Assembly (NCBI GenBank): GCA_022822005.1 | Contig: JAJECO010000092.1 | Location: 1-63,455, forward strand | Reading direction: 5' to 3' | Source of the DNA: Candidatus Poribacteria bacterium | GTDB taxonomy: Bacteria; Poribacteria; WGA-4E; PCPOR2b | Length of the DNA: 63,455 nt | In this document: positions 1-63,455 of the stretch, in pieces | How the letters are laid out: each line of letters starts with the position of its first letter | Numbering within the stretch: the stretch's first letter is position 1 | Notes under the pieces: generated by a model | Databases searched by the model: none | Told to the model about the DNA's origin: nothing | What the model saw: the letters and a program-made list of their open reading frames with translations, nothing else | Made by a program: the position numbers and the translations under genes

Positions 1-21
1 AACATTCAGATACCTGTAGTT

Positions 22-37
22 CGGCGATTTATCGCCG
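22..37. repeat. Small perfect hairpin
   Basis: CGGCGAT and ATCGCCG flank a TT loop, giving a 7-bp perfect palindrome. No T-tract follows, so it is not an obvious terminator. It may be the end of a dispersed palindromic repeat. Confidence 0.45.
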
Positions 38-254
38 CAACCACCTGATGAAGGGTATCCCATCAGCATTTAAGATTCAAATGGGACCAATAAACGGGGT
101 TGAACACAGATTTCTATCCTTTTTCCTCTTTTTATCTGCCCTGATGTATCGGGATAAACTTCAATCAGCGAAATCTGCGTTCCTATCTACTCTTAGAAAT
201 GAAGTGCATAACTCCTATTTCTGTAATAAATTCTCGGTATCTGCGTTTTATTTA

Positions 255-284
255 TTGCAATGGGACGCCGTAATATGTTAAAAT
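255..284 (+). promoter_or_regulatory. Candidate sigma-70 promoter for the XRE-ImmA operon
   Basis: TTGCAA (255-260) and TAAAAT (279-284) are separated by 18 bp and lie about 95 bp upstream of the XRE start. The hexamers match consensus at 4 and 5 of 6 positions. The call is from sequence only. Confidence 0.4.
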
Positions 285-291
285 AAGAATC

Positions 292-334
292 ACAATCGTT
301 AGAAAGATGTGGGAGCACGGTTTTCTGCGATTGT
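292..334. promoter_or_regulatory. Inverted repeat, candidate XRE operator
   Basis: ACAATCG (292-298) and CGATTGT (328-334) are perfect 7-bp inverted arms 29 bp apart. They sit just downstream of the candidate promoter and 43 bp before the XRE gene. Repressors of this class often bind their own leader, so autoregulation is plausible, but this is inference. Confidence 0.3.
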
Positions 335-377
335 TACACCCATCGTTTTTTACTTTAACTTATGAGAAAGGAGTATT

Positions 378-713
378 ATGATTATGTCTGTTTCAGCACG
401 TATCAAAAGACGTCGTTCTAAACTCGGAATGACGCAAACACAACTCGCCAAAGCAGCAAAACTAACACCTGCGGCGATTTCACAGTTTGAATCTGGTGCT
501 CGTAAACCGGCGTTCGACACACTTTCGAGCCTCGCCGATGCGTTGAAAGTTACTACAGACTACCTGCTCGGCAAGAAGGAGCATGGCTACGATGATCTTT
601 TAGCGGATCCGAGAGTCAGCGTTATGTTTAGAGGTATCATGGAACTTTCGGAGAAAGATAAAGACTCGATGCTCGAATTCTACCAATTTCTTAAAGACAA
701 AAACGGAAAATAG
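378..713 (+). CDS. XRE-family helix-turn-helix transcriptional regulator
   Basis: This is a small DNA-binding regulator of 111 residues. Residues about 5-62 form a lambda-repressor-like HTH: TQTQLAKAAKLTPAAISQFE is the helix-turn-helix and the following KPAFDTLSSLADAL is typical of the HTH_3 family. The remaining 45 residues are a charged helical tail that may be a dimerisation or partner-contact segment. An AAAGGAG ribosome site lies just upstream of the ATG; a second in-frame ATG at 384 is possible. The next gene, 29 bp downstream, encodes a zinc protease of the ImmA/IrrE class. In known ImmR-ImmA pairs the protease cleaves the repressor under stress, so this protein is the likely substrate. 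No integrase or phage genes are nearby. Confidence 0.88.
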   Translation: MIMSVSARIKRRRSKLGMTQTQLAKAAKLTPAAISQFESGARKPAFDTLSSLADALKVTTDYLLGKKEHGYDDLLADPRVSVMFRGIMELSEKDKDSMLEFYQFLKDKNGK

Positions 714-742
714 AACAGTTTAGAAGGATCTGTTGTACAGCT

Positions 743-1618
743 ATGAATCAGAGGCCTTCCCAAAAAGATCAGATTGCAAAACAGGTATCCTCAAACCCCA
801 CCTTGGAAGCCGCTGAGGGTGCGCGACAGTTGTTGCGTGAACTAAATATTCAGGGAATCCCGATCCAACCGCGAGAAATTGCGGAACGACTACAAATCGT
901 CGTCTGGGAACGTGAAATGGAAAGCCGGTACGATGGTTGCTTGATGCGGGTCGGTGATACTTGGGGTATCCTGCTCAACAACCTGATTCAATCACAGTCT
1001 AGAAAGAACTTCACTATTGCTCATGAGTTAGGGCATTACTACTTAGAGAGAGGGCAAATTTCTGCTACAGATCATAAAGACACGGTGGCGGAATTTGTCC
1101 CTCAGCACCGCTGTCAGCGCGAAGATCTACGCGGATTTGATTCGCACCGATTGGAGGAGCAACGTGCCAATCAGTTCGCAGTCGAGCTGCTGATGCCCTC
1201 TCCCATTTTCCGAGCAGACGCTGCAGATCTGCCTGAAATCGGTTTGCCCGCGATTGAAGCCCTTGCGGAAAAGTATTCGACCTCTTTGACCAGCACAGCC
1301 ATTCGCTACACCCGCCTAAGTTCGCATGTCTGTGCGATTGTCCTGTCTGAGGGTGGTCAGATCAAATATTTTGCGTATTCAGACCGCTTTCGTCAAAATA
1401 GCGATTGCTATCTTGCGAAAGGCAAACCCCTCCATCCCGATTCGGTTGCAGCCCCGCTTGCCAAAGGCAGCTTCACAAAGGTCAAAGAACGTCAAGGGAA
1501 AGTTCCGTTGGCCCATTGGTGTTCGACCCAATCAGATCAACCCCTGGTTGAGCAATCCCGCCGATTATCCCGTATGAACCAAGTGCTCTCATTTCTCTGG
1601 TTGCCGGACTCACCTTGA
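743..1618 (+). CDS. ImmA/IrrE-family zinc metallo-endopeptidase
   Basis: The product is 291 residues. The HExxH zinc motif, HELGH, is at residues 94-98 in the context FTIAHELGHYYLERG. A later EEQRANQFAVELLMP block (about 138-152) carries the probable third zinc ligand, as in the DUF955/IrrE peptidase domain. The C-terminal 110 residues are an additional domain with no motif I can name. Characterised relatives (ImmA of ICEBs1, IrrE/PprI of Deinococcus) relieve repression by cutting an XRE regulator, which is encoded directly upstream here in the same orientation. The pair probably forms one stress-responsive regulatory operon. The target promoter is not identifiable from this window. The gene immediately downstream begins 40 bp later and could be cotranscribed. 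Confidence 0.9.
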   Translation: MNQRPSQKDQIAKQVSSNPTLEAAEGARQLLRELNIQGIPIQPREIAERLQIVVWEREMESRYDGCLMRVGDTWGILLNNLIQSQSRKNFTIAHELGHYYLERGQISATDHKDTVAEFVPQHRCQREDLRGFDSHRLEEQRANQFAVELLMPSPIFRADAADLPEIGLPAIEALAEKYSTSLTSTAIRYTRLSSHVCAIVLSEGGQIKYFAYSDRFRQNSDCYLAKGKPLHPDSVAAPLAKGSFTKVKERQGKVPLAHWCSTQSDQPLVEQSRRLSRMNQVLSFLWLPDSP

Positions 1619-1658
1619 CGCTGTGACGTAACCCGTGGAACTCTTGAGGAGAGATTCG

Positions 1659-2918
1659 ATGTCACAAGCTTTTCGCGTTGCCGCTATCGTAACCACCTTT
1701 TTTCCGAACAGTCACGCCGGCGTAATAGTTCCCAAATTCCTACGCGGCTTTCCCACGGACGATGGCCTAATTGCGCCGCGTACTCACCTTGCTTCACTCT
1801 TCATCGATCAAATTCATCAAAATGATGTCGGGCGACAAATCGCGCACGAATATGACATCCCCATCTACGAGAGTATCCGTGCTGCGCTCACGCTCGGCGG
1901 GGAAAGTTTGGCTGTAGATGCGGTGCTGCTTATCGGTGAGCATGGTGACTACCCACGCTCTGTCCTCGGTCAAGAGATGTTGCCGCGGCGATACTTCTTT
2001 GAGCAAATCTGCGGTGTGATTGCTGAATCCGATCGCCCCATTCCCATCTACAACGACAAACATCTCTCCTACCGATGGGACGATACCCATTGGATGTACA
2101 CAACCGCCCAGCAACTTGAAATACCATTCTGGGCAGGATCGGCCCTACCGGTAGCATGGCGTCGCCCGAACTTTGAGCATCCGCTTGGCGAATCGATTGA
2201 TGAAGCCTTGGCTATTGGGTTTCACATGATTGAGCGCTACGGCTTCCATGCGCTGGAAAGTCTACAGTGTCAAGTAGAACGGCGACAGGGTGGCGAAACG
2301 GGTGTTCGTTCAGTGCAATGCCTGTCTGGCGATGAGGTTTGGCGTGCTGCCGATGAAGAGCGATGGGCGACTGAACTCGCTGACCATGCCCTCGGCACGA
2401 TTGAGGAGGGACCCGGGCGTCTCGACCCTTCGCAGGTTGAAGATCCACACGTCTTTCTAATTGAGTACTGCGATGGGTTAAAGGGTGCGGCATTGATGTT
2501 GGGCGATAACGGCTATGTCCGAAAGTTCGCCTACGCAGCCAAGCGCGACAGGACCATTAACGCAATGGAATATCACACCGATTCGGGACCAACGCACGCC
2601 GTTTTCAGCTATATGGGGCTGAATATCGAAGACTTCTTCCTAACCGGTATCCCACCCAGTCCGGTCGAGCGAACCTATCTGACCACTGGTATCTTAGAAG
2701 CGGGGATGCGTTCCCACGGCAGCGATGGTGCACAGATCGAAACCCCTCATTTGGCGATCCGCTATACGCCTGCCCAATCCGAACTTCAACGTCCCACAAG
2801 TACTCGCCCAACCGGTGCGTCCCTCTCATCGTGGGATATGCCGGAACCGGGATCCACTCCCGCTGCGGATTCAATCCCCATTGGGCGCGATGGAACGGTT
2901 CGTGGGCAGCGGCGGTAA
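1659..2918 (+). CDS. Gfo/Idh/MocA-like conserved protein of unknown function
   Basis: I choose the ATG at 1659 (419 residues) because GAGGAGAG lies just upstream; a GTG at 1635 is also in frame. The N-terminal half reads like a Rossmann fold: a hydrophobic first strand, then blocks such as AHEYDIPIYESI and VDAVLLIGEHGDYP. Further conserved-looking patches are NDKHLSYRWDD, FWAGSALPV and ERRQGGETGV. These blocks occur together in Gfo/Idh-like proteins of Planctomycetes-type genomes whose substrate is unknown to me. The last 55 residues after TPHLAIRYTP are rich in Pro, Ser and Thr and look unlike the rest; a frameshifted or read-through tail is possible. It follows the XRE-ImmA pair by 40 bp, but a functional link is unproven. 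Confidence 0.72.
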   Translation: MSQAFRVAAIVTTFFPNSHAGVIVPKFLRGFPTDDGLIAPRTHLASLFIDQIHQNDVGRQIAHEYDIPIYESIRAALTLGGESLAVDAVLLIGEHGDYPRSVLGQEMLPRRYFFEQICGVIAESDRPIPIYNDKHLSYRWDDTHWMYTTAQQLEIPFWAGSALPVAWRRPNFEHPLGESIDEALAIGFHMIERYGFHALESLQCQVERRQGGETGVRSVQCLSGDEVWRAADEERWATELADHALGTIEEGPGRLDPSQVEDPHVFLIEYCDGLKGAALMLGDNGYVRKFAYAAKRDRTINAMEYHTDSGPTHAVFSYMGLNIEDFFLTGIPPSPVERTYLTTGILEAGMRSHGSDGAQIETPHLAIRYTPAQSELQRPTSTRPTGASLSSWDMPEPGSTPAADSIPIGRDGTVRGQRR

Positions 2919-3054
2919 GGTTCCGGGTTCCCCGTATCGGACTATATCATCATCACACCACAATGTTCTACCGATTCACGTCGCCATGGCAATGTGACAC
3001 TACTCCTTCTATCTGTTTCTCTATCTGTATCCTCTCCAACGGTAAAAATAAAAA

Positions 3055-3088
3055 CAGGCTCAACTCTGTATTCAACAGAGCAAGCCTG
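3055..3088. repeat. Two-part stem-loop
   Basis: CAGGCT (3055-3060) pairs with AGCCTG (3083-3088), and CTCTGT (3064-3069) pairs with ACAGAG (3075-3080) around an ATTCA loop. The stacked helices are separated by a small internal loop. It lies 137 bp after the preceding gene. No T-run follows, so it is not a classical terminator. Confidence 0.5.
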
Positions 3089-3348
3089 CAATGAACTACA
3101 TGAAACAGATATTTTATTGACGTACTCCAAAAGCTGAAGCATTTGGATTCTTGTTAGGGAATCCACCTTCTAATTGTGCGGTCAACACGACTGCGAACCG
3201 TCGTTCGTCTTACTGTCGCTCTCACAAGGGACAACGCCCTGCCCCTATGTCAGCGTCTTTACCCTGCTTCCCGGTGCTGACAACCAAGAGAATTATAGCA
3301 ATTTCTATACTTAACATCAACAGAAAAACATGCTAAAGCAATCTGTAT

Positions 3349-3426
3349 CCCAAGCATAAATGCTTGGGCTTTAGACCTAAAGGGGTTTTCGGTAAGCCTA
3401 AGTTCCTCGGGTTTCAGTAGGCGAGG
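3349..3426. mobile_element. Cluster of three palindromes, possible IS200/IS605-type end remnant
   Basis: Three perfect palindromes follow one another: CCCAAGCA-TAAA-TGCTTGGG (3349-3368), CTTTAG-AC-CTAAAG (3369-3382) and CCTCG/CGAGG (3405-3426). Subterminal hairpins of this sort, with a GGGCTTTAG-type core, are typical of IS200/IS605 ends. No tnpA or tnpB reading frame is nearby, so at most this is a decayed end or a non-autonomous palindrome-associated element. Confidence 0.3.
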
Positions 3427-3473
3427 CATCCCTGGTCACGGTATCCTCTCGGACTTGCCCCGCGCAGCTCTTG

Positions 3474-4052
3474 TTACGAATTCCCGACAACCATACTCGC
3501 AAGCAGCTCTGGTAGCAATGCCCACCACCCATCTGCTGCGCTGATGTGCAACAGATGGGTATTGCCCGGCACATCATTCGCACCCAAACCGCGTTCGATA
3601 ACCTCCGTATCTGGATCCTCCTCCAACTGCTTGGCGAGCCTATCTTCCAATCGCTTCCGTGATCGGATTGCGGAGATGCCCACAAGTTCCACCGAAGGCA
3701 GGTCCAAGAGGAAATCTACGTTCCAATGCAAGGTTTTGCCCCGTCGAGGCAATAAATTCCCGTCTCCCAAATCACATGCAGCAAATCGGCTGAGCATCAC
3801 CTCTCGGATATGGTGTGCGGGTTGATCGCCGCTTCGCGTTGCGTGCCGAATCAGTCGCCGCGCCAACGTAGTTGCTCCCTTCTCTGCGAGTGCGGAGCCA
3901 ACATAAGCATATTCACCAGCAGGAAGTGAAATTAGCTTCCCTTTCTTGAACCGTCCAAATCGTAGTGTAGTGTCCTCTTTGAGACGAATCCGCAGGATAT
4001 ATGTTCCAGCCTGTGAATTATCGCCGATTATGACAATGCTCGGAATGTCCAC
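3474..4052 (-). CDS. DUF123 (GIY-YIG-superfamily-like) domain protein
   Basis: The product is 192 residues starting at a GTG (4052). The motifs GTYILRIRL, LPAGEYAYVGSAL, ARRLIRHA and KTLHWNVDFLLDLPSVEL are the signature of DUF123, a small domain found alone or fused to endonuclease III in archaea and bacteria and related to the GIY-YIG nuclease fold. The second half (EEDPDTEVIERGLGANDVPGNTHLLHI in overall pattern) corresponds to the usual C-terminal part of that domain, including the conserved GLGANDV-like turn. No catalytic activity has been firmly established for the family, so a nuclease role is only a possibility. It lies 51 bp downstream of the GNAT gene on the same strand. Confidence 0.75.
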   Translation of the reverse strand: MDIPSIVIIGDNSQAGTYILRIRLKEDTTLRFGRFKKGKLISLPAGEYAYVGSALAEKGATTLARRLIRHATRSGDQPAHHIREVMLSRFAACDLGDGNLLPRRGKTLHWNVDFLLDLPSVELVGISAIRSRKRLEDRLAKQLEEDPDTEVIERGLGANDVPGNTHLLHISAADGWWALLPELLASMVVGNS

Positions 4053-4103
4053 TGAATCACCAAATATGTCATCGGTTTACTTTAAACCAATCAGTCGACC
4101 AGT

Positions 4104-4547
4104 CTATTGGGGCAGTCTTTTCATCTGAAAATGTGTCGAATTTTCATCGACGATTGCAAACCCTAACCTTTGGTAGAAGGCAGTAGCACGCGTGTTAATT
4201 TTTAGCACCTGAAGCGTCACAGACTTTTGTTCACGGTTGGCATCGTCGATAATATCCCTCATGCACGCCGCCCCAATTCCCCTTCCTTGATACTCAGGCA
4301 GGATATAGATCTGATCCACCTTGAGCGTGTCAGGAGTGCTGGACGTTGATAAAAAACCAACATCGGTCCCGTTAAACTGGATAATGCGAAGATCCTGTGA
4401 AGCAAAACGCCGATCGTGGAGTTCTTTTTGATAGGTGTCATCCCAACCCCAGATCTGCTCCACATATTCTCGGAACGCTGCCTTCTTTACGGCAAAAACA
4501 AAGTCGCTGTCGATTGCCCCTGCCTCGCAAATCCTTAACCCTTCCAT
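4104..4547 (-). CDS. GNAT-family N-acetyltransferase
   Basis: This 147-residue protein carries the acetyl-CoA-binding loop QGRGIGAACM preceded by the strand VDQIYILPEYQ (motif A of GNAT enzymes), and the C-terminal motif B region INTRATAFYQRLGFAIVDEN with the usual Tyr and Phe. The size matches a single GNAT domain. The N-terminal half (FVFAVKKAAFREYVEQIWGWD) resembles small-molecule acetyltransferases rather than ribosomal ones, but the acceptor cannot be read from sequence. The start has AGAGGT upstream, and this overlaps the spacer after the broken GFA gene, only 9 bp away. The GFA remnant, this gene and the DUF123 gene therefore look like one minus-strand transcription unit. Confidence 0.85.
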   Translation of the reverse strand: MEGLRICEAGAIDSDFVFAVKKAAFREYVEQIWGWDDTYQKELHDRRFASQDLRIIQFNGTDVGFLSTSSTPDTLKVDQIYILPEYQGRGIGAACMRDIIDDANREQKSVTLQVLKINTRATAFYQRLGFAIVDENSTHFQMKRLPQ

Positions 4548-4556
4548 CCAAGACCT

Positions 4557-4952
4557 CTATGTTCCCCCGCGGGGAAATTTATGCAAGCCATCGGGGATCT
4601 TAGACCATGGGACTGCCATTTTGGTCCAGATTTCTCGTGTGGGTTGTAGATCTTCAGAATTGTCTAAGGTGCCCGCCTTAATAAACACCATATCGGGGTA
4701 ACGCGTGAACAGTTACGAACCGCATTCTGGACAAAATTCACGAATCTTTGTAATACCTTCGTCATTCGTAGATTCATATCCCTTGGTGTTTCCACTCAGT
4801 TGAAACGTGCTTGTTGGTACGCGAACTCCGACGTTGAAAGCGCTGCCCGTGACCCTACGGCAATCGTCACAGTGGCAATAGGTCACAGATAGAGGTTCCG
4901 AGTCACTTTTAAAACTGACCGCCCCACAAAGACGCCGACCTGTTTGTGGCAT
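4557..4952 (-). pseudogene. GFA-family (glutathione-dependent formaldehyde-activating-like) gene interrupted by an in-frame TAA
   Basis: The frame opens at the ATG at 4952 and encodes 79 residues with GFA landmarks: GRRLCGAV, YCHCDDCRRVTGSAF and FCPECGS. A TAA at 4713-4715 then stops translation. Reading on in the same frame gives about 52 more residues (LFTRYPDMVFIKAGTLD, ending HKFPRGGT) and a TAG at 4557-4559. Together that is 131 codons with one internal stop, the normal size of a single GFA domain. Relatives often have Gln, Pro or His after CGS, so one C-to-T change in CAA would explain the TAA. The first cysteine of the usual CxCGAV zinc motif is Arg here, which suggests decay. Sequencing error or stop read-through cannot be excluded. 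Confidence 0.8.
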
Positions 4953-5007
4953 TGGTAGCCTACCTTTCCAGATATCTGAAGTGCGTAAGCCGCTCCGATG
5001 TCACAAT

Positions 5008-5107
5008 ATGTCACATATTCTCACATATTTTGCATATTTTCGTTGGTCTTGGGGCGGACCGTTGATGAACATTAGCTTTGATTTTAATCAGATGTCACAT
5101 ATTCTCA
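5008..5107. repeat. Direct repeat ATGTCACATATTCTCA
   Basis: The 16-mer occurs at 5008-5023 and 5092-5107, 84 bp apart. Each copy is surrounded by further TCACATATT units (5022-5030, 5124-5132). The function is unknown; clustered regulator sites or a decayed microsatellite are both possible. Confidence 0.55.
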
Positions 5108-5203
5108 TGGATTATCACATTTCCTCACATATTTTTTACTTGAGTGTGCGTTTTAGTGCGTTTTAGTGAGGTGGTTTGGACTTCTGAACCCTGATTTATG
5201 CCG

Positions 5204-5348
5204 TTCCCCTGATACATCGGTTCCGTTCCGTTTCACCAGAATCCCAAGAATCGGGCGGTCCTCCCCGATAAACCGGGACAGGCGGGAGTCCGTGCCGAGA
5301 CTAGGTAGGCGGAACGGAACAGGTGGGATGTACCACTTATCAGGGGGA
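5204..5348. repeat. Fold-back element with inverted ends
   Basis: Perfect 11-bp inverted arms GTTCCGTTCCG (5220-5230) and CGGAACGGAAC (5310-5320) are nested inside CCCCTGAT (5206-5213) and ATCAGGGG (5339-5346). Between them lies a CCCGATAAACCGGGACAGGCGGG palindrome (about 5263-5287). The whole could fold into one long stem and resembles a small MITE-like element. Confidence 0.45.
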
Positions 5349-5515
5349 CTTATGAACTGGCTGCGTAAGTCCCAGGGTTGTCAGGATTATAGCTGATAGT
5401 CCCTTCTGCCATCTGTGATTGTTATTTTAACATATCGGAATGGTATATTGCAAGCAAGAAGTCAATCATTCCGCCAGGACTTACGCGGTTGGCTGCTTAA
5501 AGCCCCGTACCGTTT

Positions 5516-5553
5516 CCCCGATGAATCCCCGATAAATCGGGACAGGCGGGATT
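5516..5553. repeat. Dispersed palindrome, CCCGATAAATCGGGACAGGCGGG type
   Basis: The core CCCCGATAAATCGGGACAGG matches copies near 5263, 41875, 42185-42272 and 51886-51947. All copies are intergenic. Confidence 0.6.
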
Positions 5554-5624
5554 AAGAAATGCGCTGCTGCAAACTGAAGTGCGTAACTCTTAATAAAAAT
5601 AAGATTTTTCGCATGGAAGGCATA

Positions 5625-6689
5625 TTAGCCGAGCGCGCTTAGTACAGCATCACCGACCTGTGAGGTTGTGGATTGGCCGCCGAGATCCGGCGGGAGGGTT
5701 TCGCCCTTCTCGATCACCTGTAGCACAGCTGTGTCTATCGTGTCTGCTGCTTCCGTTTCCCCGATGAACCGAAGCATCATCGAACCAGAGGTAATCGCCG
5801 CCAGTGGGTTAGAGATACCTTGCCCCATAATATCTGGGGCGCTGCCGTGAACCGGCTCAAACATCGACGGGAAACGGCGTTGTGGATCGATATTCCCGCT
5901 CGGAGCCAGTCCCATGCTTCCGGTGATAATCGCGCCGATATCTGTCAGGATATCCCCAAACAGATTGCTCGCGACCACGACATCGAAATCCTCCGGTTTC
6001 CGCACAAAATCCATACACGCCGCATCCACGAGCAACGATTCCGTCTCTATGTCAGGGTACTTTTCCGCTACTCGCTCGAAGGCATTATCCCAGACGATCA
6101 TGCCATAACCCTGTGCGTTCGACTTCGTGACCGAGGTAACCTTGCGTTTCTTATTTCGGGCGCGCGCTTGCTCAAAAGCGTAGGTAATGACGCGCTCGCT
6201 GCCGTGGCGAGTGAATACACCAACCTGCACGCCGATCTCTTCGGGGAACCCTTGGTACTGAAACCCGCCGACGTTAGCATATTCGCCCTCCGTGTTCTCC
6301 CGTATCACCACCAGATCAATGTCCCAAGCCTCTTTGTCTTTAAGAGGTCCGTTGATGCCGGGAAAAAGCGTATTCGGTCGCTCACAAACATACTGATCGA
6401 ACCTGCGCCGGATAGGCAGTAAAAGCCCGTTGAGCGTCAGGTGGTCTTGGATGTCGGGATGTCCAACTGCGCCAAGATAAATCTGATTGAATTCCGCCAA
6501 TATATCGAGGGCATCGGGTGGCATCATGTGACCATGCTCAAAATAGTAATCTGAGCCCCAAGGAAATTCGACAAAGTCCCAGGTGATGTCATATCTGTCA
6601 GCGACAGCGTTGAGGACCTTGAGGGATTCCTCCATCACCTCGATCCCTATGCCATCGCCTCGAATAACTGCAATCTTGTATTTAGCCAT
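5625..6689 (-). CDS. Isocitrate/isopropylmalate-family dehydrogenase, tartrate or D-malate dehydrogenase type
   Basis: The 354-residue product is a full-length NAD-dependent beta-decarboxylating dehydrogenase. GDGIGIEV is at the N-terminus, the substrate-binding arginines lie in IRRRFDQYVCERP, the catalytic Lys is in VTSVTKSNAQ, and the metal-binding aspartates are in SNLFGDILTDIGA. The phrases IYLGAVGHPD and LTLNGLLLPIRR point to the TtuC/DmlA branch (tartrate, D-malate, 3-isopropylmalate) rather than true isocitrate dehydrogenase. There is no neighbouring leuCD, which argues against a leucine-biosynthesis role. AAGGAAGAC precedes the ATG. It lies 162 bp downstream of the ceramidase-like gene on the same strand. 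The exact substrate is uncertain. Confidence 0.88.
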   Translation of the reverse strand: MAKYKIAVIRGDGIGIEVMEESLKVLNAVADRYDITWDFVEFPWGSDYYFEHGHMMPPDALDILAEFNQIYLGAVGHPDIQDHLTLNGLLLPIRRRFDQYVCERPNTLFPGINGPLKDKEAWDIDLVVIRENTEGEYANVGGFQYQGFPEEIGVQVGVFTRHGSERVITYAFEQARARNKKRKVTSVTKSNAQGYGMIVWDNAFERVAEKYPDIETESLLVDAACMDFVRKPEDFDVVVASNLFGDILTDIGAIITGSMGLAPSGNIDPQRRFPSMFEPVHGSAPDIMGQGISNPLAAITSGSMMLRFIGETEAADTIDTAVLQVIEKGETLPPDLGGQSTTSQVGDAVLSALG

Positions 6690-6750
6690 GTCTTCCTTTC
6701 CAATAGTTCGAATTTAAGTTTATATCTGTCGTCCGTGCGGTGCGAATGAC

Positions 6751-6835
6751 ACGCGATACGTGAAACGTGAAACGTAATGTGTAAGAAGAATCGGTGTGCG
6801 CGGTGCGGTTAGAAACCGCACCTACCGGGCCTGGG
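6751..6835. repeat. 8-bp tandem GAAACGTG units and a GGTGCGGTT/AACCGCACC palindrome
   Basis: At 6751-6780 degenerate copies of GTGAAAC/GATACGTG lie in tandem. At 6802-6822 a GGTGCGGTTAGAAACCGCACC palindrome is followed by TACCGGGCCTGGG. The same palindrome recurs at 18171, 48790 and 51952. It lies between the dehydrogenase and the ceramidase-like gene and may separate them transcriptionally. Confidence 0.65.
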
Positions 6836-6851
6836 AGCAATGTGGTCGTGT

Positions 6852-8150
6852 TTACGGGGTGGTGAAACTGTTCAATAACTCCAACGCTGCATCGACCATC
6901 TGTCCGCCAGCGTCCGGCGCAAGATAGCTGCTCCGTGCTAACCACGTCTCATAGCCGCCATGCTCGTGCCCAAGCGGGGTTGGAACATAGCCGGTGTAGT
7001 CATTGGCAAGTTCGATGATAAACGTCGGGTTGAGCGGCGAAGCACCCTTGAGATCAATGCCGAACTGACAGAAAATCTCCCCAGTCAACGCAACGATTCC
7101 ACAATCTCCGATGCGGAAGGCTTGAATCGGGGTCGTGCGTGTATCTTCCCACTCGTTGACGAGAATCCGTTCACGGGCATAGAGTTCATCAACGGTCGGA
7201 TCGTCACTCGCGTTTGCCCATTTCGCTTCAGACTCGGCGAGTTCTGCGCTGGTCGGTTTCCGTATACCGCAGGTGATTTCTGTCTGCGCCGCCGAAAGGG
7301 GTACGTCATCGGTCATCGGTGCCGTCTGCCATGTCCGCCAAACTTCCGCTGCAACGATTCGGGCGACCTTCCGCGTCTGGGCAAAGGGGCGTCGATCCAT
7401 CGGCGGGTGATGGACGTTAATGTTATTAATGTCGCCTGAACAACCGTTGGAGAGCATTGCAACGAATCCTGCCCCCGCCATCCGTTGAAGTTCTTCGGCA
7501 AACAGCCCGAAGTAGTCTGCGGAGATCATGTGTCCCGGTGCGCCGACATAGTGCAGCGCATAGTTGGCGAGGACTGCTATCGGTTGACCCTCAATTGTCT
7601 CGACGAAAAGTCCAGCTATATCCGGGTCGGTAGGTCCCACCGTTTCGACGATGTCGGGGTTATTATATCCCGGATTCATCTTCACTGTGCCATCCTTCAT
7701 GCGGAACCGCCGATTGAACACGCAGCGCGATTCTTTCCCTACCCCATAACCCAATCTCGCTGGCTGCGCCCGTCCCGCTGCCAACTGAACGGCATCGGCG
7801 ACGCGGGCAGAAAAGAAGTCAAGGTAGCCCTGATTGGGAATAGTCTCAAAGCCCGGTTTCATCGCAGGGGCAGAATGCGTGTGGGTTCCTGCTATCAGCA
7901 CTCTTTCAACCGGTATCCCGACACGCTCCGCGATTAAGGCTTTAGCAGCGTGACATACTTCGCGGGGAATGCAGATGACATCACAGATGACAAAAGCGAT
8001 TTGTGTAGTCCCGTCATCCAGTACCAGTGCCTTCGCATGGAGTTCGTCGTGAACTTCCGTCGCATGACGCGCCTTCAACGAGCCAGCGAGATATGCGCCG
8101 AGCGGTGGCGTGATGTTGGTTTGGGCAGCCCCGGCTTTCAATTTAGCCAT
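6852..8150 (-). CDS. Neutral/alkaline ceramidase-like N-terminal-domain hydrolase
   Basis: The product is 432 residues. It has the family N-terminus AGAAQTNITPPLGAYLAG, the metal/catalytic block LIAGTHTHSAPAMKPG, and MLSNGCSGDINNINVHHPP, which corresponds to the conserved Gly-Asp region of neutral/alkaline non-lysosomal ceramidases. True ceramidases are about 650 residues and carry a C-terminal Ig-like domain; this one stops after the catalytic domain, as many environmental homologues do. No signal peptide is evident, so a cytoplasmic amide hydrolase with another substrate is possible. GAGGAGAAAG precedes the ATG. The cupin gene ends 21 bp upstream, so the two probably share an operon. The specific N-acyl substrate is unknown. 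Confidence 0.82.
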   Translation of the reverse strand: MAKLKAGAAQTNITPPLGAYLAGSLKARHATEVHDELHAKALVLDDGTTQIAFVICDVICIPREVCHAAKALIAERVGIPVERVLIAGTHTHSAPAMKPGFETIPNQGYLDFFSARVADAVQLAAGRAQPARLGYGVGKESRCVFNRRFRMKDGTVKMNPGYNNPDIVETVGPTDPDIAGLFVETIEGQPIAVLANYALHYVGAPGHMISADYFGLFAEELQRMAGAGFVAMLSNGCSGDINNINVHHPPMDRRPFAQTRKVARIVAAEVWRTWQTAPMTDDVPLSAAQTEITCGIRKPTSAELAESEAKWANASDDPTVDELYARERILVNEWEDTRTTPIQAFRIGDCGIVALTGEIFCQFGIDLKGASPLNPTFIIELANDYTGYVPTPLGHEHGGYETWLARSSYLAPDAGGQMVDAALELLNSFTTP

Positions 8151-8171
8151 TCACTTTCTCCTCTTGTTCCT

Positions 8172-8900
8172 TCACCGAGTATAACGGGCAAAATAGAATG
8201 TCTTGAGCGGTTCATCCGTGTCATTGATGAGCGTATGTCCGGGATTTGACGGTGCGACAGAGACCGCATCGCCGGGATGTTGCCGGTAGACGTTCTGGCT
8301 CACTACGTGGATGCCATTCCCTTCTAACATATACCACACCTCATCCATATCGTCGGCATGTCCGTGGGTATCAGGGGTCTGCATCGCGTCGATCGTTACC
8401 ATCAGGACGGAATGCATCTTCGCAAGCCCGTCATCCTCCCCGAAAATCGGATGGACGAGATGCGTCCAATGCCCCTGGCTCAAAGGACGTTCCCGGTAGT
8501 TTCTGATCAGTACATCTTCGCGCGGTGTCCCTTCAGCGTCGGCAAGTGCTTCCTCCAATATCAGAAATTCTAACGGCGTGTTTGCCTCGTTTGTTAGCGT
8601 ATGTGTGGTCCCCGGCGGCACAATGATGCCGTCTCCTTCGCGTACGTCCTGCTTGAGGTCTGCCGTCTCGAAAATGCCATCTCCATTAACGACGTAGAAG
8701 ACCAACTGCCGATCATCAAAGGACGTTGGTATCGACGCGATCCGCGATTCGAGATAGCACCGGGAAAAGCTATCAATGTAGTTGAGGATTGCCCCCGGTC
8801 TCTGGGAATCATCGGGATCTTTCTTGGAGAAGATTTCTCGCTTGATAATGTTACCGTGTGTGAGACTTGATGGGGATTGTAACCAACTTCTCATTTCCAT
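8172..8900 (-). CDS. Two-domain cupin protein, copy 1
   Basis: The 242-residue product has two cupin barrels. The first has REGDGIIVPPGTTHTL (about residues 85-101). The second has TPDTHGHADDMDEVWYMLEG and HPGDAVSVAPSNPGHTLIND, the paired cupin motifs with His and Glu metal ligands. Cupins of this form are often sugar isomerases, dioxygenases or binding proteins, and nothing here picks one. GGAGGTAACG precedes the ATG. It sits directly upstream of the ceramidase-like gene with a 21-bp gap. A very close paralogue (about nine residues in ten alike) lies 220 bp upstream in the same orientation, so the pair arose by tandem duplication. Confidence 0.85.
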   Translation of the reverse strand: MEMRSWLQSPSSLTHGNIIKREIFSKKDPDDSQRPGAILNYIDSFSRCYLESRIASIPTSFDDRQLVFYVVNGDGIFETADLKQDVREGDGIIVPPGTTHTLTNEANTPLEFLILEEALADAEGTPREDVLIRNYRERPLSQGHWTHLVHPIFGEDDGLAKMHSVLMVTIDAMQTPDTHGHADDMDEVWYMLEGNGIHVVSQNVYRQHPGDAVSVAPSNPGHTLINDTDEPLKTFYFARYTR

Positions 8901-8968
8901 CTTTCGTTACCTCCAATTTGTTTAATTAGGAGTTATGCTCTTCAGTAGAAAGGGCAACCACAAGTGCT

Positions 8969-9030
8969 TGCCCCTACAGAGCATGGATCCAACGTAGGGG
9001 CAGGCTTCCTAGTCCCGATGCCTCATCGGG
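8969..9030. repeat. Two palindromes between the cupin copies
   Basis: TGCCCCTAC (8969-8977) pairs with GTAGGGGCA (8994-9002), and CCCGATG (9014-9020) pairs with CATCGGG (9024-9030) around a 3-nt loop. They could end the upstream cupin transcript or be dispersed repeats; no T-run follows. Confidence 0.5.
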
Positions 9031-9089
9031 AGCTTGTACCTGCCCAACACTTAATCGTGAGTTAGATTAAAGTGTTGGATTTCACTACA

Positions 9090-9142
9090 CTCATCCATAT
9101 CGTCGGCATGACCATAGGTGTCAGGGATCTGCACTGCGTCGA
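9090..9142 (-). pseudogene. Fragment of a third cupin copy
   Basis: These 53 bp match the second-cupin segment of copy 2 (about 9293-9345) with only a few changes. In the ancestral frame they read DAVQIPDTYGHADDMDE, against DAMQTPDTHGHADDMDE in the intact copies. The fragment is fused directly to the end of copy 2 and, in a different frame, supplies its last codons and stop. It is the scar of a third tandem copy lost by deletion. Confidence 0.75.
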
Positions 9143-9852
9143 AAGTAGAACGTCTTGAGCGGCTCCTCCGTATCATTGATGAGGGTATGCCCGGGATTTG
9201 ACGGTGCGACAGAGACCGCATCGCCCGGTTGTTGCCGGTAGACGTTCTGGCTCACCACGTGGATGCCGCTACCTTCGAGCATATACCACACCTCATCCAT
9301 ATCGTCGGCATGTCCGTGGGTATCAGGGGTCTGCATTGCGTCGATTGTTACCATTAGGACGAAATGCAGCTTCGCAAGTCCATCAGTCTCTCCGAAAATG
9401 GAGTGGACGAGATGGGTCCAATGTCCCTGGCTAAGCGGATTCTCCCGGTAGTTTCTGATCAGTACATCTTCACGGGGCGTTCCCGCAGCGTCAGCGAGTA
9501 CCTCCTCTAATATCAGAAATTCTAACGGTGTGTCTGCCTCGTTTGTCAGCGTATGCGTAGTCCCCGGCGGCACGATAATGCCGTCTCCTTCACGGACCTC
9601 CTGCTTGAGGTCGCCGCCCTCGAAAGTGGCTTCACCGTCAACGATGTAGAAAATCAGTTGCCGATCGTCGAAAGCGGTTGGTATCGACGCGATTCGCGAT
9701 TCAAGATAGCACCGGGAGAAGCTATCAATAGAGTTGAGGATTGCACCCGGCTTGTGGGGATCGTCAGGGTCTTTCTTGGAGAAGATTTCTCGCCTGATAA
9801 TGTTACCGTGTGTGAGGCTTGAGGGGGATTGTAACCAATGTCTCATTTCCAT
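9121..9852 (-). CDS. Two-domain cupin protein, copy 2
   Basis: This is the 243-residue paralogue of the 8172-8900 cupin, with the same two motifs (REGDGIIVPPGTTHTL; THGHADDMDEVWYMLEG with QQPGDAVSVAPSNPGHTL). The two differ in scattered conservative positions, so both may be functional and the duplication is not brand new. The last residues (RRSADP after KTFYF) differ from copy 1 (ARYTR) because the 3' end runs into a fragment of a third copy in another frame. GGAGGTAAATACAG precedes the ATG. An extended -10 motif (TGCTATAAT on the minus strand, 9912-9920) lies about 60 bp upstream of the start. The ligand is unknown. Confidence 0.85.
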   Translation of the reverse strand: MEMRHWLQSPSSLTHGNIIRREIFSKKDPDDPHKPGAILNSIDSFSRCYLESRIASIPTAFDDRQLIFYIVDGEATFEGGDLKQEVREGDGIIVPPGTTHTLTNEADTPLEFLILEEVLADAAGTPREDVLIRNYRENPLSQGHWTHLVHSIFGETDGLAKLHFVLMVTIDAMQTPDTHGHADDMDEVWYMLEGSGIHVVSQNVYRQQPGDAVSVAPSNPGHTLINDTEEPLKTFYFRRSADP

Positions 9853-9911
9853 CTGTATTTACCTCCAATGTACTTGAACGCCCTAAGTTATTGTACATTT
9901 TATCCATTAAA

Positions 9912-9920
9912 ATTATAGCA
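9912..9920 (-). promoter_or_regulatory. Extended -10 element, likely cupin promoter
   Basis: The minus strand reads TGCTATAAT, a perfect extended -10 about 60 bp upstream of the cupin copy 2 start. The -35 region is weak (TCTCAC at 17 bp), as is usual for extended -10 promoters. Confidence 0.45.
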
Positions 9921-9971
9921 CGATTGGCGAAAAGGTGAGAGCCGAAAATGGCCTAATCCCTCACCGGGGCA

Positions 9972-11531
9972 CTACGCGGGCATCACCACCACCTCAACCT
10001 CATCAACAACAACCTCGGTGTCCGTATTGGGGGACGTAAGCTGCACCTTTAGGTAGTTGTCACCGTTGTTAAGCAGTTGCTGATTCAGGTTGAACCACAC
10101 ACTCGAGAACGGCGGCAGCGGTCGTCCGAACATCTCCAATCGACCATCTGGATGAAAAACGCGCTGGGCATCTTGGATTTCAATCCCATTGAATTCCACG
10201 ACGATGTCATCCTTCGGGAGCAATCCCTGTGCGCTGAAATACAGAACCACTGCTGTTCCTTGTACGACGGACTCGCAGAGGCGCAGACGGTATTCTCCGC
10301 TCGCCCCGCTCCCGCAGGTCAAGACGATCTTATCGTCCTTCACAGATCCGATTGGCGATTCTCCGCCCCATAGGGGATGAAAGCGATAGTGGCGCGCGCC
10401 ACGTGCGACAGTTTTTGGATCACGCAGCTCCCGCAAGTAGCTCAATGAGAGCGGATAGCCTTCCACAGGTCCCGGATAGCGGGCAATCCCTCCCTTTCGT
10501 GCCCAGTGGTACTGGTAGTTGAAAACTGAAATACCATCGGCTCCTGCGCCGTAGAAATTCTGTGCAAGGGCGCGATAGTTTTCTGGCTTGAGAAGTGTTG
10601 GATCGTCTCCGCGACACAGCACAGGACTCAGCGTGGGGTACAACATACAATCCGATCCGCGTGTCAACTGGCTGAACTCCTCGTAGGGCGCGTTGAAATC
10701 GGCAAAATGGAAATCACAGGGACAGATGTAGTCGATGAGCCCTTCCTGGATCCAAGTAGGGATATCGAATCCCAAACTGTGGCACTCCTCCAACCCCTGC
10801 GGAATCATTACCCCCAGCGTCAGGTTTTTCTGCTGCTGTGCGCTCCGGCGGTCCAACATCTCACGTACCCGCCGCAGGAAGTCAGTCATAACCGGTTGAC
10901 GGTCACGGGCAACATCGGTCGGAAAACAGTGCCCATGCCGAATATAGTTGAATAGCAAGCCGTCAACGTCGAACCGTTCTACCACCTCATCGGCAACAGA
11001 AAAAACGTAGTCCCGGACCGGTTCAAAGCTAAAGTCCTGACCGCCGGGAAATTCCTCCAGCTGCCACGCGGGGTTGTCCAGTATGAAACGTGCACCCTGA
11101 CCTCCGCTGCCGTGGCGGTCGTTCATGCGAAACTTTGCAATGAACTCCATCCCCCGATTGTGCGTCTGGTCGATCAAGACTTCCAACGGTATTATACCCG
11201 AATCCAGCATGGAGACGAAACGTTGGTGTTGGGGTCTGGCATCATACTCAAACCGATCTGAACGATATAAGAGCGTCCACCCTTGGGAATAGGTGGCTTG
11301 TGCGTAGCTGTCCACACCGTGATGGGCTAGGTCGTCTACCCACTGGATCAGATCCTCGCGTTGGGCAGGATCAGCTTTTGCCGTTGCTGCCTCAGGCATG
11401 TGAGCAACCTGCTGTCCGACCTGATAAAATGCGAGATTCGACGGATCGCTTGTGTAGATCAGTCTTCGCTCGCCGCGTGGTTCAAAGGGAGGTAGGGATT
11501 GATTTACGGGGTTTGTTGCGGCGTTGGTCAT
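9972..11531 (-). CDS. TIM-barrel glycoside-hydrolase-like protein
   Basis: The product is 519 residues, and GGAG lies 14 bp before the ATG. Residues about 60-370 read like a (beta/alpha)8 barrel of the glycosyl-hydrolase-like group: WVDDLAHHGVDSYAQATY, TLLYRSDRFEYDAR, THNRGMEFIAKFRMND, ERFDVDGLLFNYIRHG and GLIDYICPCDFHFAD are successive strand ends, and GADGISVFNYQYHW closes the barrel. The last 130 residues are a beta-sandwich module (VVEFNGIEIQDAQRVF, FSSVWFNLNQQLL). No signal peptide is visible. It is related in style to the product at 48899-50635. I cannot assign catalytic acids or substrate with confidence; a carbohydrate-acting enzyme is the best inference. Confidence 0.68.
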   Translation of the reverse strand: MTNAATNPVNQSLPPFEPRGERRLIYTSDPSNLAFYQVGQQVAHMPEAATAKADPAQREDLIQWVDDLAHHGVDSYAQATYSQGWTLLYRSDRFEYDARPQHQRFVSMLDSGIIPLEVLIDQTHNRGMEFIAKFRMNDRHGSGGQGARFILDNPAWQLEEFPGGQDFSFEPVRDYVFSVADEVVERFDVDGLLFNYIRHGHCFPTDVARDRQPVMTDFLRRVREMLDRRSAQQQKNLTLGVMIPQGLEECHSLGFDIPTWIQEGLIDYICPCDFHFADFNAPYEEFSQLTRGSDCMLYPTLSPVLCRGDDPTLLKPENYRALAQNFYGAGADGISVFNYQYHWARKGGIARYPGPVEGYPLSLSYLRELRDPKTVARGARHYRFHPLWGGESPIGSVKDDKIVLTCGSGASGEYRLRLCESVVQGTAVVLYFSAQGLLPKDDIVVEFNGIEIQDAQRVFHPDGRLEMFGRPLPPFSSVWFNLNQQLLNNGDNYLKVQLTSPNTDTEVVVDEVEVVVMPA

Positions 11532-11550
11532 GGCATTGTGGCTCCGTTTA

Positions 11551-11583
11551 TTATCGGTTCATTGGTTAATTGGTTCATTGACC
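11551..11583. repeat. Degenerate 8-bp tandem repeat (GGTTCATT units)
   Basis: GGTTCATT, GGTTAATT and GGTTCATT follow one another. This is the reverse-strand form of the AATGAACC unit found in at least seven other intergenic gaps of the window. Confidence 0.6.
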
Positions 11584-11640
11584 TGTTCAGTCATATATAT
11601 CGCTCTGGTGTGAATTCAGTGCTTATCTGGTCATTTGATA

Positions 11641-14600
11641 CTATTTCAGGATCATCATCTTTCGTGTCGCGGAGTAATTTCCTGCTGTCAGGGTATAAAA
11701 ATACACGCCGCTCGCTACCCGCTCACCGACATCATTTCGCCCGTCCCAATAGACTGCCTTTGATCGATTTTCGTAGGCAGACGCAATTCGATGTCCAACC
11801 TCAAGGGTACGGACAATATGACCTGTCCCGTCATAGATGGTCAACCTCACGGAAGCATCCTCCGCCAACCGATACGGTATCCATGTCTCTGGATTGAACG
11901 GGTTTGGGTAGTTGGCTAACAGTTCTGTCTCTTTTGGAGTCAGGGCTACCAAGAGTTGTTCAAGTACCATCAGCCCCCGTTTTATGATGAGATCCCTACC
12001 CTCAAGTGCCCTTGCCTCGGTCAGCCAATCCTGAACCTCTACCGCTGTGAGTGCCTCCGACACTTGTGGCTGCGTTGAAGGGGCGGCGGCTGCACCTTCA
12101 AACATGCCCGCAACGGATATCAGGTCTAGAATGTTGACCTCTCCATCTCTGTTGACATCCGCTGCTATATTCTCCACTGTATTCCCAAGATTGGACGCTA
12201 TGACGACCAAATCCAAGACATTCACACTACCGTCGTTGTTGACATCGGCCGTAATGGATGGTGCTTCCGTATCGGAGATGGCGTAGAAAGTTACTGGTGC
12301 CTTAATTCCGGTGGCAGACACCTGTACGGTGTTTGTTCCTATGTTCGGACCCAGCGTGAGTGTGCTCTGTGCCCTGCCGTTTTCATCTGTCCTTGTGATT
12401 GTGGTGTTGAGCGTACCCCCGCCTGCGACAACGGCAAATGTGACCGAAATCCCTATAAGTGCAGACCCGTTTGCGTCCTGTGCTTCAATGACGAATGGCT
12501 GAGACAACGGCGTGAGGGATGCCCCGTTCTGGTTATCGCCTGAGATTTTCAGAAGGGCAGGATGCGCTTGGTTGTCAAACTCGACTGTAACCCCTCTGCT
12601 TTGGAGGGTTGGGATGTGTGTGTGGATAGATTGGTAACTCAGAGGATTTCCCTTCAGATTAATCTCATCTCCGCTTTCCAACCCTGTATTGGCTACTAGA
12701 GGTGAGAGATCCGAGATGTTGTTCCAAGCAAGACGCATCCACTTCAAGCTAGTTAATGCCGTCAAAGGTGAGAAGTCTGATACCGAGATGCTGTCAATAC
12801 CTAGTTTTGTCAGTTGGGTTAATCCCGCCAGAGGCGAGAGGTCCGATATCGGGTTACCGTCAAGAAATAATGATCCCAGATTGGTTAAGCCTGCTAAAAC
12901 CGATATGTCTGAGATATTGTTACTTACAAACCCCAAGTGTTTCAGATTGGTTAAGCCTGCCAAAGGCGATAGGTCTGATACCAAGTTTGACCAAAGATCC
13001 AGGTCTTCGAGATGGATTAATCCTACAAGGGGTGAAAGATCCGATACCGAGCTACTGTTGACGAAACGATTTCCTACCTGCTCACCGCCAAGCCGCAGCG
13101 ATTTCAGATTAGTAGCATATTCCAGCCCGGTCAAATCGCTAATGTCAGCGTTTCTCGCTTCAAGGCGTGTCAAAGTTGCCATCTCTGACGGGGCTATCGG
13201 ATCGCCTTCTGCTTTGCCGAGGGCGGTCTCAATTTTAGCGCGGAGGTTGGCGTCAGGAATGTCCACCGGAGCCTCCGCTACGGCGTTAAAGGTAATCGTC
13301 CCCTCAATTCCATTGGCAGACACAGAAACGGTATTTGTTCCCCGATTTGGTCCCAGTGTGAGTGTGCTCTCTGCTCTACCCTTTTCATCAGTGGTTGTGC
13401 TTGTAACACTGAGCGTTCCATCGCCTCCGGTAACGGTGAATGTGACCGAAATCCCTTCAAGCACTGAAAGGCTGTCATCCCGTACTACAATGACAAATGG
13501 GTTTGCAAGGATCACACCGGCCACACCTGTCTGGTTATCACCTGAAAGTTTTGATAGTCCAGGCGTTATGAGAAAAGGGGTGAAATCCCATAGACGCACC
13601 AAATTGTCGACACTCCCACTGGCAAGCATTGTTCCATCGGGACTGAATACAACAGATACGGCATCCCCTATATCCTCAGCGAGGGGCTCTTTGTATTGAC
13701 CGATCTCTATGTCCCACAACGAAATCCCACGGTTTCCAATGACAAGCGTCCCTCCATCCGGACTGAATGCCACCGGATTCACCCAACCTGTCTGGTCGGG
13801 GAGGGTTCTTATGTTTTTTCCAGTGTGTGGATTCCATAAGCGAATCGTTCCGTCCAGACCGCCACTGGCAAGTGTAGTCCCATCGGGACTGAACATCATA
13901 CGTCGAACATCACTCGTATGGCCAGTGAGAGTCCTTATGTGTTGTCCGGTATGTGGATTCCACAACCGAATCGTTTTGTCCGGACTACCGATGGCAAGCA
14001 TTGTTCCATCCGGGGAAAACGCCACTGAATTAACGAGGCCTGTAAGTGTTCTTTCGACCTGCCATGTGGTCGTATTCCATAACCGAACCGTCCGGTCGCT
14101 CCCGCCACTGGCAAGCATTGTACCATCAGAGCTGAATGCGACAGATGCAACTCCGACTCCGCCGCTATGGTCAGAGAGCGTTCTTTTGTGTGCTCCGGTG
14201 TTTGGGTTCCATAAGCGAATGGTTCCGTCCCAACTGGCACTAGCAAGCGCCTGTCCATCCGGACTGAACGCTACACTCGTGACATGATCTGTATGTCCTA
14301 TGAGGGTATACAATAGTTGTTCAGTATCAATATCCCACAAACAGACGGTTTTATCCCAACTCGCACTGGCGAGCGTTTGACCATCCGGACTGAACGCAAC
14401 GGACCAGATATGATCTGTATGCCCTTTAAGGGTCGCTTTGAGTTGACCAATTGCTACCTCTCTGGATGGTTCTGACAACAGCATTATCACTGCCAAGAGA
14501 TGTTCAAGCCCTGCAATCCCTTTTACCAGTGTTTCATTTTCAACTGCAAGCTGCTTGGCAGCGGTCAGCCATTGCTGAACATCTGCCACAGTGAACGTCT

Positions 14601-16746
14601 CAGCTGCTTGTTGAGGCACGGAAGACGAGTTTGCTGCAACCAAGAGCACGTCGAAAATATCGACAACCCTATCTTCGTTGATATCCGCCGAATCTTGCCC
14701 CTGCTGTCCGAAACGCGAGGCAACAGGTGTCAAATCTAGAATGTTCACAACTCCATCGCTGTTAACATCTAAGACGTTTTGGGTAGGTACTGCCTTATCT
14801 AACTGGATAGGAAAGGTCGCCCAGGTGATATTCCCACCCACATCGATAATTTGAAGTGTGACCCTATCAACAAGTTCTGCCGTTCTAACGGTAGATTCGA
14901 CGGTGTCCGTTGTGCCCTTTAATCGTTTACAGTCGAACAACCTGTAAGGCCCCCATCCAGAGCCTTCTTGGCCAAGTTCTGGCACCAACAACTGCGCTTG
15001 ATGAAGCCCATCGGGATCTGTCACCTCAAAACGAAGGCTTATTACGTCTCGGCTATAAGTCCGTAAAGAAAGAAGTTGAATTTCCCCCGGCGCGTTGCGG
15101 AATATTGATTTGGTATTAAAGAAACGGCTGACAGATAACCACTCAGCAGCACACTTAGACAATCGGATTGGATGAGCGTTATAAGCCATAACGTAGTCTC
15201 TCGAAATACCTACCCGGGAATCGTGGTTCAATCCAAAGGCATGTCCAAGTTCATGGAGTGTCGCACCCCAAAAATTATTATTGGTCCCGTTCCCAACACA
15301 GGCATCACCAGACGCGGGTATTATGGCTGAACCTCCAAGTGCTTCTTCCCCTTTCGTCAAATCTCTGTGTCTCATTGCTCCTGCGCCAAAAAAACTTAAT
15401 GGCCGTCCCCTTGAAGGAAAAAAAGCGACCCCGGCCAGACCGCATGCCCTGCCTTCGTTAAGTTTTTCATAACTAAGATCTATTGCAGTGAGATAGACGT
15501 GCTGAAGATCGCTACCGTTAAAATGTTCAAAAAATTCTTCCCAGACGTTGAAATCTGTATTCCCTGTATCCTCTGTGTAATAATAATAGTCCTCTGTGAA
15601 CTTCCCATCAATTTGATGTACCACCGGTTCTCCATTTTCATCGGTTTCAACGGTAAAGGTCTTTCTGCCATATCCGTGACGTTCCATCTCATCCGCAAAA
15701 AACCGTTGCATATCTTTAATCAACTGACGCAGTGCTGCCACTATGTCTGGCCGGGCGGGGCGATCGCTTGGGAGGAAGTAGAGCAGCCGAACCATTCCGT
15801 TCGTATCAATAGAAGGTAGAGGTGGAGGTGGGCGGTTGTCAAACTCGACTGTAACCCCTCTGTTTTGGAGCGCGGGAATATGGGTGTGGAAAGATTGGGC
15901 ACTGAGGCGGTTTCCCCGAACATGAACCATATCTCCACTTCCCAATCCTGTATTAGTTACTAGCGGTAAGAGGTCCGAAATCCAATTGTTCTGAAGCCGT
16001 AGTTCTATCAAGTTGGTTAAACCTGCTAAAGGCGATATGTCAGTGATGGCGTTGCCTCCAAGCCACAGTCTAGTCAGATTGGTTAAGCCGGCTAAAGGCA
16101 ATATGTCGGTGATATTGTTGCTTCCAAGCCACAGTCCTGTCAAGTTGGTTAAATCTGCTAAAGGCGAGACGTCCGCAATGTCGTTGCCCCCAAGTTCCAG
16201 TCTAGTCAGGTTGGTTAAGCCGGCTAAAGCCGATATATCCGTGATGTTGTTGCTCCAAAGACTCAGGCCTGTCAGGTTCGTTAGTCTTGCGACCGGCGAT
16301 ATGTCGGTGATGTCGTTGCCTCCAAGCCACAGTCTGGTCAAATTGGTTAGTCCTGTGACCGGCGATATATCCGATATGCTGGTGTCCTCAAGCCGCAGCA
16401 CTGTCAGATTGGTTAATCCTACAAGGGGTGAGAGGTCTGATACCGAGCTGCTGTTGATCCAACGCCCCACCTCCTGCACATACTCGCGCTTAAGCAACAA
16501 TTCTGTCAGGTTGGTCGCATGTTCCAGTCCCGTTAAATCGCTGATGTTGGCGTTTCGTGCTTCAAGACGGGTCAACTGTGCCATATCTGACGCGGTGATG
16601 GGGGCACCCGACGCTTTGCTAAGTGCCTTTTCAATCACGGTGCGGAGGTTGGGGTCAGGGATGGATACGACTTGTGCCGTGGCAGGCAGCGGAAGGGTGA
16701 GATATATCAACAGGAGAAAGGGGAAATGCAGATGTTGTTTGTTCAT
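11641..16746 (-). CDS. Giant secreted mosaic: LRR, metzincin-like protease, dockerins, WD40, Ig-like, C-terminal sorting-like domain
   Basis: This is a 1701-residue protein with a signal peptide (FPFLLLIYLTLPLPATA). Order of modules: internalin-type 22-residue LRRs (about 60-300); a protease region with HELGHAFGLNHD at 498-509, the HExxHxxGxxH metzincin zinc motif; a type I dockerin with DVNSDGVVNILD at about 660; about seven WD40 repeats (about 770-1050; FSPDGQTLASASWDKTV); an Ig-like Big_1-type domain (about 1056-1150); a second LRR block (about 1163-1395); a second Ig-like domain (about 1398-1496); a second dockerin (about 1498-1552); and a C-terminal FlgD/T9SS-like module with NYPNPFNPETWIPY at about 1607. 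It is probably exported and cell-surface or extracellular. A -35/-10 pair is not obvious. The protease activity is inferred from the motif alone. Confidence 0.9.
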   Translation of the reverse strand: MNKQHLHFPFLLLIYLTLPLPATAQVVSIPDPNLRTVIEKALSKASGAPITASDMAQLTRLEARNANISDLTGLEHATNLTELLLKREYVQEVGRWINSSSVSDLSPLVGLTNLTVLRLEDTSISDISPVTGLTNLTRLWLGGNDITDISPVARLTNLTGLSLWSNNITDISALAGLTNLTRLELGGNDIADVSPLADLTNLTGLWLGSNNITDILPLAGLTNLTRLWLGGNAITDISPLAGLTNLIELRLQNNWISDLLPLVTNTGLGSGDMVHVRGNRLSAQSFHTHIPALQNRGVTVEFDNRPPPPLPSIDTNGMVRLLYFLPSDRPARPDIVAALRQLIKDMQRFFADEMERHGYGRKTFTVETDENGEPVVHQIDGKFTEDYYYYTEDTGNTDFNVWEEFFEHFNGSDLQHVYLTAIDLSYEKLNEGRACGLAGVAFFPSRGRPLSFFGAGAMRHRDLTKGEEALGGSAIIPASGDACVGNGTNNNFWGATLHELGHAFGLNHDSRVGISRDYVMAYNAHPIRLSKCAAEWLSVSRFFNTKSIFRNAPGEIQLLSLRTYSRDVISLRFEVTDPDGLHQAQLLVPELGQEGSGWGPYRLFDCKRLKGTTDTVESTVRTAELVDRVTLQIIDVGGNITWATFPIQLDKAVPTQNVLDVNSDGVVNILDLTPVASRFGQQGQDSADINEDRVVDIFDVLLVAANSSSVPQQAAETFTVADVQQWLTAAKQLAVENETLVKGIAGLEHLLAVIMLLSEPSREVAIGQLKATLKGHTDHIWSVAFSPDGQTLASASWDKTVCLWDIDTEQLLYTLIGHTDHVTSVAFSPDGQALASASWDGTIRLWNPNTGAHKRTLSDHSGGVGVASVAFSSDGTMLASGGSDRTVRLWNTTTWQVERTLTGLVNSVAFSPDGTMLAIGSPDKTIRLWNPHTGQHIRTLTGHTSDVRRMMFSPDGTTLASGGLDGTIRLWNPHTGKNIRTLPDQTGWVNPVAFSPDGGTLVIGNRGISLWDIEIGQYKEPLAEDIGDAVSVVFSPDGTMLASGSVDNLVRLWDFTPFLITPGLSKLSGDNQTGVAGVILANPFVIVVRDDSLSVLEGISVTFTVTGGDGTLSVTSTTTDEKGRAESTLTLGPNRGTNTVSVSANGIEGTITFNAVAEAPVDIPDANLRAKIETALGKAEGDPIAPSEMATLTRLEARNADISDLTGLEYATNLKSLRLGGEQVGNRFVNSSSVSDLSPLVGLIHLEDLDLWSNLVSDLSPLAGLTNLKHLGFVSNNISDISVLAGLTNLGSLFLDGNPISDLSPLAGLTQLTKLGIDSISVSDFSPLTALTSLKWMRLAWNNISDLSPLVANTGLESGDEINLKGNPLSYQSIHTHIPTLQSRGVTVEFDNQAHPALLKISGDNQNGASLTPLSQPFVIEAQDANGSALIGISVTFAVVAGGGTLNTTITRTDENGRAQSTLTLGPNIGTNTVQVSATGIKAPVTFYAISDTEAPSITADVNNDGSVNVLDLVVIASNLGNTVENIAADVNRDGEVNILDLISVAGMFEGAAAAPSTQPQVSEALTAVEVQDWLTEARALEGRDLIIKRGLMVLEQLLVALTPKETELLANYPNPFNPETWIPYRLAEDASVRLTIYDGTGHIVRTLEVGHRIASAYENRSKAVYWDGRNDVGERVASGVYFYTLTAGNYSATRKMMILK

Positions 16747-16789
16747 AGATTCTTTCTTTGTAAGTATCCCCTAAAGATAAATGTTGCAT

Positions 16790-18007
16790 CTAAAGAGCAC
16801 CGTTCCGACGGAGTTCTTCGATCTCTTGTGGGGACATATTGAGGTAATCTCTAAGCACTTCATCTGTATGTTCGCCCAGTTGTGGTCCGCGATGATGTTC
16901 AGTTTTGGAGTCGCTGATCTTAATTGGACTCGCTACCTGACGTGCAACGCCGAACTCCGGATGCGGAATCTCAAGAATCATCTCATCCTCAGCTACCTGT
17001 GGATCACGGAACGCTTCCTCGACTGTGTTCACGGGAGCGCACGGCACTTCACCTTTGAGCAGATCCAACCACTCAGCGGTTGTCCGACGACGAAACAGAT
17101 CTTTCAGGATCGGCACTAAGGTTTCGCGATTTTCTAACCGATCTGCAAACCCGCGAAAGCGAGGGTCTTCCGCTAGTTCCGGTGCCCCTAAAATCTGCAC
17201 AAGATTCTGGTAGAAATTCTGCTTTGCACACGCTACAACGATCCAGCTATCCTTGGTGGGCATCACCTGAAACGGTATCTGAGACGGATGTGAGGAATCC
17301 GCCATCCGCTGAGGCTGATATCCCTTCGTTAGGTGCCAAGCGCCGACATACCCCAGTTGGGATAGAGCGGTATCGAACAGGCTCACATCCACATCGCAGC
17401 CCACGCCGGTGTCCCGTGCCCGCAGAATAGCGCTCATCAAGCCGAGTGCCGCCATCACGCCTGCGCTCAAGTCAACGAGCGATAGTCCCGTCTTCTGGGG
17501 TGGGGTGTCCGGTTCGCCAGTTATGCTCATCCAGCCGGCATACCCTTGCATCAGGTAATCGTATCCCGGTTCCGCAGCGCGGGAGTTGTTGCGCCCAAAC
17601 GCGGAGAGCGAGCAGCACACAATTGACGGCTTTACCTTTCCGAGGGTTTCGTAGTCCAAACCGAGTTTGGCAGGCAGATCGCCCCGTAGATTGTTAAAAA
17701 CGCCGTCCGAAATGGAAACGAGTCGGTGGAAAATATCAGTCGTATCGGGGTGTTGCAGATTCAAGGTGATACTCTTCTTGTTTCGGTTGAAACTCTGAAA
17801 ATAGACACTATCGCTCTCAACTGTATACGGAGGAACGTAGCGCGCTACATCCCCACCTGTTTCGGGGTTTTCGATCTTGAGGACTTCTGCTCCCAAGTCG
17901 GCGAGCATCATCGTTCCCCAGGGACCTGCGCCGAATTGTTCAACCGAGATAATTCGTACCCCTGCAAGAGGTAGGCGGGCACCGGTATGTCTCTGAACTT
18001 CCGTCAT
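16790..18007 (-). CDS. Class III CoA-transferase (CaiB/BaiF family)
   Basis: The 405-residue product has the family N-terminus VRIISVEQFGAGPWGTMMLADLGAEV, read here as several conserved blocks, then KSITLNLQHPDTTDIF, VFNNLRGDLPAKLGLDYE and TGLSLVDLSAGVMAALGL. The Asp in SLVDLSAG corresponds to the catalytic aspartate of formyl-CoA transferase. These enzymes move CoA between carboxylic acids. The substrate cannot be read directly. The gene downstream of its promoter-proximal neighbour is a MaoC-type hydratase on the same strand, which fits a CoA-ester catabolic route. AAGGAAAAATAG precedes the ATG. The giant mosaic gene begins 43 bp downstream, so cotranscription is possible but functionally odd. 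Confidence 0.92.
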   Translation of the reverse strand: MTEVQRHTGARLPLAGVRIISVEQFGAGPWGTMMLADLGAEVLKIENPETGGDVARYVPPYTVESDSVYFQSFNRNKKSITLNLQHPDTTDIFHRLVSISDGVFNNLRGDLPAKLGLDYETLGKVKPSIVCCSLSAFGRNNSRAAEPGYDYLMQGYAGWMSITGEPDTPPQKTGLSLVDLSAGVMAALGLMSAILRARDTGVGCDVDVSLFDTALSQLGYVGAWHLTKGYQPQRMADSSHPSQIPFQVMPTKDSWIVVACAKQNFYQNLVQILGAPELAEDPRFRGFADRLENRETLVPILKDLFRRRTTAEWLDLLKGEVPCAPVNTVEEAFRDPQVAEDEMILEIPHPEFGVARQVASPIKISDSKTEHHRGPQLGEHTDEVLRDYLNMSPQEIEELRRNGAL

Positions 18008-18054
18008 CTATTTTTCCTTCATTTCAGTTTGTCATAGCACAATTTTTTAGGGTT

Positions 18055-18206
18055 CAAAGGTTCAAAGGTTCATTTGTGGTTGCGGCACACGCTTCACATG
18101 CTACGGGTAGAGAAACCGAGTTTTTGAATGAAGATTAATTTATTACTTGGGTAATTTTCGAGCGCTGTCCGGTGCGGTTGGAAACCGCACCTACCGGGCC
18201 TGGGGG
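18055..18206. repeat. Intergenic repeats between CoA-transferase and MaoC genes
   Basis: GGTTCAAA units lie in tandem at 18053-18073. GAGAAACCGAGTTTTT (18112-18127) matches half of the hairpin at 30093. A GGTGCGGTTGGAAACCGCACC palindrome with TACCGGGCCTGGG (18171-18204) runs into the MaoC gene and supplies its stop codon. Confidence 0.6.
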
Positions 18207-18706
18207 AAAAGTCCCTTCTTAGGGGCGCTGTCCCGTTTGTAGACCATGATAGAACGCACGAGATCAATCACCACTGCCCCGTCCTGATTAATTCCCCGTG
18301 AACAAACTCTGACGATACCTGCTTCGGGATAAGAATTCGACTCGCGCTTCGACAGTACCTCCGTTTCGCAATAGAGGGTATCGCCTATAAAGACAGGGTT
18401 CGGCAGCTTGACCTCCTCCCACCCCAGATTCGCCATTGCATTCTCACTCACATCCGAAACGCTCATGCCGGTGATCAGTGCCAGCGTGAAGGTGCTGTTC
18501 ACGAGGATTTGCTCCCACTTTGTCTGTTGGGCGTACTGTCGGTCAAAATGTAGGGGGTTGGTGTTATGCGTGAGCTGGGTGAACAGTGCGTTATCAGTTT
18601 CCGTAACCGTATGGCCAAACCTGCTTCGATAGACATCTCCAATCTCAAAATCTTCATAGAAACGTCCCTCCCAGCCCTTCTGAACTCTATCCTCTGATTT
18701 CGACAT
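18191..18706 (-). CDS. MaoC-family enoyl-CoA hydratase-like protein
   Basis: This 171-residue single hot-dog protein carries the hydratase 2 motif region FTQLTHNTNPLHFDRQYA, with the catalytic Asp/His-type residues in NPLHFD, and a second conserved strand NPVFIGDTLYCETEVL. Such proteins hydrate enoyl-CoA or mesaconyl-CoA-like thioesters. AGGAGAGATAG precedes the ATG. The CoA-transferase follows 183 bp downstream on the same strand, so a shared pathway is plausible; cotranscription across the palindrome is less certain. The final residues (FPQAR) and the TAG stop are encoded by the dispersed palindromic repeat, so the natural C-terminus may have been altered by its insertion. Confidence 0.87.
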   Translation of the reverse strand: MSKSEDRVQKGWEGRFYEDFEIGDVYRSRFGHTVTETDNALFTQLTHNTNPLHFDRQYAQQTKWEQILVNSTFTLALITGMSVSDVSENAMANLGWEEVKLPNPVFIGDTLYCETEVLSKRESNSYPEAGIVRVCSRGINQDGAVVIDLVRSIMVYKRDSAPKKGLFPQAR

Positions 18707-18913
18707 CTATCTCTCCTGTTATATCAGTTCATCGACCCAGTGGACCGTGCCTGCTAATTTAACCCATGGCGCGAGTTGCTCCGGCTATCGTCTTTGGAGT
18801 GCTGAAGGGTTGTTAATGCGTTGGCTTATTTCCTGTTTCGTACCCCACGTTTCACGCCTCTTTCTGCTAATAACTCTACAATGGATGCGAGGAATAATCA
18901 AGCCTTTTTGTCC

Positions 18914-18942
18914 TTGCACCACTTATCTGTTTGTGCTATAAT
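18914..18942 (+). promoter_or_regulatory. Strong sigma-70 promoter of smpB
   Basis: TTGCAC (18914-18919) and TATAAT (18937-18942) are 17 bp apart, with TGC before the -10 (extended -10). The ATG of smpB begins only 10 bp after the -10, so the predicted transcript starts within 2-3 nt of the start codon. Confidence 0.75.
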
Positions 18943-18951
18943 TCACGCACT

Positions 18952-19416
18952 ATGAAAGATGCGAAGCCTGTTGCGACCTCTGGTCCAATTGCCACTAATA
19001 AGAAAGCGCGGTACGATTATCACCTGATGGATCGTTTCGAAGCAGGGATGGTGCTTCAGGGAACAGAAGTCAAGGCGATTCGTGCTGGCAGGATGAATTT
19101 GACCGATAGCTACGCTCGTGTTGAGGAGGGCGAAGTCTTTTTAGTTGAGGCTCATATCGGTCCCTACGAGCAAGGCAATCGCGAGAATCATGAGCCGAAG
19201 CGTAAACGGAAACTCCTGTTGAACCGTAGAGAGATTAAGCGGATCGAAGGGAAAACCCGACCTACCGGCATGACGATTGTGCCGACGAAGGCTTATTTCA
19301 GTAAAGGCAAGGTGAAGGTCGAGATTGCATTGGCGCGTGGTAAGCACGACTACGATAAACGCGAAGATATGCGGCGGGAGGCAGATCAGCGGGCAATCCA
19401 ATCGTATATGAGATAG
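18952..19416 (+). CDS. smpB: SsrA-binding protein SmpB
   Basis: The 154-residue product is a full SmpB. It binds tmRNA and delivers it to stalled ribosomes. The N-terminal barrel shows ATNKKARYDYHLMDRFEAG, GTEVKAIRAGRMNLTDSYA and EVFLVEAHIGPYEQGN; the C-terminal tail HDYDKREDMRREADQRA is the helix that enters the decoding path. I start at the ATG at 18952 because the promoter -10 ends at 18942; an upstream in-frame TTG at 18931 lies inside the promoter. No Shine-Dalgarno sequence precedes the ATG, so initiation on a leaderless mRNA is likely. The tmRNA gene itself lies about 520 bp downstream on the same strand, with one small membrane-protein gene between. Confidence 0.95.
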   Translation: MKDAKPVATSGPIATNKKARYDYHLMDRFEAGMVLQGTEVKAIRAGRMNLTDSYARVEEGEVFLVEAHIGPYEQGNRENHEPKRKRKLLLNRREIKRIEGKTRPTGMTIVPTKAYFSKGKVKVEIALARGKHDYDKREDMRREADQRAIQSYMR

Positions 19417-19455
19417 CATCTGTATACCGATTATACGTTAGAAGCAGGCTCGATT

Positions 19456-19902
19456 ATGGCTCTGAAATTTCGGTGCGAAAAGTGTGGGAAAGATATCGCC
19501 GTTAGGTTTTTGAAAATCGGCGAGGCTGCCGAATGCAAAAGCTGCGGGGCAAGTAATTCTGTTCCCGAATCAGCAGAAGAGATCAGTGACGAAGCTGCAG
19601 AAAGCATAATCAAGGCTCCTGTTTCCGAATCAGCGGAACGTATTGGTGATACCCCCGCGAAAAGTCCGCCTATAGTTAAGGCGCTACGCATAATCGGTAT
19701 ATTATCAATAGGTTTCGGGGTTATTGCAGGAATAGCTATGCTTATCTTACTCAGTCAATCTGTATCGTCCAGCTCTTCCTCACCAACGGCAGAATTGTCT
19801 CTTGGCGGGGTTGTAACAGCGCTTGGTATGACGTTTTATTTCTGTACTCTTGGTGCGCTTTGTTTAGGTATTGCCAAGGTTATTGAATTGTTAAGCATAT
19901 AG
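19456..19902 (+). CDS. Zinc-ribbon membrane protein of unknown function
   Basis: The product is 148 residues. The N-terminus FRCEKCGKDI and AECKSCGAS form two CxxC knuckles of a zinc ribbon (residues about 6-36). An acidic linker follows, then two hydrophobic segments: IIGILSIGFGVIAGIAMLIL (about 78-98) and a longer one through GMTFYFCTLGALCLGIAKVI (about 120-145). The layout is typical of small bacterial proteins annotated only as zinc-ribbon or DUF proteins. It lies between smpB and ssrA on the same strand, 39 bp after smpB and 30 bp before the tmRNA 5' end. No function in trans-translation is known or implied beyond proximity. Confidence 0.75.
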   Translation: MALKFRCEKCGKDIAVRFLKIGEAAECKSCGASNSVPESAEEISDEAAESIIKAPVSESAERIGDTPAKSPPIVKALRIIGILSIGFGVIAGIAMLILLSQSVSSSSSSPTAELSLGGVVTALGMTFYFCTLGALCLGIAKVIELLSI

Positions 19903-19932
19903 AAAAATTGGGATAGTTACTTCTTAACATAC

Positions 19933-20288
19933 GGGGGTGAAAAGGTTTCGACGAGAGTAGATGATATAAAGGTTGCATGCCGAGGTCTCCGCAGGCCTCG
20001 TTAAACAGGCGGAAACAATTTAATTGCCGATGAAGAATTGGCTCTAGCTGCTTAAATAAAGCGGCTCGTCCGGCTAATTTGCGGTCCCGTCGAGTTAGCC
20101 CGACGTCAACAAACGGGCTATGCGCTTTGCTTATTCTCAAGGGGCATGGCGCGAGAATTAACTTGAGATAGTCCGCGGCGAATCCGGCATAAGGGAGTCC
20201 TGTGGACGAAACATTAAAGCTTATGCTAAGCATGTAGTAGCCTCTATTGAAATGCTCTCGGACGCGGGTTCGATTCCCGCCACCTCCA
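19933..20288 (+). ncRNA. ssrA: Transfer-messenger RNA (tmRNA)
   Basis: The 5' end GGGGGTGAAAAGGTTTCGAC and the 3' end with T-arm GCGGG-TTCGATT-CCCGC and acceptor strand CACCTCCA form the tRNA-like half. The 5' GGGGGTG pairs with 3' CACCTCC (one G-U). The CCA tail is not encoded after the discriminator A (the genome reads TCT). The tag frame begins near GGC at 20008 and ends with TAA at 20053-20055, giving GGNNLIADEELALAA if GGC is the resume codon. The ALAA ending is the usual protease signal. Pseudoknot-like GC-rich helices fill the rest. Together with the nearby smpB gene this is a complete ribosome-rescue pair. Confidence 0.95.
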
Positions 20289-20434
20289 TCTCGTTAATTT
20301 TGGTACATTAATGGTTCATTGCGCCGATGTGCATTTTGATCCACTTTCACGCGTTACCTTCCATATCTCGTCTGCTATAAATGGCAATATCCTTGTAGCC
20401 TCCGTTTCTCACAATTAAGTTAGCTGTTTTGGCA

Positions 20435-20440
20435 TATAAT
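20435..20440 (+). promoter_or_regulatory. -10 element of the first PspA operon
   Basis: A perfect TATAAT lies 35 bp before the GTG start of the PspA-like gene. The -35 region is weak. A start site near 20447 would exclude the upstream in-frame ATG at 20443 and leaves a leader of about 29 nt holding AAGGAGG. Confidence 0.5.
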
Positions 20441-20475
20441 TCATGTGCAACAACGTTACAAGGAGGAACGGAACC

Positions 20476-21168
20476 GTGCAAACGCTAAATCGAGCCAAAC
20501 TCATCGTGAGATCGCATGTGAACGATCTCTTAGAAAAAGCAGAGGATGCGGACAAAACGCGTGCCCTGATGTTGGAAGAGATGCGTCAGAACGTGCGCCA
20601 TGTTAAGGCTTTAATCGTAGGTGCCATCGCCGATCTCAAGCTGATAGAACGGGAGATTGACGCACACGGCACAGAAGCCGAAAGGTGGGAAGAGAAAGCG
20701 GTCTTCGCTTTGAAGAAGGGGGAGGAAGATCTCGCTCGCCGTGCACTCACCCGCAAAGGTGAGCACGTAAAAAAGGCAGATCTATTCCGCGAGCAGGTCA
20801 ACACACAACAGGAAATAATTGACTCCCTCAAGTCCAGTTTGAAAACGCTGGAAACCAAGCTGGACACGATGCGTTATCAAACCGCGAAATTGGCTGCCGC
20901 TGAAAGTTTAGAGGTGTTGCAGTCCACCGTCGGTACAACACCACCGGCTGGTGGGGCCATCGACACAACCGCGTTTGATGCCTATGATAGGTTAGTTGAC
21001 CGCGTCCGAGATCTCGAAGCCCATGCGGAAGCGTTGGCTGAACTGACACAAGGCGATGACCTTGAGCAGAAATTTCATGAACTTGAGAATAACGAAAAGG
21101 TCGAAGCAGACCTCGCAGCGCTGAAAACCAAAGTCCGTCCTGGGAACCAAGAGGGTGCATCTCCGTAG
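20476..21168 (+). CDS. PspA/IM30-family protein, paralogue 1
   Basis: The GTG start at 20476 is chosen because AAGGAGG lies just upstream; the product is 230 residues. It is almost entirely charged coiled coil. The N-terminal helix VRSHVNDLLEKAEDADK matches the PspA/Vipp1 pattern (NINALLDKAEDP), followed by long helices and a linker with Gly and Pro (about 155-165), then a final helix. PspA/IM30 proteins are bacterial ESCRT-III relatives that bind and repair the cytoplasmic membrane. This copy is more divergent than the second one at 23642. It heads an operon with PH-like, NfeD-like and a secreted protein, 12 bp before the next gene. Confidence 0.87.
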   Translation: MQTLNRAKLIVRSHVNDLLEKAEDADKTRALMLEEMRQNVRHVKALIVGAIADLKLIEREIDAHGTEAERWEEKAVFALKKGEEDLARRALTRKGEHVKKADLFREQVNTQQEIIDSLKSSLKTLETKLDTMRYQTAKLAAAESLEVLQSTVGTTPPAGGAIDTTAFDAYDRLVDRVRDLEAHAEALAELTQGDDLEQKFHELENNEKVEADLAALKTKVRPGNQEGASP

Positions 21169-21180
21169 GGAGTGACGTGG

Positions 21181-21558
21181 ATGGCTGAGTTTCATCGGTT
21201 ACCTTCTCGCATTCAGGAAACAACCCAAGCGCAACTGCGCACAGATGAGCAGATCCGATTGTGTATGCTTGGGAGATCCAGCCTGCTGAATCCCGACTTT
21301 GTCGTTATTACTTCTGACCGGGTGTTGGTCTTAGAGGAGCGGCAGATGGGGAGTCTGAGTGCTTCCTACATCAACGTTAGATGTAACCTGTCGCTTTCTC
21401 AGATTACAGCGATCGAACTGGACCAAAGCCTCAAACACCGTATCTTTGGTCAAGCTGCCCTTGAAATTACAGTGAACGGGAACAAATATCTGATTAACAA
21501 CATCAGCTACCGCGATGCCAAACGCGCAATGACATTGATTTCCTCTTGCCGCGAATGA
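21181..21558 (+). CDS. Bacterial PH-domain-like small protein
   Basis: The 125-residue product reads as a PH-like fold of the kind found in bacterial YvbH/SHOCT-associated proteins: a first strand with DEQIRLCMLGRSSLL, then FVVITSDRVLVLEERQ, a strand pair leading to ITAIELDQSLKHRIFG, then ALEITVNGNKYLINNI and a closing helix SYRDAKRAMTLISSC. These domains usually bind proteins or membranes and have no enzyme activity. The ATG at 21181 is preferred over an upstream in-frame codon because it sits 12 bp after the PspA stop with GGGAGTGACG upstream. It is in the middle of the PspA operon, which suggests a membrane-associated partner. Confidence 0.65.
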   Translation: MAEFHRLPSRIQETTQAQLRTDEQIRLCMLGRSSLLNPDFVVITSDRVLVLEERQMGSLSASYINVRCNLSLSQITAIELDQSLKHRIFGQAALEITVNGNKYLINNISYRDAKRAMTLISSCRE

Positions 21559-21577
21559 CTTGGGAGCGGGAGCAGAT

Positions 21578-21877
21578 ATGGGCGATTTCCTTAATTACAT
21601 TGCAGTTGGGCTTGCAAAGCTATTCTCTAAAAAGGAACGCTCCATGACCGACGATCAACTGATCGGCTTAAGAGGGCGAGTGATTAGCGGTCGGGTCACT
21701 ACCACCTTCGGAACAGTGCGCATCTCGGTTCCGAGTGGGTCCGAGTTGACCGTCAGTTGTCGGGTTCGTGAGGGTGACGATGTTCCCTTAAAGGGGGACA
21801 CAGTGGTTCTCATTGCCTACGATTTGCACAGAGAGATTTTTGATGTGACGAAAAAGGGGATTGGTAATGTGGACTAG
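21578..21877 (+). CDS. NfeD-like OB-fold small protein
   Basis: The 99-residue product has a short hydrophobic N-terminus (GDFLNYIAVGLAKLF) and then an OB-type domain: DDQLIGLRGRVISGRV, TTFGTVRISVPSGSELTV, CRVREGDDVPLKGDTVVLI and LHREIFDVTKK. The pattern (LIGLRGRV, GEVRI, G-D-x-V) is that of the NfeD C-terminal / YqiJ-like OB domain, which frequently partners membrane-shaping SPFH proteins. No SPFH gene is present here, so PspA may be the partner. GGGAG precedes the ATG at 21578; an in-frame TTG at 21560 is less likely. The next gene overlaps its 3' end by 11 bp, indicating translational coupling. Confidence 0.68.
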   Translation: MGDFLNYIAVGLAKLFSKKERSMTDDQLIGLRGRVISGRVTTTFGTVRISVPSGSELTVSCRVREGDDVPLKGDTVVLIAYDLHREIFDVTKKGIGNVD

Positions 21878-22739
21878 GCGGATATGTTTGCATGTGGGTA
21901 TGGGTTTCTTGTTCATGGCTTTGGGAGTGATTTTTACCGCTTTGAACAGCAATGCAGATGTACCCAAAGAATCACCTCTAGCAAGTGGGACATCCGTGAA
22001 ACTGGAAGAGATTACCTTTGAACTCATCAAGGACATAAAGTTTGCGGATGGGACCGAGGTGAAGTCGATCGCCAAAGCCAATATTGATGATCTTCGGGAT
22101 TTGCCTGTTTGGATGGGCGGGAGCGACCATATTGATGAATTAAGGCTAACGCATAAACAAAAAGAAAAACTCTACGTGCGTACTTGTAGAGAATATGATT
22201 CTGCGATGGAGAGCGGCTATTACGCCGATACCGGTTTCGAGGTCAAAATGTCGGTGTGGTTCAAATATCAGTGTGGATTGCTGACTGCCCTTGAGACAGC
22301 AGAGATTCCGCGCAAAAGTTTTATTTCAGATCCCAAGGTAGGGGTTCTCAATTTAGAGTTATTGCGTTTCGCTATCTTCCCTTATAATATAGCTGAGAGT
22401 TTGGACTGGGAGGAAGCAAGAGATATAAAGACGACATATCAGGATATGGTAGAGGAAGGGGTGCTCAAGATCGAGACCGCAGATAACCACGTCTTGCGTG
22501 TCGAAGATGAGGGGATGGCGCAAACGCTGGAAGAGGTGGTACGCGCCGATTTTAACAACGACGGTATTGAAGATATCTTGGTGTTTGAGTATCACCGTGC
22601 TATAGGAGGCACACTCGGCTTTGGTGGGATAATTATGTTGACTCGGAAATCAATAGATGGAAAACTTGAGGAAGTACGCCCGCCTGATCCTGTGCAGTCT
22701 TCCGCACATCCATATTGGTTTCATCGCAGATTGTACTAA
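21867..22739 (+). CDS. Secreted protein of unknown function
   Basis: The product is 290 residues from the ATG at 21867. The N-terminus has RR followed by a hydrophobic stretch (HVGMGFLFMALGVIFTAL) ending near NSNA, consistent with a signal peptide or membrane anchor. The remainder is an acidic mixed domain. A short ADFNNDGIEDILVFEY block near residue 230 resembles an FG-GAP/EF-hand-like calcium loop (DxNxDGxxD). I do not recognise a family. It overlaps the NfeD-like gene by 11 bp and ends the first PspA operon. The envelope location and operon context suggest a role in envelope upkeep, by inference only. Confidence 0.7.
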   Translation: MWTRRICLHVGMGFLFMALGVIFTALNSNADVPKESPLASGTSVKLEEITFELIKDIKFADGTEVKSIAKANIDDLRDLPVWMGGSDHIDELRLTHKQKEKLYVRTCREYDSAMESGYYADTGFEVKMSVWFKYQCGLLTALETAEIPRKSFISDPKVGVLNLELLRFAIFPYNIAESLDWEEARDIKTTYQDMVEEGVLKIETADNHVLRVEDEGMAQTLEEVVRADFNNDGIEDILVFEYHRAIGGTLGFGGIIMLTRKSIDGKLEEVRPPDPVQSSAHPYWFHRRLY

Positions 22740-23078
22740 AGCAACCATTTATTGCTAATAACTTTCCCAAGTTGGTGCTTATGGGGTAAAGTAGTTTGGG
22801 TCGGCGGGATCTGCACCATGATCCCAATGAGAAATAGTAGGTCGAGATATAGATTTTGACCGCTGGGATAAGCGTTAATTATTGAAGCACGAGGCGAAAA
22901 CAACTGACCAAGATTCAACATAATATAGCACGGGTTGAGATGCCAAACCTGGATCGGTGTAGAGGACAATCAATGGTTGTCGATGATAGGGTGAGTGGCA
23001 ACATTCTTGTAACATTCCTTGCTCCATCGGCGACTCCAATTAGAATCTCAAATTAGCGGTGCGATGAAGGAGTCCAAG
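22740..23078. other. Intergenic gap, nothing recognised
   Basis: No coding frame with a ribosome site is present. A minus-strand TGCTATATTATG motif near 22921 resembles a -10 but no minus-strand gene follows it. No terminator-like hairpin with a T-run was found. Confidence 0.5.
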
Positions 23079-23612
23079 ATGACAGAAAAAGCCGATGAAC
23101 ACCTCCAAATGGATGGAAAAAATATGATCGCAGTAGAAGTGGCGTTCATTTCTATCGATGCAAGCAGTGGCGCGCCGATCCTCTTCTTGAGGGAAACGGA
23201 AGGCGATCCAAAATTGGTCCTGCCTATCTGGATTGGGCAAGGGGAAGCACTCTCGATTCAATTCCAACTCAAAGGTGAAGAGCCGCTACGTCCGATGACA
23301 CATGATCTCATGAAAAACATAATTGACAGCCTCGATGCTACTGTCGATGCGGTCTATGTGCATACCATGAAAGACTCAACCTATTTTGGGCAAATCAATG
23401 TAATAGCCAACGGCAAAACGTTAGAGATTGATGCGCGTCCGAGTGATTCCATTGCCCTCGCCTTGAGATTAGAGGTGCCTATCTATGTGGCAGAATCGAT
23501 TGTTCAAGAAATAGGGTTTCCAGAGTCGGAGTTAAGAGAAGCGGAGGAGCAGCAGTCCCGTGAAGAATTAGAGCATCTGGATGAGGAAACCTTGGGTAGA
23601 TATACAGTGTAA
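23079..23612 (+). CDS. Bifunctional nuclease (BFN / DUF151) domain protein
   Basis: The product is 177 residues from the ATG at 23079, chosen because AAGGAG lies 6 bp upstream. The BFN domain runs from about residue 15 to 145: VAFISIDASSGAPILFLRE, KLVLPIWIGQGEALSI, LRPMTHDLMKNIIDSL, VDAVYVHTMKDSTYFGQI and ARPSDSIALALRLEVPIYVA are the conserved blocks, with the RPSDSIALALR signature. Plant and archaeal relatives have been reported with RNase and DNase activity; the bacterial role is poorly defined. An acidic C-terminal tail follows. It is the first gene of an operon with the second PspA paralogue (29 bp gap) and a small membrane protein, which is an unusual combination. Confidence 0.9.
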   Translation: MTEKADEHLQMDGKNMIAVEVAFISIDASSGAPILFLRETEGDPKLVLPIWIGQGEALSIQFQLKGEEPLRPMTHDLMKNIIDSLDATVDAVYVHTMKDSTYFGQINVIANGKTLEIDARPSDSIALALRLEVPIYVAESIVQEIGFPESELREAEEQQSREELEHLDEETLGRYTV

Positions 23613-23641
23613 TCGCTGAAATGGGTAAGGGAGTGACCATC

Positions 23642-24301
23642 ATGCCGGTCTTTGAGAAAATCAGGCGGATATTCAATTCAAATATAAACGACCTGCTCGA
23701 TCGGGTGGAGGATCCCGAAAAGATTCTGAATCAACTCTTGGAGGATATGCAGCACGAGCTCAAAGAGGTAAAGATTCAGGTCGCTGCGGCGATCCGGGAT
23801 GGGAACAAATTTGAAGCGCAGTATAAGGAGAACCTTGAGAGCGCTGAGAAATGGGAGAAACGCGCCATCGTGTTCATTCAGAACGGCGATGATGTTCGCG
23901 CCAAAGAAGCACTTCGCCGCAAGCGATCTGCCGAAGACTTAGCAAACGGGTTTCGTGAGCAATTTGAAGCACAGCAACAGAGTGTTTCTGTACTCAAAGA
24001 CGGGCTGGCGACCTTACAACAAAAAATCGAAGAGGCAAACCGCAAACGTGCCTTGCTGATCGCTCGTCAAAGACGGGCGGAGGCAGAACGGACAATCCAT
24101 CAAACCGTGTCAGGTATTTCGGATTCCAGTGCGTTGGATGCTTTTGATCGAATGCAGGACCGGGTCCTTGATGCTGAAGCAGAGGCAGAAGCCCTCAGCG
24201 AAATGCGTGAACCGAGCTTGGAAGATGAGTTTGATAAGCTCGACAAGAAAGATGAGATTGATGATGAGCTTGCCAAACTCAAAGCCCGCTTGAAAGAGTA
24301 A
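23642..24301 (+). CDS. PspA/IM30-family protein, paralogue 2
   Basis: The 219-residue product begins at the ATG at 23642 with AAGGGAG upstream. The N-terminus FEKIRRIFNSNINDLLDRVE followed by DPEKILNQLLEDMQ is a very good match to PspA/Vipp1, including the amphipathic helix 0 and the NDLLDRVEDPEK motif. Long coiled-coil helices follow, then a short linker (VSGISDSSALDAFDRM) and a C-terminal acidic helix pair (EFDKLDKKDEIDDELAKLKA). It should form membrane-binding rings or rods. It lies between the BFN protein and a 57-residue membrane protein. It is the more canonical of the two paralogues in this cluster. Confidence 0.93.
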   Translation: MPVFEKIRRIFNSNINDLLDRVEDPEKILNQLLEDMQHELKEVKIQVAAAIRDGNKFEAQYKENLESAEKWEKRAIVFIQNGDDVRAKEALRRKRSAEDLANGFREQFEAQQQSVSVLKDGLATLQQKIEEANRKRALLIARQRRAEAERTIHQTVSGISDSSALDAFDRMQDRVLDAEAEAEALSEMREPSLEDEFDKLDKKDEIDDELAKLKARLKE

Positions 24302-24323
24302 AAACCATAAGGAGCTGCATCTA

Positions 24324-24497
24324 ATGGGACTACTGAAGAATCTCGCCATCCTAATACTGATATTCCTGCTGATTTTAATCGCACTGAGGATTGTACTCCC
24401 TATTATCGCCTGGGCGTTTGAACTCGCTTTTACACTCATCTTGCTCGGTGCAATCGGTTTCGCAATCGTGTATCTCTACCGAAAACTGCGCGCATAA
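24324..24497 (+). CDS. Small membrane protein (57 residues)
   Basis: This short gene has AAGGAG at 24308-24313, 10 bp before its ATG, and lies 22 bp after the PspA gene. The 57-residue product starts MGLLKNLAILILIFLLILI, has a Pro near the middle (VLPIIAWAFELAF), a second hydrophobic run (LILLGAIGFAIVYL) and a basic tail YRKLRA. It predicts one or two membrane segments with the charged C-terminus inside. Small hydrophobic partners (PspB, PspC, PspG, LiaI-like) accompany PspA homologues elsewhere, although I see no direct similarity. The terminator at 24540 follows, so it is the last gene of the operon. Confidence 0.75.
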   Translation: MGLLKNLAILILIFLLILIALRIVLPIIAWAFELAFTLILLGAIGFAIVYLYRKLRA

Positions 24498-24539
24498 CGG
24501 CTACAATATATATCTTAATCATATTCCCAATTTAATACC

Positions 24540-24579
24540 AAAAAGCCGGGAGAGAGTGCCACCCTCCACCCGGCTTTTT
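24540..24579. terminator. Rho-independent terminator after the second PspA operon
   Basis: AAAAGCCGGG (24541-24550) pairs with CCCGGCTTTTT (24569-24579). The stem is flanked by an A-run and a T-run, so it may work in both directions. Confidence 0.9.
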
Positions 24580-24660
24580 CTATTTGTCGCGACACGTACT
24601 GGGTGCCGCAATTTACTTCCCGCTGATACAAAAACGGGAGATTGTGTAAAATAATTCCGC

Positions 24661-24690
24661 TTGACAGCGTTCAAAATAAACTGTTATCAT
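24661..24690 (+). promoter_or_regulatory. Sigma-70 promoter of the S55 peptidase gene
   Basis: A perfect TTGACA (24661-24666) is followed after 18 bp by TATCAT (24685-24690). It lies about 90 bp before the TTG start and 80 bp after a terminator, so it should head a new transcription unit. Confidence 0.6.
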
Positions 24691-24779
24691 AACCCCAATC
24701 TTTGAGACGAAAGATCGGATTCCTATCGGACGCCAAGTGCTTTAAAAATCTACGATTGAAAAATTGAACGAGGTGAGTT

Positions 24780-26633
24780 TTGAGAAAAAGTTGTTTTGTC
24801 CTGATGGTTAGCCTCCTCTGCTTGAGTGCTGTTCAGGTGGGCGCAGAGATCAAATGGGATTCATCGAAATTTATGCCGTTATCCGAGATCACGCCCGGCA
24901 TGAAAGGCGAAGGCTATACCGTCTTTTCCGGCGCAACCGTTGAAAAATTTAACTTTGAGATTATCAGCATTGAGTACAACTTCTATCCCAATTGGCACGT
25001 AGTATGGGTGAAAGGCAGTGGCGAGAACTTCGAAAAAACAGGCGTCGCTGGCGGTATGAGTGGGAGTCCGATGTATATCAATGGACGGCTCATCGGTGCA
25101 ATTTCTCTCGGATATTTTAACCAACGCGAACACGCAAACCTCATGGGAGTGACACCGATTGAGTTAATGATTGAGGTGACGCAGCGGGGGATGCAACCGA
25201 ATGTAAGCTATCGAGGCGGCTCCCGTTTTAGCTTCGAGTCCGATACGGTCTCAAGCGGCATTGAAATGTTACCCTTGATGCCGAATAAAAAACATATCCC
25301 TGAAATGCGAACGCGAATCTCACCAATCCCCAATCGGTTCGAGAGCTCCGCGCAGCTTCAAATGCCTGTTGCGTTTTCAGGCTTGCCAACGGGTGCTGTT
25401 GGATTTTTCAAACAGTTTTTCGATAGCTATAATCTCAGCCCCATGCAAGGTGCAGGTGGGGCAGCACCTGTCAAGAGTTCGCCGATTGAGCCGGGGCAGA
25501 TTGTGGGACTTGAGTTTGTCCGTGGTGCTTTCACCGCCTTCGGTTACGGCACCATGACATATGTTGATGGCGATCAGCTTATCGGCTTCGGTCATTCGAT
25601 GTTCGGTGAGGGCAATGTCAATCTCCCGATGTCCGGTGGTTATGTTCACTTCATTTTACCAAGCACGTCCCGATCATTCAAAGTCGCCTCTCCAACGCAA
25701 CCAATTGGCACACTTGTCCAAGATCGTCAGGCAGCGATCGCTGGTATAATGGGGTCCCATCCCAGCTTTATTCCGGTTAATGCCAACATCCAGACAATGG
25801 ATGGGAAGGTCCACCCCACCCACTATGAAGTCATCCGCCATCGTGATTTCTCGACGCTATACACCCTCATCAGTTTGTGGTTCATCATTGATGGTATCGA
25901 GATCTATAGCGGTGACCACTCAGTCAACGTTGAGGCAAAAATTCTGCTGAAGGATCAGCCAAATCTGGTGTCGCGCGAAATTGTACGCAAAAATGTTTAC
26001 TCCTCCAGCGCCTCACCGGGATTTCAGGCAACCCGAGCACTGACCCCCTTGTTTAGCTTAATCGGAAATCAGTATGAAAAGATTGATGTGGAACGGATAG
26101 ACCTTGATATCAAAATGGAGGACAAACGGAAGACAGCGGTCATTGAGGCGGTACGAATCGACAAAAATCGATACCGGCCCGGTGAAAAAATTGAAGTGAC
26201 CATGCGCCTGCGTCCATATCTCGAATCACCGATTATCCAGACCGGAACGGTAACGATTCCGGAAGATGCTCCTGAAGGTTTAACCACCCTTCTCGCTATC
26301 AGCCCGGATTTATATCGAAGTTGGCAGCAGACACGGGCGCCCCTAAACTATCAACCGACAAACATCAACCAAGTGATCAAATTGTTGCAGCAAGAGCAAA
26401 ACAACAATGACATCATCTTGGAACTGTTCGTCCCTAAAGTCGGAATGACCGTTCAAGGACAAGAGTTTCCTGAACTGCCTCTGTCGATGCTTTCTGTGAT
26501 GACTACGCCCACGCAAACTGGTGAAGGTGGGCTCACGCGTGGAACAACCCTGCATTCTGAAAAGGTTACCACGCCCTATGTGGTCTCCGGCAGTCGGTTC
26601 TTGCGGTTTACCGTTGACCGTAACGCTCCGTAA
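24780..26633 (+). CDS. SpoIVB-type (S55) serine peptidase domain protein
   Basis: The 617-residue product starts at a TTG with GAGGTG upstream. It has a signal peptide (SCFVLMVSLLCLSAVQVGAE). The S55 domain appears twice in pattern: EITPGMKGEGYTVFSG with GVAGGMSGSPMYINGRLIGA (GMSGSP at residues 92-97, Ser94 the likely nucleophile) and later DGDQLIGFGHSMFGEGNV, which matches the conserved GFGHS region. In SpoIVB the GMSGSP serine, a His and an Asp form the catalytic set. Outside spore formers the role of such secreted proteins is unknown; regulated cleavage at the envelope is the inference. The C-terminal third is beta-rich (RPGEKIEVTMRLRPYL). The propeller protein follows 129 bp downstream. 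Confidence 0.85.
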   Translation: MRKSCFVLMVSLLCLSAVQVGAEIKWDSSKFMPLSEITPGMKGEGYTVFSGATVEKFNFEIISIEYNFYPNWHVVWVKGSGENFEKTGVAGGMSGSPMYINGRLIGAISLGYFNQREHANLMGVTPIELMIEVTQRGMQPNVSYRGGSRFSFESDTVSSGIEMLPLMPNKKHIPEMRTRISPIPNRFESSAQLQMPVAFSGLPTGAVGFFKQFFDSYNLSPMQGAGGAAPVKSSPIEPGQIVGLEFVRGAFTAFGYGTMTYVDGDQLIGFGHSMFGEGNVNLPMSGGYVHFILPSTSRSFKVASPTQPIGTLVQDRQAAIAGIMGSHPSFIPVNANIQTMDGKVHPTHYEVIRHRDFSTLYTLISLWFIIDGIEIYSGDHSVNVEAKILLKDQPNLVSREIVRKNVYSSSASPGFQATRALTPLFSLIGNQYEKIDVERIDLDIKMEDKRKTAVIEAVRIDKNRYRPGEKIEVTMRLRPYLESPIIQTGTVTIPEDAPEGLTTLLAISPDLYRSWQQTRAPLNYQPTNINQVIKLLQQEQNNNDIILELFVPKVGMTVQGQEFPELPLSMLSVMTTPTQTGEGGLTRGTTLHSEKVTTPYVVSGSRFLRFTVDRNAP

Positions 26634-26762
26634 TTAGAACCCGCTGATCCCTAAGGACGGACGAGTTTTCCACCTACGTACTATCTTCTAAGAATATAAA
26701 GTTTTCCCTACATGCTAATACACCAATGAACTAATGAGCCAAATCTAACGGAGGATACCTTT

Positions 26763-28868
26763 TTGATAACGTTATACCGTGCTTTCTGTGTCTTTAGTGT
26801 TGTTCTCATTTTCTTTGCTGCCCACCTCCTTTCAGCGTTTGGGGTAACGACTCAAATCTGGGAACAGCAGCACCAAAAGGATTTTGAATCTGGTAAACCC
26901 GAAAATGTCTCACTCTCGAGTAAGGGCGACCTTATGCTATCCCCTAAATTGGATGCTTTTTTCGAGGATACCAAAGAGATATACATCTGGTGTCTCGCTG
27001 AGGATTCCAAGGGGAACATCTATGCGGGCACAGGAAATGGAGGCAAGATTTATCAAATCACCCCCGATGGCCAGTCGTCCCTCTTTTACGATTCACCAGA
27101 GGTGTCCATCCTGGCACTGGCTATTGATCCGAGTGACAACGTCTATGCCGGCACAGCCCCCGACGGATTAATTTACAAACTTGCGGATAGTAGTACCCCG
27201 CCGACGACAATACTCAGTTCGGAGGAGAAGTACGTTTGGGCGATGACCTTTGATGATGTAGGAAACCTGTACGCAGCGACCGGCACGGGTGGGAAAATCT
27301 ACAAGATTACACCTGATGGGCAGAACAGTGTTCTTTTTGATTCCGATGAACGTAACATCTCCTCCTTGCTCTATCGTGAGGGGATACTATATGCTGGCAG
27401 CGACGGCAAGGGGACTATCTACAGTGTAAAAACAGAGGACGGTACCGCTGCTGTAATTTACCAAACCGGACAGAAAGAGGTACGCAGACTCGTTACGGGA
27501 GCGGAAGGCTTAATCTATGCCGGAACTGTCACAACAGCGGCACCGCAGCCCGGCGGTCCCCCTCCACCGCCCGGTCCGCCCGGACCTGGAGGCCGTAATA
27601 GCCCCGAGAAAAAGAAGTCGAAGGTCTATAAAATCCAGTCGGATGGCATCGTATCTGTTATGTGGGAAGCGCCGGATCCCCTGATTTTGGCAATGGCGTC
27701 TGATTCGGAGGAGGGACTCTATATAGGCACAGGGGACAGCGGCAAAATTTATACGGTCAACACAGATGGCGATTCTGTTTTAAAGGGCAAATGTGATGCG
27801 ACCCAAATTGTGGCGATTCACCGGACAGCAAACTCAGATCGACTCCTATTTGCCACAGGAAATCCCGGGAGGATCTTTGAATTGAAATCGGACTATCGTG
27901 CTGAAGGAACCATTGAATCCAAGGCGCACGATACAAAAGTTGTTTCGCGATGGGGTAAGTTAGCGTGGGAAGGTGTGATACCCGAGGGGACGACAATCGC
28001 TTTCGCAACCCGCACAGGCAACACAGAGAAACCGAATAGCACATGGAGTGAGTGGTCAGAAGAACTGACGGCTGCCGAAGCACTCCAGATTACCAGTCCT
28101 CCCGCACGGTACATTCAGTGGCGCGCCAAACTCACAACGAGTGCAGTTGCCGAGACCCCTATCCTCAAAAAAGTAACTGTCGCGTCTGTCCAATCTAATA
28201 CCGAGCCCCGATTCACCTCGGTCGAAGTCCGTCGGGGTGATGCCCCCGAAAGTTCAGGTCCACCCGAAGGCGTTCGTAGACCACGGGAAAGAGGAGCGTC
28301 CTCCAATCCCAATCCCGGAGGCGACCGTACCAAATACACTGCCTCGTGGAAGGTGAAAGACGACAATAATGACACATTGCAATTTGACGTCTATTACAAG
28401 GGAATCGATGAGACCAATTGGAAGCTCCTGAAAAAAGAGCTGAAGCAGAACAGCCATGGTTGGGATAGCACCTCAATGTCCGATGGGCGTTACGTCATCA
28501 AGGTCATGGCGACTGACAAGCTGAGTAATCCGCCTAATTTTGCAAAATCTACCGAGAAGATTAGCGATCCATTCGATATTGATAACAGCCAACCGACCGT
28601 TGCCGATATCACCGCAACGGCGAATGAAGATCAAACCTATCAGATCTCCTGTACGGCGGCGGACACGTCCAGTCTTATCCAGAAAGCCGTCTACAAAATC
28701 GACAACGATGAACATTGGCAGGTCATTTTCCCTGACGATGGCATTTTCGACTCCAAAAGCGAAACCTTACTACTTCAGACCAACTCCCTACCAGTGGGTG
28801 AACATACCATCACCATTCGCGTTACCGACGCAGCAGGGAACACAGGCGTTGGACGCGCAACGTTCTAA
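26763..28868 (+). CDS. Secreted beta-propeller protein with C-terminal Ig-like region
   Basis: The 701-residue product starts at a TTG with GGAGG upstream. It has a signal peptide (VFSVVLIFFAAHLLSAFG). Residues about 65-390 contain repeated blades with the phrase GNIYAGTGNGGKIYQITPDG and variants (NVYAGTAPDGLIYKL, NLYAATGTGGKIYKI, LYIGTGDSGKIYTV), as in NHL/SMP-30-like propellers. A PQPGGPPPPPGPPGPGG linker interrupts the propeller near residue 262. The C-terminal part has beta-sandwich strands (YTASWKVKDDNNDTLQFDVY; LPVGEHTITIRVTDAAGNTG), like Ig/FN3 or cadherin-like folds. The ligand is unknown. It is probably periplasmic or extracellular and cotranscribed with the S55 peptidase gene upstream. 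Confidence 0.82.
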   Translation: MITLYRAFCVFSVVLIFFAAHLLSAFGVTTQIWEQQHQKDFESGKPENVSLSSKGDLMLSPKLDAFFEDTKEIYIWCLAEDSKGNIYAGTGNGGKIYQITPDGQSSLFYDSPEVSILALAIDPSDNVYAGTAPDGLIYKLADSSTPPTTILSSEEKYVWAMTFDDVGNLYAATGTGGKIYKITPDGQNSVLFDSDERNISSLLYREGILYAGSDGKGTIYSVKTEDGTAAVIYQTGQKEVRRLVTGAEGLIYAGTVTTAAPQPGGPPPPPGPPGPGGRNSPEKKKSKVYKIQSDGIVSVMWEAPDPLILAMASDSEEGLYIGTGDSGKIYTVNTDGDSVLKGKCDATQIVAIHRTANSDRLLFATGNPGRIFELKSDYRAEGTIESKAHDTKVVSRWGKLAWEGVIPEGTTIAFATRTGNTEKPNSTWSEWSEELTAAEALQITSPPARYIQWRAKLTTSAVAETPILKKVTVASVQSNTEPRFTSVEVRRGDAPESSGPPEGVRRPRERGASSNPNPGGDRTKYTASWKVKDDNNDTLQFDVYYKGIDETNWKLLKKELKQNSHGWDSTSMSDGRYVIKVMATDKLSNPPNFAKSTEKISDPFDIDNSQPTVADITATANEDQTYQISCTAADTSSLIQKAVYKIDNDEHWQVIFPDDGIFDSKSETLLLQTNSLPVGEHTITIRVTDAAGNTGVGRATF

Positions 28869-28871
28869 AGT

Positions 28872-28900
28872 GATCCGCTGTTCGACAAGCGTAGCGGATC
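28872..28900. terminator. Perfect hairpin, weak terminator or intercistronic stem
   Basis: GATCCGCT (28872-28879) and AGCGGATC (28893-28900) form an 8-bp perfect stem with a 13-nt loop directly after the propeller stop codon. The T-run is missing but TTTTTT appears at about 28915. It probably reduces read-through into the amidohydrolase gene. Confidence 0.45.
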
Positions 28901-28940
28901 CGTGCGCGGAGAGAGTTTTTTAAACCATGAGGAGAGTTTC

Positions 28941-29792
28941 ATGATTATTGATTCACATAGTCACGCATGGCCCCGCTGGCCCTATGAACCCCCTGTTCCT
29001 GACAGCGATAGCCGTGGCAGGATCGAGCAACTCCTCCACGAAATGGATCGTAACGACGTCGATCAAGCTGTCTTGGTCTGCGCCAGAATCGATCACAATC
29101 CAGATAATAACGACTACATTTTCGAGCGTGCCCAACAATATCCGGACCGTATCATCCAATTTGCCGATGTCGATTGTTCCTGGACGGATACCTACCACAC
29201 CCCCGGTGCCGCAGACCGACTCGCGGAAGCAGCGGATAAGTACGCGCTTAAGGGGTATACCCACTATTTTCGTGGAGACGATGATGGCAGCTGGTTCTTC
29301 ACAGATGAAGGACAGCGCTTCTTTCAGACCACCGCAGACCGAGGATTGATCGCCAGCCTCGCCATGGGCCCCCAACTACAGGCGCCGCTACGTAAGTTGG
29401 CGGCACAATTCCCGTCCATCACCTTTCTTTGTCATCACATGGCGGGTGCAAGAGCCGGGGAAGAACCGCCCTATCCGAATCTGAAGGAGATTCTGGCGTC
29501 AGCGAGTACGCCGAATATCAACATCAAGATGTCTGGATTTGGGTATGTCTCCCAATCTCCATGCGAATATCCTTATTCCGATACCGGCTGGATTGTACGC
29601 TCGCTCTACGAACATTTCGGGCCCGATCGTCTCTGCTGGGGGTCGGACTATCCCGTGGTTCGCTCTTACATGACCTATCAACATTCCCTCGAAGCGTTCC
29701 GTACGCATTGCACCTTCATCCCAGATCCCGACAAGGCACGGATCCTCGGTGATTCCCTCCACCGGCTGCTGACCGTGGGACAGGGTGGTTAA
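28941..29792 (+). CDS. Amidohydrolase 2 family metal-dependent hydrolase
   Basis: The product is 283 residues from the ATG at 28941, which has GAGGAG upstream. The N-terminus MIIDSHSHAWPRWPY carries the HxH-like metal site of the amidohydrolase superfamily. Further landmarks are VDQAVLVCARID, ITFLCHHMAGARAG (His ligands) and LCWGSDYPVVRSY (the Asp of the superfamily). This matches the TIM-barrel-fuco-hydrolase / decarboxylase branch (Amidohydro_2), which includes lactonases and decarboxylases. The substrate is unknown. Neighbouring genes do not fix a pathway. A small gene of unknown function follows 12 bp downstream. Confidence 0.9.
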   Translation: MIIDSHSHAWPRWPYEPPVPDSDSRGRIEQLLHEMDRNDVDQAVLVCARIDHNPDNNDYIFERAQQYPDRIIQFADVDCSWTDTYHTPGAADRLAEAADKYALKGYTHYFRGDDDGSWFFTDEGQRFFQTTADRGLIASLAMGPQLQAPLRKLAAQFPSITFLCHHMAGARAGEEPPYPNLKEILASASTPNINIKMSGFGYVSQSPCEYPYSDTGWIVRSLYEHFGPDRLCWGSDYPVVRSYMTYQHSLEAFRTHCTFIPDPDKARILGDSLHRLLTVGQGG

Positions 29793-29804
29793 TGGGGGCA
29801 CACA

Positions 29805-30047
29805 ATGAGTCAACACGAATTAAGCCTTGAAACCCATAGACAGGCACTTGAGTTTCTGCGGATTGCCAATCGCGCCGCCAAAAGAGCACAGGAAGAAAAT
29901 CGAAAAAAAGGGATCCCCAATGTCTACTCTTTTAATGGGCACATCTACTACGAACTGCCAAATGGGGAACTGACGAAAAACAAAAAGATAGTAGACGAAC
30001 TGATCTCAGCCAATAACCCTCCAAAATGCCGTAAAGTAGTTTCGTAG
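29805..30047 (+). CDS. Small protein of unknown function
   Basis: This 80-residue reading frame is 12 bp after the amidohydrolase stop and has a GGGGG-type ribosome site. It is charged and helical in the first half (LETHRQALEFLRIANRAAKR), followed by a short beta-like part (YSFNGHIYYELPNGEL) and a Lys-rich end. I recognise no family. Codon use and spacing are like those of its neighbour, which supports it as a real gene. Confidence 0.6.
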   Translation: MSQHELSLETHRQALEFLRIANRAAKRAQEENRKKGIPNVYSFNGHIYYELPNGELTKNKKIVDELISANNPPKCRKVVS

Positions 30048-30092
30048 TATAACCTAAGGAGTCATATCAAAAGAAAGTGCAAAATACGAAGA

Positions 30093-30124
30093 GAAACCGA
30101 GTTTTTTCGGCAAAACTCGATTTC
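30093..30124. repeat. Long hairpin repeat (GAAACCGAGTTTT type)
   Basis: GAAACCGAGTTTT pairs with AAAACTCGATTTC around TTCGGC, with a single mismatch in 13 bp. GAGAAACCGAGTTTTT also occurs at 18112, so this is a dispersed element. It lies between the small gene and the solute-binding protein gene. Confidence 0.55.
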
Positions 30125-30213
30125 CTCCGCATAGCGTGAGTCCTCGACGGAGTCGGGATTTGCACTATTTCTTAACACGAGCGTTTTCTCTAAACAACTA
30201 CAGGAGGTTCAAG

Positions 30214-31371
30214 ATGAACATCAGACAGTTTACCAAATTCGCGTCTGTCTTGGCGATTGTCGCACTGATTGTGGGGCTTTCCGCCTATAACCCGATTGGG
30301 CAATTTGCCGTCGCCGCACCACCTGAAGATGTAGCGAAAGAGATTCCCATTGGGGTTGTTATAGCGCAGACAGGACCATTCGCTTCCCCCTATGGTCTGT
30401 CAATGCTAAATGGCTTTGAGCTAGCACGCAAGGAGATGAACAACTCCGGGATACTCGGAAATACCAAAATCACCTTCGTCGTTGAGGATGATCAGAGTGT
30501 GAGCGCCGTTGAAGCGGTCAAGAAATTGATTCATCAAGATGGAGTGCCTGCGATTGTTGGGTTTGCTATCTCAACCCAGCTCGAAGAGGTAATTCCAATT
30601 GCCCAAGAAAATAGTGTTATCATTGTTAGCTCGGTCTCGTCTGCCCCTGGTCTGAGTGCGCGTGGCGATTTTATCTTCCGTTCAGGGCTTAACTCAGGTG
30701 TGCTTAATCCCGCTGCTGTCAAGGCCACTCACGAGAAATACGGTTACAAGAGAGCAGCGACAATATATCACCACCGCGATACCTACTCTACGCGTAGTGA
30801 CGAAGCGTTCAGGGCTGCGCTTGTCGAGAGCGGCGTCGAGATTGTTGCCACACAGATCTACGCAGGTGACGAGACCGACTTTTCGGCGCAGTTAACTCGG
30901 ATAATGAAGTCAAATCCTGATGTCCTCTTTATTTCCGCTTTGGGATCCCACATACCGCCGATTCTGATTCAAGCGCGCGCGCTCATGCCCGGTATACGCG
31001 TTGTCGTTCCTGAACTGACCAGCATTGAGGTGGAAGCCGCGGGCGATGCTGCCGAGGGGGCAGTTACTGCTATAGGGTGGCTCAGTACGAGTAACACGCC
31101 AATGAATCAAGCGTTCGTCGAGACCTATATCAGGACATACGCGGAAGAGCCGTCTGCTTGGGCGGCGCAGTCCCATGCCGCGTTCCATATTCTCGCCGTG
31201 GCAACTGCAAGAGCGCAATCCGTCAATGCAAATGCGATTCGAGACGCGCTAGCGAATATCACGGATTTTGATACCGTTTTGGGTAAATTCTCTTTTGACC
31301 CCAACGGAGAGGCGGTTTATGACCCCATAGTCCTTACCGTCGAAAACGGCAATTTTGTAGTTTTTGAGTAA
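30214..31371 (+). CDS. ABC-transporter solute-binding protein, branched-chain amino acid (LivJ) type
   Basis: The product is 385 residues from the ATG at 30214, which has AGGAGG upstream. A signal peptide (KFASVLAIVALIVGLSAYNPIG in part, cut near AVAA) directs it to the periplasm. The type I periplasmic-binding fold is clear: IPIGVVIAQTGPFASPYG, NGFELARKEMNNSG, VIVSSVSSAPGLS, KRAATIYHHRDTYSTRS, TDFSAQLTRIMKSNPDVLF and the C-terminal TVLGKFSFDPNGEAVYDP. The ligand may be an amino acid, amide or short-chain acid. No LivHMGF permease or ATPase genes flank it, so it is an orphan here. A hairpin follows the stop. Confidence 0.92.
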   Translation: MNIRQFTKFASVLAIVALIVGLSAYNPIGQFAVAAPPEDVAKEIPIGVVIAQTGPFASPYGLSMLNGFELARKEMNNSGILGNTKITFVVEDDQSVSAVEAVKKLIHQDGVPAIVGFAISTQLEEVIPIAQENSVIIVSSVSSAPGLSARGDFIFRSGLNSGVLNPAAVKATHEKYGYKRAATIYHHRDTYSTRSDEAFRAALVESGVEIVATQIYAGDETDFSAQLTRIMKSNPDVLFISALGSHIPPILIQARALMPGIRVVVPELTSIEVEAAGDAAEGAVTAIGWLSTSNTPMNQAFVETYIRTYAEEPSAWAAQSHAAFHILAVATARAQSVNANAIRDALANITDFDTVLGKFSFDPNGEAVYDPIVLTVENGNFVVFE

Positions 31372-31399
31372 TCCTCAACGGTAGGTGTGCATTACCGGA

Positions 31400-31430
31400 C
31401 CCTGTCATCAGCTGCTCGCCGGTGACAGGG
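31400..31430. terminator. Perfect 8-bp hairpin after the solute-binding protein gene
   Basis: CCCTGTCA (31400-31407) and TGACAGGG (31423-31430) form a perfect stem with a 15-nt loop. It starts 28 bp after the stop codon. No T-run follows, so termination strength is uncertain. Confidence 0.5.
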
Positions 31431-31466
31431 ACTAAGGACCGCGGCGGCTTTACGGAAATCCCAATC

Positions 31467-31943
31467 ATGACAGATGCCCCAAGTCCGAAATTCCTCGCCG
31501 ATGAAAACGTGGGAAAACTGGGTAGGTGGCTGCGGATTATAGGATACGACGTCGCCTACCAATCCCCCGCGCTCGATGCACAACTTGCGCTCAAAGCGTT
31601 GCGTGAGAATCGGATAATCCTGACGCGAGATCGAGAGTTTGTAGAGCGTCGTATGGTCGAGCGGCACCTCCTACTCACCAGCCAAGATCCGATCGAGCAG
31701 CTCAAGCAGGTCATCCAAGTTTTTGGGTTAAAACTCGATCGCAATTCCTTCTTTACCCGCTGCCTCGATTGCAACACCCCCATCGAATCCGTTCCCAAAG
31801 CGGAAGTGCAATCGGTTGTGCCGGCCTACGTCTATCGCACACAGGATCAGTTTCACAGATGTCCGAGCTGCGACAAACTCTTCTGGGCGGGCAGCCATAC
31901 AACTAATTTTCAGGATTGGCTAAAACGGGTGGGTGAGACGTAG
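31467..31943 (+). CDS. Mut7-C RNase domain protein (PIN-like) with zinc ribbon
   Basis: The 158-residue product is a stand-alone Mut7-C protein. The PIN-like core begins FLADENVGKLGRWLRIIGYD, where the acidic D-E pair is the first catalytic cluster, followed by NRIILTRDREFVERR (the second acidic position) and LLTSQDPIEQLKQV. The C-terminal zinc ribbon has CLDCNTPIE and CPSCDKLFW. The family is a predicted RNase; activity in bacteria is poorly studied. I choose the ATG at 31467 because a GTG at 31422 lies within a hairpin. It is convergent with the next gene. Confidence 0.88.
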   Translation: MTDAPSPKFLADENVGKLGRWLRIIGYDVAYQSPALDAQLALKALRENRIILTRDREFVERRMVERHLLLTSQDPIEQLKQVIQVFGLKLDRNSFFTRCLDCNTPIESVPKAEVQSVVPAYVYRTQDQFHRCPSCDKLFWAGSHTTNFQDWLKRVGET

Positions 31944-32070
31944 TGCGTGAGGTGTTCAGAAGGTCTTTCTTACGAATCACGCATTACATATTATTTTTGT
32001 TGTCCTGATCGGGGCGGTAGGAGAAAACTTGAGCCTGTAGGTTAGGTTAAACGCCAGTGAAACCCAACAC

Positions 32071-32104
32071 CAAATGAACTAATGAACCAATTGACCAATG
32101 AACT
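32071..32104. repeat. Degenerate 8-bp tandem repeat (AATGAACY units)
   Basis: AATGAACT, AATGAACC, AATTGACC and AATGAACT follow in near-perfect 8-bp phase. The array lies in the convergent gap between the Mut7-C gene and the minus-strand gene, and touches the latter's stop codon. Confidence 0.65.
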
Positions 32105-33226
32105 TTACACTTCAATAATTTCCACATTTGCTCGTGGCAAAACAACTTTGTTACCATCTTCCAATTCAACCTCCAACACACGCACCTGTGCCTCCGTCTC
32201 AAGCTCTTGCAGCTCGACTGGCAGCAGGGACACCCTTCCCAATTTGCCGAAATAAGGTTCTCGGATGATGCGGATTGGGGTGCCGATGTTGAGTGCATCG
32301 CCGGCGATGTCTGTGTCAACTGCGTCTCGTTGCCCCTCAACGGGGATGATGATTTCCGGACGCACAACGCCAGCGCGGATTTGTGTCGCGCCATTGATCG
32401 ATGCCACCATACCCTCCTGTGCTTTGAGCAGATCGAAGGTTCGCGCCGCCATGCTTATCTCTCCGAACCCTTCCGTGACCACCAGTGTCAGACCGAGCTC
32501 CTCTGAACCCGTTATTGCGACCCCAAGCTCGTATCCCAACAGCGCACGTAGATCGCCATCATGAATGCCTCCCACGATTATTCCCTTGACGCCGTGCCGG
32601 ATAGCCTCCTGAATTGCATCATTCCCAACGATAGCACCGCCACAGAGAATCCTGTCTCGATGTGCAGGCTGGATGAGATCTTTGGTCAAGGGCGCATCTG
32701 GAGACTCCACGACAATTTCGAGTGTCCCAACCGTTTCCCCACCGACACCAAAAATTCCTTGGATGTAAGTGCCATACGCTTCTACAATAGCACCTTCGTC
32801 GGAGAGAATCTCGACAATCGATCCAGCGATATGTCCCATGACATTGACCGGGATCGGTGCTTCACGAATGATTACCTGCCCCGTCACATCGGAGATGCTT
32901 TCAATTGTCCCATCAATCGGAGACCGCGCTTGTGACTTAAACAGTCCGAACAAGCCCTTCGTTTCCCCTATAATCTCGTTCTGATCGATGGGGGCTCCCT
33001 CTTTTTTGAGCATATACTCGTGTATATCTTCGGTCGGGATACTCAGTAAATTTGCGATATTCACAAGTTGAACGTTCCCCGGCAGAGATGCTTTTGCGAC
33101 CACATCCTCCGCGTCGATTGTATCCCCTACTTGAACAAGCACCTCCCCTTCGATTGGGAGTCGGCGCTCATTGCGGATTGTTGTACCCGCCGCAACTTTG
33201 AGTCCGGGGGTGTATGCGTGTGCCAT
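32105..33226 (-). CDS. Conserved protein with barrel-sandwich-like and KOW-like regions, unknown function
   Basis: The 373-residue product starts at an ATG with AAGGGCG upstream. The first 170 residues contain repeated beta-rich motifs such as PIEGEVLVQVGDTIDAEDVV and ARSPIDGTIESISDVTGQVI, like the barrel-sandwich hybrid of RnfC, NqrA or biotinyl-type domains but without a biotinylation Lys motif. The middle (LCGGAIVGNDAIQEAIRHGV, GIIVGGIHDGDLRALLGY) looks like a nucleotide- or ligand-binding alpha/beta region. The C-terminus GTPIRIIREPYFGKLGRVSL resembles a KOW motif. I do not recognise a named family. It is divergent from the GHMP kinase, and each has its own promoter in the gap. Confidence 0.7.
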   Translation of the reverse strand: MAHAYTPGLKVAAGTTIRNERRLPIEGEVLVQVGDTIDAEDVVAKASLPGNVQLVNIANLLSIPTEDIHEYMLKKEGAPIDQNEIIGETKGLFGLFKSQARSPIDGTIESISDVTGQVIIREAPIPVNVMGHIAGSIVEILSDEGAIVEAYGTYIQGIFGVGGETVGTLEIVVESPDAPLTKDLIQPAHRDRILCGGAIVGNDAIQEAIRHGVKGIIVGGIHDGDLRALLGYELGVAITGSEELGLTLVVTEGFGEISMAARTFDLLKAQEGMVASINGATQIRAGVVRPEIIIPVEGQRDAVDTDIAGDALNIGTPIRIIREPYFGKLGRVSLLPVELQELETEAQVRVLEVELEDGNKVVLPRANVEIIEV

Positions 33227-33297
33227 AAATTCGCCCTTCTGCGTGGAATCTGATCCATTCTAAGAATCGCGGTCCAGTATGTTATATATTCGACTTA

Positions 33298-33326
33298 ATG
33301 ATAGCAGATTTCGTGTCAAACGACAA
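33298..33326 (-). promoter_or_regulatory. Minus-strand sigma-70 promoter
   Basis: On the minus strand TTGTCG (33326-33321) and TATCAT (33303-33298) are 17 bp apart, with TGC before the -10. It lies about 72 bp upstream of the 33226 start. Confidence 0.55.
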
Positions 33327-33352
33327 TGTAAATCAAAAAGGTTACAAAGGTA

Positions 33353-33381
33353 TTGACAAGCCGGTTTCACCCCATTATAAT
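33353..33381 (+). promoter_or_regulatory. Full-consensus sigma-70 promoter
   Basis: TTGACA (33353-33358), a 17-bp spacer and TATAAT (33376-33381) match the consensus at all 12 positions. It drives the GHMP kinase gene, leaving a leader of about 75 nt. Confidence 0.85.
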
Positions 33382-33462
33382 GACCACGAATACTGGTAGC
33401 ACTTCAGATCTTCGTATGCAGCGATCTACTTGACGGTGTCTTCCCAAATCGGAGACCGCCTT

Positions 33463-34947
33463 ATGAATGCAACCGCCGAAATCCTCAAGGGCAACAACCC
33501 CATGAAGGTTGAACAGATCTCGGGTCCTGATATCAAGCCTTATGAGGTACTTGAATTTGAATCGATGCTGCGGTATGAAGATTTTCAGATGTTCGGCGAG
33601 TATGGGCTGCAAAAAAACGGGCAGGTCATCATTACAAGAGCACCAGCCCGGCTGGAGGTGATGGGCGGAATCGCAGCACACTATGGCGCCACCTCCTTTG
33701 GCTTGACGCTTGAGCGTTCTGCGGTCGTCGGTTGTCAGGCGAGGCAAGACAGCCAGTTGAGCGTCCTCAGTTTCGACGCAGCGGCGCAGGGGTATCAGTC
33801 CGCCCTGCGAATCTCAGTTGACGATTTCTATGCAGGTGGAAGCCTAAAGTCTTACGAGGATATGCAACGGCTCTTCGCTCAAAATCCACAAACCGCGTGG
33901 ACAGGATCTGTCCTCGGCGGGGTTTTCGCACTCCTGAAGGAGGGAGTGGTCGATCATCTGCCGCACGGCGCAGCCCTCATTATTCGGAGCAATATCCCGA
34001 CGGAGGCGGGAATCGGTTCTTCCGCAGCCATCAAAATCGCAACCCTCACAGCAATTAACCATCTGTATGCACTCAATATGACCGCGCTCGACATCGCTCA
34101 AATTGGTGCGATCGTCGAAAACCGTATCGTTGGGTCGATAGGTGGAGCCACCGATACGATTGCTATCGCCGCCGGCAAACAGGACCATCTGCTTGCCATC
34201 CACCCTCAGACGGATCCGACCCTTGAAACCATGCCCCTTCCGCCGCATACAGAGCTGATCGGTATCCACAGCAGAGCGCAACGTAGTCCCTCTGATTCAG
34301 CCTATGTTGATGCGCTTATCGCGGCACTCATGGGCTTGACGATTCTTCGGAAGACCCTCGACTTGGAGCCACTGCGCGATAACGCGCTTTGTCGCCTGTC
34401 TATTGAGGATTTTCGTCAAAAATGCTGGGACGTCTTACCGGCGCGGCTGAAAGGAGAAGATTTCCTTGACCAATACGGTGCCACGATCGATCCCCGCGCA
34501 GAAGTAGAGCCTCAAAAGGTATACGCCGTGCGCAGCCGTGTCGAACATCCCATCTACGAACGCGACCGTGTGGAACGCTTTATTGAACACCTCAAGCAGG
34601 CAAATGCCAATCCGCAGCACCTTCTTCACCATCTTACGGCAGCGGGTAAGCTGATGTACGCTTCGGATTGGAGCGGTCGTTTCCGTGCCGGACTCGGCTC
34701 ACCCCAAATTGAACAGATTATTCGGTCTGTTCGGAAGGTCGGAGCTCGCGGCGGCTTCTTCGGAGCGAAAATTACTAACAGTGGCAACACCGTCGCAATA
34801 CTATGCCATGGCGATGTTTCTAACGCTATGATCCAGATCTTCTCCGCCTATAAATTGGCATGGGGGCTTGATGCGGAACTGCTCGCGGGGTCATCGCCGG
34901 GCGCGTTTGAATTTGGACGCGTACTTTTGCGATTAAGCAAGGGGTAG
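33463..34947 (+). CDS. GHMP-family sugar kinase (galactokinase-like)
   Basis: The product is 494 residues from the ATG at 33463, for which GGAG lies 8 bp upstream; in-frame alternatives are a TTG at 33430 and an ATG at 33502. Landmarks are the N-terminal substrate motif ITRAPARLEVMGGIAAHYG, the GHMP ATP-binding loop IPTEAGIGSSAAIKIA (about 177-192), and the C-terminal GGFFGAKITNSGNTVAILCH motif. The substrate-loop form (LEVMGGIAAHYG in place of RVNLIGEHTDYN) suggests a sugar kinase other than true galactokinase, for example an arabinokinase-like or mevalonate-group enzyme. It is driven by a full-consensus promoter, so it may be strongly expressed. The substrate is not resolved. Confidence 0.88.
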   Translation: MNATAEILKGNNPMKVEQISGPDIKPYEVLEFESMLRYEDFQMFGEYGLQKNGQVIITRAPARLEVMGGIAAHYGATSFGLTLERSAVVGCQARQDSQLSVLSFDAAAQGYQSALRISVDDFYAGGSLKSYEDMQRLFAQNPQTAWTGSVLGGVFALLKEGVVDHLPHGAALIIRSNIPTEAGIGSSAAIKIATLTAINHLYALNMTALDIAQIGAIVENRIVGSIGGATDTIAIAAGKQDHLLAIHPQTDPTLETMPLPPHTELIGIHSRAQRSPSDSAYVDALIAALMGLTILRKTLDLEPLRDNALCRLSIEDFRQKCWDVLPARLKGEDFLDQYGATIDPRAEVEPQKVYAVRSRVEHPIYERDRVERFIEHLKQANANPQHLLHHLTAAGKLMYASDWSGRFRAGLGSPQIEQIIRSVRKVGARGGFFGAKITNSGNTVAILCHGDVSNAMIQIFSAYKLAWGLDAELLAGSSPGAFEFGRVLLRLSKG

Positions 34948-35007
34948 AAATATCTCTATCATTATAAGATTCAGATTCAGTCTGGGACGATTTCAGAGTT
35001 CTGCGGA

Positions 35008-35030
35008 CTGCAGGTCGATTATCCAAAATC
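35008..35030. repeat. Partial copy of the GTAGGTCGATTTT palindrome
   Basis: CTGCAGGTCGATTATCCAAA matches the first arm of the dispersed palindrome at 47208 and 42133 with two changes. It lies directly before the methyltransferase start. Confidence 0.5.
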
Positions 35031-35037
35031 AAAATCG

Positions 35038-36186
35038 GTGTATCGAGGTATGAATATAGACCCTTCCTTCAGCGATATAACCGTTGACACGCCGGATACA
35101 GAAGGTATCAAATATGCTGGCTCAAAACTGAAACTCCTGCCGTATATATTGCAACTGGCTAAAAGAACCGATGCTAAAGCCGTCCTCGACGGTTTTTCTG
35201 GAACGACACGGGTATCTCAAGCCTTTGCCAAAACAGGCTATCGAGTCCTTTCAAACGACATCGCTCCCTGGTCTCAGGTGTTCGGGATATGCTATCTTCT
35301 CAACCGCAAAAGAAAAACCCATTATGCTAAGTTAATCGAACACCTTAACGCCGTGCCTCCTAAGGATGGATGGTTCACCGCGCACTATGGAGGCGATCCG
35401 ACATCAGCGCAGGGGGACGGTCTCAAGAAACCGTGGCAGGTCCATAACACACGAAAACTGGACGCAATACGGGAGGAAATTGATCGGCTTTCCTTGGCGA
35501 AAGTTGAAAGGGCGGTCGCACTCACAAGCCTCGTCCTCGCACTCGACCGGGTTGATAGCACCCTTGGGCATTTTGCTTCATATCTCAAGGATTGGTCACC
35601 CCGATCGTTCAAGGAATTGGTGCTGGAAGTACCGAATATCTTCTGTAGCGCGGAGCAGCACGAAGTATCGCGCCGGGACATCTTTGAACTGATAAACGAA
35701 ACCGCCGTCGATTTGGCATACTACGATCCACCCTACGGGTCTAATAATGAGAAAATGCCGCCCTCCCGTGTTAGATACGCTTCATACTACCACCTCTGGT
35801 CGACCGTATGCCTTAACGACCGACCTGAGCTGTTTGGCAAGGCGCTGCGGCGCAAGGATACGTCGGACACTTTGGCGTCATCACTGTTTGAGGACTTCCG
35901 AAAGGATAATCACACAGGACGCTTCATCGCAGTTGAAGCTATCGAACGGTTGATTCGGAACACCTGTGCTCGATGGATCATCCTCTCCTATAGTTCGGGA
36001 GGACGCGCAACTGCCAGCGAACTCAATGAAATCCTGCGGGATAACGGTTCGCTGGTTGAGGCTGTTGAGATAGACTATAAGCAGAATGTGATGGCAGGTA
36101 TGAAATGGACCCACGATTGGGTGCGGAGTGCCGACATGCCCAATAGAGAGTTCCTATTTCTGATAAAAACAAACAACCAAAATTAA
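35038..36186 (+). CDS. D12-class N6-adenine DNA methyltransferase
   Basis: The 382-residue product has the D12/Dam-type motifs: KYAGSKLKLLPYILQL (motif X, AGSK), VLDGFSGTTRVSQAF (motif I, S-adenosylmethionine binding) and LAYYDPPYGSNN (DPPY at residues 230-233, motif IV). Between them is a target-recognition region. It methylates adenine, but the recognition site cannot be deduced. No restriction endonuclease or McrBC-like gene is adjacent, so it is an orphan, perhaps regulatory or a remnant. The GTG at 35038 (no clear ribosome site) or the ATG at 35050 could be the start. The DapA-like gene follows 12 bp downstream. Confidence 0.88.
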   Translation: MYRGMNIDPSFSDITVDTPDTEGIKYAGSKLKLLPYILQLAKRTDAKAVLDGFSGTTRVSQAFAKTGYRVLSNDIAPWSQVFGICYLLNRKRKTHYAKLIEHLNAVPPKDGWFTAHYGGDPTSAQGDGLKKPWQVHNTRKLDAIREEIDRLSLAKVERAVALTSLVLALDRVDSTLGHFASYLKDWSPRSFKELVLEVPNIFCSAEQHEVSRRDIFELINETAVDLAYYDPPYGSNNEKMPPSRVRYASYYHLWSTVCLNDRPELFGKALRRKDTSDTLASSLFEDFRKDNHTGRFIAVEAIERLIRNTCARWIILSYSSGGRATASELNEILRDNGSLVEAVEIDYKQNVMAGMKWTHDWVRSADMPNREFLFLIKTNNQN

Positions 36187-36198
36187 GGAGACACTTGG

Positions 36199-37065
36199 AT
36201 GAGCCAACAACGGATGCGGGGGATGTTTCCAGTGCTTGTTACACCCTTCGACGAGCAGGACCGTGTTGATGAAGACAGCTTGAGGAGCGTCGTTGAGTAC
36301 AATATCGATGCCGGCGTCCACGGTGTGGTAATAGCGTTCGCTACAGAAATTATGAAACTCACCGAGGCGGAACGATTGCAGGTTGCCCAAGTAGTGGTTG
36401 ATCAGACGCGCGGTAGGGTGCCAGTCGTGGTGAACACCGGTGCCGTATCAACTGTGGCAACAGTGCAATATAGCCAACAGACCGAAGAGCTCGGAGTAAC
36501 GGCGGTGATGTGCACCCCTCCCGCGGCGGATGTGCCGGTCGACGAGAAAAAGGCACACTTCAAGGCACTATCGGACGCTGTCGGTGTCCCGATCTTTGTG
36601 CAAGAGGCTGGCACGTCGCTCGGTGGAGCGCTGCTGCGGGAAATCGCTGAAGAGAGCGAGCGGGTCCGCTACGCTAAGGTCGAGAACGCACCGCCAGCGC
36701 AAAAGGTCTGCGAGGCAATTCAGCATGGCGGCGATTTAGTCACCGTATTCGGTGGTGCAAGCGGGACATACCTAATCGAAGAATTGCGCCGTGGCTCACA
36801 AGGCACGATGCCGTGGCCCAGCCATCCGCATGCCTTCGTTCAGGTCTGGGACCTCTGGCAGGCTGGTGACGAAACCGCCGCCCGCGAAGTATGGGAACGC
36901 GAGATCGCTCCGATTCTCCGTGTGGGTGGACTTGTCCACAAGGAAATCCTCTACCGCAAAGGTATCATTAAATCCGCACGCTGGCGTTCTCCGCAACCGG
37001 CTCTACTTGATGACGTCGGTCAGCAGGAGTTGGATGAGGTCTGTGAACGATTAGGGATCAGTTGA
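36199..37065 (+). CDS. Dihydrodipicolinate synthase/N-acetylneuraminate lyase family protein
   Basis: The 288-residue TIM-barrel product has AAGGAG 10 bp before the ATG. The N-terminus GMFPVLVTPFDEQDRVDEDS is typical of DapA/NanA. The Schiff-base Lys is in RYAKVENAPPAQK (Lys160). The family Tyr at the YNxP position is not evident: the segment reads PIFVQEAG. TPPAADVP replaces the usual PPYY. This suggests a DapA-like lyase for an acid other than pyruvate-aspartate semialdehyde, such as a sugar-acid aldolase or dehydratase, or loss of activity. It is translationally close to the methyltransferase gene, but no functional relation is expected. Confidence 0.85.
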   Translation: MSQQRMRGMFPVLVTPFDEQDRVDEDSLRSVVEYNIDAGVHGVVIAFATEIMKLTEAERLQVAQVVVDQTRGRVPVVVNTGAVSTVATVQYSQQTEELGVTAVMCTPPAADVPVDEKKAHFKALSDAVGVPIFVQEAGTSLGGALLREIAEESERVRYAKVENAPPAQKVCEAIQHGGDLVTVFGGASGTYLIEELRRGSQGTMPWPSHPHAFVQVWDLWQAGDETAAREVWEREIAPILRVGGLVHKEILYRKGIIKSARWRSPQPALLDDVGQQELDEVCERLGIS

Positions 37066-37239
37066 TACCTGTTGGCGCAGACTCTTTCCGTGAGCCATCG
37101 TACAGTGACGTCGGGAAAAAATTAAAATATGCTGCCCCAAGTTGCTGTCCATTCAGAAACTATCTGTGTCCTCCGGGCAAAGCCAAAAGGGGTCGAAGAG
37201 GTTTCGTTTGCGGTAAATCTCGTTACACTCGATTTTAGG

Positions 37240-37268
37240 TGGCAATTTGAAGTATTTTAAATTATAAT
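37240..37268 (+). promoter_or_regulatory. Candidate promoter of the penicillin acylase-like gene
   Basis: TGGCAA (37240-37245) and a perfect TATAAT (37263-37268) are 17 bp apart, 52 bp before the ATG at 37320. Confidence 0.45.
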
Positions 37269-37319
37269 AATTAAGCTGTATATACTACCCATTTGGACTC
37301 TCTGTGGAATAAGGGAACA

Positions 37320-39662
37320 ATGTCAGTGAAAATTAGGGAAGCAGACCTGCAAGCTGCCCTGCCCGACGTCACCTCCACAATGCGTTTCTCAGGAATCCAC
37401 AAACACGTTGACGTGTATCGGGACAGGTGGGGCATTCCGCACATCAAATCTCAGAGCGAAAACGACCTGTTTTTTGCACAAGGTTTTGTTACCGCACAGG
37501 ACCGCCTGTGGCACATGGATGCCGATCGGCATCGTGCGCTCGGCAGATGGGCCGAGTTTGCAGGAAGCAGTGGCGTTTCTCAAGACCGGCTGCTGCGAGC
37601 GGCGGGAATGGGGCGTACCGCGAAACTTGACTACGAAGTCGCTAGCCCTGAAGCCAAGGCTATGATTGATGCCTACACCGCCGGTGTGAACGCCTACCTC
37701 GACACAGTCCAAACCCTGCCTATTGAGTACAAGATCCTTGACCAAACCCCTGAACGATGGGAGAATTGGCACTGTCTCGCCGTCTATAAAATACGCAATA
37801 CCCTCTTAGGGACGTTTGAGCCTAAGCTCTACCGGATGCGATTGGCAAAGATGCTCGGTCCCGAAAAACTTGCGGAACTCTTGAAGGGCTACCCGAACGG
37901 TCACCTGCTCACAGTCCCGCCGGGCGAGATCTACGAAGGTCCCCCGCTTGAAGGACTTGATGAACTGAGCGAGGCTGCTGAAGCGGCGAACTGGCTCGAT
38001 GAGGTGGATGCTGGGTCGAATGGCTGGTCAATCTCCGGTGAACTTACCAAATCCGGGCTGCCACTCGTGGGCGGTGATTCGCATCGCGCCCTCGACACAC
38101 CAAGCGTCTACTACCAAGTCCATCTATCCTGCCCCGAATTCACAGTGATAGGGCACGCTGTGCCGGGGATGCCGGCCGCGCTCCACTTCTGTCATAACGA
38201 ATATGTGGCGTGGGGGATGACGCATGGTGGTGCAGATACACAGGATCTCTTCATCGAACGTTTCCGTGAGGGACCCGATGGCCGTGAGTACCTGTTCAAG
38301 GATCAATGGCAATCCGCCGAGGTACTAAATGAAACACTCGAGGTTCGCGACGCCGACGCAGTACCACTTGAGGTAACGATTACGCACCACGGTCCCGTGA
38401 TCGCAGGGAACCCGGCATCGGGGATAGGTGTGGCAATTAGTGATCCGGGGTTGATTGGCTCCCACTGGGTTGATGCCGCACGCGACGCGATGCGAGCGAA
38501 GTCCGTAGATGATTTACATGAGGCGTTCCGCAACTGGACAGACCGTGTGAATAACTACGCTGTTGGCGATGTGCACGGGAATTTTGGCTACCTCCACGAG
38601 GGCAAAATTCCCATTCGATCTGAATCGAACGGTTGGCGAGCGGTGCCGGGCTGGACGGGCGAATATGAGTGGAACGGCTACATCCCACACGATGAGCTAC
38701 CAAAATCCATTAACCCCGACACCGGGTACGCAGTTACATGCAACCAGCGTGTCGCGGGACATGACTACCCATACTATGTGGGCTTGTCTTTTACACCAGA
38801 GTATCGTGCCCGCCGTGTTCAAGCGCAGATCCTTGCGCTGGAACCGGGGACCGCAACCGTCGATGATATGGCACGTATCCACGCGGAACGGATTTCAAAT
38901 CCAGCGCGTATCTTCACAGAAGCGTTGACTGGTGTCGCACCTCTGGACGGAGATTCGACGGAAGCCTTGGCGTTGCTGTGTGCATGGGATTATAGCATGG
39001 GCAGTAACTGCGCCCAGCCGTTGATTTATGCCAAGACCAAGACGTATGTCATCCGCTTCCTGCTCGATCATCTAATGGGTGAGATGGCGGAAGAGCTGTT
39101 TTCAGGCGCTGCGGGAGGCGATCCCCATGTCCGTCAAATTGTCGTAAGAATGAACCAAGCACTCGCGGACGGGGATAACGCCTTGCTACCGTCCGGGTAC
39201 AGTTGGTCCGATGTGTTGGCGACCGCACTCCAATCTGCTGTCATGGACCTTAAAGCGCAACTCGGAGATGATATGGCTGAGTGGGCATGGGGTAAGCTCC
39301 ACCGGACACAGCCACAACACCCACTCGTAGTGTTGTTTCCGGAGTATGCCGAATTGCTGAATCCTCCGGCGGTACCCACACACGGTGACGGCGACACCCC
39401 GCTCGCTGGCAGTTACGCCTATCACAATGAATTCATCGCCACAGGTATGTCCGTCAACCGTTACATCCACGATCCGTCAGACTGGACCAACTCGCGATGG
39501 ATTGTGCCGTTGGGTGCATCGGGTCACCCCGGCAGTCCGCACTACGCAGATCAAGCAGAAATGTGGGCTAATGTAGAATATATCCCACAACTTTGGGACT
39601 GGAGCCAAATCTCGGCTGAAGCGGAATCGCATCAGCAAATTGAATCAACAGAATCAGGGTAG
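37320..39662 (+). CDS. Penicillin acylase-family (S45) N-terminal nucleophile hydrolase
   Basis: The product is 780 residues from the ATG at 37320 (AAGGGA upstream). It is a precursor of the S45 class. The N-terminal part has the characteristic VYRDRWGIPHIKSQSENDLF and GFVTAQDRLWHMD. The self-cleavage and nucleophile site is DAGSNGWSISGE, with Ser233 the first residue of the beta chain after processing. Later blocks are GHAVPGMPAALHFCHN, WGMTHGGADTQDLF and YPYYVGLSFTPEYRARR. No clear signal peptide precedes the first domain. Natural substrates of environmental members include acyl-homoserine lactones and lipopeptides; none is indicated here. The downstream TonB gene begins 88 bp later. Confidence 0.92.
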   Translation: MSVKIREADLQAALPDVTSTMRFSGIHKHVDVYRDRWGIPHIKSQSENDLFFAQGFVTAQDRLWHMDADRHRALGRWAEFAGSSGVSQDRLLRAAGMGRTAKLDYEVASPEAKAMIDAYTAGVNAYLDTVQTLPIEYKILDQTPERWENWHCLAVYKIRNTLLGTFEPKLYRMRLAKMLGPEKLAELLKGYPNGHLLTVPPGEIYEGPPLEGLDELSEAAEAANWLDEVDAGSNGWSISGELTKSGLPLVGGDSHRALDTPSVYYQVHLSCPEFTVIGHAVPGMPAALHFCHNEYVAWGMTHGGADTQDLFIERFREGPDGREYLFKDQWQSAEVLNETLEVRDADAVPLEVTITHHGPVIAGNPASGIGVAISDPGLIGSHWVDAARDAMRAKSVDDLHEAFRNWTDRVNNYAVGDVHGNFGYLHEGKIPIRSESNGWRAVPGWTGEYEWNGYIPHDELPKSINPDTGYAVTCNQRVAGHDYPYYVGLSFTPEYRARRVQAQILALEPGTATVDDMARIHAERISNPARIFTEALTGVAPLDGDSTEALALLCAWDYSMGSNCAQPLIYAKTKTYVIRFLLDHLMGEMAEELFSGAAGGDPHVRQIVVRMNQALADGDNALLPSGYSWSDVLATALQSAVMDLKAQLGDDMAEWAWGKLHRTQPQHPLVVLFPEYAELLNPPAVPTHGDGDTPLAGSYAYHNEFIATGMSVNRYIHDPSDWTNSRWIVPLGASGHPGSPHYADQAEMWANVEYIPQLWDWSQISAEAESHQQIESTESG

Positions 39663-39750
39663 GTTGTCAATGACTGTGAAAGGTTTAATTTCCCTGTTCT
39701 TTTTCCACCAATAGCCAATAAGAAAGGAAGGAGGAGATGGAAGGAAGTGA

Positions 39751-40770
39751 ATGCCTGTTGTGCCTGAACTTCCGACCTTGTCCGCAAAAACAGTTATGAA
39801 CACCCGAAGCAGCATGCTTTCTAAATACATTGATGCCAAACAGAATCGACGCAGGAAGGCGAAGTATCACCAGAAACGGTTGAAAATGGGCTTGCCGGCT
39901 GCTGTTCAGTTGAAGGGCGTTTCGCTCAATCAAGAAGAGCGGGAGGCGATTGCTTCCACCGAAGCGATTGGCACGGCGAGGCAGAAACGACTTTTTGTCA
40001 CCCGGCATTTTGCTTGGCCCGTTTCGCTCGGTGTCCATGTCTTTGCAGGGTTTTTGATTACCATCTACGCCATTACTGAGTATATACCCGAACCGGAGCC
40101 TGTCTCTCTGGACTTCGTGGAGCCGGTTCGGGAAGCCCGAAAAATAAGGCGTCGATCTCCTATAAAACCCACAAGACCGCCCGACACAGTACAAATCCGA
40201 GCACCCCGCGTGCAGCGAGCGCCAACAGCTATAGAGATTCCACGCGAAGAGGCACAGTTTCACACACCGACTGACGATTTAATTGGCGCCGGAGATGCCC
40301 CAACCGCTGGCGGTGTTGCGATACCAGAGGGACTGGGAAATATCCAGGTCCAGCAGGGGCGCGCAGAGATCCCCACGGAAGCACCGGGGGTCAAAATTGA
40401 GCGCGAAACATCGATCACCCCGGAAGATAGTGACCTAGATATTGGGGCTGATGCAGGTCTCGGTGACCGCAACATTGAGGCGGAAGTGTCCGTGGAGGTC
40501 GATCAGGATCCGCGTGTCCTCAGAAAAGTCGATCCAAAATATCCGGACGCCGCGAAACGCGCCAACCGGGAAGCTGTTGTGTTCGTCGAGTTTACTGTCG
40601 ATGTGGACGGAAGAGCAACCGACATAAAGGTAGTGGATCCCAAAGGGTTCGGATTCGATGAGGCGGCGATTGAAGCCATCAAAAAATGGCGCTTTACGCC
40701 AGCCAAGAAAGATGGCGTAAGCGTACCCAAACGGGTGCGACAGCCAATTCGCTTCAACTTGGATGACTAG
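39751..40770 (+). CDS. TonB-family energy-transducing protein
   Basis: The 339-residue product has a long basic N-terminus, then one membrane segment (AWPVSLGVHVFAGFLITIYA, about residues 88-107). A periplasmic Pro-rich stretch follows (EYIPEPEPVSLDFVEPVRE; RRSPIKPTRPPDT). The C-terminal TonB domain (about 250-339) has VLRKVDPKYPDAAKRANREA and GFDEAAIEAIKKWRFTPAKK. It should link the proton-motive force to outer-membrane receptors such as the one at 57476. ExbB and ExbD genes are not in the window. GGAAGGAAG precedes the ATG. An in-frame ATG at 39796 is an alternative. Confidence 0.9.
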   Translation: MPVVPELPTLSAKTVMNTRSSMLSKYIDAKQNRRRKAKYHQKRLKMGLPAAVQLKGVSLNQEEREAIASTEAIGTARQKRLFVTRHFAWPVSLGVHVFAGFLITIYAITEYIPEPEPVSLDFVEPVREARKIRRRSPIKPTRPPDTVQIRAPRVQRAPTAIEIPREEAQFHTPTDDLIGAGDAPTAGGVAIPEGLGNIQVQQGRAEIPTEAPGVKIERETSITPEDSDLDIGADAGLGDRNIEAEVSVEVDQDPRVLRKVDPKYPDAAKRANREAVVFVEFTVDVDGRATDIKVVDPKGFGFDEAAIEAIKKWRFTPAKKDGVSVPKRVRQPIRFNLDD

Positions 40771-40867
40771 GGCAATTTGATATTCTGATATTACTGACTC
40801 GGCCGATCCCATAATCATCGGGCAATCTGCTAAATGTGGTGTAAACTGTTGGGCTGCGTAAGCGAAG

Positions 40868-40885
40868 TCCCCCTGATAAGGGGGA
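40868..40885. repeat. Perfect hairpin TCCCCCT-GATA-AGGGGGA
   Basis: The stem is 7 bp with a GATA loop and is followed by TTTAGGGGG. It lies 98 bp after the TonB gene. The sequence is a common dispersed motif and may also act as a terminator. Confidence 0.55.
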
Positions 40886-41041
40886 TTTAGGGGGTTGAAT
40901 GTGGATTGATCGTGTCTAAGTTATTCCAAAACCTACCATAGTTGTATTTCGGTTTATCTGCCTATAAGCCAGCAATGTCAACAGAACCTGGCGGACGCTA
41001 TCAATCCGACTGTGTTAACCACCAATGTGTGAAAATCCTGT

Positions 41042-41788
41042 TCAATACGTCGCTCTGCCGCCACTCACATCGTAACATTGGCCCGTCACAAAACTCGCGT
41101 CATCCGACGCTAAGAAATGCACAACCGCTGCAACCTCCTCCGGCTTTCCTACCCGTCCTAGCGGAATCTTGCTGACCATATAATCGATCGTTGGCTGCGA
41201 CACCTGTTCCAAGATCGGAGTTTGGATAACGGCGGGTGAAACACAGTTCACGTTTATACTGTACTCGGTGACCTCTTTCGCCAAAGCTTTCGTCAGGCAG
41301 ATGACACCCGCTTTAGAAGCAGAGTACGGGATAAGCGTTGGATTGCCCTCCTTGCCAGCAATCGAGGCGACACTGACAATCTTGCCGTATTGTCGTTCGA
41401 TCATGTGATCGATCACCGCCTTGCAGCAGAGAAATACCCCCTTCAGATTTACATCCAGAACCGCATCCCAATCCGATTCGTCCAGATCCGGCAGCGTCGC
41501 AGTTTTCCCCGCAATCCCAGCGTTGTTCACCAAGATGTCAATCTGATTGAATGTCTCCAACGTCTGCTGCGCCAGCTGTTGCACCTGATCCAACTTTGAG
41601 ACATCTACTGATACGACGAGGGATTTACGTCCCAACGCTTCAATCTCTTGGGCGACCGCTTCGCCGACCTCACGGTTCATATCGGCAACGACAACCGTTG
41701 CACCAGCACCCGCCAGCCGCAGCGCAATCGCACGACCAATTCCCTGTCCCGCGCCCGTTACAATTGCAACCTTATCCGTTAAATCCAT
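41042..41788 (-). CDS. Short-chain dehydrogenase/reductase (FabG-like SDR)
   Basis: The 248-residue product is a classical SDR. The Rossmann motif TGAGQGIG is at residues 11-18, NNAG is at about 88-91, and the catalytic Ser142, Tyr155 and Lys159 lie in SVASIAGKEGNPTLIPYSASK in outline. The C-terminal ending DDASFVTGQCYDVSGG is the usual one. The acidic residue after the second strand (VVADMNRE) favours NAD(H) over NADP(H). The substrate may be a 3-hydroxyacyl group, sugar or polyol. GAGAGGAAAATT precedes the ATG. It stands alone between two long intergenic gaps. Confidence 0.93.
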   Translation of the reverse strand: MDLTDKVAIVTGAGQGIGRAIALRLAGAGATVVVADMNREVGEAVAQEIEALGRKSLVVSVDVSKLDQVQQLAQQTLETFNQIDILVNNAGIAGKTATLPDLDESDWDAVLDVNLKGVFLCCKAVIDHMIERQYGKIVSVASIAGKEGNPTLIPYSASKAGVICLTKALAKEVTEYSINVNCVSPAVIQTPILEQVSQPTIDYMVSKIPLGRVGKPEEVAAVVHFLASDDASFVTGQCYDVSGGRATY

Positions 41789-41975
41789 ATAATTTTCCTC
41801 TCTAAGTGTATTTCCAACATAGTGGACAAATATAGTTTTTGTATCGTTTAAGGATTACTACATGAAACGTGATGCCCCGATAAATTGGGACAGGCTGTGA
41901 AAAGTGAGAAGAAACAGAACACGGTTTACTGTTGGGTTTCATTGTCGTTCAACCCAACAATAGTTCCTCTCCGTA

Positions 41976-41996
41976 GGTCGGGCATCTTGCCCGACC
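41976..41996. repeat. GGTCGGGCA/TGCCCGACC hairpin
   Basis: A perfect 9-bp stem with a 3-nt loop. No T-run follows. Confidence 0.6.
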
Positions 41997-42132
41997 CATC
42001 TCCAGCAGGACGTAGAAGCTCGTATATTTCGTAGGGAACAGAGATCTCCGTTCCATTTGTTCTGAACTACAAAGGATAATCGTCTGTCTTCTGCGATCCT
42101 GTAGGTCGAGATTCACATTTCGACACACGAAT

Positions 42133-42156
42133 GTCGATTTTGGAAAATCGACCTAC
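42133..42156. repeat. GTCGATTTT/AAAATCGAC palindrome
   Basis: GTCGATTTTGGAAAATCGAC followed by CTAC. It is the inverted-orientation relative of the copy at 47208-47231. Confidence 0.6.
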
Positions 42157-42184
42157 AACAGGCCAACCACGAGTTTCTTAATCC

Positions 42185-42272
42185 CGCCTGCCTGCTCTCG
42201 GCTTGTCGGAGTCCCGCCTGTCCCGCCTGTCCCGATTTATCGGGGATCCTATCGGGGGATTTATCGGGATTC
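42185..42272. repeat. Multiple CCCGCCTGTCCCGATTTATCGGG units
   Basis: CCCGCCTG occurs four times in a row, followed by CCCGATTTATCGGGGATCC and a second TATCGGGGGATTTATCGGG. It is the longest run of this dispersed family in the window, closely matched by 51886-51947. Confidence 0.6.
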
Positions 42273-42399
42273 AAAGCAACTTGTACCTGCCTATTGAAGG
42301 TTCTCGGAGCGGAGAATGGTTCAATTTTTCAAATGCCAACAGAACCTAACAACTTGCGTCAGATTCATAAACCAATGAACTCATGAACCAATGAACCAA

Positions 42400-43152
42400 T
42401 TAAGTTTGGGCATATTGCACCCAGTTGGCGAAATATCGGGGCGCCCATCTCCGTGCCAGATAAAAGGTTTTCTGAGAATAGCGACCGTGTGGTGGAAGTA
42501 CTTCGTTGTCAATCCACGCCTCCGCTCCTTCAAGACTCGGAAACTCAATCACCCACGCCCGGTGCCACGCATCTTGGGGACCCATCAACTGAAACGCCTC
42601 TAACCGCATCAGCCCGTGTTCGCGAGAGACCGACTGCATAAGCTCAATATGCGCAGTGTCGGCGCGCATCTCTGGTGTCGCCTCACTTGCCTCCGGTCTC
42701 CACCGCCCAAACAGCAGAGCAACAACGCTTCCCCTATCAACCTCAAGTGTGGGAACATGATGCGGATCCCTACCGTCAGGCACAACCGGTTCCGGAGAAC
42801 GGACTGCCCACTGAGAAAAGTGCCCGCGACCCCAATGCCGCGCAGTATAGTATTCGTAGTACCCGTAACGCCCGTAAGGCGGTGCCATCTCTGCGTCGAT
42901 CCACGCCTCCGCGCCCTGCAGTGTGGGAAACTCGATAACCCAGAACCGTTCCCACGACCCCTGTGGCGTCATCAGCTTAAAACCTTCCAAGCGCATCAGT
43001 CCATGTTCGCGGGCGACCGACAGCATCAGATCGACATGCTCCTGCTCGTACGCAGTGCGCTCCGGTGGAGCCAGATCGTGCCACGTCGGCAGCCGACCAC
43101 CTTTGTAGAGTATAATAACGCTATCTCTGCTTACTTCTGGCGTAGTCGCCAC
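42400..43152 (-). CDS. Tandem-duplicated domain protein of unknown function
   Basis: The 250-residue product starts at a GTG with AGGAGG and GGAGT upstream. It consists of two copies of a domain of about 115 residues: HVDLMLSVAREHGLMRLEGF with FWVIEFPTLQGAEAWIDAE in the first, and HIELMQSVSREHGLMRLEAF with AWVIEFPSLEGAEAWIDNE in the second, each preceded by a strand (SVIILYKGGRLP; SVVALLFGRWRP). The size and pattern fit a dimeric alpha+beta barrel (EthD/YCII-like), here as an internal pseudo-dimer. No catalytic motif is obvious. It stands alone on the minus strand, and its stop codon abuts the AATGAACC repeat array. Confidence 0.75.
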   Translation of the reverse strand: MATTPEVSRDSVIILYKGGRLPTWHDLAPPERTAYEQEHVDLMLSVAREHGLMRLEGFKLMTPQGSWERFWVIEFPTLQGAEAWIDAEMAPPYGRYGYYEYYTARHWGRGHFSQWAVRSPEPVVPDGRDPHHVPTLEVDRGSVVALLFGRWRPEASEATPEMRADTAHIELMQSVSREHGLMRLEAFQLMGPQDAWHRAWVIEFPSLEGAEAWIDNEVLPPHGRYSQKTFYLARRWAPRYFANWVQYAQT

Positions 43153-43315
43153 ACTCCTATCCTCCTTGGCTTATGTGAAAAGAGAGCGCAAAACGCAACT
43201 TGGTTCATTTTCTCGATAGTGAACGAGTGAACCAATGAACAAATAAACTAAATCTATTGCACAATTGCTTAACGTAAGCCTTTTCCTTTTTAGCGCGAAG
43301 ATCCTTTCGAGAGGT

Positions 43316-44737
43316 TCACCGCGTGGTAAGCCATTCAATGAGAAGGTCAACTTGTCGCAAGCCTTTATCGTCTATCGCTTGCGGCTCGATGGCTTCATGC
43401 GTGATGCCTGCCACAGTCATGATCCCCGTCATAGTGGGATGCGGTGCTGCAAGACGAAAAATGGGATCAGATGAGCTGTTCTCAGTTTTTCTCAGAAATC
43501 CAAGAACCGGAAGAACCTTCGCCATCGGGATCTGAACGATCCGAATGTTGATGTTCTTCCCAAAAACCCGCCACGCTGCCTCCCGTGTTACAGGTCCTTT
43601 ATCGAGCCCCTTCCGTGTGCCCACCAAAGCGAAGTTCACGCCCGTCTTTTCTCTGATCAGCTGTGACAGTGCTTCCTCGATCTCAGTAGCTTCGAGCGGT
43701 TCACTGAGATGGGCGATCGGTGCATCGGTTTCATCGGCGATGGCTGGACGGAGATCCAGATTACGCATCGGTCCCGCTTTCGGTTTAATCCAAGCAAAAT
43801 GCTCCCGCTGCAGACGACGACCTGTCCGGGTGAGATCGATGTATTGTCCCACAATACCCACCGATTCGATGAGATGGATTTCGACGTAGCCGTTAGTTGC
43901 CATGGGACCCGGATAATTCACAGCACCGGTGTTGACACAGACTGCGTTACCTTCCTCAAACCCTTCCGGCACCCACGCCTCAAACCTATGGGTCGTGGCG
44001 GACAGCACCAAATCTGCCTTGTCCAGCAGGGATTTGCGCCGTTCTGGAGAAAGTACCATGTCCCATGCTCCCGTCCGCGAATGCGCCGCCACTATGATTA
44101 GGTCTCTGCCCCCTTTTTCGATTCCTTCAAGCGTGTCCATCATCCACGCGCGGCTGCTTTCCGGGAACGCCACCGCATCATCCATTGGTTGATCTGAAAA
44201 GTGCATCTGGATCAAGTGGACCGTGTAATCGCGGACCGGAATTTGGGCATAGTATTCCGAGCTGTTAGGACGGATAACGCTCGCGTGGGCTTCCAACTTC
44301 ACGAGATCGAGTATCGGTGCGCCTTCGCCGTAATCGGACTGTCTGTGGGTCGGGCTGTAATATTCGTTCTCACCGTCCGCGACGTTGGGGTAGAAGTGTT
44401 CACGCCACCAAGGCTCGGATCGCAGCCAAGGGATAAAGGTGTTCTCGAAGCGATGTTTCACGTGGTCGCCTAAACCTACCACAAAGGCGGGATTTCCCTC
44501 TTTCATCCAAGCGGTCATTCGGGCAAATTCCACACTACTGAGCGGTGAGTCCCCCTTGTGATCACTCATGAGGGCAAAGTGCAGATCCGCTATTCGATCT
44601 AAATCCGCGATGGACGCAACGCCCGGTAGTCCATTCCCAACAACCTCCTCTGGGTTAGTGCTCTCGGCATCTGTTATCTGTGAAGTCGCCCAAATCAGAA
44701 GGGTCAAGACAAGAAGCTGCCCCAGTCTGTCCTTCAT
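43316..44737 (-). CDS. Secreted metallophosphoesterase with 5'-nucleotidase-like C-terminal domain
   Basis: The 473-residue product has a signal peptide (GQLLVLTLLIWATSQITDAE). The calcineurin-like phosphoesterase motifs are FALMSDHKGD (in place of the usual D-x-H), VVGLGDHVKH (GD), VADGENEYY (where GNHE is expected), LIIVAAHSRTG and LSATTHRFEAW (in place of GHxH). The C-terminal region (EATEIEEALSQLIREKTGVN; VNFALVGTRKGLDKGPVTRE) matches the 5'-nucleotidase C-terminal domain. Several metal ligands differ from consensus, so activity may be altered. GAGGATGAAC precedes the ATG. The enolase-superfamily gene lies 18 bp upstream on the same strand, so the two probably form an operon. Confidence 0.78.
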   Translation of the reverse strand: MKDRLGQLLVLTLLIWATSQITDAESTNPEEVVGNGLPGVASIADLDRIADLHFALMSDHKGDSPLSSVEFARMTAWMKEGNPAFVVGLGDHVKHRFENTFIPWLRSEPWWREHFYPNVADGENEYYSPTHRQSDYGEGAPILDLVKLEAHASVIRPNSSEYYAQIPVRDYTVHLIQMHFSDQPMDDAVAFPESSRAWMMDTLEGIEKGGRDLIIVAAHSRTGAWDMVLSPERRKSLLDKADLVLSATTHRFEAWVPEGFEEGNAVCVNTGAVNYPGPMATNGYVEIHLIESVGIVGQYIDLTRTGRRLQREHFAWIKPKAGPMRNLDLRPAIADETDAPIAHLSEPLEATEIEEALSQLIREKTGVNFALVGTRKGLDKGPVTREAAWRVFGKNINIRIVQIPMAKVLPVLGFLRKTENSSSDPIFRLAAPHPTMTGIMTVAGITHEAIEPQAIDDKGLRQVDLLIEWLTTR

Positions 44738-44755
44738 CGTTGTTCATCCTCACTC

Positions 44756-46015
44756 CTACGCTTCCCAAATGGGCCAATCAGTTTCTTGGAGCCGCTTCCA
44801 GAGACTATCGAATCGCTCACTTCCATCGTCCTCCCATTCGTCCAATCTGACACCGGGCGCGAAAGATTCGTCTACCCCCTGCTTCATCAATCGTTCCGCC
44901 TGTTGCAGGCTTTGGTAATAGTGTTTCAAGCCGCCGGGGAGTGTGACGACGGAGATATGTCGAAGCCATTCCGGCGCGAGCGTCTCGGAATAACGGCGGA
45001 CAGCATCTTCATCTAATTCTACCCCCAACCCCGGTCCCTCTGGAACTCTCATAAATCCCCGCTGAACCGTATGCCCGTCCACAATCAGGTCATCTTCGTA
45101 GGTGTGGCTTGCCGTTACGCCCGGCAGCGTCGCTGTCGGCATCACCGCCCCCAAATGACAGGCAAACGCTGCGGTTATGCCCGTCCCGACGTACTGTAAC
45201 AGGATTGGCGTGTTTGCAGCGGCAAACGCCCAACTTGCTGCCAACGCGCCTTTGATCGTTTCATGGCTGCACAGCGCACCATCGAAATCGCCTGCGCGAA
45301 GCCCGACCCAAGGACCTGAGGGTTGACGCGACGCACCCTCTTGGACAACACCGACACCGTGCAGATAGAACGGGATGCGAATCTCCTGATGCAGCCGCCG
45401 CCACCCTTCAACGTCGTATGCGAAGATCGGTTCTTCCACACCCTTGACAATCGGAATCTTCTCCAGCTCTCGAAGGATGGGTAAGGCTTTCTCTACGTTG
45501 GTCAAGGCGCCATTAAAATCAAACTCGACACGAAAGTCCGGCGGTGCAACCTCCTGCATTGCCTGCGACTGTTCGACAATGTCATAAAATGCTCTGGCTT
45601 TGCATTTGAGCCCACGATATCCGCGTTCAGCCGCTACCTGCACTTCAGCGGCACTATCTTCGGGCGACATTGAGGGCATCCACCACCCCATCGACACCCA
45701 CTGACGTACCTGCTGCCCCATCAGTTTCCATGCCGGCAAGCCCAGGTGTTTGCCCATCAGGTCATAGCACGCCATGTCGAGGTTGAACCGCCCCTTCCCC
45801 ATGACATGGTCGAACGGATTCGTGCCGATGTATGCGTCCAAGAGTTCCTGCTCAAAAACGGGACCGGGATTCTCTCCCAGTCCAATTAAGCCGGTGTCCG
45901 TATGAAATTTATAGACCGTTACCTGTTCGTCCAGTCCAAAATGGTGATATTGCTTGCGAATGCGTTCTTCATAGGGAATCCGCAGGAGGATCGGTTCAAT
46001 CGCGGTGATTTTCAT
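44756..46015 (-). CDS. Mandelate racemase/muconate lactonizing enzyme-family protein
   Basis: The product is 419 residues from the ATG at 46015, chosen because AAAGGA lies 8 bp upstream and the promoter is at 46053-46081. It belongs to the enolase superfamily. The capping domain is the first 120 residues. The barrel has the KxK motif GLKCKARA (Lys137, Lys139), metal ligands Asp166 and Asn168 in EFDFNGA, and Glu194/Glu195 in KGVEEPIFAY. The later HLGAVMPTATLPG region carries the third-ligand/His area. The natural substrate is probably an acid sugar or other carboxylate; dehydration is the commonest reaction. Promoter and downstream phosphoesterase gene support a two-gene operon. Confidence 0.9.
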   Translation of the reverse strand: MKITAIEPILLRIPYEERIRKQYHHFGLDEQVTVYKFHTDTGLIGLGENPGPVFEQELLDAYIGTNPFDHVMGKGRFNLDMACYDLMGKHLGLPAWKLMGQQVRQWVSMGWWMPSMSPEDSAAEVQVAAERGYRGLKCKARAFYDIVEQSQAMQEVAPPDFRVEFDFNGALTNVEKALPILRELEKIPIVKGVEEPIFAYDVEGWRRLHQEIRIPFYLHGVGVVQEGASRQPSGPWVGLRAGDFDGALCSHETIKGALAASWAFAAANTPILLQYVGTGITAAFACHLGAVMPTATLPGVTASHTYEDDLIVDGHTVQRGFMRVPEGPGLGVELDEDAVRRYSETLAPEWLRHISVVTLPGGLKHYYQSLQQAERLMKQGVDESFAPGVRLDEWEDDGSERFDSLWKRLQETDWPIWEA

Positions 46016-46052
46016 AGGAGGTGTCCTTTCGTGGTGGGTTATAAACTCCCCC

Positions 46053-46081
46053 ATAATAGCAAAGATCCGGTGGTCGGACAA
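46053..46081 (-). promoter_or_regulatory. Promoter of the enolase-superfamily gene
   Basis: On the minus strand TTGTCC (46081-46076) and TATTAT (46058-46053) are 17 bp apart with TGC before the -10. It lies 38 bp upstream of the 46015 start. Confidence 0.7.
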
Positions 46082-46087
46082 TAAAAA

Positions 46088-46139
46088 TGATGCGTGAAAC
46101 GTGAAAAATGAACCAATGAACTAATGAACCAATGCACCA
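46088..46139. repeat. GAAACGTG units followed by AATGAACY tandem units
   Basis: GATGCGTGAAACGTGAAAA (46088-46106) runs directly into AATGAACC, AATGAACT, AATGAACC, AATGCACC (46107-46138). The four units are in perfect 8-bp phase. It lies between two minus-strand genes. Confidence 0.75.
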
Positions 46140-46176
46140 GTATAGTGTGAGCAGGGGGAAAGGAGCGCTTTTTGGC

Positions 46177-46926
46177 TTATGGAAACCGCTCTATTAGGAG
46201 TTGCGTGATTGGATTGGGACGGCTGTAATAGTTCTGTGTGGCGTCGTCTTTACCTTCCCACAAACGGCGCGGAAAAATCGTATGATTGCTGAGATATCGG
46301 TCCGTGGTACGACCACAGTAAATGTGAACGGTGCGGCGTTCCGAGCTGGTCTGTCGGACATTCCCGGCGTGGAAGGTTGACGCGTTGAAGAGGATCGCTG
46401 TGCCGGCGGGACCGACGAGGTGCTGTGCCGCGCTGAGGTCATAAGCCTCAAGCGGGAATAATTCTGTGGATTGCGCGGTGCCGGGCAGGACGCTAAAGGT
46501 GTGCGTTGTGTCGTCTACATCCGTCAGATAAAATACCACCGATAGATAGCGCGTATAATATGGAAGTTCGGCAGCCGCCCTATTCTCACGATTCGCATCG
46601 CGGTGCCAGCGGCATTCGGTATCGCCATCGGGGTTCGGCGCACGGAGCATCACCGAGTGCTCCTCTGCGCAGATATCTTCTCCCATGATAGCGTTCATCA
46701 ACGGCAGCAACGTCGGTGGGCGCATGGTCACGTCCATCTCCGGGCAGGCGAGTAGGGCATGGACGTTCTGGCAACGTCCGCTCTGTCCACGGTCTATCCA
46801 CATCACCGGATTCTCGACGAGGTCCCGATCTATCGCTTCATTGATAGATTGAACCTCCTCAACAGAAAGGGCATTGGGTACGACAAGATAACCGTTTTCC
46901 TTGAAAAATTTTAACTGTTCTTTCAT
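46177..46926 (-). CDS. Phytanoyl-CoA dioxygenase (PhyH)-family Fe(II)/2-oxoglutarate oxygenase
   Basis: The 249-residue product has the 2-His-1-carboxylate metal site: WHRD (His108, Asp110) and FHAGN (His186), with Arg197/Arg198 in SERRTVH for the 2-oxoglutarate carboxylate. The N-terminal helix FFKENGYLVVPNALSVEEVQ is the usual PhyH opening. Related enzymes hydroxylate fatty acyl-CoA, ectoine or small organic molecules, and the substrate here is unknown. GAGGAAAG precedes the ATG. A strong minus-strand promoter (46973-47001) lies 47 bp upstream. Confidence 0.92.
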   Translation of the reverse strand: MKEQLKFFKENGYLVVPNALSVEEVQSINEAIDRDLVENPVMWIDRGQSGRCQNVHALLACPEMDVTMRPPTLLPLMNAIMGEDICAEEHSVMLRAPNPDGDTECRWHRDANRENRAAAELPYYTRYLSVVFYLTDVDDTTHTFSVLPGTAQSTELFPLEAYDLSAAQHLVGPAGTAILFNASTFHAGNVRQTSSERRTVHIYCGRTTDRYLSNHTIFPRRLWEGKDDATQNYYSRPNPITQLLIERFP

Positions 46927-46972
46927 TAGGTCTTTCCTCGCAATGTGTTAGGGGAGGCTAATTATATTGAGA

Positions 46973-47001
46973 ATTATAGGAACGAGAAGGTGGATAGTCA
47001 A
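46973..47001 (-). promoter_or_regulatory. Promoter of the PhyH-type gene
   Basis: Minus strand: TTGACT (47001-46996), 17-bp spacer, TATAAT (46978-46973), 47 bp upstream of the start. Eleven of the twelve consensus positions match. Confidence 0.8.
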
Positions 47002-47022
47002 GCATAAAGGTCGAAATTCAGA

Positions 47023-47051
47023 TTCTTGTTTTTGGATAGATGTGCTATAAT
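47023..47051 (+). promoter_or_regulatory. Rightward promoter with extended -10 and no close gene
   Basis: TTCTTG (47023-47028), 17-bp spacer, TATAAT (47046-47051) preceded by TGTGC. The nearest plus-strand gene is about 420 bp downstream. Confidence 0.6.
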
Positions 47052-47207
47052 TGAAACACAAATCTTTGCATCGTCAGGTCAAATTTTCTTGGTGAGACTT
47101 AGCCGGGATTGCGTGATACTATGCTTGATGTATCTTAAGTTCTATTTGCCAAAATCGAAATCGGGGGATAGCATGCATATCGTAGAACTCCTCGAACTCA
47201 GTCTTCT

Positions 47208-47231
47208 GTAGGTCGATTTTCCAAAATCGAC
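47208..47231. repeat. GTAGGTCGATTTTCCAAAAT palindrome
   Basis: GTCGATTTTCCAAAATCGAC is a perfect palindrome. Relatives are at 42133-42156 and, partly, at 35008-35030. Confidence 0.65.
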
Positions 47232-47468
47232 GTTTCTGGGTCGAGGTATGCACCTCAATCTATGCCGTTCCGAGGGTCGGCATATGCGAGGCGAAAACTC
47301 TCGGGACCGAGTACCTACGATCAAACCCTTTTCACATAAATGTCAACACGTCCTAAGCATATTACTTGGAATCCTATTCGCAGCCGCAGGACACTGTAGT
47401 CGGTATATGGAATACGTGAAGCGCGAATCTTCAAATCAACCAATGAACTAATGGACTAATGAACTAAT

Positions 47469-47783
47469 ATGGCTAAATATTTCGCATCTGCTATAGACAA
47501 ACCGACGCTTGCACCTTACGAAATCTCACGGACGCTGCGCGGGCAGCTCCACTACTTCACCGAAGGTGCCAGCGCCCGTCAATGGGAACATAGCGGCGAT
47601 CCAAATGCGTTTTTCTTCCCGCTCGACCTGACCACCGAACTGTTTGACGAAGGCGTGTTCTACGTGACCTCCCCGTTGGACGATCAGAACCAAGCCGAAA
47701 TTGAGATCACGGAAGAACAGGAAGACTTTTTGGAGTGGCTCATCTCGAATGAAGTTGAGCAGGTAAAGGTCTCGGAAGTGTAA
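47469..47783 (+). CDS. Small acidic protein of unknown function
   Basis: The 104-residue product has no signal peptide or membrane segment. It opens with AKYFASAIDKPTLAPYEISR and continues with GQLHYFTEGASARQWEH and FFFPLDLTTELFDEGVFYV, ending in an acidic helix (ITEEQEDFLEWLISNEVEQV). I recognise no family. The start codon directly abuts an array of AATGAACY repeats and has no Shine-Dalgarno sequence. The TauD-like gene follows 56 bp downstream, so the two may be cotranscribed. The composition and lack of shadowing by another gene support it as a real gene. Confidence 0.6.
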   Translation: MAKYFASAIDKPTLAPYEISRTLRGQLHYFTEGASARQWEHSGDPNAFFFPLDLTTELFDEGVFYVTSPLDDQNQAEIEITEEQEDFLEWLISNEVEQVKVSEV

Positions 47784-47789
47784 CGTGAT

Positions 47790-47822
47790 GCGTAAATTGG
47801 TTCATTAATGAGCAAATGAACC
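47790..47822. repeat. ACGTGATGCGT and GGTTCATTAATGAGCA units
   Basis: Both tandem repeat families occur together in the gap before the TauD-like gene, directly after the stop codon of the previous gene. Confidence 0.55.
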
Positions 47823-47839
47823 AAGGACAGGAGTTTCAG

Positions 47840-48670
47840 ATGACCGTCACCCCAAACAGTATTAATCAGATGCAAGTAGTCCCTACCGGCGGCTCCCTTG
47901 GGGCGGAAATCCAGGGGCTAAACCTTGTGCATCCCTTGCCCGAAGACACGGTTCAGGGGCTACACCACGCGCTGCTATCGCACGCTGTCCTACTCTTTCG
48001 TGGACAGCAGATTAGCGACGAGGACCAAGTACGGTTCACCAACTACTTCGGTCAGGCGGTCGAGCACGTGCGCAAGCAGATGCCGCGCCCAGTCAAAGAG
48101 ATCTTCTTCGTTTCCAATGTCGAAAAGGACGGTCAACCCATAGGCGCACTCGGGAACGACGAGATCCCCTTCCACTCCGATCTGTCATATCTGCGGCGTC
48201 CGGGAACACTCTCCATCATCTACGCGGTCGAACTTCCTTCCACCGGCGGTGCCACGCAGTGGTGCAACTGCTACGCTGCCTATGAGGCACTTGATCCCGA
48301 CCTCAAGGCACGGCTCAAAGGGATGCGCGCTGTCCATCGCCATCACGTCGAAAGCCAGAACCCCCCAGAACTGATTGACCATCCGGTTGTTTGTACCCAC
48401 CCCGAAACCGGGCGCAAAGCGCTCTACGTCGGTCCCCACCTGACTCGACATCTCGTCGGCGTTAGCGAATCGGAGAGCCGTGAGCTGCTTGGAACACTCT
48501 TCGATCATATGTCGCAGGAACGGTTTGTCTGGACGCACGATTGGGAAATTGGCGATCTGATCATATGGGACAACCGGTGTACCATGCACCGACGAGCAGG
48601 GTTCCCATCGGCTGAGCGACGAATAATGAAACGGACACAGATTTTCAACGACGCAATCCCGTATGAGTAA
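47840..48670 (+). CDS. TauD/TfdA-family Fe(II)/2-oxoglutarate dioxygenase
   Basis: The product is 276 residues from the ATG at 47840, chosen for the CAGGAG site upstream. The metal motif is FHSD (His112, Asp114), the distal His is in WDNRCTMHRR (His250), and ERRIMKR carries the arginine for 2-oxoglutarate. The opening VVPTGGSLGAEIQGLNL and LLSHAVLLFRGQQIS are typical of TauD/TfdA. Known members act on taurine, 2,4-D, alkyl sulfates or quorum-sensing amides; none is indicated here. A neighbouring small gene lies upstream. The TIM-barrel gene lies 229 bp downstream. Confidence 0.93.
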   Translation: MTVTPNSINQMQVVPTGGSLGAEIQGLNLVHPLPEDTVQGLHHALLSHAVLLFRGQQISDEDQVRFTNYFGQAVEHVRKQMPRPVKEIFFVSNVEKDGQPIGALGNDEIPFHSDLSYLRRPGTLSIIYAVELPSTGGATQWCNCYAAYEALDPDLKARLKGMRAVHRHHVESQNPPELIDHPVVCTHPETGRKALYVGPHLTRHLVGVSESESRELLGTLFDHMSQERFVWTHDWEIGDLIIWDNRCTMHRRAGFPSAERRIMKRTQIFNDAIPYE

Positions 48671-48812
48671 ACATGAAACGTGATGCGTGAAACGTGAAGA
48701 TTGGAAGACGAGTTCCGCTAAAGTGCTAAACACATTTCGCTCCGCAAATTAAGTGGGCTGTCGTATCATAAACAAAGTTATGATCCGGTAGGTGCGGTTT
48801 CTAACCGCACCG
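48671..48812. repeat. GAAACGTG tandem units and GGTGCGGTTTCTAACCGCACC palindrome
   Basis: ATGAAACGTGATGCGTGAAA continues as ACGTGAAG at 48672-48698. A palindrome of the GGTGCGGTT family lies at 48791-48811, preceded by CCGGTA. A short echo TCGTATCATAAACAAAG (48755) resembles the sequence before the next gene's start (48867). Confidence 0.65.
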
Positions 48813-48898
48813 AATCCCGACGAGTCGGAACAGGACATGAGGAGCAAAAGTGTCTATAAGTGGATCGTCGTATCGTAAACAAAGGTAAGGAAGAGACA

Positions 48899-50635
48899 GT
48901 GAAAAACACTCGATTTTTGCTCTCTGCTCTGGTTGACTTCCCGGATGACTGCAATCGTTTGGTCTTTACACCCGATCTGGTGGAAAACTTAATAGATCGC
49001 CTCCACTGGATGGGTGTCCGTCGGGTTTACTGGAACTACTACCAAAAAGGGATGTGGGACAATTTCGCCGACAACTCGGACGCGACTCGCCAGACCCTTG
49101 CAAATTTGGGGGAACCCCTAACTGTGGGATGCCGCTTGGCGCATGAGCGAGGGATGGAATTCTACGCCACCATCAAGCCGTACGAAACCGGCGCAAGTCA
49201 TGCCAATCCCAAAGATAGCCCTGAGATGATGGCTGTGCCCGGCTTGCCATGTATTGGTGGGGTCTGCAAGGTCGATCCATGGGTCATGATGCATCCGGAA
49301 ATGCGGGTGCGGGGGCGTAGTGCGGACAATCCGATGGGGCTGGAGAGAATCCCGATTGAGCGCATCCAGCTCCGCCAAAAGGACATGGCGCCCGTCCGTA
49401 TCACACCAGAAAACATCGAAATTTGGACGAGTAACGATAACAACGGCTACCGAAAGCAAGACCTGACCTTTGCCTTGACCGAATCTGTTGAAACCTGTCC
49501 AAGAGATGTCTTTGAGCTTGATGGTGATCCAGTCACCTTGCAGGGGGAATCGGTGCGAGCCCTCAACCTGAGTGGACTGAATCTGCTTGAACCATTTATC
49601 GCAATTACCACAAATTTTGAGGACAGAGAGGGCAGCTTTCGCAACACTGCGATGGAGATGGTGCGGGCATTTGGCCCCGACGGTCAGCCGATACCTATTG
49701 TCGTCGCCAGTCACAAGGCGGTTTGGCGACCACTGCGGGATTTCCGCATAGGTGACCTTGAGTACGATGCTGGACTCGGCGATGCCATTGTTTGTCTTGA
49801 TGTTAACAATCAACCTACAGTTTCATCAGATACGTCTGCGGGTGACTCCAACGACGGGGTGGTTGCGGTTGCAAGGGGACGAAATGAATATTTCTCCGGT
49901 TCGCTCTGTGAAGCGTATCCAGAGGTACAAGCGTACTGGTTGAGTTGGGTCGGTGCCTGCATCGCGGCGGGCGTTGACGGGTTGGACGTTCGCATCTCCT
50001 GCCATAGCAGCTGGACGAATACACCGGAGATCTACGGCTTCAATGAACCTGTGACGGGGGAGTACCGGCGGCGATACGGTGTCAATCCGGACGTGGAACC
50101 GTGCGACCCAGCGTTGGTCGGGGCATTGCGCGGCGAATTCTTCGATCAGTTCCTGCGCGCAACAAAGCGGCGCCTGTCCGCAGCCGGTAAACGGATGCAG
50201 GTTCATGCGGAGATGGAATCGTTCCGGTCCGATGCCTGTCAGGGGCGCTGGCGCACCCGTCCCGGCAACATCACGTTTAACTGGCGAAGTTGGCTACATA
50301 CCGGGCTAGCGGACGAAGCCACGCTGTTTGGACGTGGTTGGATGCCCGATCGGATGCTCAACGACGCGCTCACGTTGGAGATGCTGCGGGAAGCTGCTGA
50401 TACCAATGTGCCTGTGCATTTGAGCAAGGCGGTCGGACATAGCCGCGCCGGAGGGATACACGCCGATTTGTTGGAGTATATCTACCGTTTCGGTGGACTC
50501 GCTGGATACACGCTTTATGAGACCGCAGCGATGTATGATGGGCAGCATCTTGGGGCTGACGGTCAGTTACAGTTTCACCCGGGGCTGTGTGAAGGGATAC
50601 GTGACCGTGTTAGAACTTTGGGGCTGATTGATTAA
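48899..50635 (+). CDS. TIM-barrel glycosidase-like protein of unknown specificity
   Basis: The product is 578 residues from the GTG at 48899 (AAGGAAGAG upstream); an upstream in-frame GTG at 48860 is less likely. Barrel-like strand ends are visible: RLHWMGVRRVYWNYY, LAHERGMEFYATIKPYE, VDGLDVRISCHSSW and MQVHAEMESFRSDAC. Between residues about 180 and 310 lies an inserted beta-rich domain (DVFELDGDPVTLQGESVRAL). It resembles the product at 9972-11531 in general fold. HAEMESF could carry a catalytic acid, but I cannot identify the pair. No signal peptide is present. The Gfo-type dehydrogenase follows, which suggests sugar metabolism. Confidence 0.68.
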   Translation: MKNTRFLLSALVDFPDDCNRLVFTPDLVENLIDRLHWMGVRRVYWNYYQKGMWDNFADNSDATRQTLANLGEPLTVGCRLAHERGMEFYATIKPYETGASHANPKDSPEMMAVPGLPCIGGVCKVDPWVMMHPEMRVRGRSADNPMGLERIPIERIQLRQKDMAPVRITPENIEIWTSNDNNGYRKQDLTFALTESVETCPRDVFELDGDPVTLQGESVRALNLSGLNLLEPFIAITTNFEDREGSFRNTAMEMVRAFGPDGQPIPIVVASHKAVWRPLRDFRIGDLEYDAGLGDAIVCLDVNNQPTVSSDTSAGDSNDGVVAVARGRNEYFSGSLCEAYPEVQAYWLSWVGACIAAGVDGLDVRISCHSSWTNTPEIYGFNEPVTGEYRRRYGVNPDVEPCDPALVGALRGEFFDQFLRATKRRLSAAGKRMQVHAEMESFRSDACQGRWRTRPGNITFNWRSWLHTGLADEATLFGRGWMPDRMLNDALTLEMLREAADTNVPVHLSKAVGHSRAGGIHADLLEYIYRFGGLAGYTLYETAAMYDGQHLGADGQLQFHPGLCEGIRDRVRTLGLID

Positions 50636-50640
50636 AAAAG

Positions 50641-50688
50641 TTGTAGCCGTTCAGGGTGTATCGATCATATTGCCTGGAACAGCTACAA
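50641..50688. repeat. Long intercistronic hairpin
   Basis: TTGTAGCCGTTC (50641-50652) pairs with GAACAGCTACAA (50677-50688) at 11 of 12 positions, extended by AGG/CCT. It lies between the glycosidase-like and dehydrogenase genes; an A-run and no T-run flank it. It may be a processing or attenuation element. Confidence 0.55.
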
Positions 50689-50712
50689 GAAATTGACACA
50701 AATGGAGTGCAA

Positions 50713-51795
50713 ATGATGGGCGATCAAAAATCAGCGGGTTACCGTGCAGTGATTATCGGGTGCGGGAGTATCGCTAACAGCCACGCCTCCGGCTATAATC
50801 GGACTGACGCGACCGCGCTCGTGGCGTGTGCCGACACGGTAGACGCGAAAGCGGCGGATTTCGCCGAGCGGAACGGTATTCCTAACTACTACGCCGATTA
50901 CCGAGAAATGCTTGACGTTGAGAAACCTGACATCGTGAGTGTCTGCACGTGGCACCCCCTTCACGCAGAGATGACAATCGCTGCCGCGGCACGTCAGCCG
51001 AAGGCTATCCTCTGCGAGAAGCCGATGGCGACCAACTTGGGTGAGGCTGAAGCGATGATGATTGCTTGTCAGCGCAATCAGGTCAAATTGGCGATCGGTT
51101 TTCAGCGTCGATTTCTTGGGGCATGGACGGAAGCGAAAAATCTGATTGCATCGGGCGCGGTTGGCAAACCCGAACGGATATCGCATACCCGTCTGACCGG
51201 GCTGCTCAATGCGAGTAGCCACGGGTTTGACTGTATGCGTTATATTCTGGGCGATCCCAAGGTGGAGTGGGTCTTTGGTCAGGTGGAGCGGAAGACCGAT
51301 CGGTACGAACGCAGTGTGCGTAGTGAAGATTGCGTGGCGGGATTCTTCCTATTTGAGGGCGGTGTGCAGGCAAGTTTCCAGACAGACGTTGTCCCCGAAA
51401 ACAAATGGGCGTTTGTGCAGGGGACGGATGGGCTGATCGATTTCGACGATGGTTGGATCCGCTACTTCAACGCTGAGACGGCTGGTTGGAAGGACGTAGA
51501 GGTTGAGGAGGTGGATGCGGCTGCTGCTCAGGTGGGGGAGTTGGTTGAGTGGATCGAAGATCGCTGCGTCCATCGCAACGAAGCGGAAAATGGTTTGTGG
51601 ACGATGCACATGATGATGGGTGCGTACGAATCTGCACGCTGCCACGAGGTGGTCCGTCTACCTATGCAAACCCGTGCGAACCCGCTCGATCTGATGGTCG
51701 AAGCCGGACAGTTGCCTGTGCAATACCCCGGACGCTACGATATTCGCAGTTTCTTACTTGAGGGCGAAGCGATGAATCTGGAAGAGACTGAGTGA
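50713..51795 (+). CDS. Gfo/Idh/MocA-family oxidoreductase
   Basis: The product is 360 residues from the ATG at 50713, chosen because GGAG lies 5 bp upstream and the alternative GTG at 50656 falls in a hairpin. The Rossmann motif is VIIGCGSIANSHASGY, followed by CADTVDAKAADFAERNGIP and VSVCTWHPLHAEM. The active-site Lys is in LCEKPMATNLGEAE. The C-terminal domain with GFQRRFLGAWTEAK and the His region SHGFDCMRYILGDP are typical of sugar or inositol dehydrogenases. The substrate is likely a sugar or its derivative, but is not established. It probably acts with the glycosidase-like protein encoded upstream. Confidence 0.92.
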   Translation: MMGDQKSAGYRAVIIGCGSIANSHASGYNRTDATALVACADTVDAKAADFAERNGIPNYYADYREMLDVEKPDIVSVCTWHPLHAEMTIAAAARQPKAILCEKPMATNLGEAEAMMIACQRNQVKLAIGFQRRFLGAWTEAKNLIASGAVGKPERISHTRLTGLLNASSHGFDCMRYILGDPKVEWVFGQVERKTDRYERSVRSEDCVAGFFLFEGGVQASFQTDVVPENKWAFVQGTDGLIDFDDGWIRYFNAETAGWKDVEVEEVDAAAAQVGELVEWIEDRCVHRNEAENGLWTMHMMMGAYESARCHEVVRLPMQTRANPLDLMVEAGQLPVQYPGRYDIRSFLLEGEAMNLEETE

Positions 51796-52136
51796 CGAGG
51801 GAGCGGGAAAGTCCTTTGTTCATTTGTGCATTAATAAACTATAGTGAATTCTAAAAATAAATAGACACCTTCGCTCCTCGATTTCGATCCCGCCTGTCCC
51901 CATGTATCGGGGATGTATCGGGGATCCTATCGGGGGATTTATCGGGACCGGTAGGTGCGGTTTCCAACCGCACCGGTTTGGAATGTCTCATTAATTCTAC
52001 GGTCCACTATAGATCGGTTTCTGTTGCACAATTTTTTAGCATGGCGATTCTTTTTTATTTGTCTAGATTAGTGTGGATTGACGGGGGAATGAAACGTGGA
52101 ACGTGACGCGTGAGATAGACTAAAGAGGGGTGTTTT
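51796..52136. other. Repeat-containing intergenic gap, no supported gene
   Basis: It contains a CCCGCCTGTCCC/TATCGGGG repeat run, a GGTGCGGTTTCCAACCGCACC palindrome, GCACAATTTTTTAG (also near 18036) and GAAACGTGG-type units at about 52090-52117. No coding frame or clear promoter is seen. Confidence 0.6.
51886..51976. repeat. Adjacent copies of two dispersed palindromes
   Basis: CCCGCCTGTCCC plus three TATCGGGG units (51890-51947) are followed immediately by CCGGTAGGTGCGGTTTCCAA and its other arm (to 51976). The two families are therefore side by side here. Confidence 0.65.
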
Positions 52137-53015
52137 ATGCACATTATGCGGTCTTGGATGTTTGTACCGGGACATCAGCAAAGGATGATTGATAAAGCCT
52201 ATGAACTAAAACTGGATGTAGCGATGTTTGATATAGAGGACGGGGTGCCGCCCGGCGAAAAGAATACCGCCCGCGCCATGATGGCGGAAACCCTTGCCCG
52301 TCCGTCTGATAGAATGCTCCGTTTTGTGCGTATCCACCCCATTGGAAGCAAGGAGATAGAGTCGGATCTATCTGCCGTAATTCGTCCCGGTCTGGACGGA
52401 CTCACGTTGACGAAAGTGAATTGCCCCGAAGATGTGTTCCAAGTCAGCGCGATTCTGGATGAGCGAGAGGAAGAGGCTGGACTCCAACGCGGCAGTGTTC
52501 GTTTGCTCGCCACCATTGAGAGTGCCCGCGGGTTGATTCAGGCGCCCGCGATTGCAGCAGCCAGTCCCAGACTCGTCGGATTGATGTTCGGTGCCGAAGA
52601 TTTTGCGATGGATCTGGGATTGTTTAACGTCCGCCAAGACGAAGCGAGTGATTTCCTGTACGCCCGCTCTGCACTCGTCGTCGCTGCCGCCAGCGAACGG
52701 TTACAAGCGATAGATCGGGTCTATCTCGATATCCGAAATCCGGCAGGTTTGGAAGAGGACACCCGTTTCGCCCGTGACCTTGGGTTCACCGGCAAAGCCT
52801 TGATCCACCCCGCCCAGATTGAGGTCGTAGAAAAAGTTTTCCATCCAACCGATGCCGAAGTTGCGCACGCCCAGCGCGTGGTAGAAGCCTTTGAGGCAGC
52901 GGAAGTGGAAGGCGCGGGGGCGGTTGCCGTCGATGGCCAGATGGTTGATCTGCCGGTGGTAGAGCGCGCCCGACATGTCCTGCAGCTTGTCTCTGAAGAT
53001 GCTTCGAATAAGTGA
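52137..53015 (+). CDS. CitE/HpcH-family CoA-ester lyase or aldolase
   Basis: The 292-residue product is a TIM barrel of the CitE/malyl-CoA lyase family. Conserved blocks: RSWMFVPGHQQRMIDKA, MFDIEDGVPPGEKNTAR (acidic metal-site region), RFVRIHPIGS (Arg), LLATIESARGLIQAPAIA (Glu) and MFGAEDFAMDLG (Asp). Members cleave citramalyl-CoA, malyl-CoA, beta-hydroxyacyl-CoA or related esters. The substrate is unresolved, and CitD/CitF partners of citrate lyase are absent. With the CoA-transferase, MaoC and SucCD-like genes elsewhere in the window, it may be part of a CoA-ester pathway. Confidence 0.9.
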   Translation: MHIMRSWMFVPGHQQRMIDKAYELKLDVAMFDIEDGVPPGEKNTARAMMAETLARPSDRMLRFVRIHPIGSKEIESDLSAVIRPGLDGLTLTKVNCPEDVFQVSAILDEREEEAGLQRGSVRLLATIESARGLIQAPAIAAASPRLVGLMFGAEDFAMDLGLFNVRQDEASDFLYARSALVVAAASERLQAIDRVYLDIRNPAGLEEDTRFARDLGFTGKALIHPAQIEVVEKVFHPTDAEVAHAQRVVEAFEAAEVEGAGAVAVDGQMVDLPVVERARHVLQLVSEDASNK

Positions 53016-53020
53016 CCGTC

Positions 53021-53151
53021 AAAACGTAATACGTAAAGAAGGTGTAACGCAAGGACGCAAAGAAAAAAGAGAGCGAAAAGAGAGAAGGCGGGAAAACGAG
53101 AAAACGGGAACGGAAGCATTTAGCCCCAGCGGGGCGACATGTTTATAGAAT
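53021..53151. repeat. 131-bp direct repeat, copy 1
   Basis: It starts with AAAACGTAATACGTAAAGAA and ends with GCATTTAGCCCCAGCGGGGC followed by GACATGTTTATAGAA. It differs from copy 2 at only a few positions. The end holds an AGCCCC-AGC-GGGGC type palindrome. Confidence 0.85.
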
Positions 53152-53201
53152 GTGGTATCGCCCCCTAACAAAAGCCCCGGCGGGGCGACATGTGATACCG
53201 T

Positions 53202-53332
53202 AAAACGTAATACGTAAAGAAGATGTAACGCAAGGACGCAAAGAAAAAAGAGAGCGAAAAGAGAGAAGGCGGGAAAACGAGAAAACGGGAACGGAAGCAT
53301 TTAGCCCCAACGGGGCGGCATGTTTATAGAAT
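53202..53332. repeat. 131-bp direct repeat, copy 2
   Basis: It matches copy 1, 181 bp downstream, with an AGCCCCAACGGGGC end. Between the copies another AGCCCCGGCGGGGCGACATG occurs (53172-53191), so the terminal palindrome is present three times. Confidence 0.85.
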
Positions 53333-53414
53333 CTCCAGCAGGACGATATGTCCAACCTCGTACAGATAGCGCCGGTATCTCCACTGTCGAAACAAAAATA
53401 AAGGAGGAACACTC

Positions 53415-54836
53415 ATGAAGATCCGAAGAGACGATAAGGTTCGGGTTCTTAGATTTGCCGTGCAGTTTTTGCCAGCGATGATACCTCTTTTTTTTTCCTT
53501 GTATTTCTGGAAAAAGGGGTGGACTGAGCCTGCCATAACCTTTATGTTGCTAAGTATTGGACTGATATTATTAGGGGGCTTTCTGATTTTAGTCAAGAGG
53601 ATCATAGGCAATGATAGGTATTTTGTGGTTATAGGTGGAATTCTGCTTATTCTGATAGGGTTGTATTGCTGGATAGGCAGCGGTAATATCTATACGGGCA
53701 TATTTGCTGTATTGGTCGGTATGGCTGTAATATTAGGGGAGATGTTAAAAGAAAAGCGGTGGCAGATTAGCATCACTGTTGCATTAGTGCTTGCTGTAGG
53801 TACTATCATCTATCTGGAAGAAACCGGTGAGGATAAAGGACATGCTGTTGACAGCGAGATAGGCGTACAGCAGGAGGTCGTGGATAAAGCATCGGCACCC
53901 AGCGATGTTCCAAGCGGTAAATCCTCAGGCTCAGTTTCAACCGAGCAATCAATGACTGATATAATGAACCGGTTCTTAACCCCCGAGCAACGTGAGGATC
54001 CACTGATGCAAAAAACGATGAAGGTCGTGGGATCCGATGCGTTTCAGAAGCAGATGCAGGAACAAGATCTGCGGACCCCGCAAGAATTTATTGACCTCAT
54101 GGCAGCACATGGGTTAACGGAGTTTGCAGAGATAGATTTTGATAAGGTCATGGCGGATGCCTATGCCCTTTCCGCACAACAATACGCAACCGCAAACCCC
54201 GGTAAAGACCCCAAGGACGAAGACGAGGCGATGGCAAAACGAATCGGAGAAAGCTTGAAAACCGCCGATCCAGTATATGGCATAATGGAAATTATGCAGG
54301 ATCGCGAGATTGCTTTGTGGATGAGTGCCCGTTTCAAAGGGGACCAAGCTGCAATGAGTGAGTGGTTGATGCCGGTGATGAAAGGCGCCGTATCGGCTGG
54401 CTCGGCAAATTCGTCGTCCGCACCAACGGATTTTGAATTCCCCGACGGATTTTTGTCCGATAGCCCTTCTGGCGAACCCACAGAGCAGCTCCCTTTCGTA
54501 GAACCGGAACCGTCACTATCTGATCCTATCCCGACATCAACGCGGAAAGAGCCTCCCATCCCCGACACCGAAAAGAGTTCCGCAGCAGCACCAACGGTTG
54601 AACCGGAAAAGATTCTCACCGAAGTGTCTCCGGAGCCGCCTGCGCTTCCTACCGAGGAGGAACTTGAAACGGCGTTAAGAGAACGGTTTTCGCCTGAGCG
54701 TTTCGAGCGGGCGATGACCACGTTGGAGCGGTATGGACCGGAAGAGGGGCTTCGCCGCCTGAGAAACGTTGATCCGGAAATCGCCAAGCAGATGGAACGG
54801 CGCCGTGGCGGAGAAGAAGAGGAGAATTCCCAGTGA
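53415..54836 (+). CDS. Multi-pass membrane protein with Pro-rich tail, unknown function
   Basis: The 473-residue product has AAGGAGG upstream of its ATG. The N-terminal 135 residues contain five predicted membrane segments (e.g. VQFLPAMIPLFFSLYF, FMLLSIGLILLGGFLILV, VVIGGILLILIGLYCWI, IFAVLVGMAVILGEML, ITVALVLAVGTIIYL). The rest is soluble and acidic, with a helical region (MQKTMKVVGSDAFQKQMQEQ) and a Ser/Pro/Glu-rich linker, ending in EEELETALRERFSPERFERA. I recognise no family. The gene 20 bp downstream encodes another small membrane protein, so the two form an operon of unknown role. Confidence 0.75.
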   Translation: MKIRRDDKVRVLRFAVQFLPAMIPLFFSLYFWKKGWTEPAITFMLLSIGLILLGGFLILVKRIIGNDRYFVVIGGILLILIGLYCWIGSGNIYTGIFAVLVGMAVILGEMLKEKRWQISITVALVLAVGTIIYLEETGEDKGHAVDSEIGVQQEVVDKASAPSDVPSGKSSGSVSTEQSMTDIMNRFLTPEQREDPLMQKTMKVVGSDAFQKQMQEQDLRTPQEFIDLMAAHGLTEFAEIDFDKVMADAYALSAQQYATANPGKDPKDEDEAMAKRIGESLKTADPVYGIMEIMQDREIALWMSARFKGDQAAMSEWLMPVMKGAVSAGSANSSSAPTDFEFPDGFLSDSPSGEPTEQLPFVEPEPSLSDPIPTSTRKEPPIPDTEKSSAAAPTVEPEKILTEVSPEPPALPTEEELETALRERFSPERFERAMTTLERYGPEEGLRRLRNVDPEIAKQMERRRGGEEEENSQ

Positions 54837-54856
54837 AAAGATGAGGAGATTTAGTT

Positions 54857-55234
54857 ATGGCATTTGGAGAAAAGGTGCGCGAGTATATCCTCAGGAACGT
54901 CGGGAAGTTGGGGATTGGTTGTGGGATATGGATGATTTTGATGGGAGTGTATATTCTGATAATAGCGAGCAATGCAGGTAAGGGTTCTATCTTTCATCCA
55001 GGCACGGGCTATGTCCTACTGGGTATAAGTTTCGTAACCATGAATCTCCTAGAGTGGAAACCGTTGTTGATGCTTACGTGCACTGTGGTTGCGCTTGGAC
55101 TCGCGCTGTTGCTACTCCTGTTCAAGCCCAGAGATGATCCTACTAAACACGTGGGTGTTGTGCAGCAGGAGATTGTGGAGGAAAGATCAAAGCCCAATGA
55201 AACACTAGATGCACCGGCGTCTTCTACGCGGTAG
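54857..55234 (+). CDS. Small membrane protein with three predicted segments
   Basis: The 125-residue product has GAGGAG upstream of its ATG. Predicted membrane segments are LGIGCGIWMILMGVYILIIA, a second around GTGYVLLGISFVTMNLL and a third, LLMLTCTVVALGLALLLLLF. A short charged tail with KHVGVVQQEIVEERSK follows. The tail phrase VQQEIVEERSKP resembles the VQQEVVDKAS segment of the upstream product, so the two may be diverged partners from a duplication. A terminator follows 18 bp after the stop codon. Confidence 0.72.
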   Translation: MAFGEKVREYILRNVGKLGIGCGIWMILMGVYILIIASNAGKGSIFHPGTGYVLLGISFVTMNLLEWKPLLMLTCTVVALGLALLLLLFKPRDDPTKHVGVVQQEIVEERSKPNETLDAPASSTR

Positions 55235-55251
55235 GGACATCTTAAGAGAAC

Positions 55252-55306
55252 ACAAAACGCGGTATCACGCCTTGTGTCACGGGCATGATACCGTTTTTTT
55301 GTGCTC
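55252..55306 (+). terminator. Rho-independent terminator
   Basis: CGGTATCA (55260-55267) pairs with TGATACCG (55286-55293), followed by a run of seven T. Outer arms AACACAAAA and TTTTTTGTG add to the stem. It ends the membrane-protein operon. Confidence 0.9.
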
Positions 55307-55363
55307 ACAGCGTGACGTGAGTGGGTTAAAACGATTCAAAACCTCCGCATCTTTTTATCGGAA

Positions 55364-55374
55364 TATGGTATAAT
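55364..55374 (+). promoter_or_regulatory. Extended -10 promoter of the SucC-like gene
   Basis: TATGGTATAAT contains a TGn extended -10 and perfect TATAAT (55369-55374). The -35 is poor. The expected start site near 55381 is 2 nt before a GTG (55383) and 26 nt before the ATG with a ribosome site. Confidence 0.55.
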
Positions 55375-55406
55375 CACGCAAGGTGCTACCATCAGAAAGG
55401 CGAGCG

Positions 55407-56606
55407 ATGAGACTCCTCGAACATCAAAGCAAAAAATTACTCTCCAACTTTGGCTTGGCTTTCACGGAATCGACACCTATTGATTCTATGAGTGGAGTGC
55501 GAGGAACCGTTGAGCGCGTCGGGCTACCCTGTGTCCTGAAAGCACAGACCCCTTTCGGTGGACGGGGGAACGTCGGAGCGGTGAGGTTCGCGGAAAGCGT
55601 TGATCAAGCTGTCATCGCAGCAGAAACCTTGTTCGGAATGGACCTCCGCGGTACAACCGTTGAGGTAATTTCGATTGAACCGAGGCTAAACTACGAATGC
55701 GAGTTTTACGTTGGTATGACATGGGATACGGTCGCAAAGCTGCCGGTTGCCTTGTTGAGCCTCGCCGGTGGTGTGGACGTTGAAGCTGCCCAGAGCGATC
55801 AGGTCGCACGCGAGCCGTTCGGTCCGTGGACGGGACTCGCGCCCTATAAGGCGCGGGAAATGACTGCCAAAGTCGGCTTGAGGGGAAAAACGCTCGTGGG
55901 GATCGGTGAGGTTCTTGCCAAGTTGTCGGAAGCGTTTCTCGCCTGCGATGCCGTTACGATGGAGATCAACCCGCTGGTCATTACGGAGGACGAGACACTT
56001 ATCGGGCTTGATGCACGTATCGAGGTTGAGGACGAGGCAGTCTATCGACAGCGGGAAAGGTTGAAACCGTTAGGCGAATTAACGATGACCGCAGCGGGTC
56101 GTCCGCCCACGCCTCTGGAACTGGAGGCACAACGAATCGATGCGATAGACCATCGGGGCGTTGCCGGACGGGTTGTAGAATTTGACGGTGATCTCGCGCT
56201 CCTAATCGGTGGCGGCGGCGCAAGTCTGACCGTTTTCGACGCGATCAAGGCGCATGGCGGAAGTCCTGCAAACTACTGCGAAGTAGGCGGAAACCCGACT
56301 GAGGAGAAGGTCGCCGCCATCACATCCCTCCTACTATCGAAGCCGGGTGTCCGGGGAATGGTGGTTATCATGAATGTGGTCAACAACACCCGTGCGGATG
56401 TCATCGCTCGCGGTGTCCTCATGGGGGTCGAGACCGCAGGAAGAAAACCCTCGGAGACAATCAGCCTCTTCCGTGTCCCCGGCAATTGGGAGGCGGAAGC
56501 GCGGGAGATCATGGAGGCAGCCGGTGTCCAAGTGTACGGACGCGAGGTGTCGTTAGATGCGGCTGCCCGGTTGGCTGTTGAAAGGAATCGCACCCATGCT
56601 GCTTGA
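55407..56606 (+). CDS. Succinyl-CoA synthetase beta subunit-like protein (ATP-grasp)
   Basis: The product is 399 residues from the ATG at 55407 (AAAGG upstream); GTG at 55383 is an alternative that would be almost leaderless. The ATP-grasp domain begins MRLLEHQSKKLLSNFGL and has the nucleotide-binding Lys block CVLKAQTPFGGRGNVGAV and the Mg-binding MEINPLVI. The C-terminal CoA-ligase domain has LLIGGGGASLTVFDAI and the loop VVNNTRADVIARG. In true SucC this loop is normally NIFGGI; here it is NVVNNT, so a different acid (for example malate or an acyl acid) is possible. It overlaps the SucD-like gene by 11 bp. Confidence 0.87.
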   Translation: MRLLEHQSKKLLSNFGLAFTESTPIDSMSGVRGTVERVGLPCVLKAQTPFGGRGNVGAVRFAESVDQAVIAAETLFGMDLRGTTVEVISIEPRLNYECEFYVGMTWDTVAKLPVALLSLAGGVDVEAAQSDQVAREPFGPWTGLAPYKAREMTAKVGLRGKTLVGIGEVLAKLSEAFLACDAVTMEINPLVITEDETLIGLDARIEVEDEAVYRQRERLKPLGELTMTAAGRPPTPLELEAQRIDAIDHRGVAGRVVEFDGDLALLIGGGGASLTVFDAIKAHGGSPANYCEVGGNPTEEKVAAITSLLLSKPGVRGMVVIMNVVNNTRADVIARGVLMGVETAGRKPSETISLFRVPGNWEAEAREIMEAAGVQVYGREVSLDAAARLAVERNRTHAA

Positions 56607-57483
56607 CCCGAAGGGGGGCGTTCTCGTTCAAGGGATCACCGGCAGGGAAGCGAGCCGTATGGTCGAAGATTCGCTCGCCTACGGGAGTAATATCGTCGCC
56701 GGTGTAACACCCGGAAGGGGTGGGCAGCAGGTACATGGAATACCCGTCTACGACACAGTCACAGCAGCGGTTGAGAAGCATCGCCCCACCATCAGCGTGG
56801 TTTCTGTCCCACCGCCCGCCGTGCTTGATGCCGCCCTTGAGTCCTTTTCTGCCGGTATGCAGCTCTGTCTGATTATGACGGAACGTGTCCCACAACTGGA
56901 CACCAGTAAATTGCAGGTTGCCGCCCGTCGCGTTGGTTGTACCGTCATCGGTCCCAATTCGCTTGGACTGATCCGTCCGGGAATTGCCAAACTCGGCACC
57001 ATCGGTGGACGTGTGGATAATGTGCGACGTTCCTTTATGCCGGGACGTGTCGCCGTGCTTTCCCGCAGCGGAGGGATGACCTCCGAAATCGCCAGCTATC
57101 TGACGAACCGTGGGATCGGGCAGAGTATCGCCATCGGCGTGGGTGGGGATGCAATCGTCGGTTCTAATTTCACGGAACTGATTGAACTCCTCGAAGATGA
57201 TTCCGCCACCGATGCTGTGGTTATCTATGGTGAGCCGGGCGGGGCTGCGGAGGAACAACTCGCAGCCCGATTGAAGCGAAAGCCGTCTCGACTCCAAATA
57301 ACCGCCTTTTTGTCCGGTAGGTTCGTCGATGATCTTGAGGGTGTGCGGTTCGGTCATGCCGGAGTGATTGTCGAAGGCGGACGCGGTTCGGTGCGTGGCA
57401 AGGTGAAAGCGTTGCGTGAAGCGGGCGTATTTGTCGCGGAGACGTTTGAGGATCTTTTGGAAGGACTTAACCGTGATGCGTAA
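56596..57483 (+). CDS. Succinyl-CoA synthetase alpha subunit-like protein
   Basis: The product is 295 residues from the ATG at 56596 (AAAGGAA upstream). The CoA-binding fold has VLVQGITGREASRMVED, VAGVTPGRGGQQVHGIPVY and VIGPNSLGLIRPG; the ligase domain has LSRSGGMTSEIASYL and YGEPGGAAEEQLA. The phosphohistidine loop FGHAGVIVEGGRGS contains His254. The match to SucD is good, but several loops differ from standard (NSLGLIRPG instead of NCPGIITPG), like the beta subunit. It pairs with the beta subunit as an acyl-CoA synthetase. The downstream TonB-dependent receptor starts inside its last codons (8-bp overlap). Confidence 0.9.
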   Translation: MLLDPKGGVLVQGITGREASRMVEDSLAYGSNIVAGVTPGRGGQQVHGIPVYDTVTAAVEKHRPTISVVSVPPPAVLDAALESFSAGMQLCLIMTERVPQLDTSKLQVAARRVGCTVIGPNSLGLIRPGIAKLGTIGGRVDNVRRSFMPGRVAVLSRSGGMTSEIASYLTNRGIGQSIAIGVGGDAIVGSNFTELIELLEDDSATDAVVIYGEPGGAAEEQLAARLKRKPSRLQITAFLSGRFVDDLEGVRFGHAGVIVEGGRGSVRGKVKALREAGVFVAETFEDLLEGLNRDA

Positions 57484-59740
57484 GTTAGTTCATTATCTAT
57501 TGGGCAGCCTCTTATCTGCACTGTTCATATACTTATCCCCCGCCTATTCCCAGCAATCTGTCGTGATGGATGGCGAAATTCGTGGTATTGTCTATGGCCA
57601 AGAGACGAGCGAACCGTTAGTGGACGCTACCGTCCGATTGCTCGAAAGCGACCGAGTTACGCTGACCGATGATAAGGGTGAATTCCGATTCGAGGATCTG
57701 GCTCCCGGCGATTATACCTTAAATGTAATTGCCATCGGTTATCGCCTCCTTGAGGAGAACAACATTGCCATGGTGAAATCGGGCGAGGTAACCGAGGTGA
57801 AAATTTATCTCGCCCCGGTTGATACGATCTTAGATGAGGTCGAGGTCAGATCGAGGTCCATACCGACGACCGTCGGCAGGCAAACCGTAGGTGTCATGGA
57901 GATTAAACGCATCCCCGGCAGCGCGGGGGACGCACTCCGAGCACTCCAGGCGTTGCCGGGGATCGGTGTCGCAAGCGATTTCGATGGCCAGCTCTATATC
58001 CGTGGTGGCGCGCCCGACGACAACCGGTTTTACCTTGATCGTGCCCCACTCTTTTATCCCTACCACTTTGGTGGCTTGGTCTCAACTATCAATTCAGAGG
58101 TGCTCAACAGAATTGACGTCTACGCCGGTGGATTCGGGGCAGAGTTTGGCGCGGACGCACAAGCGGTAATCGATATCTATTCGCGGCGTGGCAGGGAGGA
58201 TCGGATAGGCGGCAAATTTAACGTGAATCTCCTCTATTCGGAGGGATTGGTTGAGGGGCCGATTGGGGGACGTGGATCGTGGTATCTCGCAGGGCGGCGG
58301 AGCTATGTCGACCTCTTCCTGATGGAGACTACCCAGATCACGGCGTTTCCGCGATTCTGGGATTATCAGGCGAAGGTCAGTTACGATCTCTCTGACAATC
58401 ACCAATTCGACGTTAAGGCGTTCGCCGCGGGCGATGTCATGGGCTTTAAGTTGGGTTTAGAAGATGTTGATTATGATCCAACGCTCGCAGGAAGGTTCGA
58501 CCTTGAGGGTCGATTTGGTGTGCAAGCCGCGGATCTCAGATCAACACTGACCGACCGCCTCACTTCGCATCTCTCCGTCTCGCGTGCGACTTTCTTACAA
58601 GCCTTTAGCTTCGGTCAAGGTCTTTTCCTGCGACTGGAGCCGATCCAGTACGAAGTCCGCGAGGACCTCGCCTACCGCTTGAATTCGCAACATCAGCTTG
58701 AATCGGGGCTGCTTGTTTCGACGGCGCAGTGGAACGGATCCGCCAACTTTCCTCGCCGCGCCGACGAAGGGGACCCGCAGGCGACCGAATCTCAATTCTT
58801 CACCTTTGCGGAAAAGATCTCTGTAGATTTTGCCGAACGGTTCAACGTCATTGAGGGGTATCTCCAGAATCGGTATGACCCGTTTGCCTTCTTATCGCTT
58901 ACGTTAGGGCTGCGGCTGGACTATTTTAACCTTACCGATCGCGTCTCCGTGGGACCGAGGGGCAGCCTTCAATTCAATATGCCGGGCGGTTCAGAGCTCC
59001 GGTTTGCCTACGGTAGATACGAAATAAGCCCCTATCCGTGGCAAATTATCCCGGGATACGGAAATCCGGAGGTCAAGGAGAATACGGCGACCCACTATAT
59101 CTTGGAATTGGAACGAGAAATTAGCGCCCAAACACGGCTCAAGGTTGCGGGCTATCAGAAGGATTTCAGGGATCTGATTACGCGTGACCAGAGTGTGGGA
59201 TACCTGAATCAAGGGCAGGGCTATGCACGTGGGATGGAGGTTTCTCTCAAACATCGCGCCGGCGATCGATTCTTCGCTTGGGCGAACTACGGCTACTCCG
59301 TTTCTAAACGCGAGGACCGGCCCGGCGATCCAGAGCGACTCTATTCGTTTGATCAGCCCCACGTCGCGACACTCACAGCGAGTTACATGATTACACCGAC
59401 ATGGGAGATCGGTGCGAAGTGGCAGTATCGCTCCGGGCTTCCCTACACGCCGGTGGTCGGTCGGGAAATTCGACGCCATCCAGATACAGGTCGGCCCCGC
59501 TACAGCCCTCTCTTTGGCGAAACGAACACGGCGCGAGTGCCGCCGTTCCACCGCTTAGACATCCGCATCAGCAAGTCGTTCATCTATCAGCGTTGGCGAT
59601 GGAGCATCTTCCTTGAGGTACTTAATGCATATAATCGCAAGAATGTGTTGGATGTCGATTATAACCGGAGCTATACGGAAGAGCGATACGTCTACCAATT
59701 GCCCATAGTCCCGTATCCGGGGTTAACCGTTGAGTTCTAA
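57476..59740 (+). CDS. TonB-dependent outer-membrane receptor with carboxypeptidase-like N-terminal domain
   Basis: The product is 754 residues from the ATG at 57476, which lies within the 3' end of the SucD-like gene. A signal peptide (LLGSLLSALFIYLSPAYSQ) leads to a carboxypeptidase-regulatory-like domain (IRGIVYGQETSEPLVDATVR; FRFEDLAPGDYTLNVIAIGY). The plug follows with RIPGSAGDALRALQALPGIG, DGQLYIRGGAPDDNRFYLDR and RIDVYAGGFGAEFGADAQAVI. The rest is a beta barrel ending in Phe (GLTVEF), the usual outer-membrane signal. It probably imports a substrate used by neighbouring enzymes, powered by the TonB encoded at 39751. The ligand is not indicated. Confidence 0.92.
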   Translation: MRKLVHYLLGSLLSALFIYLSPAYSQQSVVMDGEIRGIVYGQETSEPLVDATVRLLESDRVTLTDDKGEFRFEDLAPGDYTLNVIAIGYRLLEENNIAMVKSGEVTEVKIYLAPVDTILDEVEVRSRSIPTTVGRQTVGVMEIKRIPGSAGDALRALQALPGIGVASDFDGQLYIRGGAPDDNRFYLDRAPLFYPYHFGGLVSTINSEVLNRIDVYAGGFGAEFGADAQAVIDIYSRRGREDRIGGKFNVNLLYSEGLVEGPIGGRGSWYLAGRRSYVDLFLMETTQITAFPRFWDYQAKVSYDLSDNHQFDVKAFAAGDVMGFKLGLEDVDYDPTLAGRFDLEGRFGVQAADLRSTLTDRLTSHLSVSRATFLQAFSFGQGLFLRLEPIQYEVREDLAYRLNSQHQLESGLLVSTAQWNGSANFPRRADEGDPQATESQFFTFAEKISVDFAERFNVIEGYLQNRYDPFAFLSLTLGLRLDYFNLTDRVSVGPRGSLQFNMPGGSELRFAYGRYEISPYPWQIIPGYGNPEVKENTATHYILELEREISAQTRLKVAGYQKDFRDLITRDQSVGYLNQGQGYARGMEVSLKHRAGDRFFAWANYGYSVSKREDRPGDPERLYSFDQPHVATLTASYMITPTWEIGAKWQYRSGLPYTPVVGREIRRHPDTGRPRYSPLFGETNTARVPPFHRLDIRISKSFIYQRWRWSIFLEVLNAYNRKNVLDVDYNRSYTEERYVYQLPIVPYPGLTVEF

Positions 59741-59763
59741 TCCAAGACTGCCATTAACGACTG

Positions 59764-62700
59764 CTATTTGAGAATCACCATCTTACGGGCGGTGGAATAA
59801 TCCCCTGTACGTAGCTGGTAGAAATAGATACCACTTCCCACCGACTCACCTAACTGGTTGCGTCCGTCCCAATATGCCGCCCGTGCCCTATCCGTGTAAT
59901 GCCCCGCCTGCTGATGCCCTAAATCAAATTGCCGGACCAACGTGCCTTTGGTGTCGTAGATGGTAAGCGTCACATCTGCAGCGTGAGCGAGTTGATACGG
60001 GATCCATGTCTCTGGGTTAAAGGGATTCGGATAGTTTGCCAGTAGCGCAGTCTCTTCAGGAATCAGCGAGGCTAGCAGATTTTCCAGAACCTTTAAGCCT
60101 TCTTTGAAAGCAAGTGACCCGTCGTCCTCCAACCGCGCTTGTGCTATCCACGCTTCTATCGTTGCAGCATCTATGCCTACTGCTTCAATCGTTGGCGCGG
60201 CGGGTGCGGTGGTGCTGCCGATATTTCGTGCGATGAGGATGACGTCGAGGATACTGACGACACCATCGCCGTTGAGATCCAGCGGCGAACCTGCGGACAC
60301 CCTTTGTCCCAACCGCTGTGCAATGAGAATCAAATCCAGAATGCTGACCCTTCCGTCTCGATTCACGTCCCCGGTGGCAAGCCGTCCCGCCACAGTAATA
60401 CGAATTGCATGGGGTCCTGCGGGGATGTGTTCACCAGTGATGCTACCGAATTGGAACTTCTGTAGTGCTACCCGTGTTTCGCCAGCAGATTTCGCTTTGA
60501 AGGTCACCTGAACGAGGACACCGGTGCCATTGACCCCGCGCGTAGACAGTCGTAGCGCACTGATGCCCTGGATTTCACCTGCTACGTTATCAATGGTCCC
60601 ACCCTGAAAGAGAGTACTACTGCCCATCTTTAGGAAAGTACCTTCACTTACGTCAACCGCTTCAAGGGCAGCAGGATCAAAGGCAATATCAAATTGCCAA
60701 CCTGCCATATCGAATACATCTATCGCGCCAATGTTGAGCGTAAAGGTGTCGTCACGGTGAATTGATGTTTTGGATAAAGTGTAACTGACACCGGGGTTTG
60801 CCACTGTATAATCGGTGCCGGGTTCAAAGCCAAAATGGGAGTTATATTGGGCTCGAACTGCAACTAATAGGACATTTCTCCCCTGCTTCAGTGTGACCGG
60901 GACAGTATGTGTGTAACCAAAACTCGCATGATAACGGAGGGACTCGTGAATCAACTCCCCGTTGAGCCAAACCTTAAAATCATTATGGCTACCGACGTAT
61001 AGTGTTTTCATCTGTTGCCGTGGTGAATGCAGCGATACTGTGCCGTAGAGGGTGGCATTATCAATTCGACCATCAAGCATCTTTTCAACATTGTTCCACC
61101 CCGTAGGCGGGAGGCTGCGGAATGTCCATACATCATCGCCGAGCGGCTGCCCCTCTATCGCACCATGGGTAGCAATCTCTGTCTCTGTCACTGTGCCTCC
61201 ACTCGCTTCTGACAGCAGATCTCTAGTACTGGGCCTTGTGTTCGGTACCACGACCCATAACCACGGACCCTCTATTTTGGGACCCACCTTTGGAAACCCC
61301 GGATTGTCATGCCAGACAAACGTCGGTATGTTCTCGCGTATCGCATCCAAAGGCGAGATGTCGGAGATCTGGTTGTCACGGAGTATTACCCATTTCAAGT
61401 TGGTTAACCCTGCAAGCGGCGATATATCCGATATCTCGTTGCTTGAAAGATCCATACGGACCAACCCGGTTAGCCCCGCAAGGGCAGATATATCTGATAT
61501 TCCGGAGTTGGCCATAAATAGTTCTCTCAAACGTGTTAAACCTGCCAAAGGTGTAAGGTCTAAATTATCTCCGTCGTGAATATCAATTATTTCGAGTTCT
61601 GTTAATCCCGCTAGGAATGATAGATCGAGTGACGAACCGGATAGGTCGGCTATGCGAAGGTGTTTGAGGTTGACTAACCTCGCAACCGGCGATAGGTTGG
61701 ATACACTGTCACCATCAAGTGCTAAGTGCTCTAGATTGGGTAATCCCACAATCGGCGAGATATCGGATACCTGAGTATCGTCATCAACCCACAGGTTGGC
61801 AAGATTTGTTAACCCTCTCAAGGGAGATATATCAGATACAGGATTGCCCCGAAGCGAAAGGCTTCTTAGGTTGATTAATCCTGATAGCGGTGAAAGGTCG
61901 GATACCAGCGAGCGACGCAGATACAGGAGGTTGAGGTTTATTAACCCTCTCAAGGGAGATATATCAGCGACGAGACTCCCGTTAATCCAGAGCCGGCGCA
62001 AGTTGATTAAACTGGCTAGCGGTGAGAGATCCGAGAATTCATTGTTATCAAGATTTAGCTCTCTTACATTGATTGCAAACTGCAGCCCTCTCAAATCACG
62101 GATGCCTCTGTCCCTTACATCAAGGTTCGGTCCCAACTTTTCCAGCTCTTCCACAGTGATAGGGGCATTAGGGTGTTTACCAAGTACTTCGGCTATTGCT
62201 GTCCGTAGATTCCTATCCGGAATCTGAATAACCGTACCCGGTGGTTGTACCGGCGGTGGCACAACCGGTGGCACCACAACAGGAGGCACCACAACAGGAG
62301 GCACGACTCGTGTTGGAAAATCGAGTGCAAAAAGCACATCACCGAAACTCGATGTCCATGTGTCCCTTTTCATACTCCCATTACTCTCTAACACCAACAG
62401 ACCTGCATTCTGTAATCCTACATTCTCCCGTATCTTCTCAAGGAACGCTTCCGTCTCTAACCCAACAACAGCGGCAGCATACGCCGCATCGACCGGTCCC
62501 TGATACACCTCATGGAATCGTGATATCGGTTCGATATCTCCAAACGAACCACCCGTTTCTTCGAGTGCCTGCCCGTATCTGTCTATATCTTCTTGGACGA
62601 GCGCATCCATTTCCGACTTCTCTACATACAACCGCAGCGCCTGCGCCTTGTCGTAAGTTGGATTAGTAGTACTCTCTATCACAGAGCGGGCTTGGTCTTC

Positions 62701-63455
62701 AAACGTATTCATACCTTCTATATGGCAACCGAAACAGGACAACCCCGTCCGCACCGTTGGGTCACTCGCTGCGGGGTTAGAAACAATGTCTATCGGTGCG
62801 GCATCTAATCGAAAACCGGACGCATCAGCTATATAGTATCCCTGCAATCCGTTAGGTAGATTGAAGATAACCTCACCACCGTCATGGGTGAAGTTGAGTG
62901 GGTGGGTGAAGACGTTCTGTGTCCCAACACTGCCAGCAAAGTCGTAACTCTTCCAGTACGCACCATATCGAGAGAGATGTCTTTCTAACACACGATTGTT
63001 AGCCGATACCCCTGAATCGTTAGTGCCTGCTCGCCAGACACGCACTCCCGGTGCATTTCGCAGATTACGGTCTACATCAACTTCCAGTCGTGTCTCTAAC
63101 TCCCTGTCTGTCAATCGTAGAGATAGCAGGTCGTGATACAGTGGAGGTAGAGATGCAGTTGCTATAAACCAGTCAGCATGAACCGATGGTGCGGTACTGT
63201 TGGTCTCCCCCTGTAATCGTCCGAGTTGTGCCTTGAGTGCGGTCTGTGTCGGTGCATCAAATGAGATGTGATAGGGATATACTGTTTCTATCTGTCCCCA
63301 GCCATCATTGACATCCCATTCATAGTGTCTAAGATCGATGTAGAAGATTGTTCCTTGTGGGTCGATAGGTATAGGGTTGTTGACATCAACCCCCCATGAG
63401 AGGCTATTGACTAATTTAAACAGTGCTTTGCGGTACTCTTGGAGTATCCCCGCAG
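59764..63455 (-). CDS. Haem-c/LRR/cohesin/dockerin secreted protein, 5' end beyond the window
   Basis: The reading frame is open from 59764 to the right edge, so the N-terminus is missing; the TTG at 63114 is not a true start because the frame continues upstream (GTIFYIDLRHYEWDVNDGW and PYHISFDAPTQTALKAQLG). At 62722-62736 is SCFGCH, a CxxCH haem-c motif, in a domain of the kind found in bacterial cytochrome-like secreted proteins. Then come a PPVVVPPVVVPP linker, internalin-type LRRs (about residues 300-610 counted from 63114), a beta-sandwich (FKVWLNGELIHESL), a cohesin-like domain (IHRDDTFTLNIGAIDVF), a dockerin (GDVNRDGRVSILDL; DLNGDGVVSILDV) and a C-terminal NYPNPFNPETWIPY module. It is likely exported to the surface. 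Confidence 0.9.
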   Translation of the reverse strand, partial: AGILQEYRKALFKLVNSLSWGVDVNNPIPIDPQGTIFYIDLRHYEWDVNDGWGQIETVYPYHISFDAPTQTALKAQLGRLQGETNSTAPSVHADWFIATASLPPLYHDLLSLRLTDRELETRLEVDVDRNLRNAPGVRVWRAGTNDSGVSANNRVLERHLSRYGAYWKSYDFAGSVGTQNVFTHPLNFTHDGGEVIFNLPNGLQGYYIADASGFRLDAAPIDIVSNPAASDPTVRTGLSCFGCHIEGMNTFEDQARSVIESTTNPTYDKAQALRLYVEKSEMDALVQEDIDRYGQALEETGGSFGDIEPISRFHEVYQGPVDAAYAAAVVGLETEAFLEKIRENVGLQNAGLLVLESNGSMKRDTWTSSFGDVLFALDFPTRVVPPVVVPPVVVPPVVPPPVQPPGTVIQIPDRNLRTAIAEVLGKHPNAPITVEELEKLGPNLDVRDRGIRDLRGLQFAINVRELNLDNNEFSDLSPLASLINLRRLWINGSLVADISPLRGLINLNLLYLRRSLVSDLSPLSGLINLRSLSLRGNPVSDISPLRGLTNLANLWVDDDTQVSDISPIVGLPNLEHLALDGDSVSNLSPVARLVNLKHLRIADLSGSSLDLSFLAGLTELEIIDIHDGDNLDLTPLAGLTRLRELFMANSGISDISALAGLTGLVRMDLSSNEISDISPLAGLTNLKWVILRDNQISDISPLDAIRENIPTFVWHDNPGFPKVGPKIEGPWLWVVVPNTRPSTRDLLSEASGGTVTETEIATHGAIEGQPLGDDVWTFRSLPPTGWNNVEKMLDGRIDNATLYGTVSLHSPRQQMKTLYVGSHNDFKVWLNGELIHESLRYHASFGYTHTVPVTLKQGRNVLLVAVRAQYNSHFGFEPGTDYTVANPGVSYTLSKTSIHRDDTFTLNIGAIDVFDMAGWQFDIAFDPAALEAVDVSEGTFLKMGSSTLFQGGTIDNVAGEIQGISALRLSTRGVNGTGVLVQVTFKAKSAGETRVALQKFQFGSITGEHIPAGPHAIRITVAGRLATGDVNRDGRVSILDLILIAQRLGQRVSAGSPLDLNGDGVVSILDVILIARNIGSTTAPAAPTIEAVGIDAATIEAWIAQARLEDDGSLAFKEGLKVLENLLASLIPEETALLANYPNPFNPETWIPYQLAHAADVTLTIYDTKGTLVRQFDLGHQQAGHYTDRARAAYWDGRNQLGESVGSGIYFYQLRTGDYSTARKMVILK

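Follow-up and report, generated by a model that had tools for sequence, protein, structure and literature searches.

A Candidatus Poribacteria cupin gene pair in which one copy probably gained a new C-terminus by out-of-frame internal duplication

Two general classes of events come closest to the locus described here. One is the partial (intragenic) tandem duplication with a frameshift and the subsequent loss of sequence between short direct repeats, and the other is the tandem duplication of a gene with gene conversion between the paralogs. The products are cupins, a family characterised by the metal-ligand set HxH...E...H in a barrel. The locus lies within a stretch of 63,455 nucleotides that was analysed as a whole (the window), and the closest named relatives of its cupins are found in Ca. 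Poribacteria MAGs. Word searches of the literature returned no title on this cupin locus among the matches listed.

The window contains two cupin genes, copies A and B (Table 1), in tandem on the minus strand, with B as the upstream and A as the downstream member. A preliminary description had called them near-identical and numbered them copy 1 (A) and copy 2 (B). The tandem pair of two-domain cupins is borne out, while the wording is slightly generous, the copies having 86.8% DNA identity over 712 columns and 87% protein identity. They are the only two close copies in this genome, where three other matches have 23-33% identity. The GHL10-type gene that precedes B is present in four of the seven relatives searched (G001-G004). 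Beyond the Ceramidase_alk-like gene that follows A, the next gene scores just under the cut-off for tartrate dehydrogenase (468.1 vs 470.4 bits). Part of the spacer between B and A matches an interspersed repeat which occurs in at least 12 further places in the genome, each of them partial (best 40 of 46 candidates); a similar stretch was noticed by eye upstream of B in G004. A promoter scan of positions 8860-10000 found no sigma-70-like promoter. The minus strand at 11641-16746 holds an ORF of 1701 aa in which leucine-rich and WD40-type repeats and dockerin-like segments were recognised by eye, and the long ORFs antisense to it (e.g. 12689-13699 on the plus strand) may be by-products of its repeats.

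Table 1. Positions of the cupin genes, their neighbours and the elements of the duplicated segment in the window
Feature	Coordinates	Strand	Remarks
Ceramidase_alk-like gene	6852..8150	-	downstream of A; start survives behind the longer remnant in G003
Cupin copy A	8172..8900	-	242 aa, two-domain, ends in ARYTR; ceramidase-like side
Part of B-A spacer	8927..9028	.	matches interspersed repeat
GATGAG	9090..9095	-	end point of later 349-bp deletion relative to G003; the 6-mer is at both G003 end points
Remnant X	9090..9142	-	cupin nt 509-561; start of second 202-bp repeat of B
Cupin copy B	9121..9852	-	243 aa, two-domain, ends in TFYF-RRSADP; GHL10 side
Stop codon of B	9121-9123	-	ends the RRSADP tail
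Six new codons, RRSADP	9124..9141	-	RRSADP in G004 too; RRSPDS in G003
Duplicated B segment (nt 510-711)	9142..9343	-	period taken from G003 (Tandem Repeats Finder)
GHL10-type glycoside-hydrolase-like gene	9972..11531	-	upstream of B

Each protein includes two stretches assigned to Cupin_2 (PF07883); the scores are 69.6 and 74.6 bits, well over the curated cut-off of 27.2. Among 27 aligned proteins, H179, H181 and E187 of domain 2 are invariant and H222 is nearly so; domain 1, inspected by eye, is without the first two His residues of the ligand set. The scores for (S)-ureidoglycine aminohydrolase (TIGR03214; 26.2 and 28.0 bits) are so far under the cut-off of 200 that A and B are not placed in that family. 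A search of PDB sequences with copy A returned seven distinct sequences at E <= 0.01, the best at 6e-4, and no close solved relative. The best AlphaFold2 model, based on the 27 sequences, had a pLDDT of 81.4 and a pTM of 0.82, with the five models ranging in pLDDT from 53.6 to 81.4. Foldseek matches the model to bicupins, among them 1sef, DR1152 (1sfn), BacB (3h9a), (S)-ureidoglycine aminohydrolase (4e2q) and oxalate decarboxylase (E values 1.1e-12 to 4.8e-12 for the last four), which likewise consist of two cupin barrels; these fold matches nevertheless differ from A and B, with 12-17% identity among the 50 matches listed. From family knowledge, A and B are presumably metal-dependent enzymes acting on small molecules.

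A stretch of 53 nucleotides, remnant X, matches copy A at 46/53 positions and copy B at 47/53. As none of 1935 control 53-mers from elsewhere in the window exceeds 31/53 against the cupin copies, the 53-bp match between the genes reported in the preliminary description is real, and BLASTN with the two genes as queries gave E values of 5e-13 and 1e-14. Positions 9121-9142 of the remnant are coding and form the end of B, and positions 9090-9120 are non-coding. Copy B enters the remnant out of frame at 9142, where one nucleotide (T) is common to both sides of the junction, and its last six codons read RRSADP; the earlier attribution of this C-terminus to a fragment read in a different frame was correct. 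The ordinary end is TFYF-ARYTR, and FYFAR occupies the tail position in 24 of the 27 aligned proteins, the exceptions being B and two rows with shortened coordinates. The junction corresponds to residue 237/238, where the last beta strand of the model (residues 232-239) ends; model confidence is low behind this strand. Because of this position the fusion is predicted to swap a short tail and not the barrel, so that B would be a complete two-domain cupin. A clue to the origin of the remnant is that its start lies exactly 202 bp from its counterpart in B.

The locus was compared in a genus sample of six genomes including that of the window (G000), a family sample of nine, and a wider sample of 58, again including the window's. 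The gene pair with the same junction occurs in three of the six genus genomes (G000, G003 and G004): B is ordinary up to nt 711 and then continues from nt 509 onward. The remnant measures 221 nt in G003 (509-729), 53 nt in the window, where only this first part of the second repeat remains, and 24 nt in G004 (509-532). All three carry 517G, which fits a single origin. The G003 remnant includes the cupin stop codon. The 88 bp that follow it match the sequence downstream of A in G004 with 87.5% identity, and about 65 bp of these belong to the start of the ceramidase-like coding sequence. This likeness of the flank indicates that the G003 remnant carries the true cupin 3' end and its flank. Tandem Repeats Finder reports for G003 a period of 202 with 2.0 copies and 94% matches, and the 1-nt overlap of the BLASTN matches likewise yields 202 bp. 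Copy B and the fragment in G003 have the structure expected of one gene in which 202 bp were duplicated in tandem, composed of nt 1-711, nt 509-729 and flank, i.e., of head-to-tail copies and then the gene's own 3' end. The third gene copy that the preliminary description had invoked is not needed.

On the reading of the preliminary description, single-copy relatives would be without the fragment at this place. In G002, which has one normal copy, and in G007 there is a single full match without an extra fragment and without the junction, and no match was found in G005. G001 has a decayed single cupin in which about nt 2-89 are joined to nt 595-721, also without the junction; a protein search (E <= 1e-20) had classed this genome as having no cupin, a result overturned by a DNA search and by reading of the locus. 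The decayed gene is at L088:467-690, behind the GHL10 gene, and is followed by a frame that by eye resembles the tartrate-dehydrogenase-like gene; the best ceramidase-like match of G001 has only 35% identity and is located elsewhere. By the same protein search, 28 of the 58 genomes have a match and 30 do not. Outside the genus there are 24 matching genomes, 22 with one match (that of G042 partial) and two with three. The latter, G009 and G012 (L040 and L041; another family), each encode three remote paralogs with 46-49% identity to B, two of which are about 1.1 kb apart in each genome, and they probably represent an independent expansion.

The results from site comparisons and trees bear on the source of the repeat. 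Over nt 509-710 the G003 fragment shares six sites (516, 576, 584, 600, 622 and 623) with at least one B copy and no A-type copy, two of the six being found in all three B copies, and it shares no site with A-type copies only. Trees uniting the fragment with the three A copies (p-AU 0.025) or with G003 A alone (p-AU 0.015) were rejected, and with the count of six sites to none this rules out copy A as the source. Judged by its sequence affinities, the fragment derives from B at a time when B had already separated from A. The affinity is that of a repeat derived from the same gene copy, and a separate B-derived gene would score alike. In the best tree of the 203 columns the fragment is placed beside G003 B, on weak support (74/90), and does not fall outside the group of B copies. 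A constraint that joins it to the three B copies comes at a cost of 4.4 log units and is not rejected (p-AU 0.22); a clade of the three B copies without the fragment is rejected on the same columns (p 0.036). Given the place of the fragment beside G003 B, a single old event needs later conversion, and the fragment probably exchanged sequence with B in G003 at a later time.

The proposal that we consider very probable is a single 202-bp tandem duplication inside B, later mostly deleted, with ongoing conversion. A single cupin gene between the GHL10 and ceramidase-like genes would have been duplicated in tandem, and this duplication would have extended at least some 65 bp into the ceramidase-like coding sequence. 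After the divergence of B and A had begun, one illegitimate event with one shared nucleotide would have duplicated nt 510-711 of B, within its second cupin domain. Since 202 cannot be divided by 3, the second repeat is entered out of frame, and the reading frame closes six codons later. What remained untranslated of the second repeat, together with the original 3' end of B and the gene stub, would then have been free to decay and would have been shortened separately in each lineage, leaving 221, 53 and 24 nt, with gene conversion between A and B continuing. We infer in which order these events took place, that the remnant shrank and did not grow, and by what mechanism the mutations arose, the last from general knowledge, around what is observed directly: the structures, the common junction, the fragment's affinity to B, the end points of the 349-bp difference and the low dN/dS of both genes. 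Relative to G003, the window is without 349 bp between two copies of GATGAG, although this 6-mer is present four times in the G003 stretch, which makes its position at the end points less striking than it looks. G004 has lost more than the window, down to just behind the stop codon of B. Of the recombination followed by deletion that had been suggested earlier, the tandem duplication and the later deletion can be retained, without the third copy. In the passages of a study of E. coli mutation-accumulation lines that bear on such events, tandem duplications are described as rare and microhomology is not mentioned (PMC10292909).

An array of three full genes, in which a deletion that began at the end of B and reached into the middle of the third copy joined the two and was followed by further deletions, would leave identical DNA, so that parsimony has to decide. 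Copy number at the locus does vary among the relatives (pair, single, decayed and none), and spacer deletions did occur, as the 349 bp show. Such an array, however, costs one extra duplication, and its third copy would have to be derived from B on the evidence of the six sites to none. Moreover, neither a full third cupin nor its 5' part was found at the locus in the 58 genomes or in the nine of the family, and no cupin sequence from before nt 509 adjoins the junction in the window, G003 or G004. We regard this array as improbable and retain the duplication inside B.

Both A and B look to be under purifying selection, with dN/dS values of 0.046-0.113 when the seven copies found in the genus are compared in all 21 combinations; the values, obtained by the NG86 method with our own script, are rough, dS often exceeding 0.5 (up to 1.4). 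For the G003 fragment against G003 B over nt 511-711 the ratio is 0.31, on small counts (5.5 synonymous and 6.5 non-synonymous), vs 0.020-0.064 for B against B. In the full-gene tree neither the three B copies (p-AU 0.023) nor the three A copies (p-AU 0.0078) form one clade, and the likely reason for the mixed clades is gene conversion. A run test of five pairs, uncorrected, supports conversion between G003 A and B at nt 132-207 (p 0.0002) and is weak for window A and G003 B at nt 216-258 (p 0.016); it was not significant for G004 A/B (0.70), window A/B (0.089) and window B/G004 A (0.21). For G004, conversion is suggested by the tree, in which its A and B pair together (98/98), and by a 3-bp insertion restricted to these two among the eight aligned copies. 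The tail downstream of nt 711 has escaped conversion: at ten columns between 715 and 732 every B copy differs from every A copy. It might be supposed that the RRSADP tail, made once, was kept by selection in three genomes while the downstream sequence decayed, and B would then perhaps be a functionally distinct cupin, e.g., through C-terminal contacts within an oligomer or with a partner; we think selection on the tail decidedly unlikely.

The grouping of G004 A with G004 B and their common insertion could also be taken to mean that pairs and junctions were gained independently in the three genomes. Against this, the junctions of the three genomes coincide to the nucleotide, a single base of shared sequence being all that could have guided them, and 517G and parts of the spacer are common to the three, which makes independent gain very improbable beside one duplication inside B with later conversion. 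An assembly artefact (repeat collapse or misjoin) could be suspected, given that the junction genomes are in 97, about 130 and about 50 contigs and that the records matching G003 and G004 are metagenome-assembled, but it can practically be dismissed, since the junction is common to three assemblies, which represent at least two record series (JAJDUM and PYIZ) and yet differ by substitutions and by the length of remnant left.

On this reading, the duplication inside B is a small, well-resolved case of a gene gaining a new C-terminus by one out-of-frame internal duplication, and in each of three relatives the untranslated rest survives at another length while it is being lost. It also carries the caution that a short out-of-place match beside a pair of paralogs need not signify a lost third gene. 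With the class of intragenic duplications the locus shares the head-to-tail partial repeat, the period that is not a multiple of 3 and the 1-nt homology at the junction, and with deletions at short repeats it shares a subsequent loss whose end points carry a 6-bp repeat. It is of the same kind as other intragenic duplications and unusual only in that relatives preserve three lengths of one decaying repeat. Adjacent copies and runs of identity between A and B are shared with the class of converting paralogs, from which the locus differs by a tail that, beyond nt 711, is specific to B in each of the three genomes. In toto, this is the ordinary wear of gene duplication, a known kind of event and not a new system, in an unusually well documented form.
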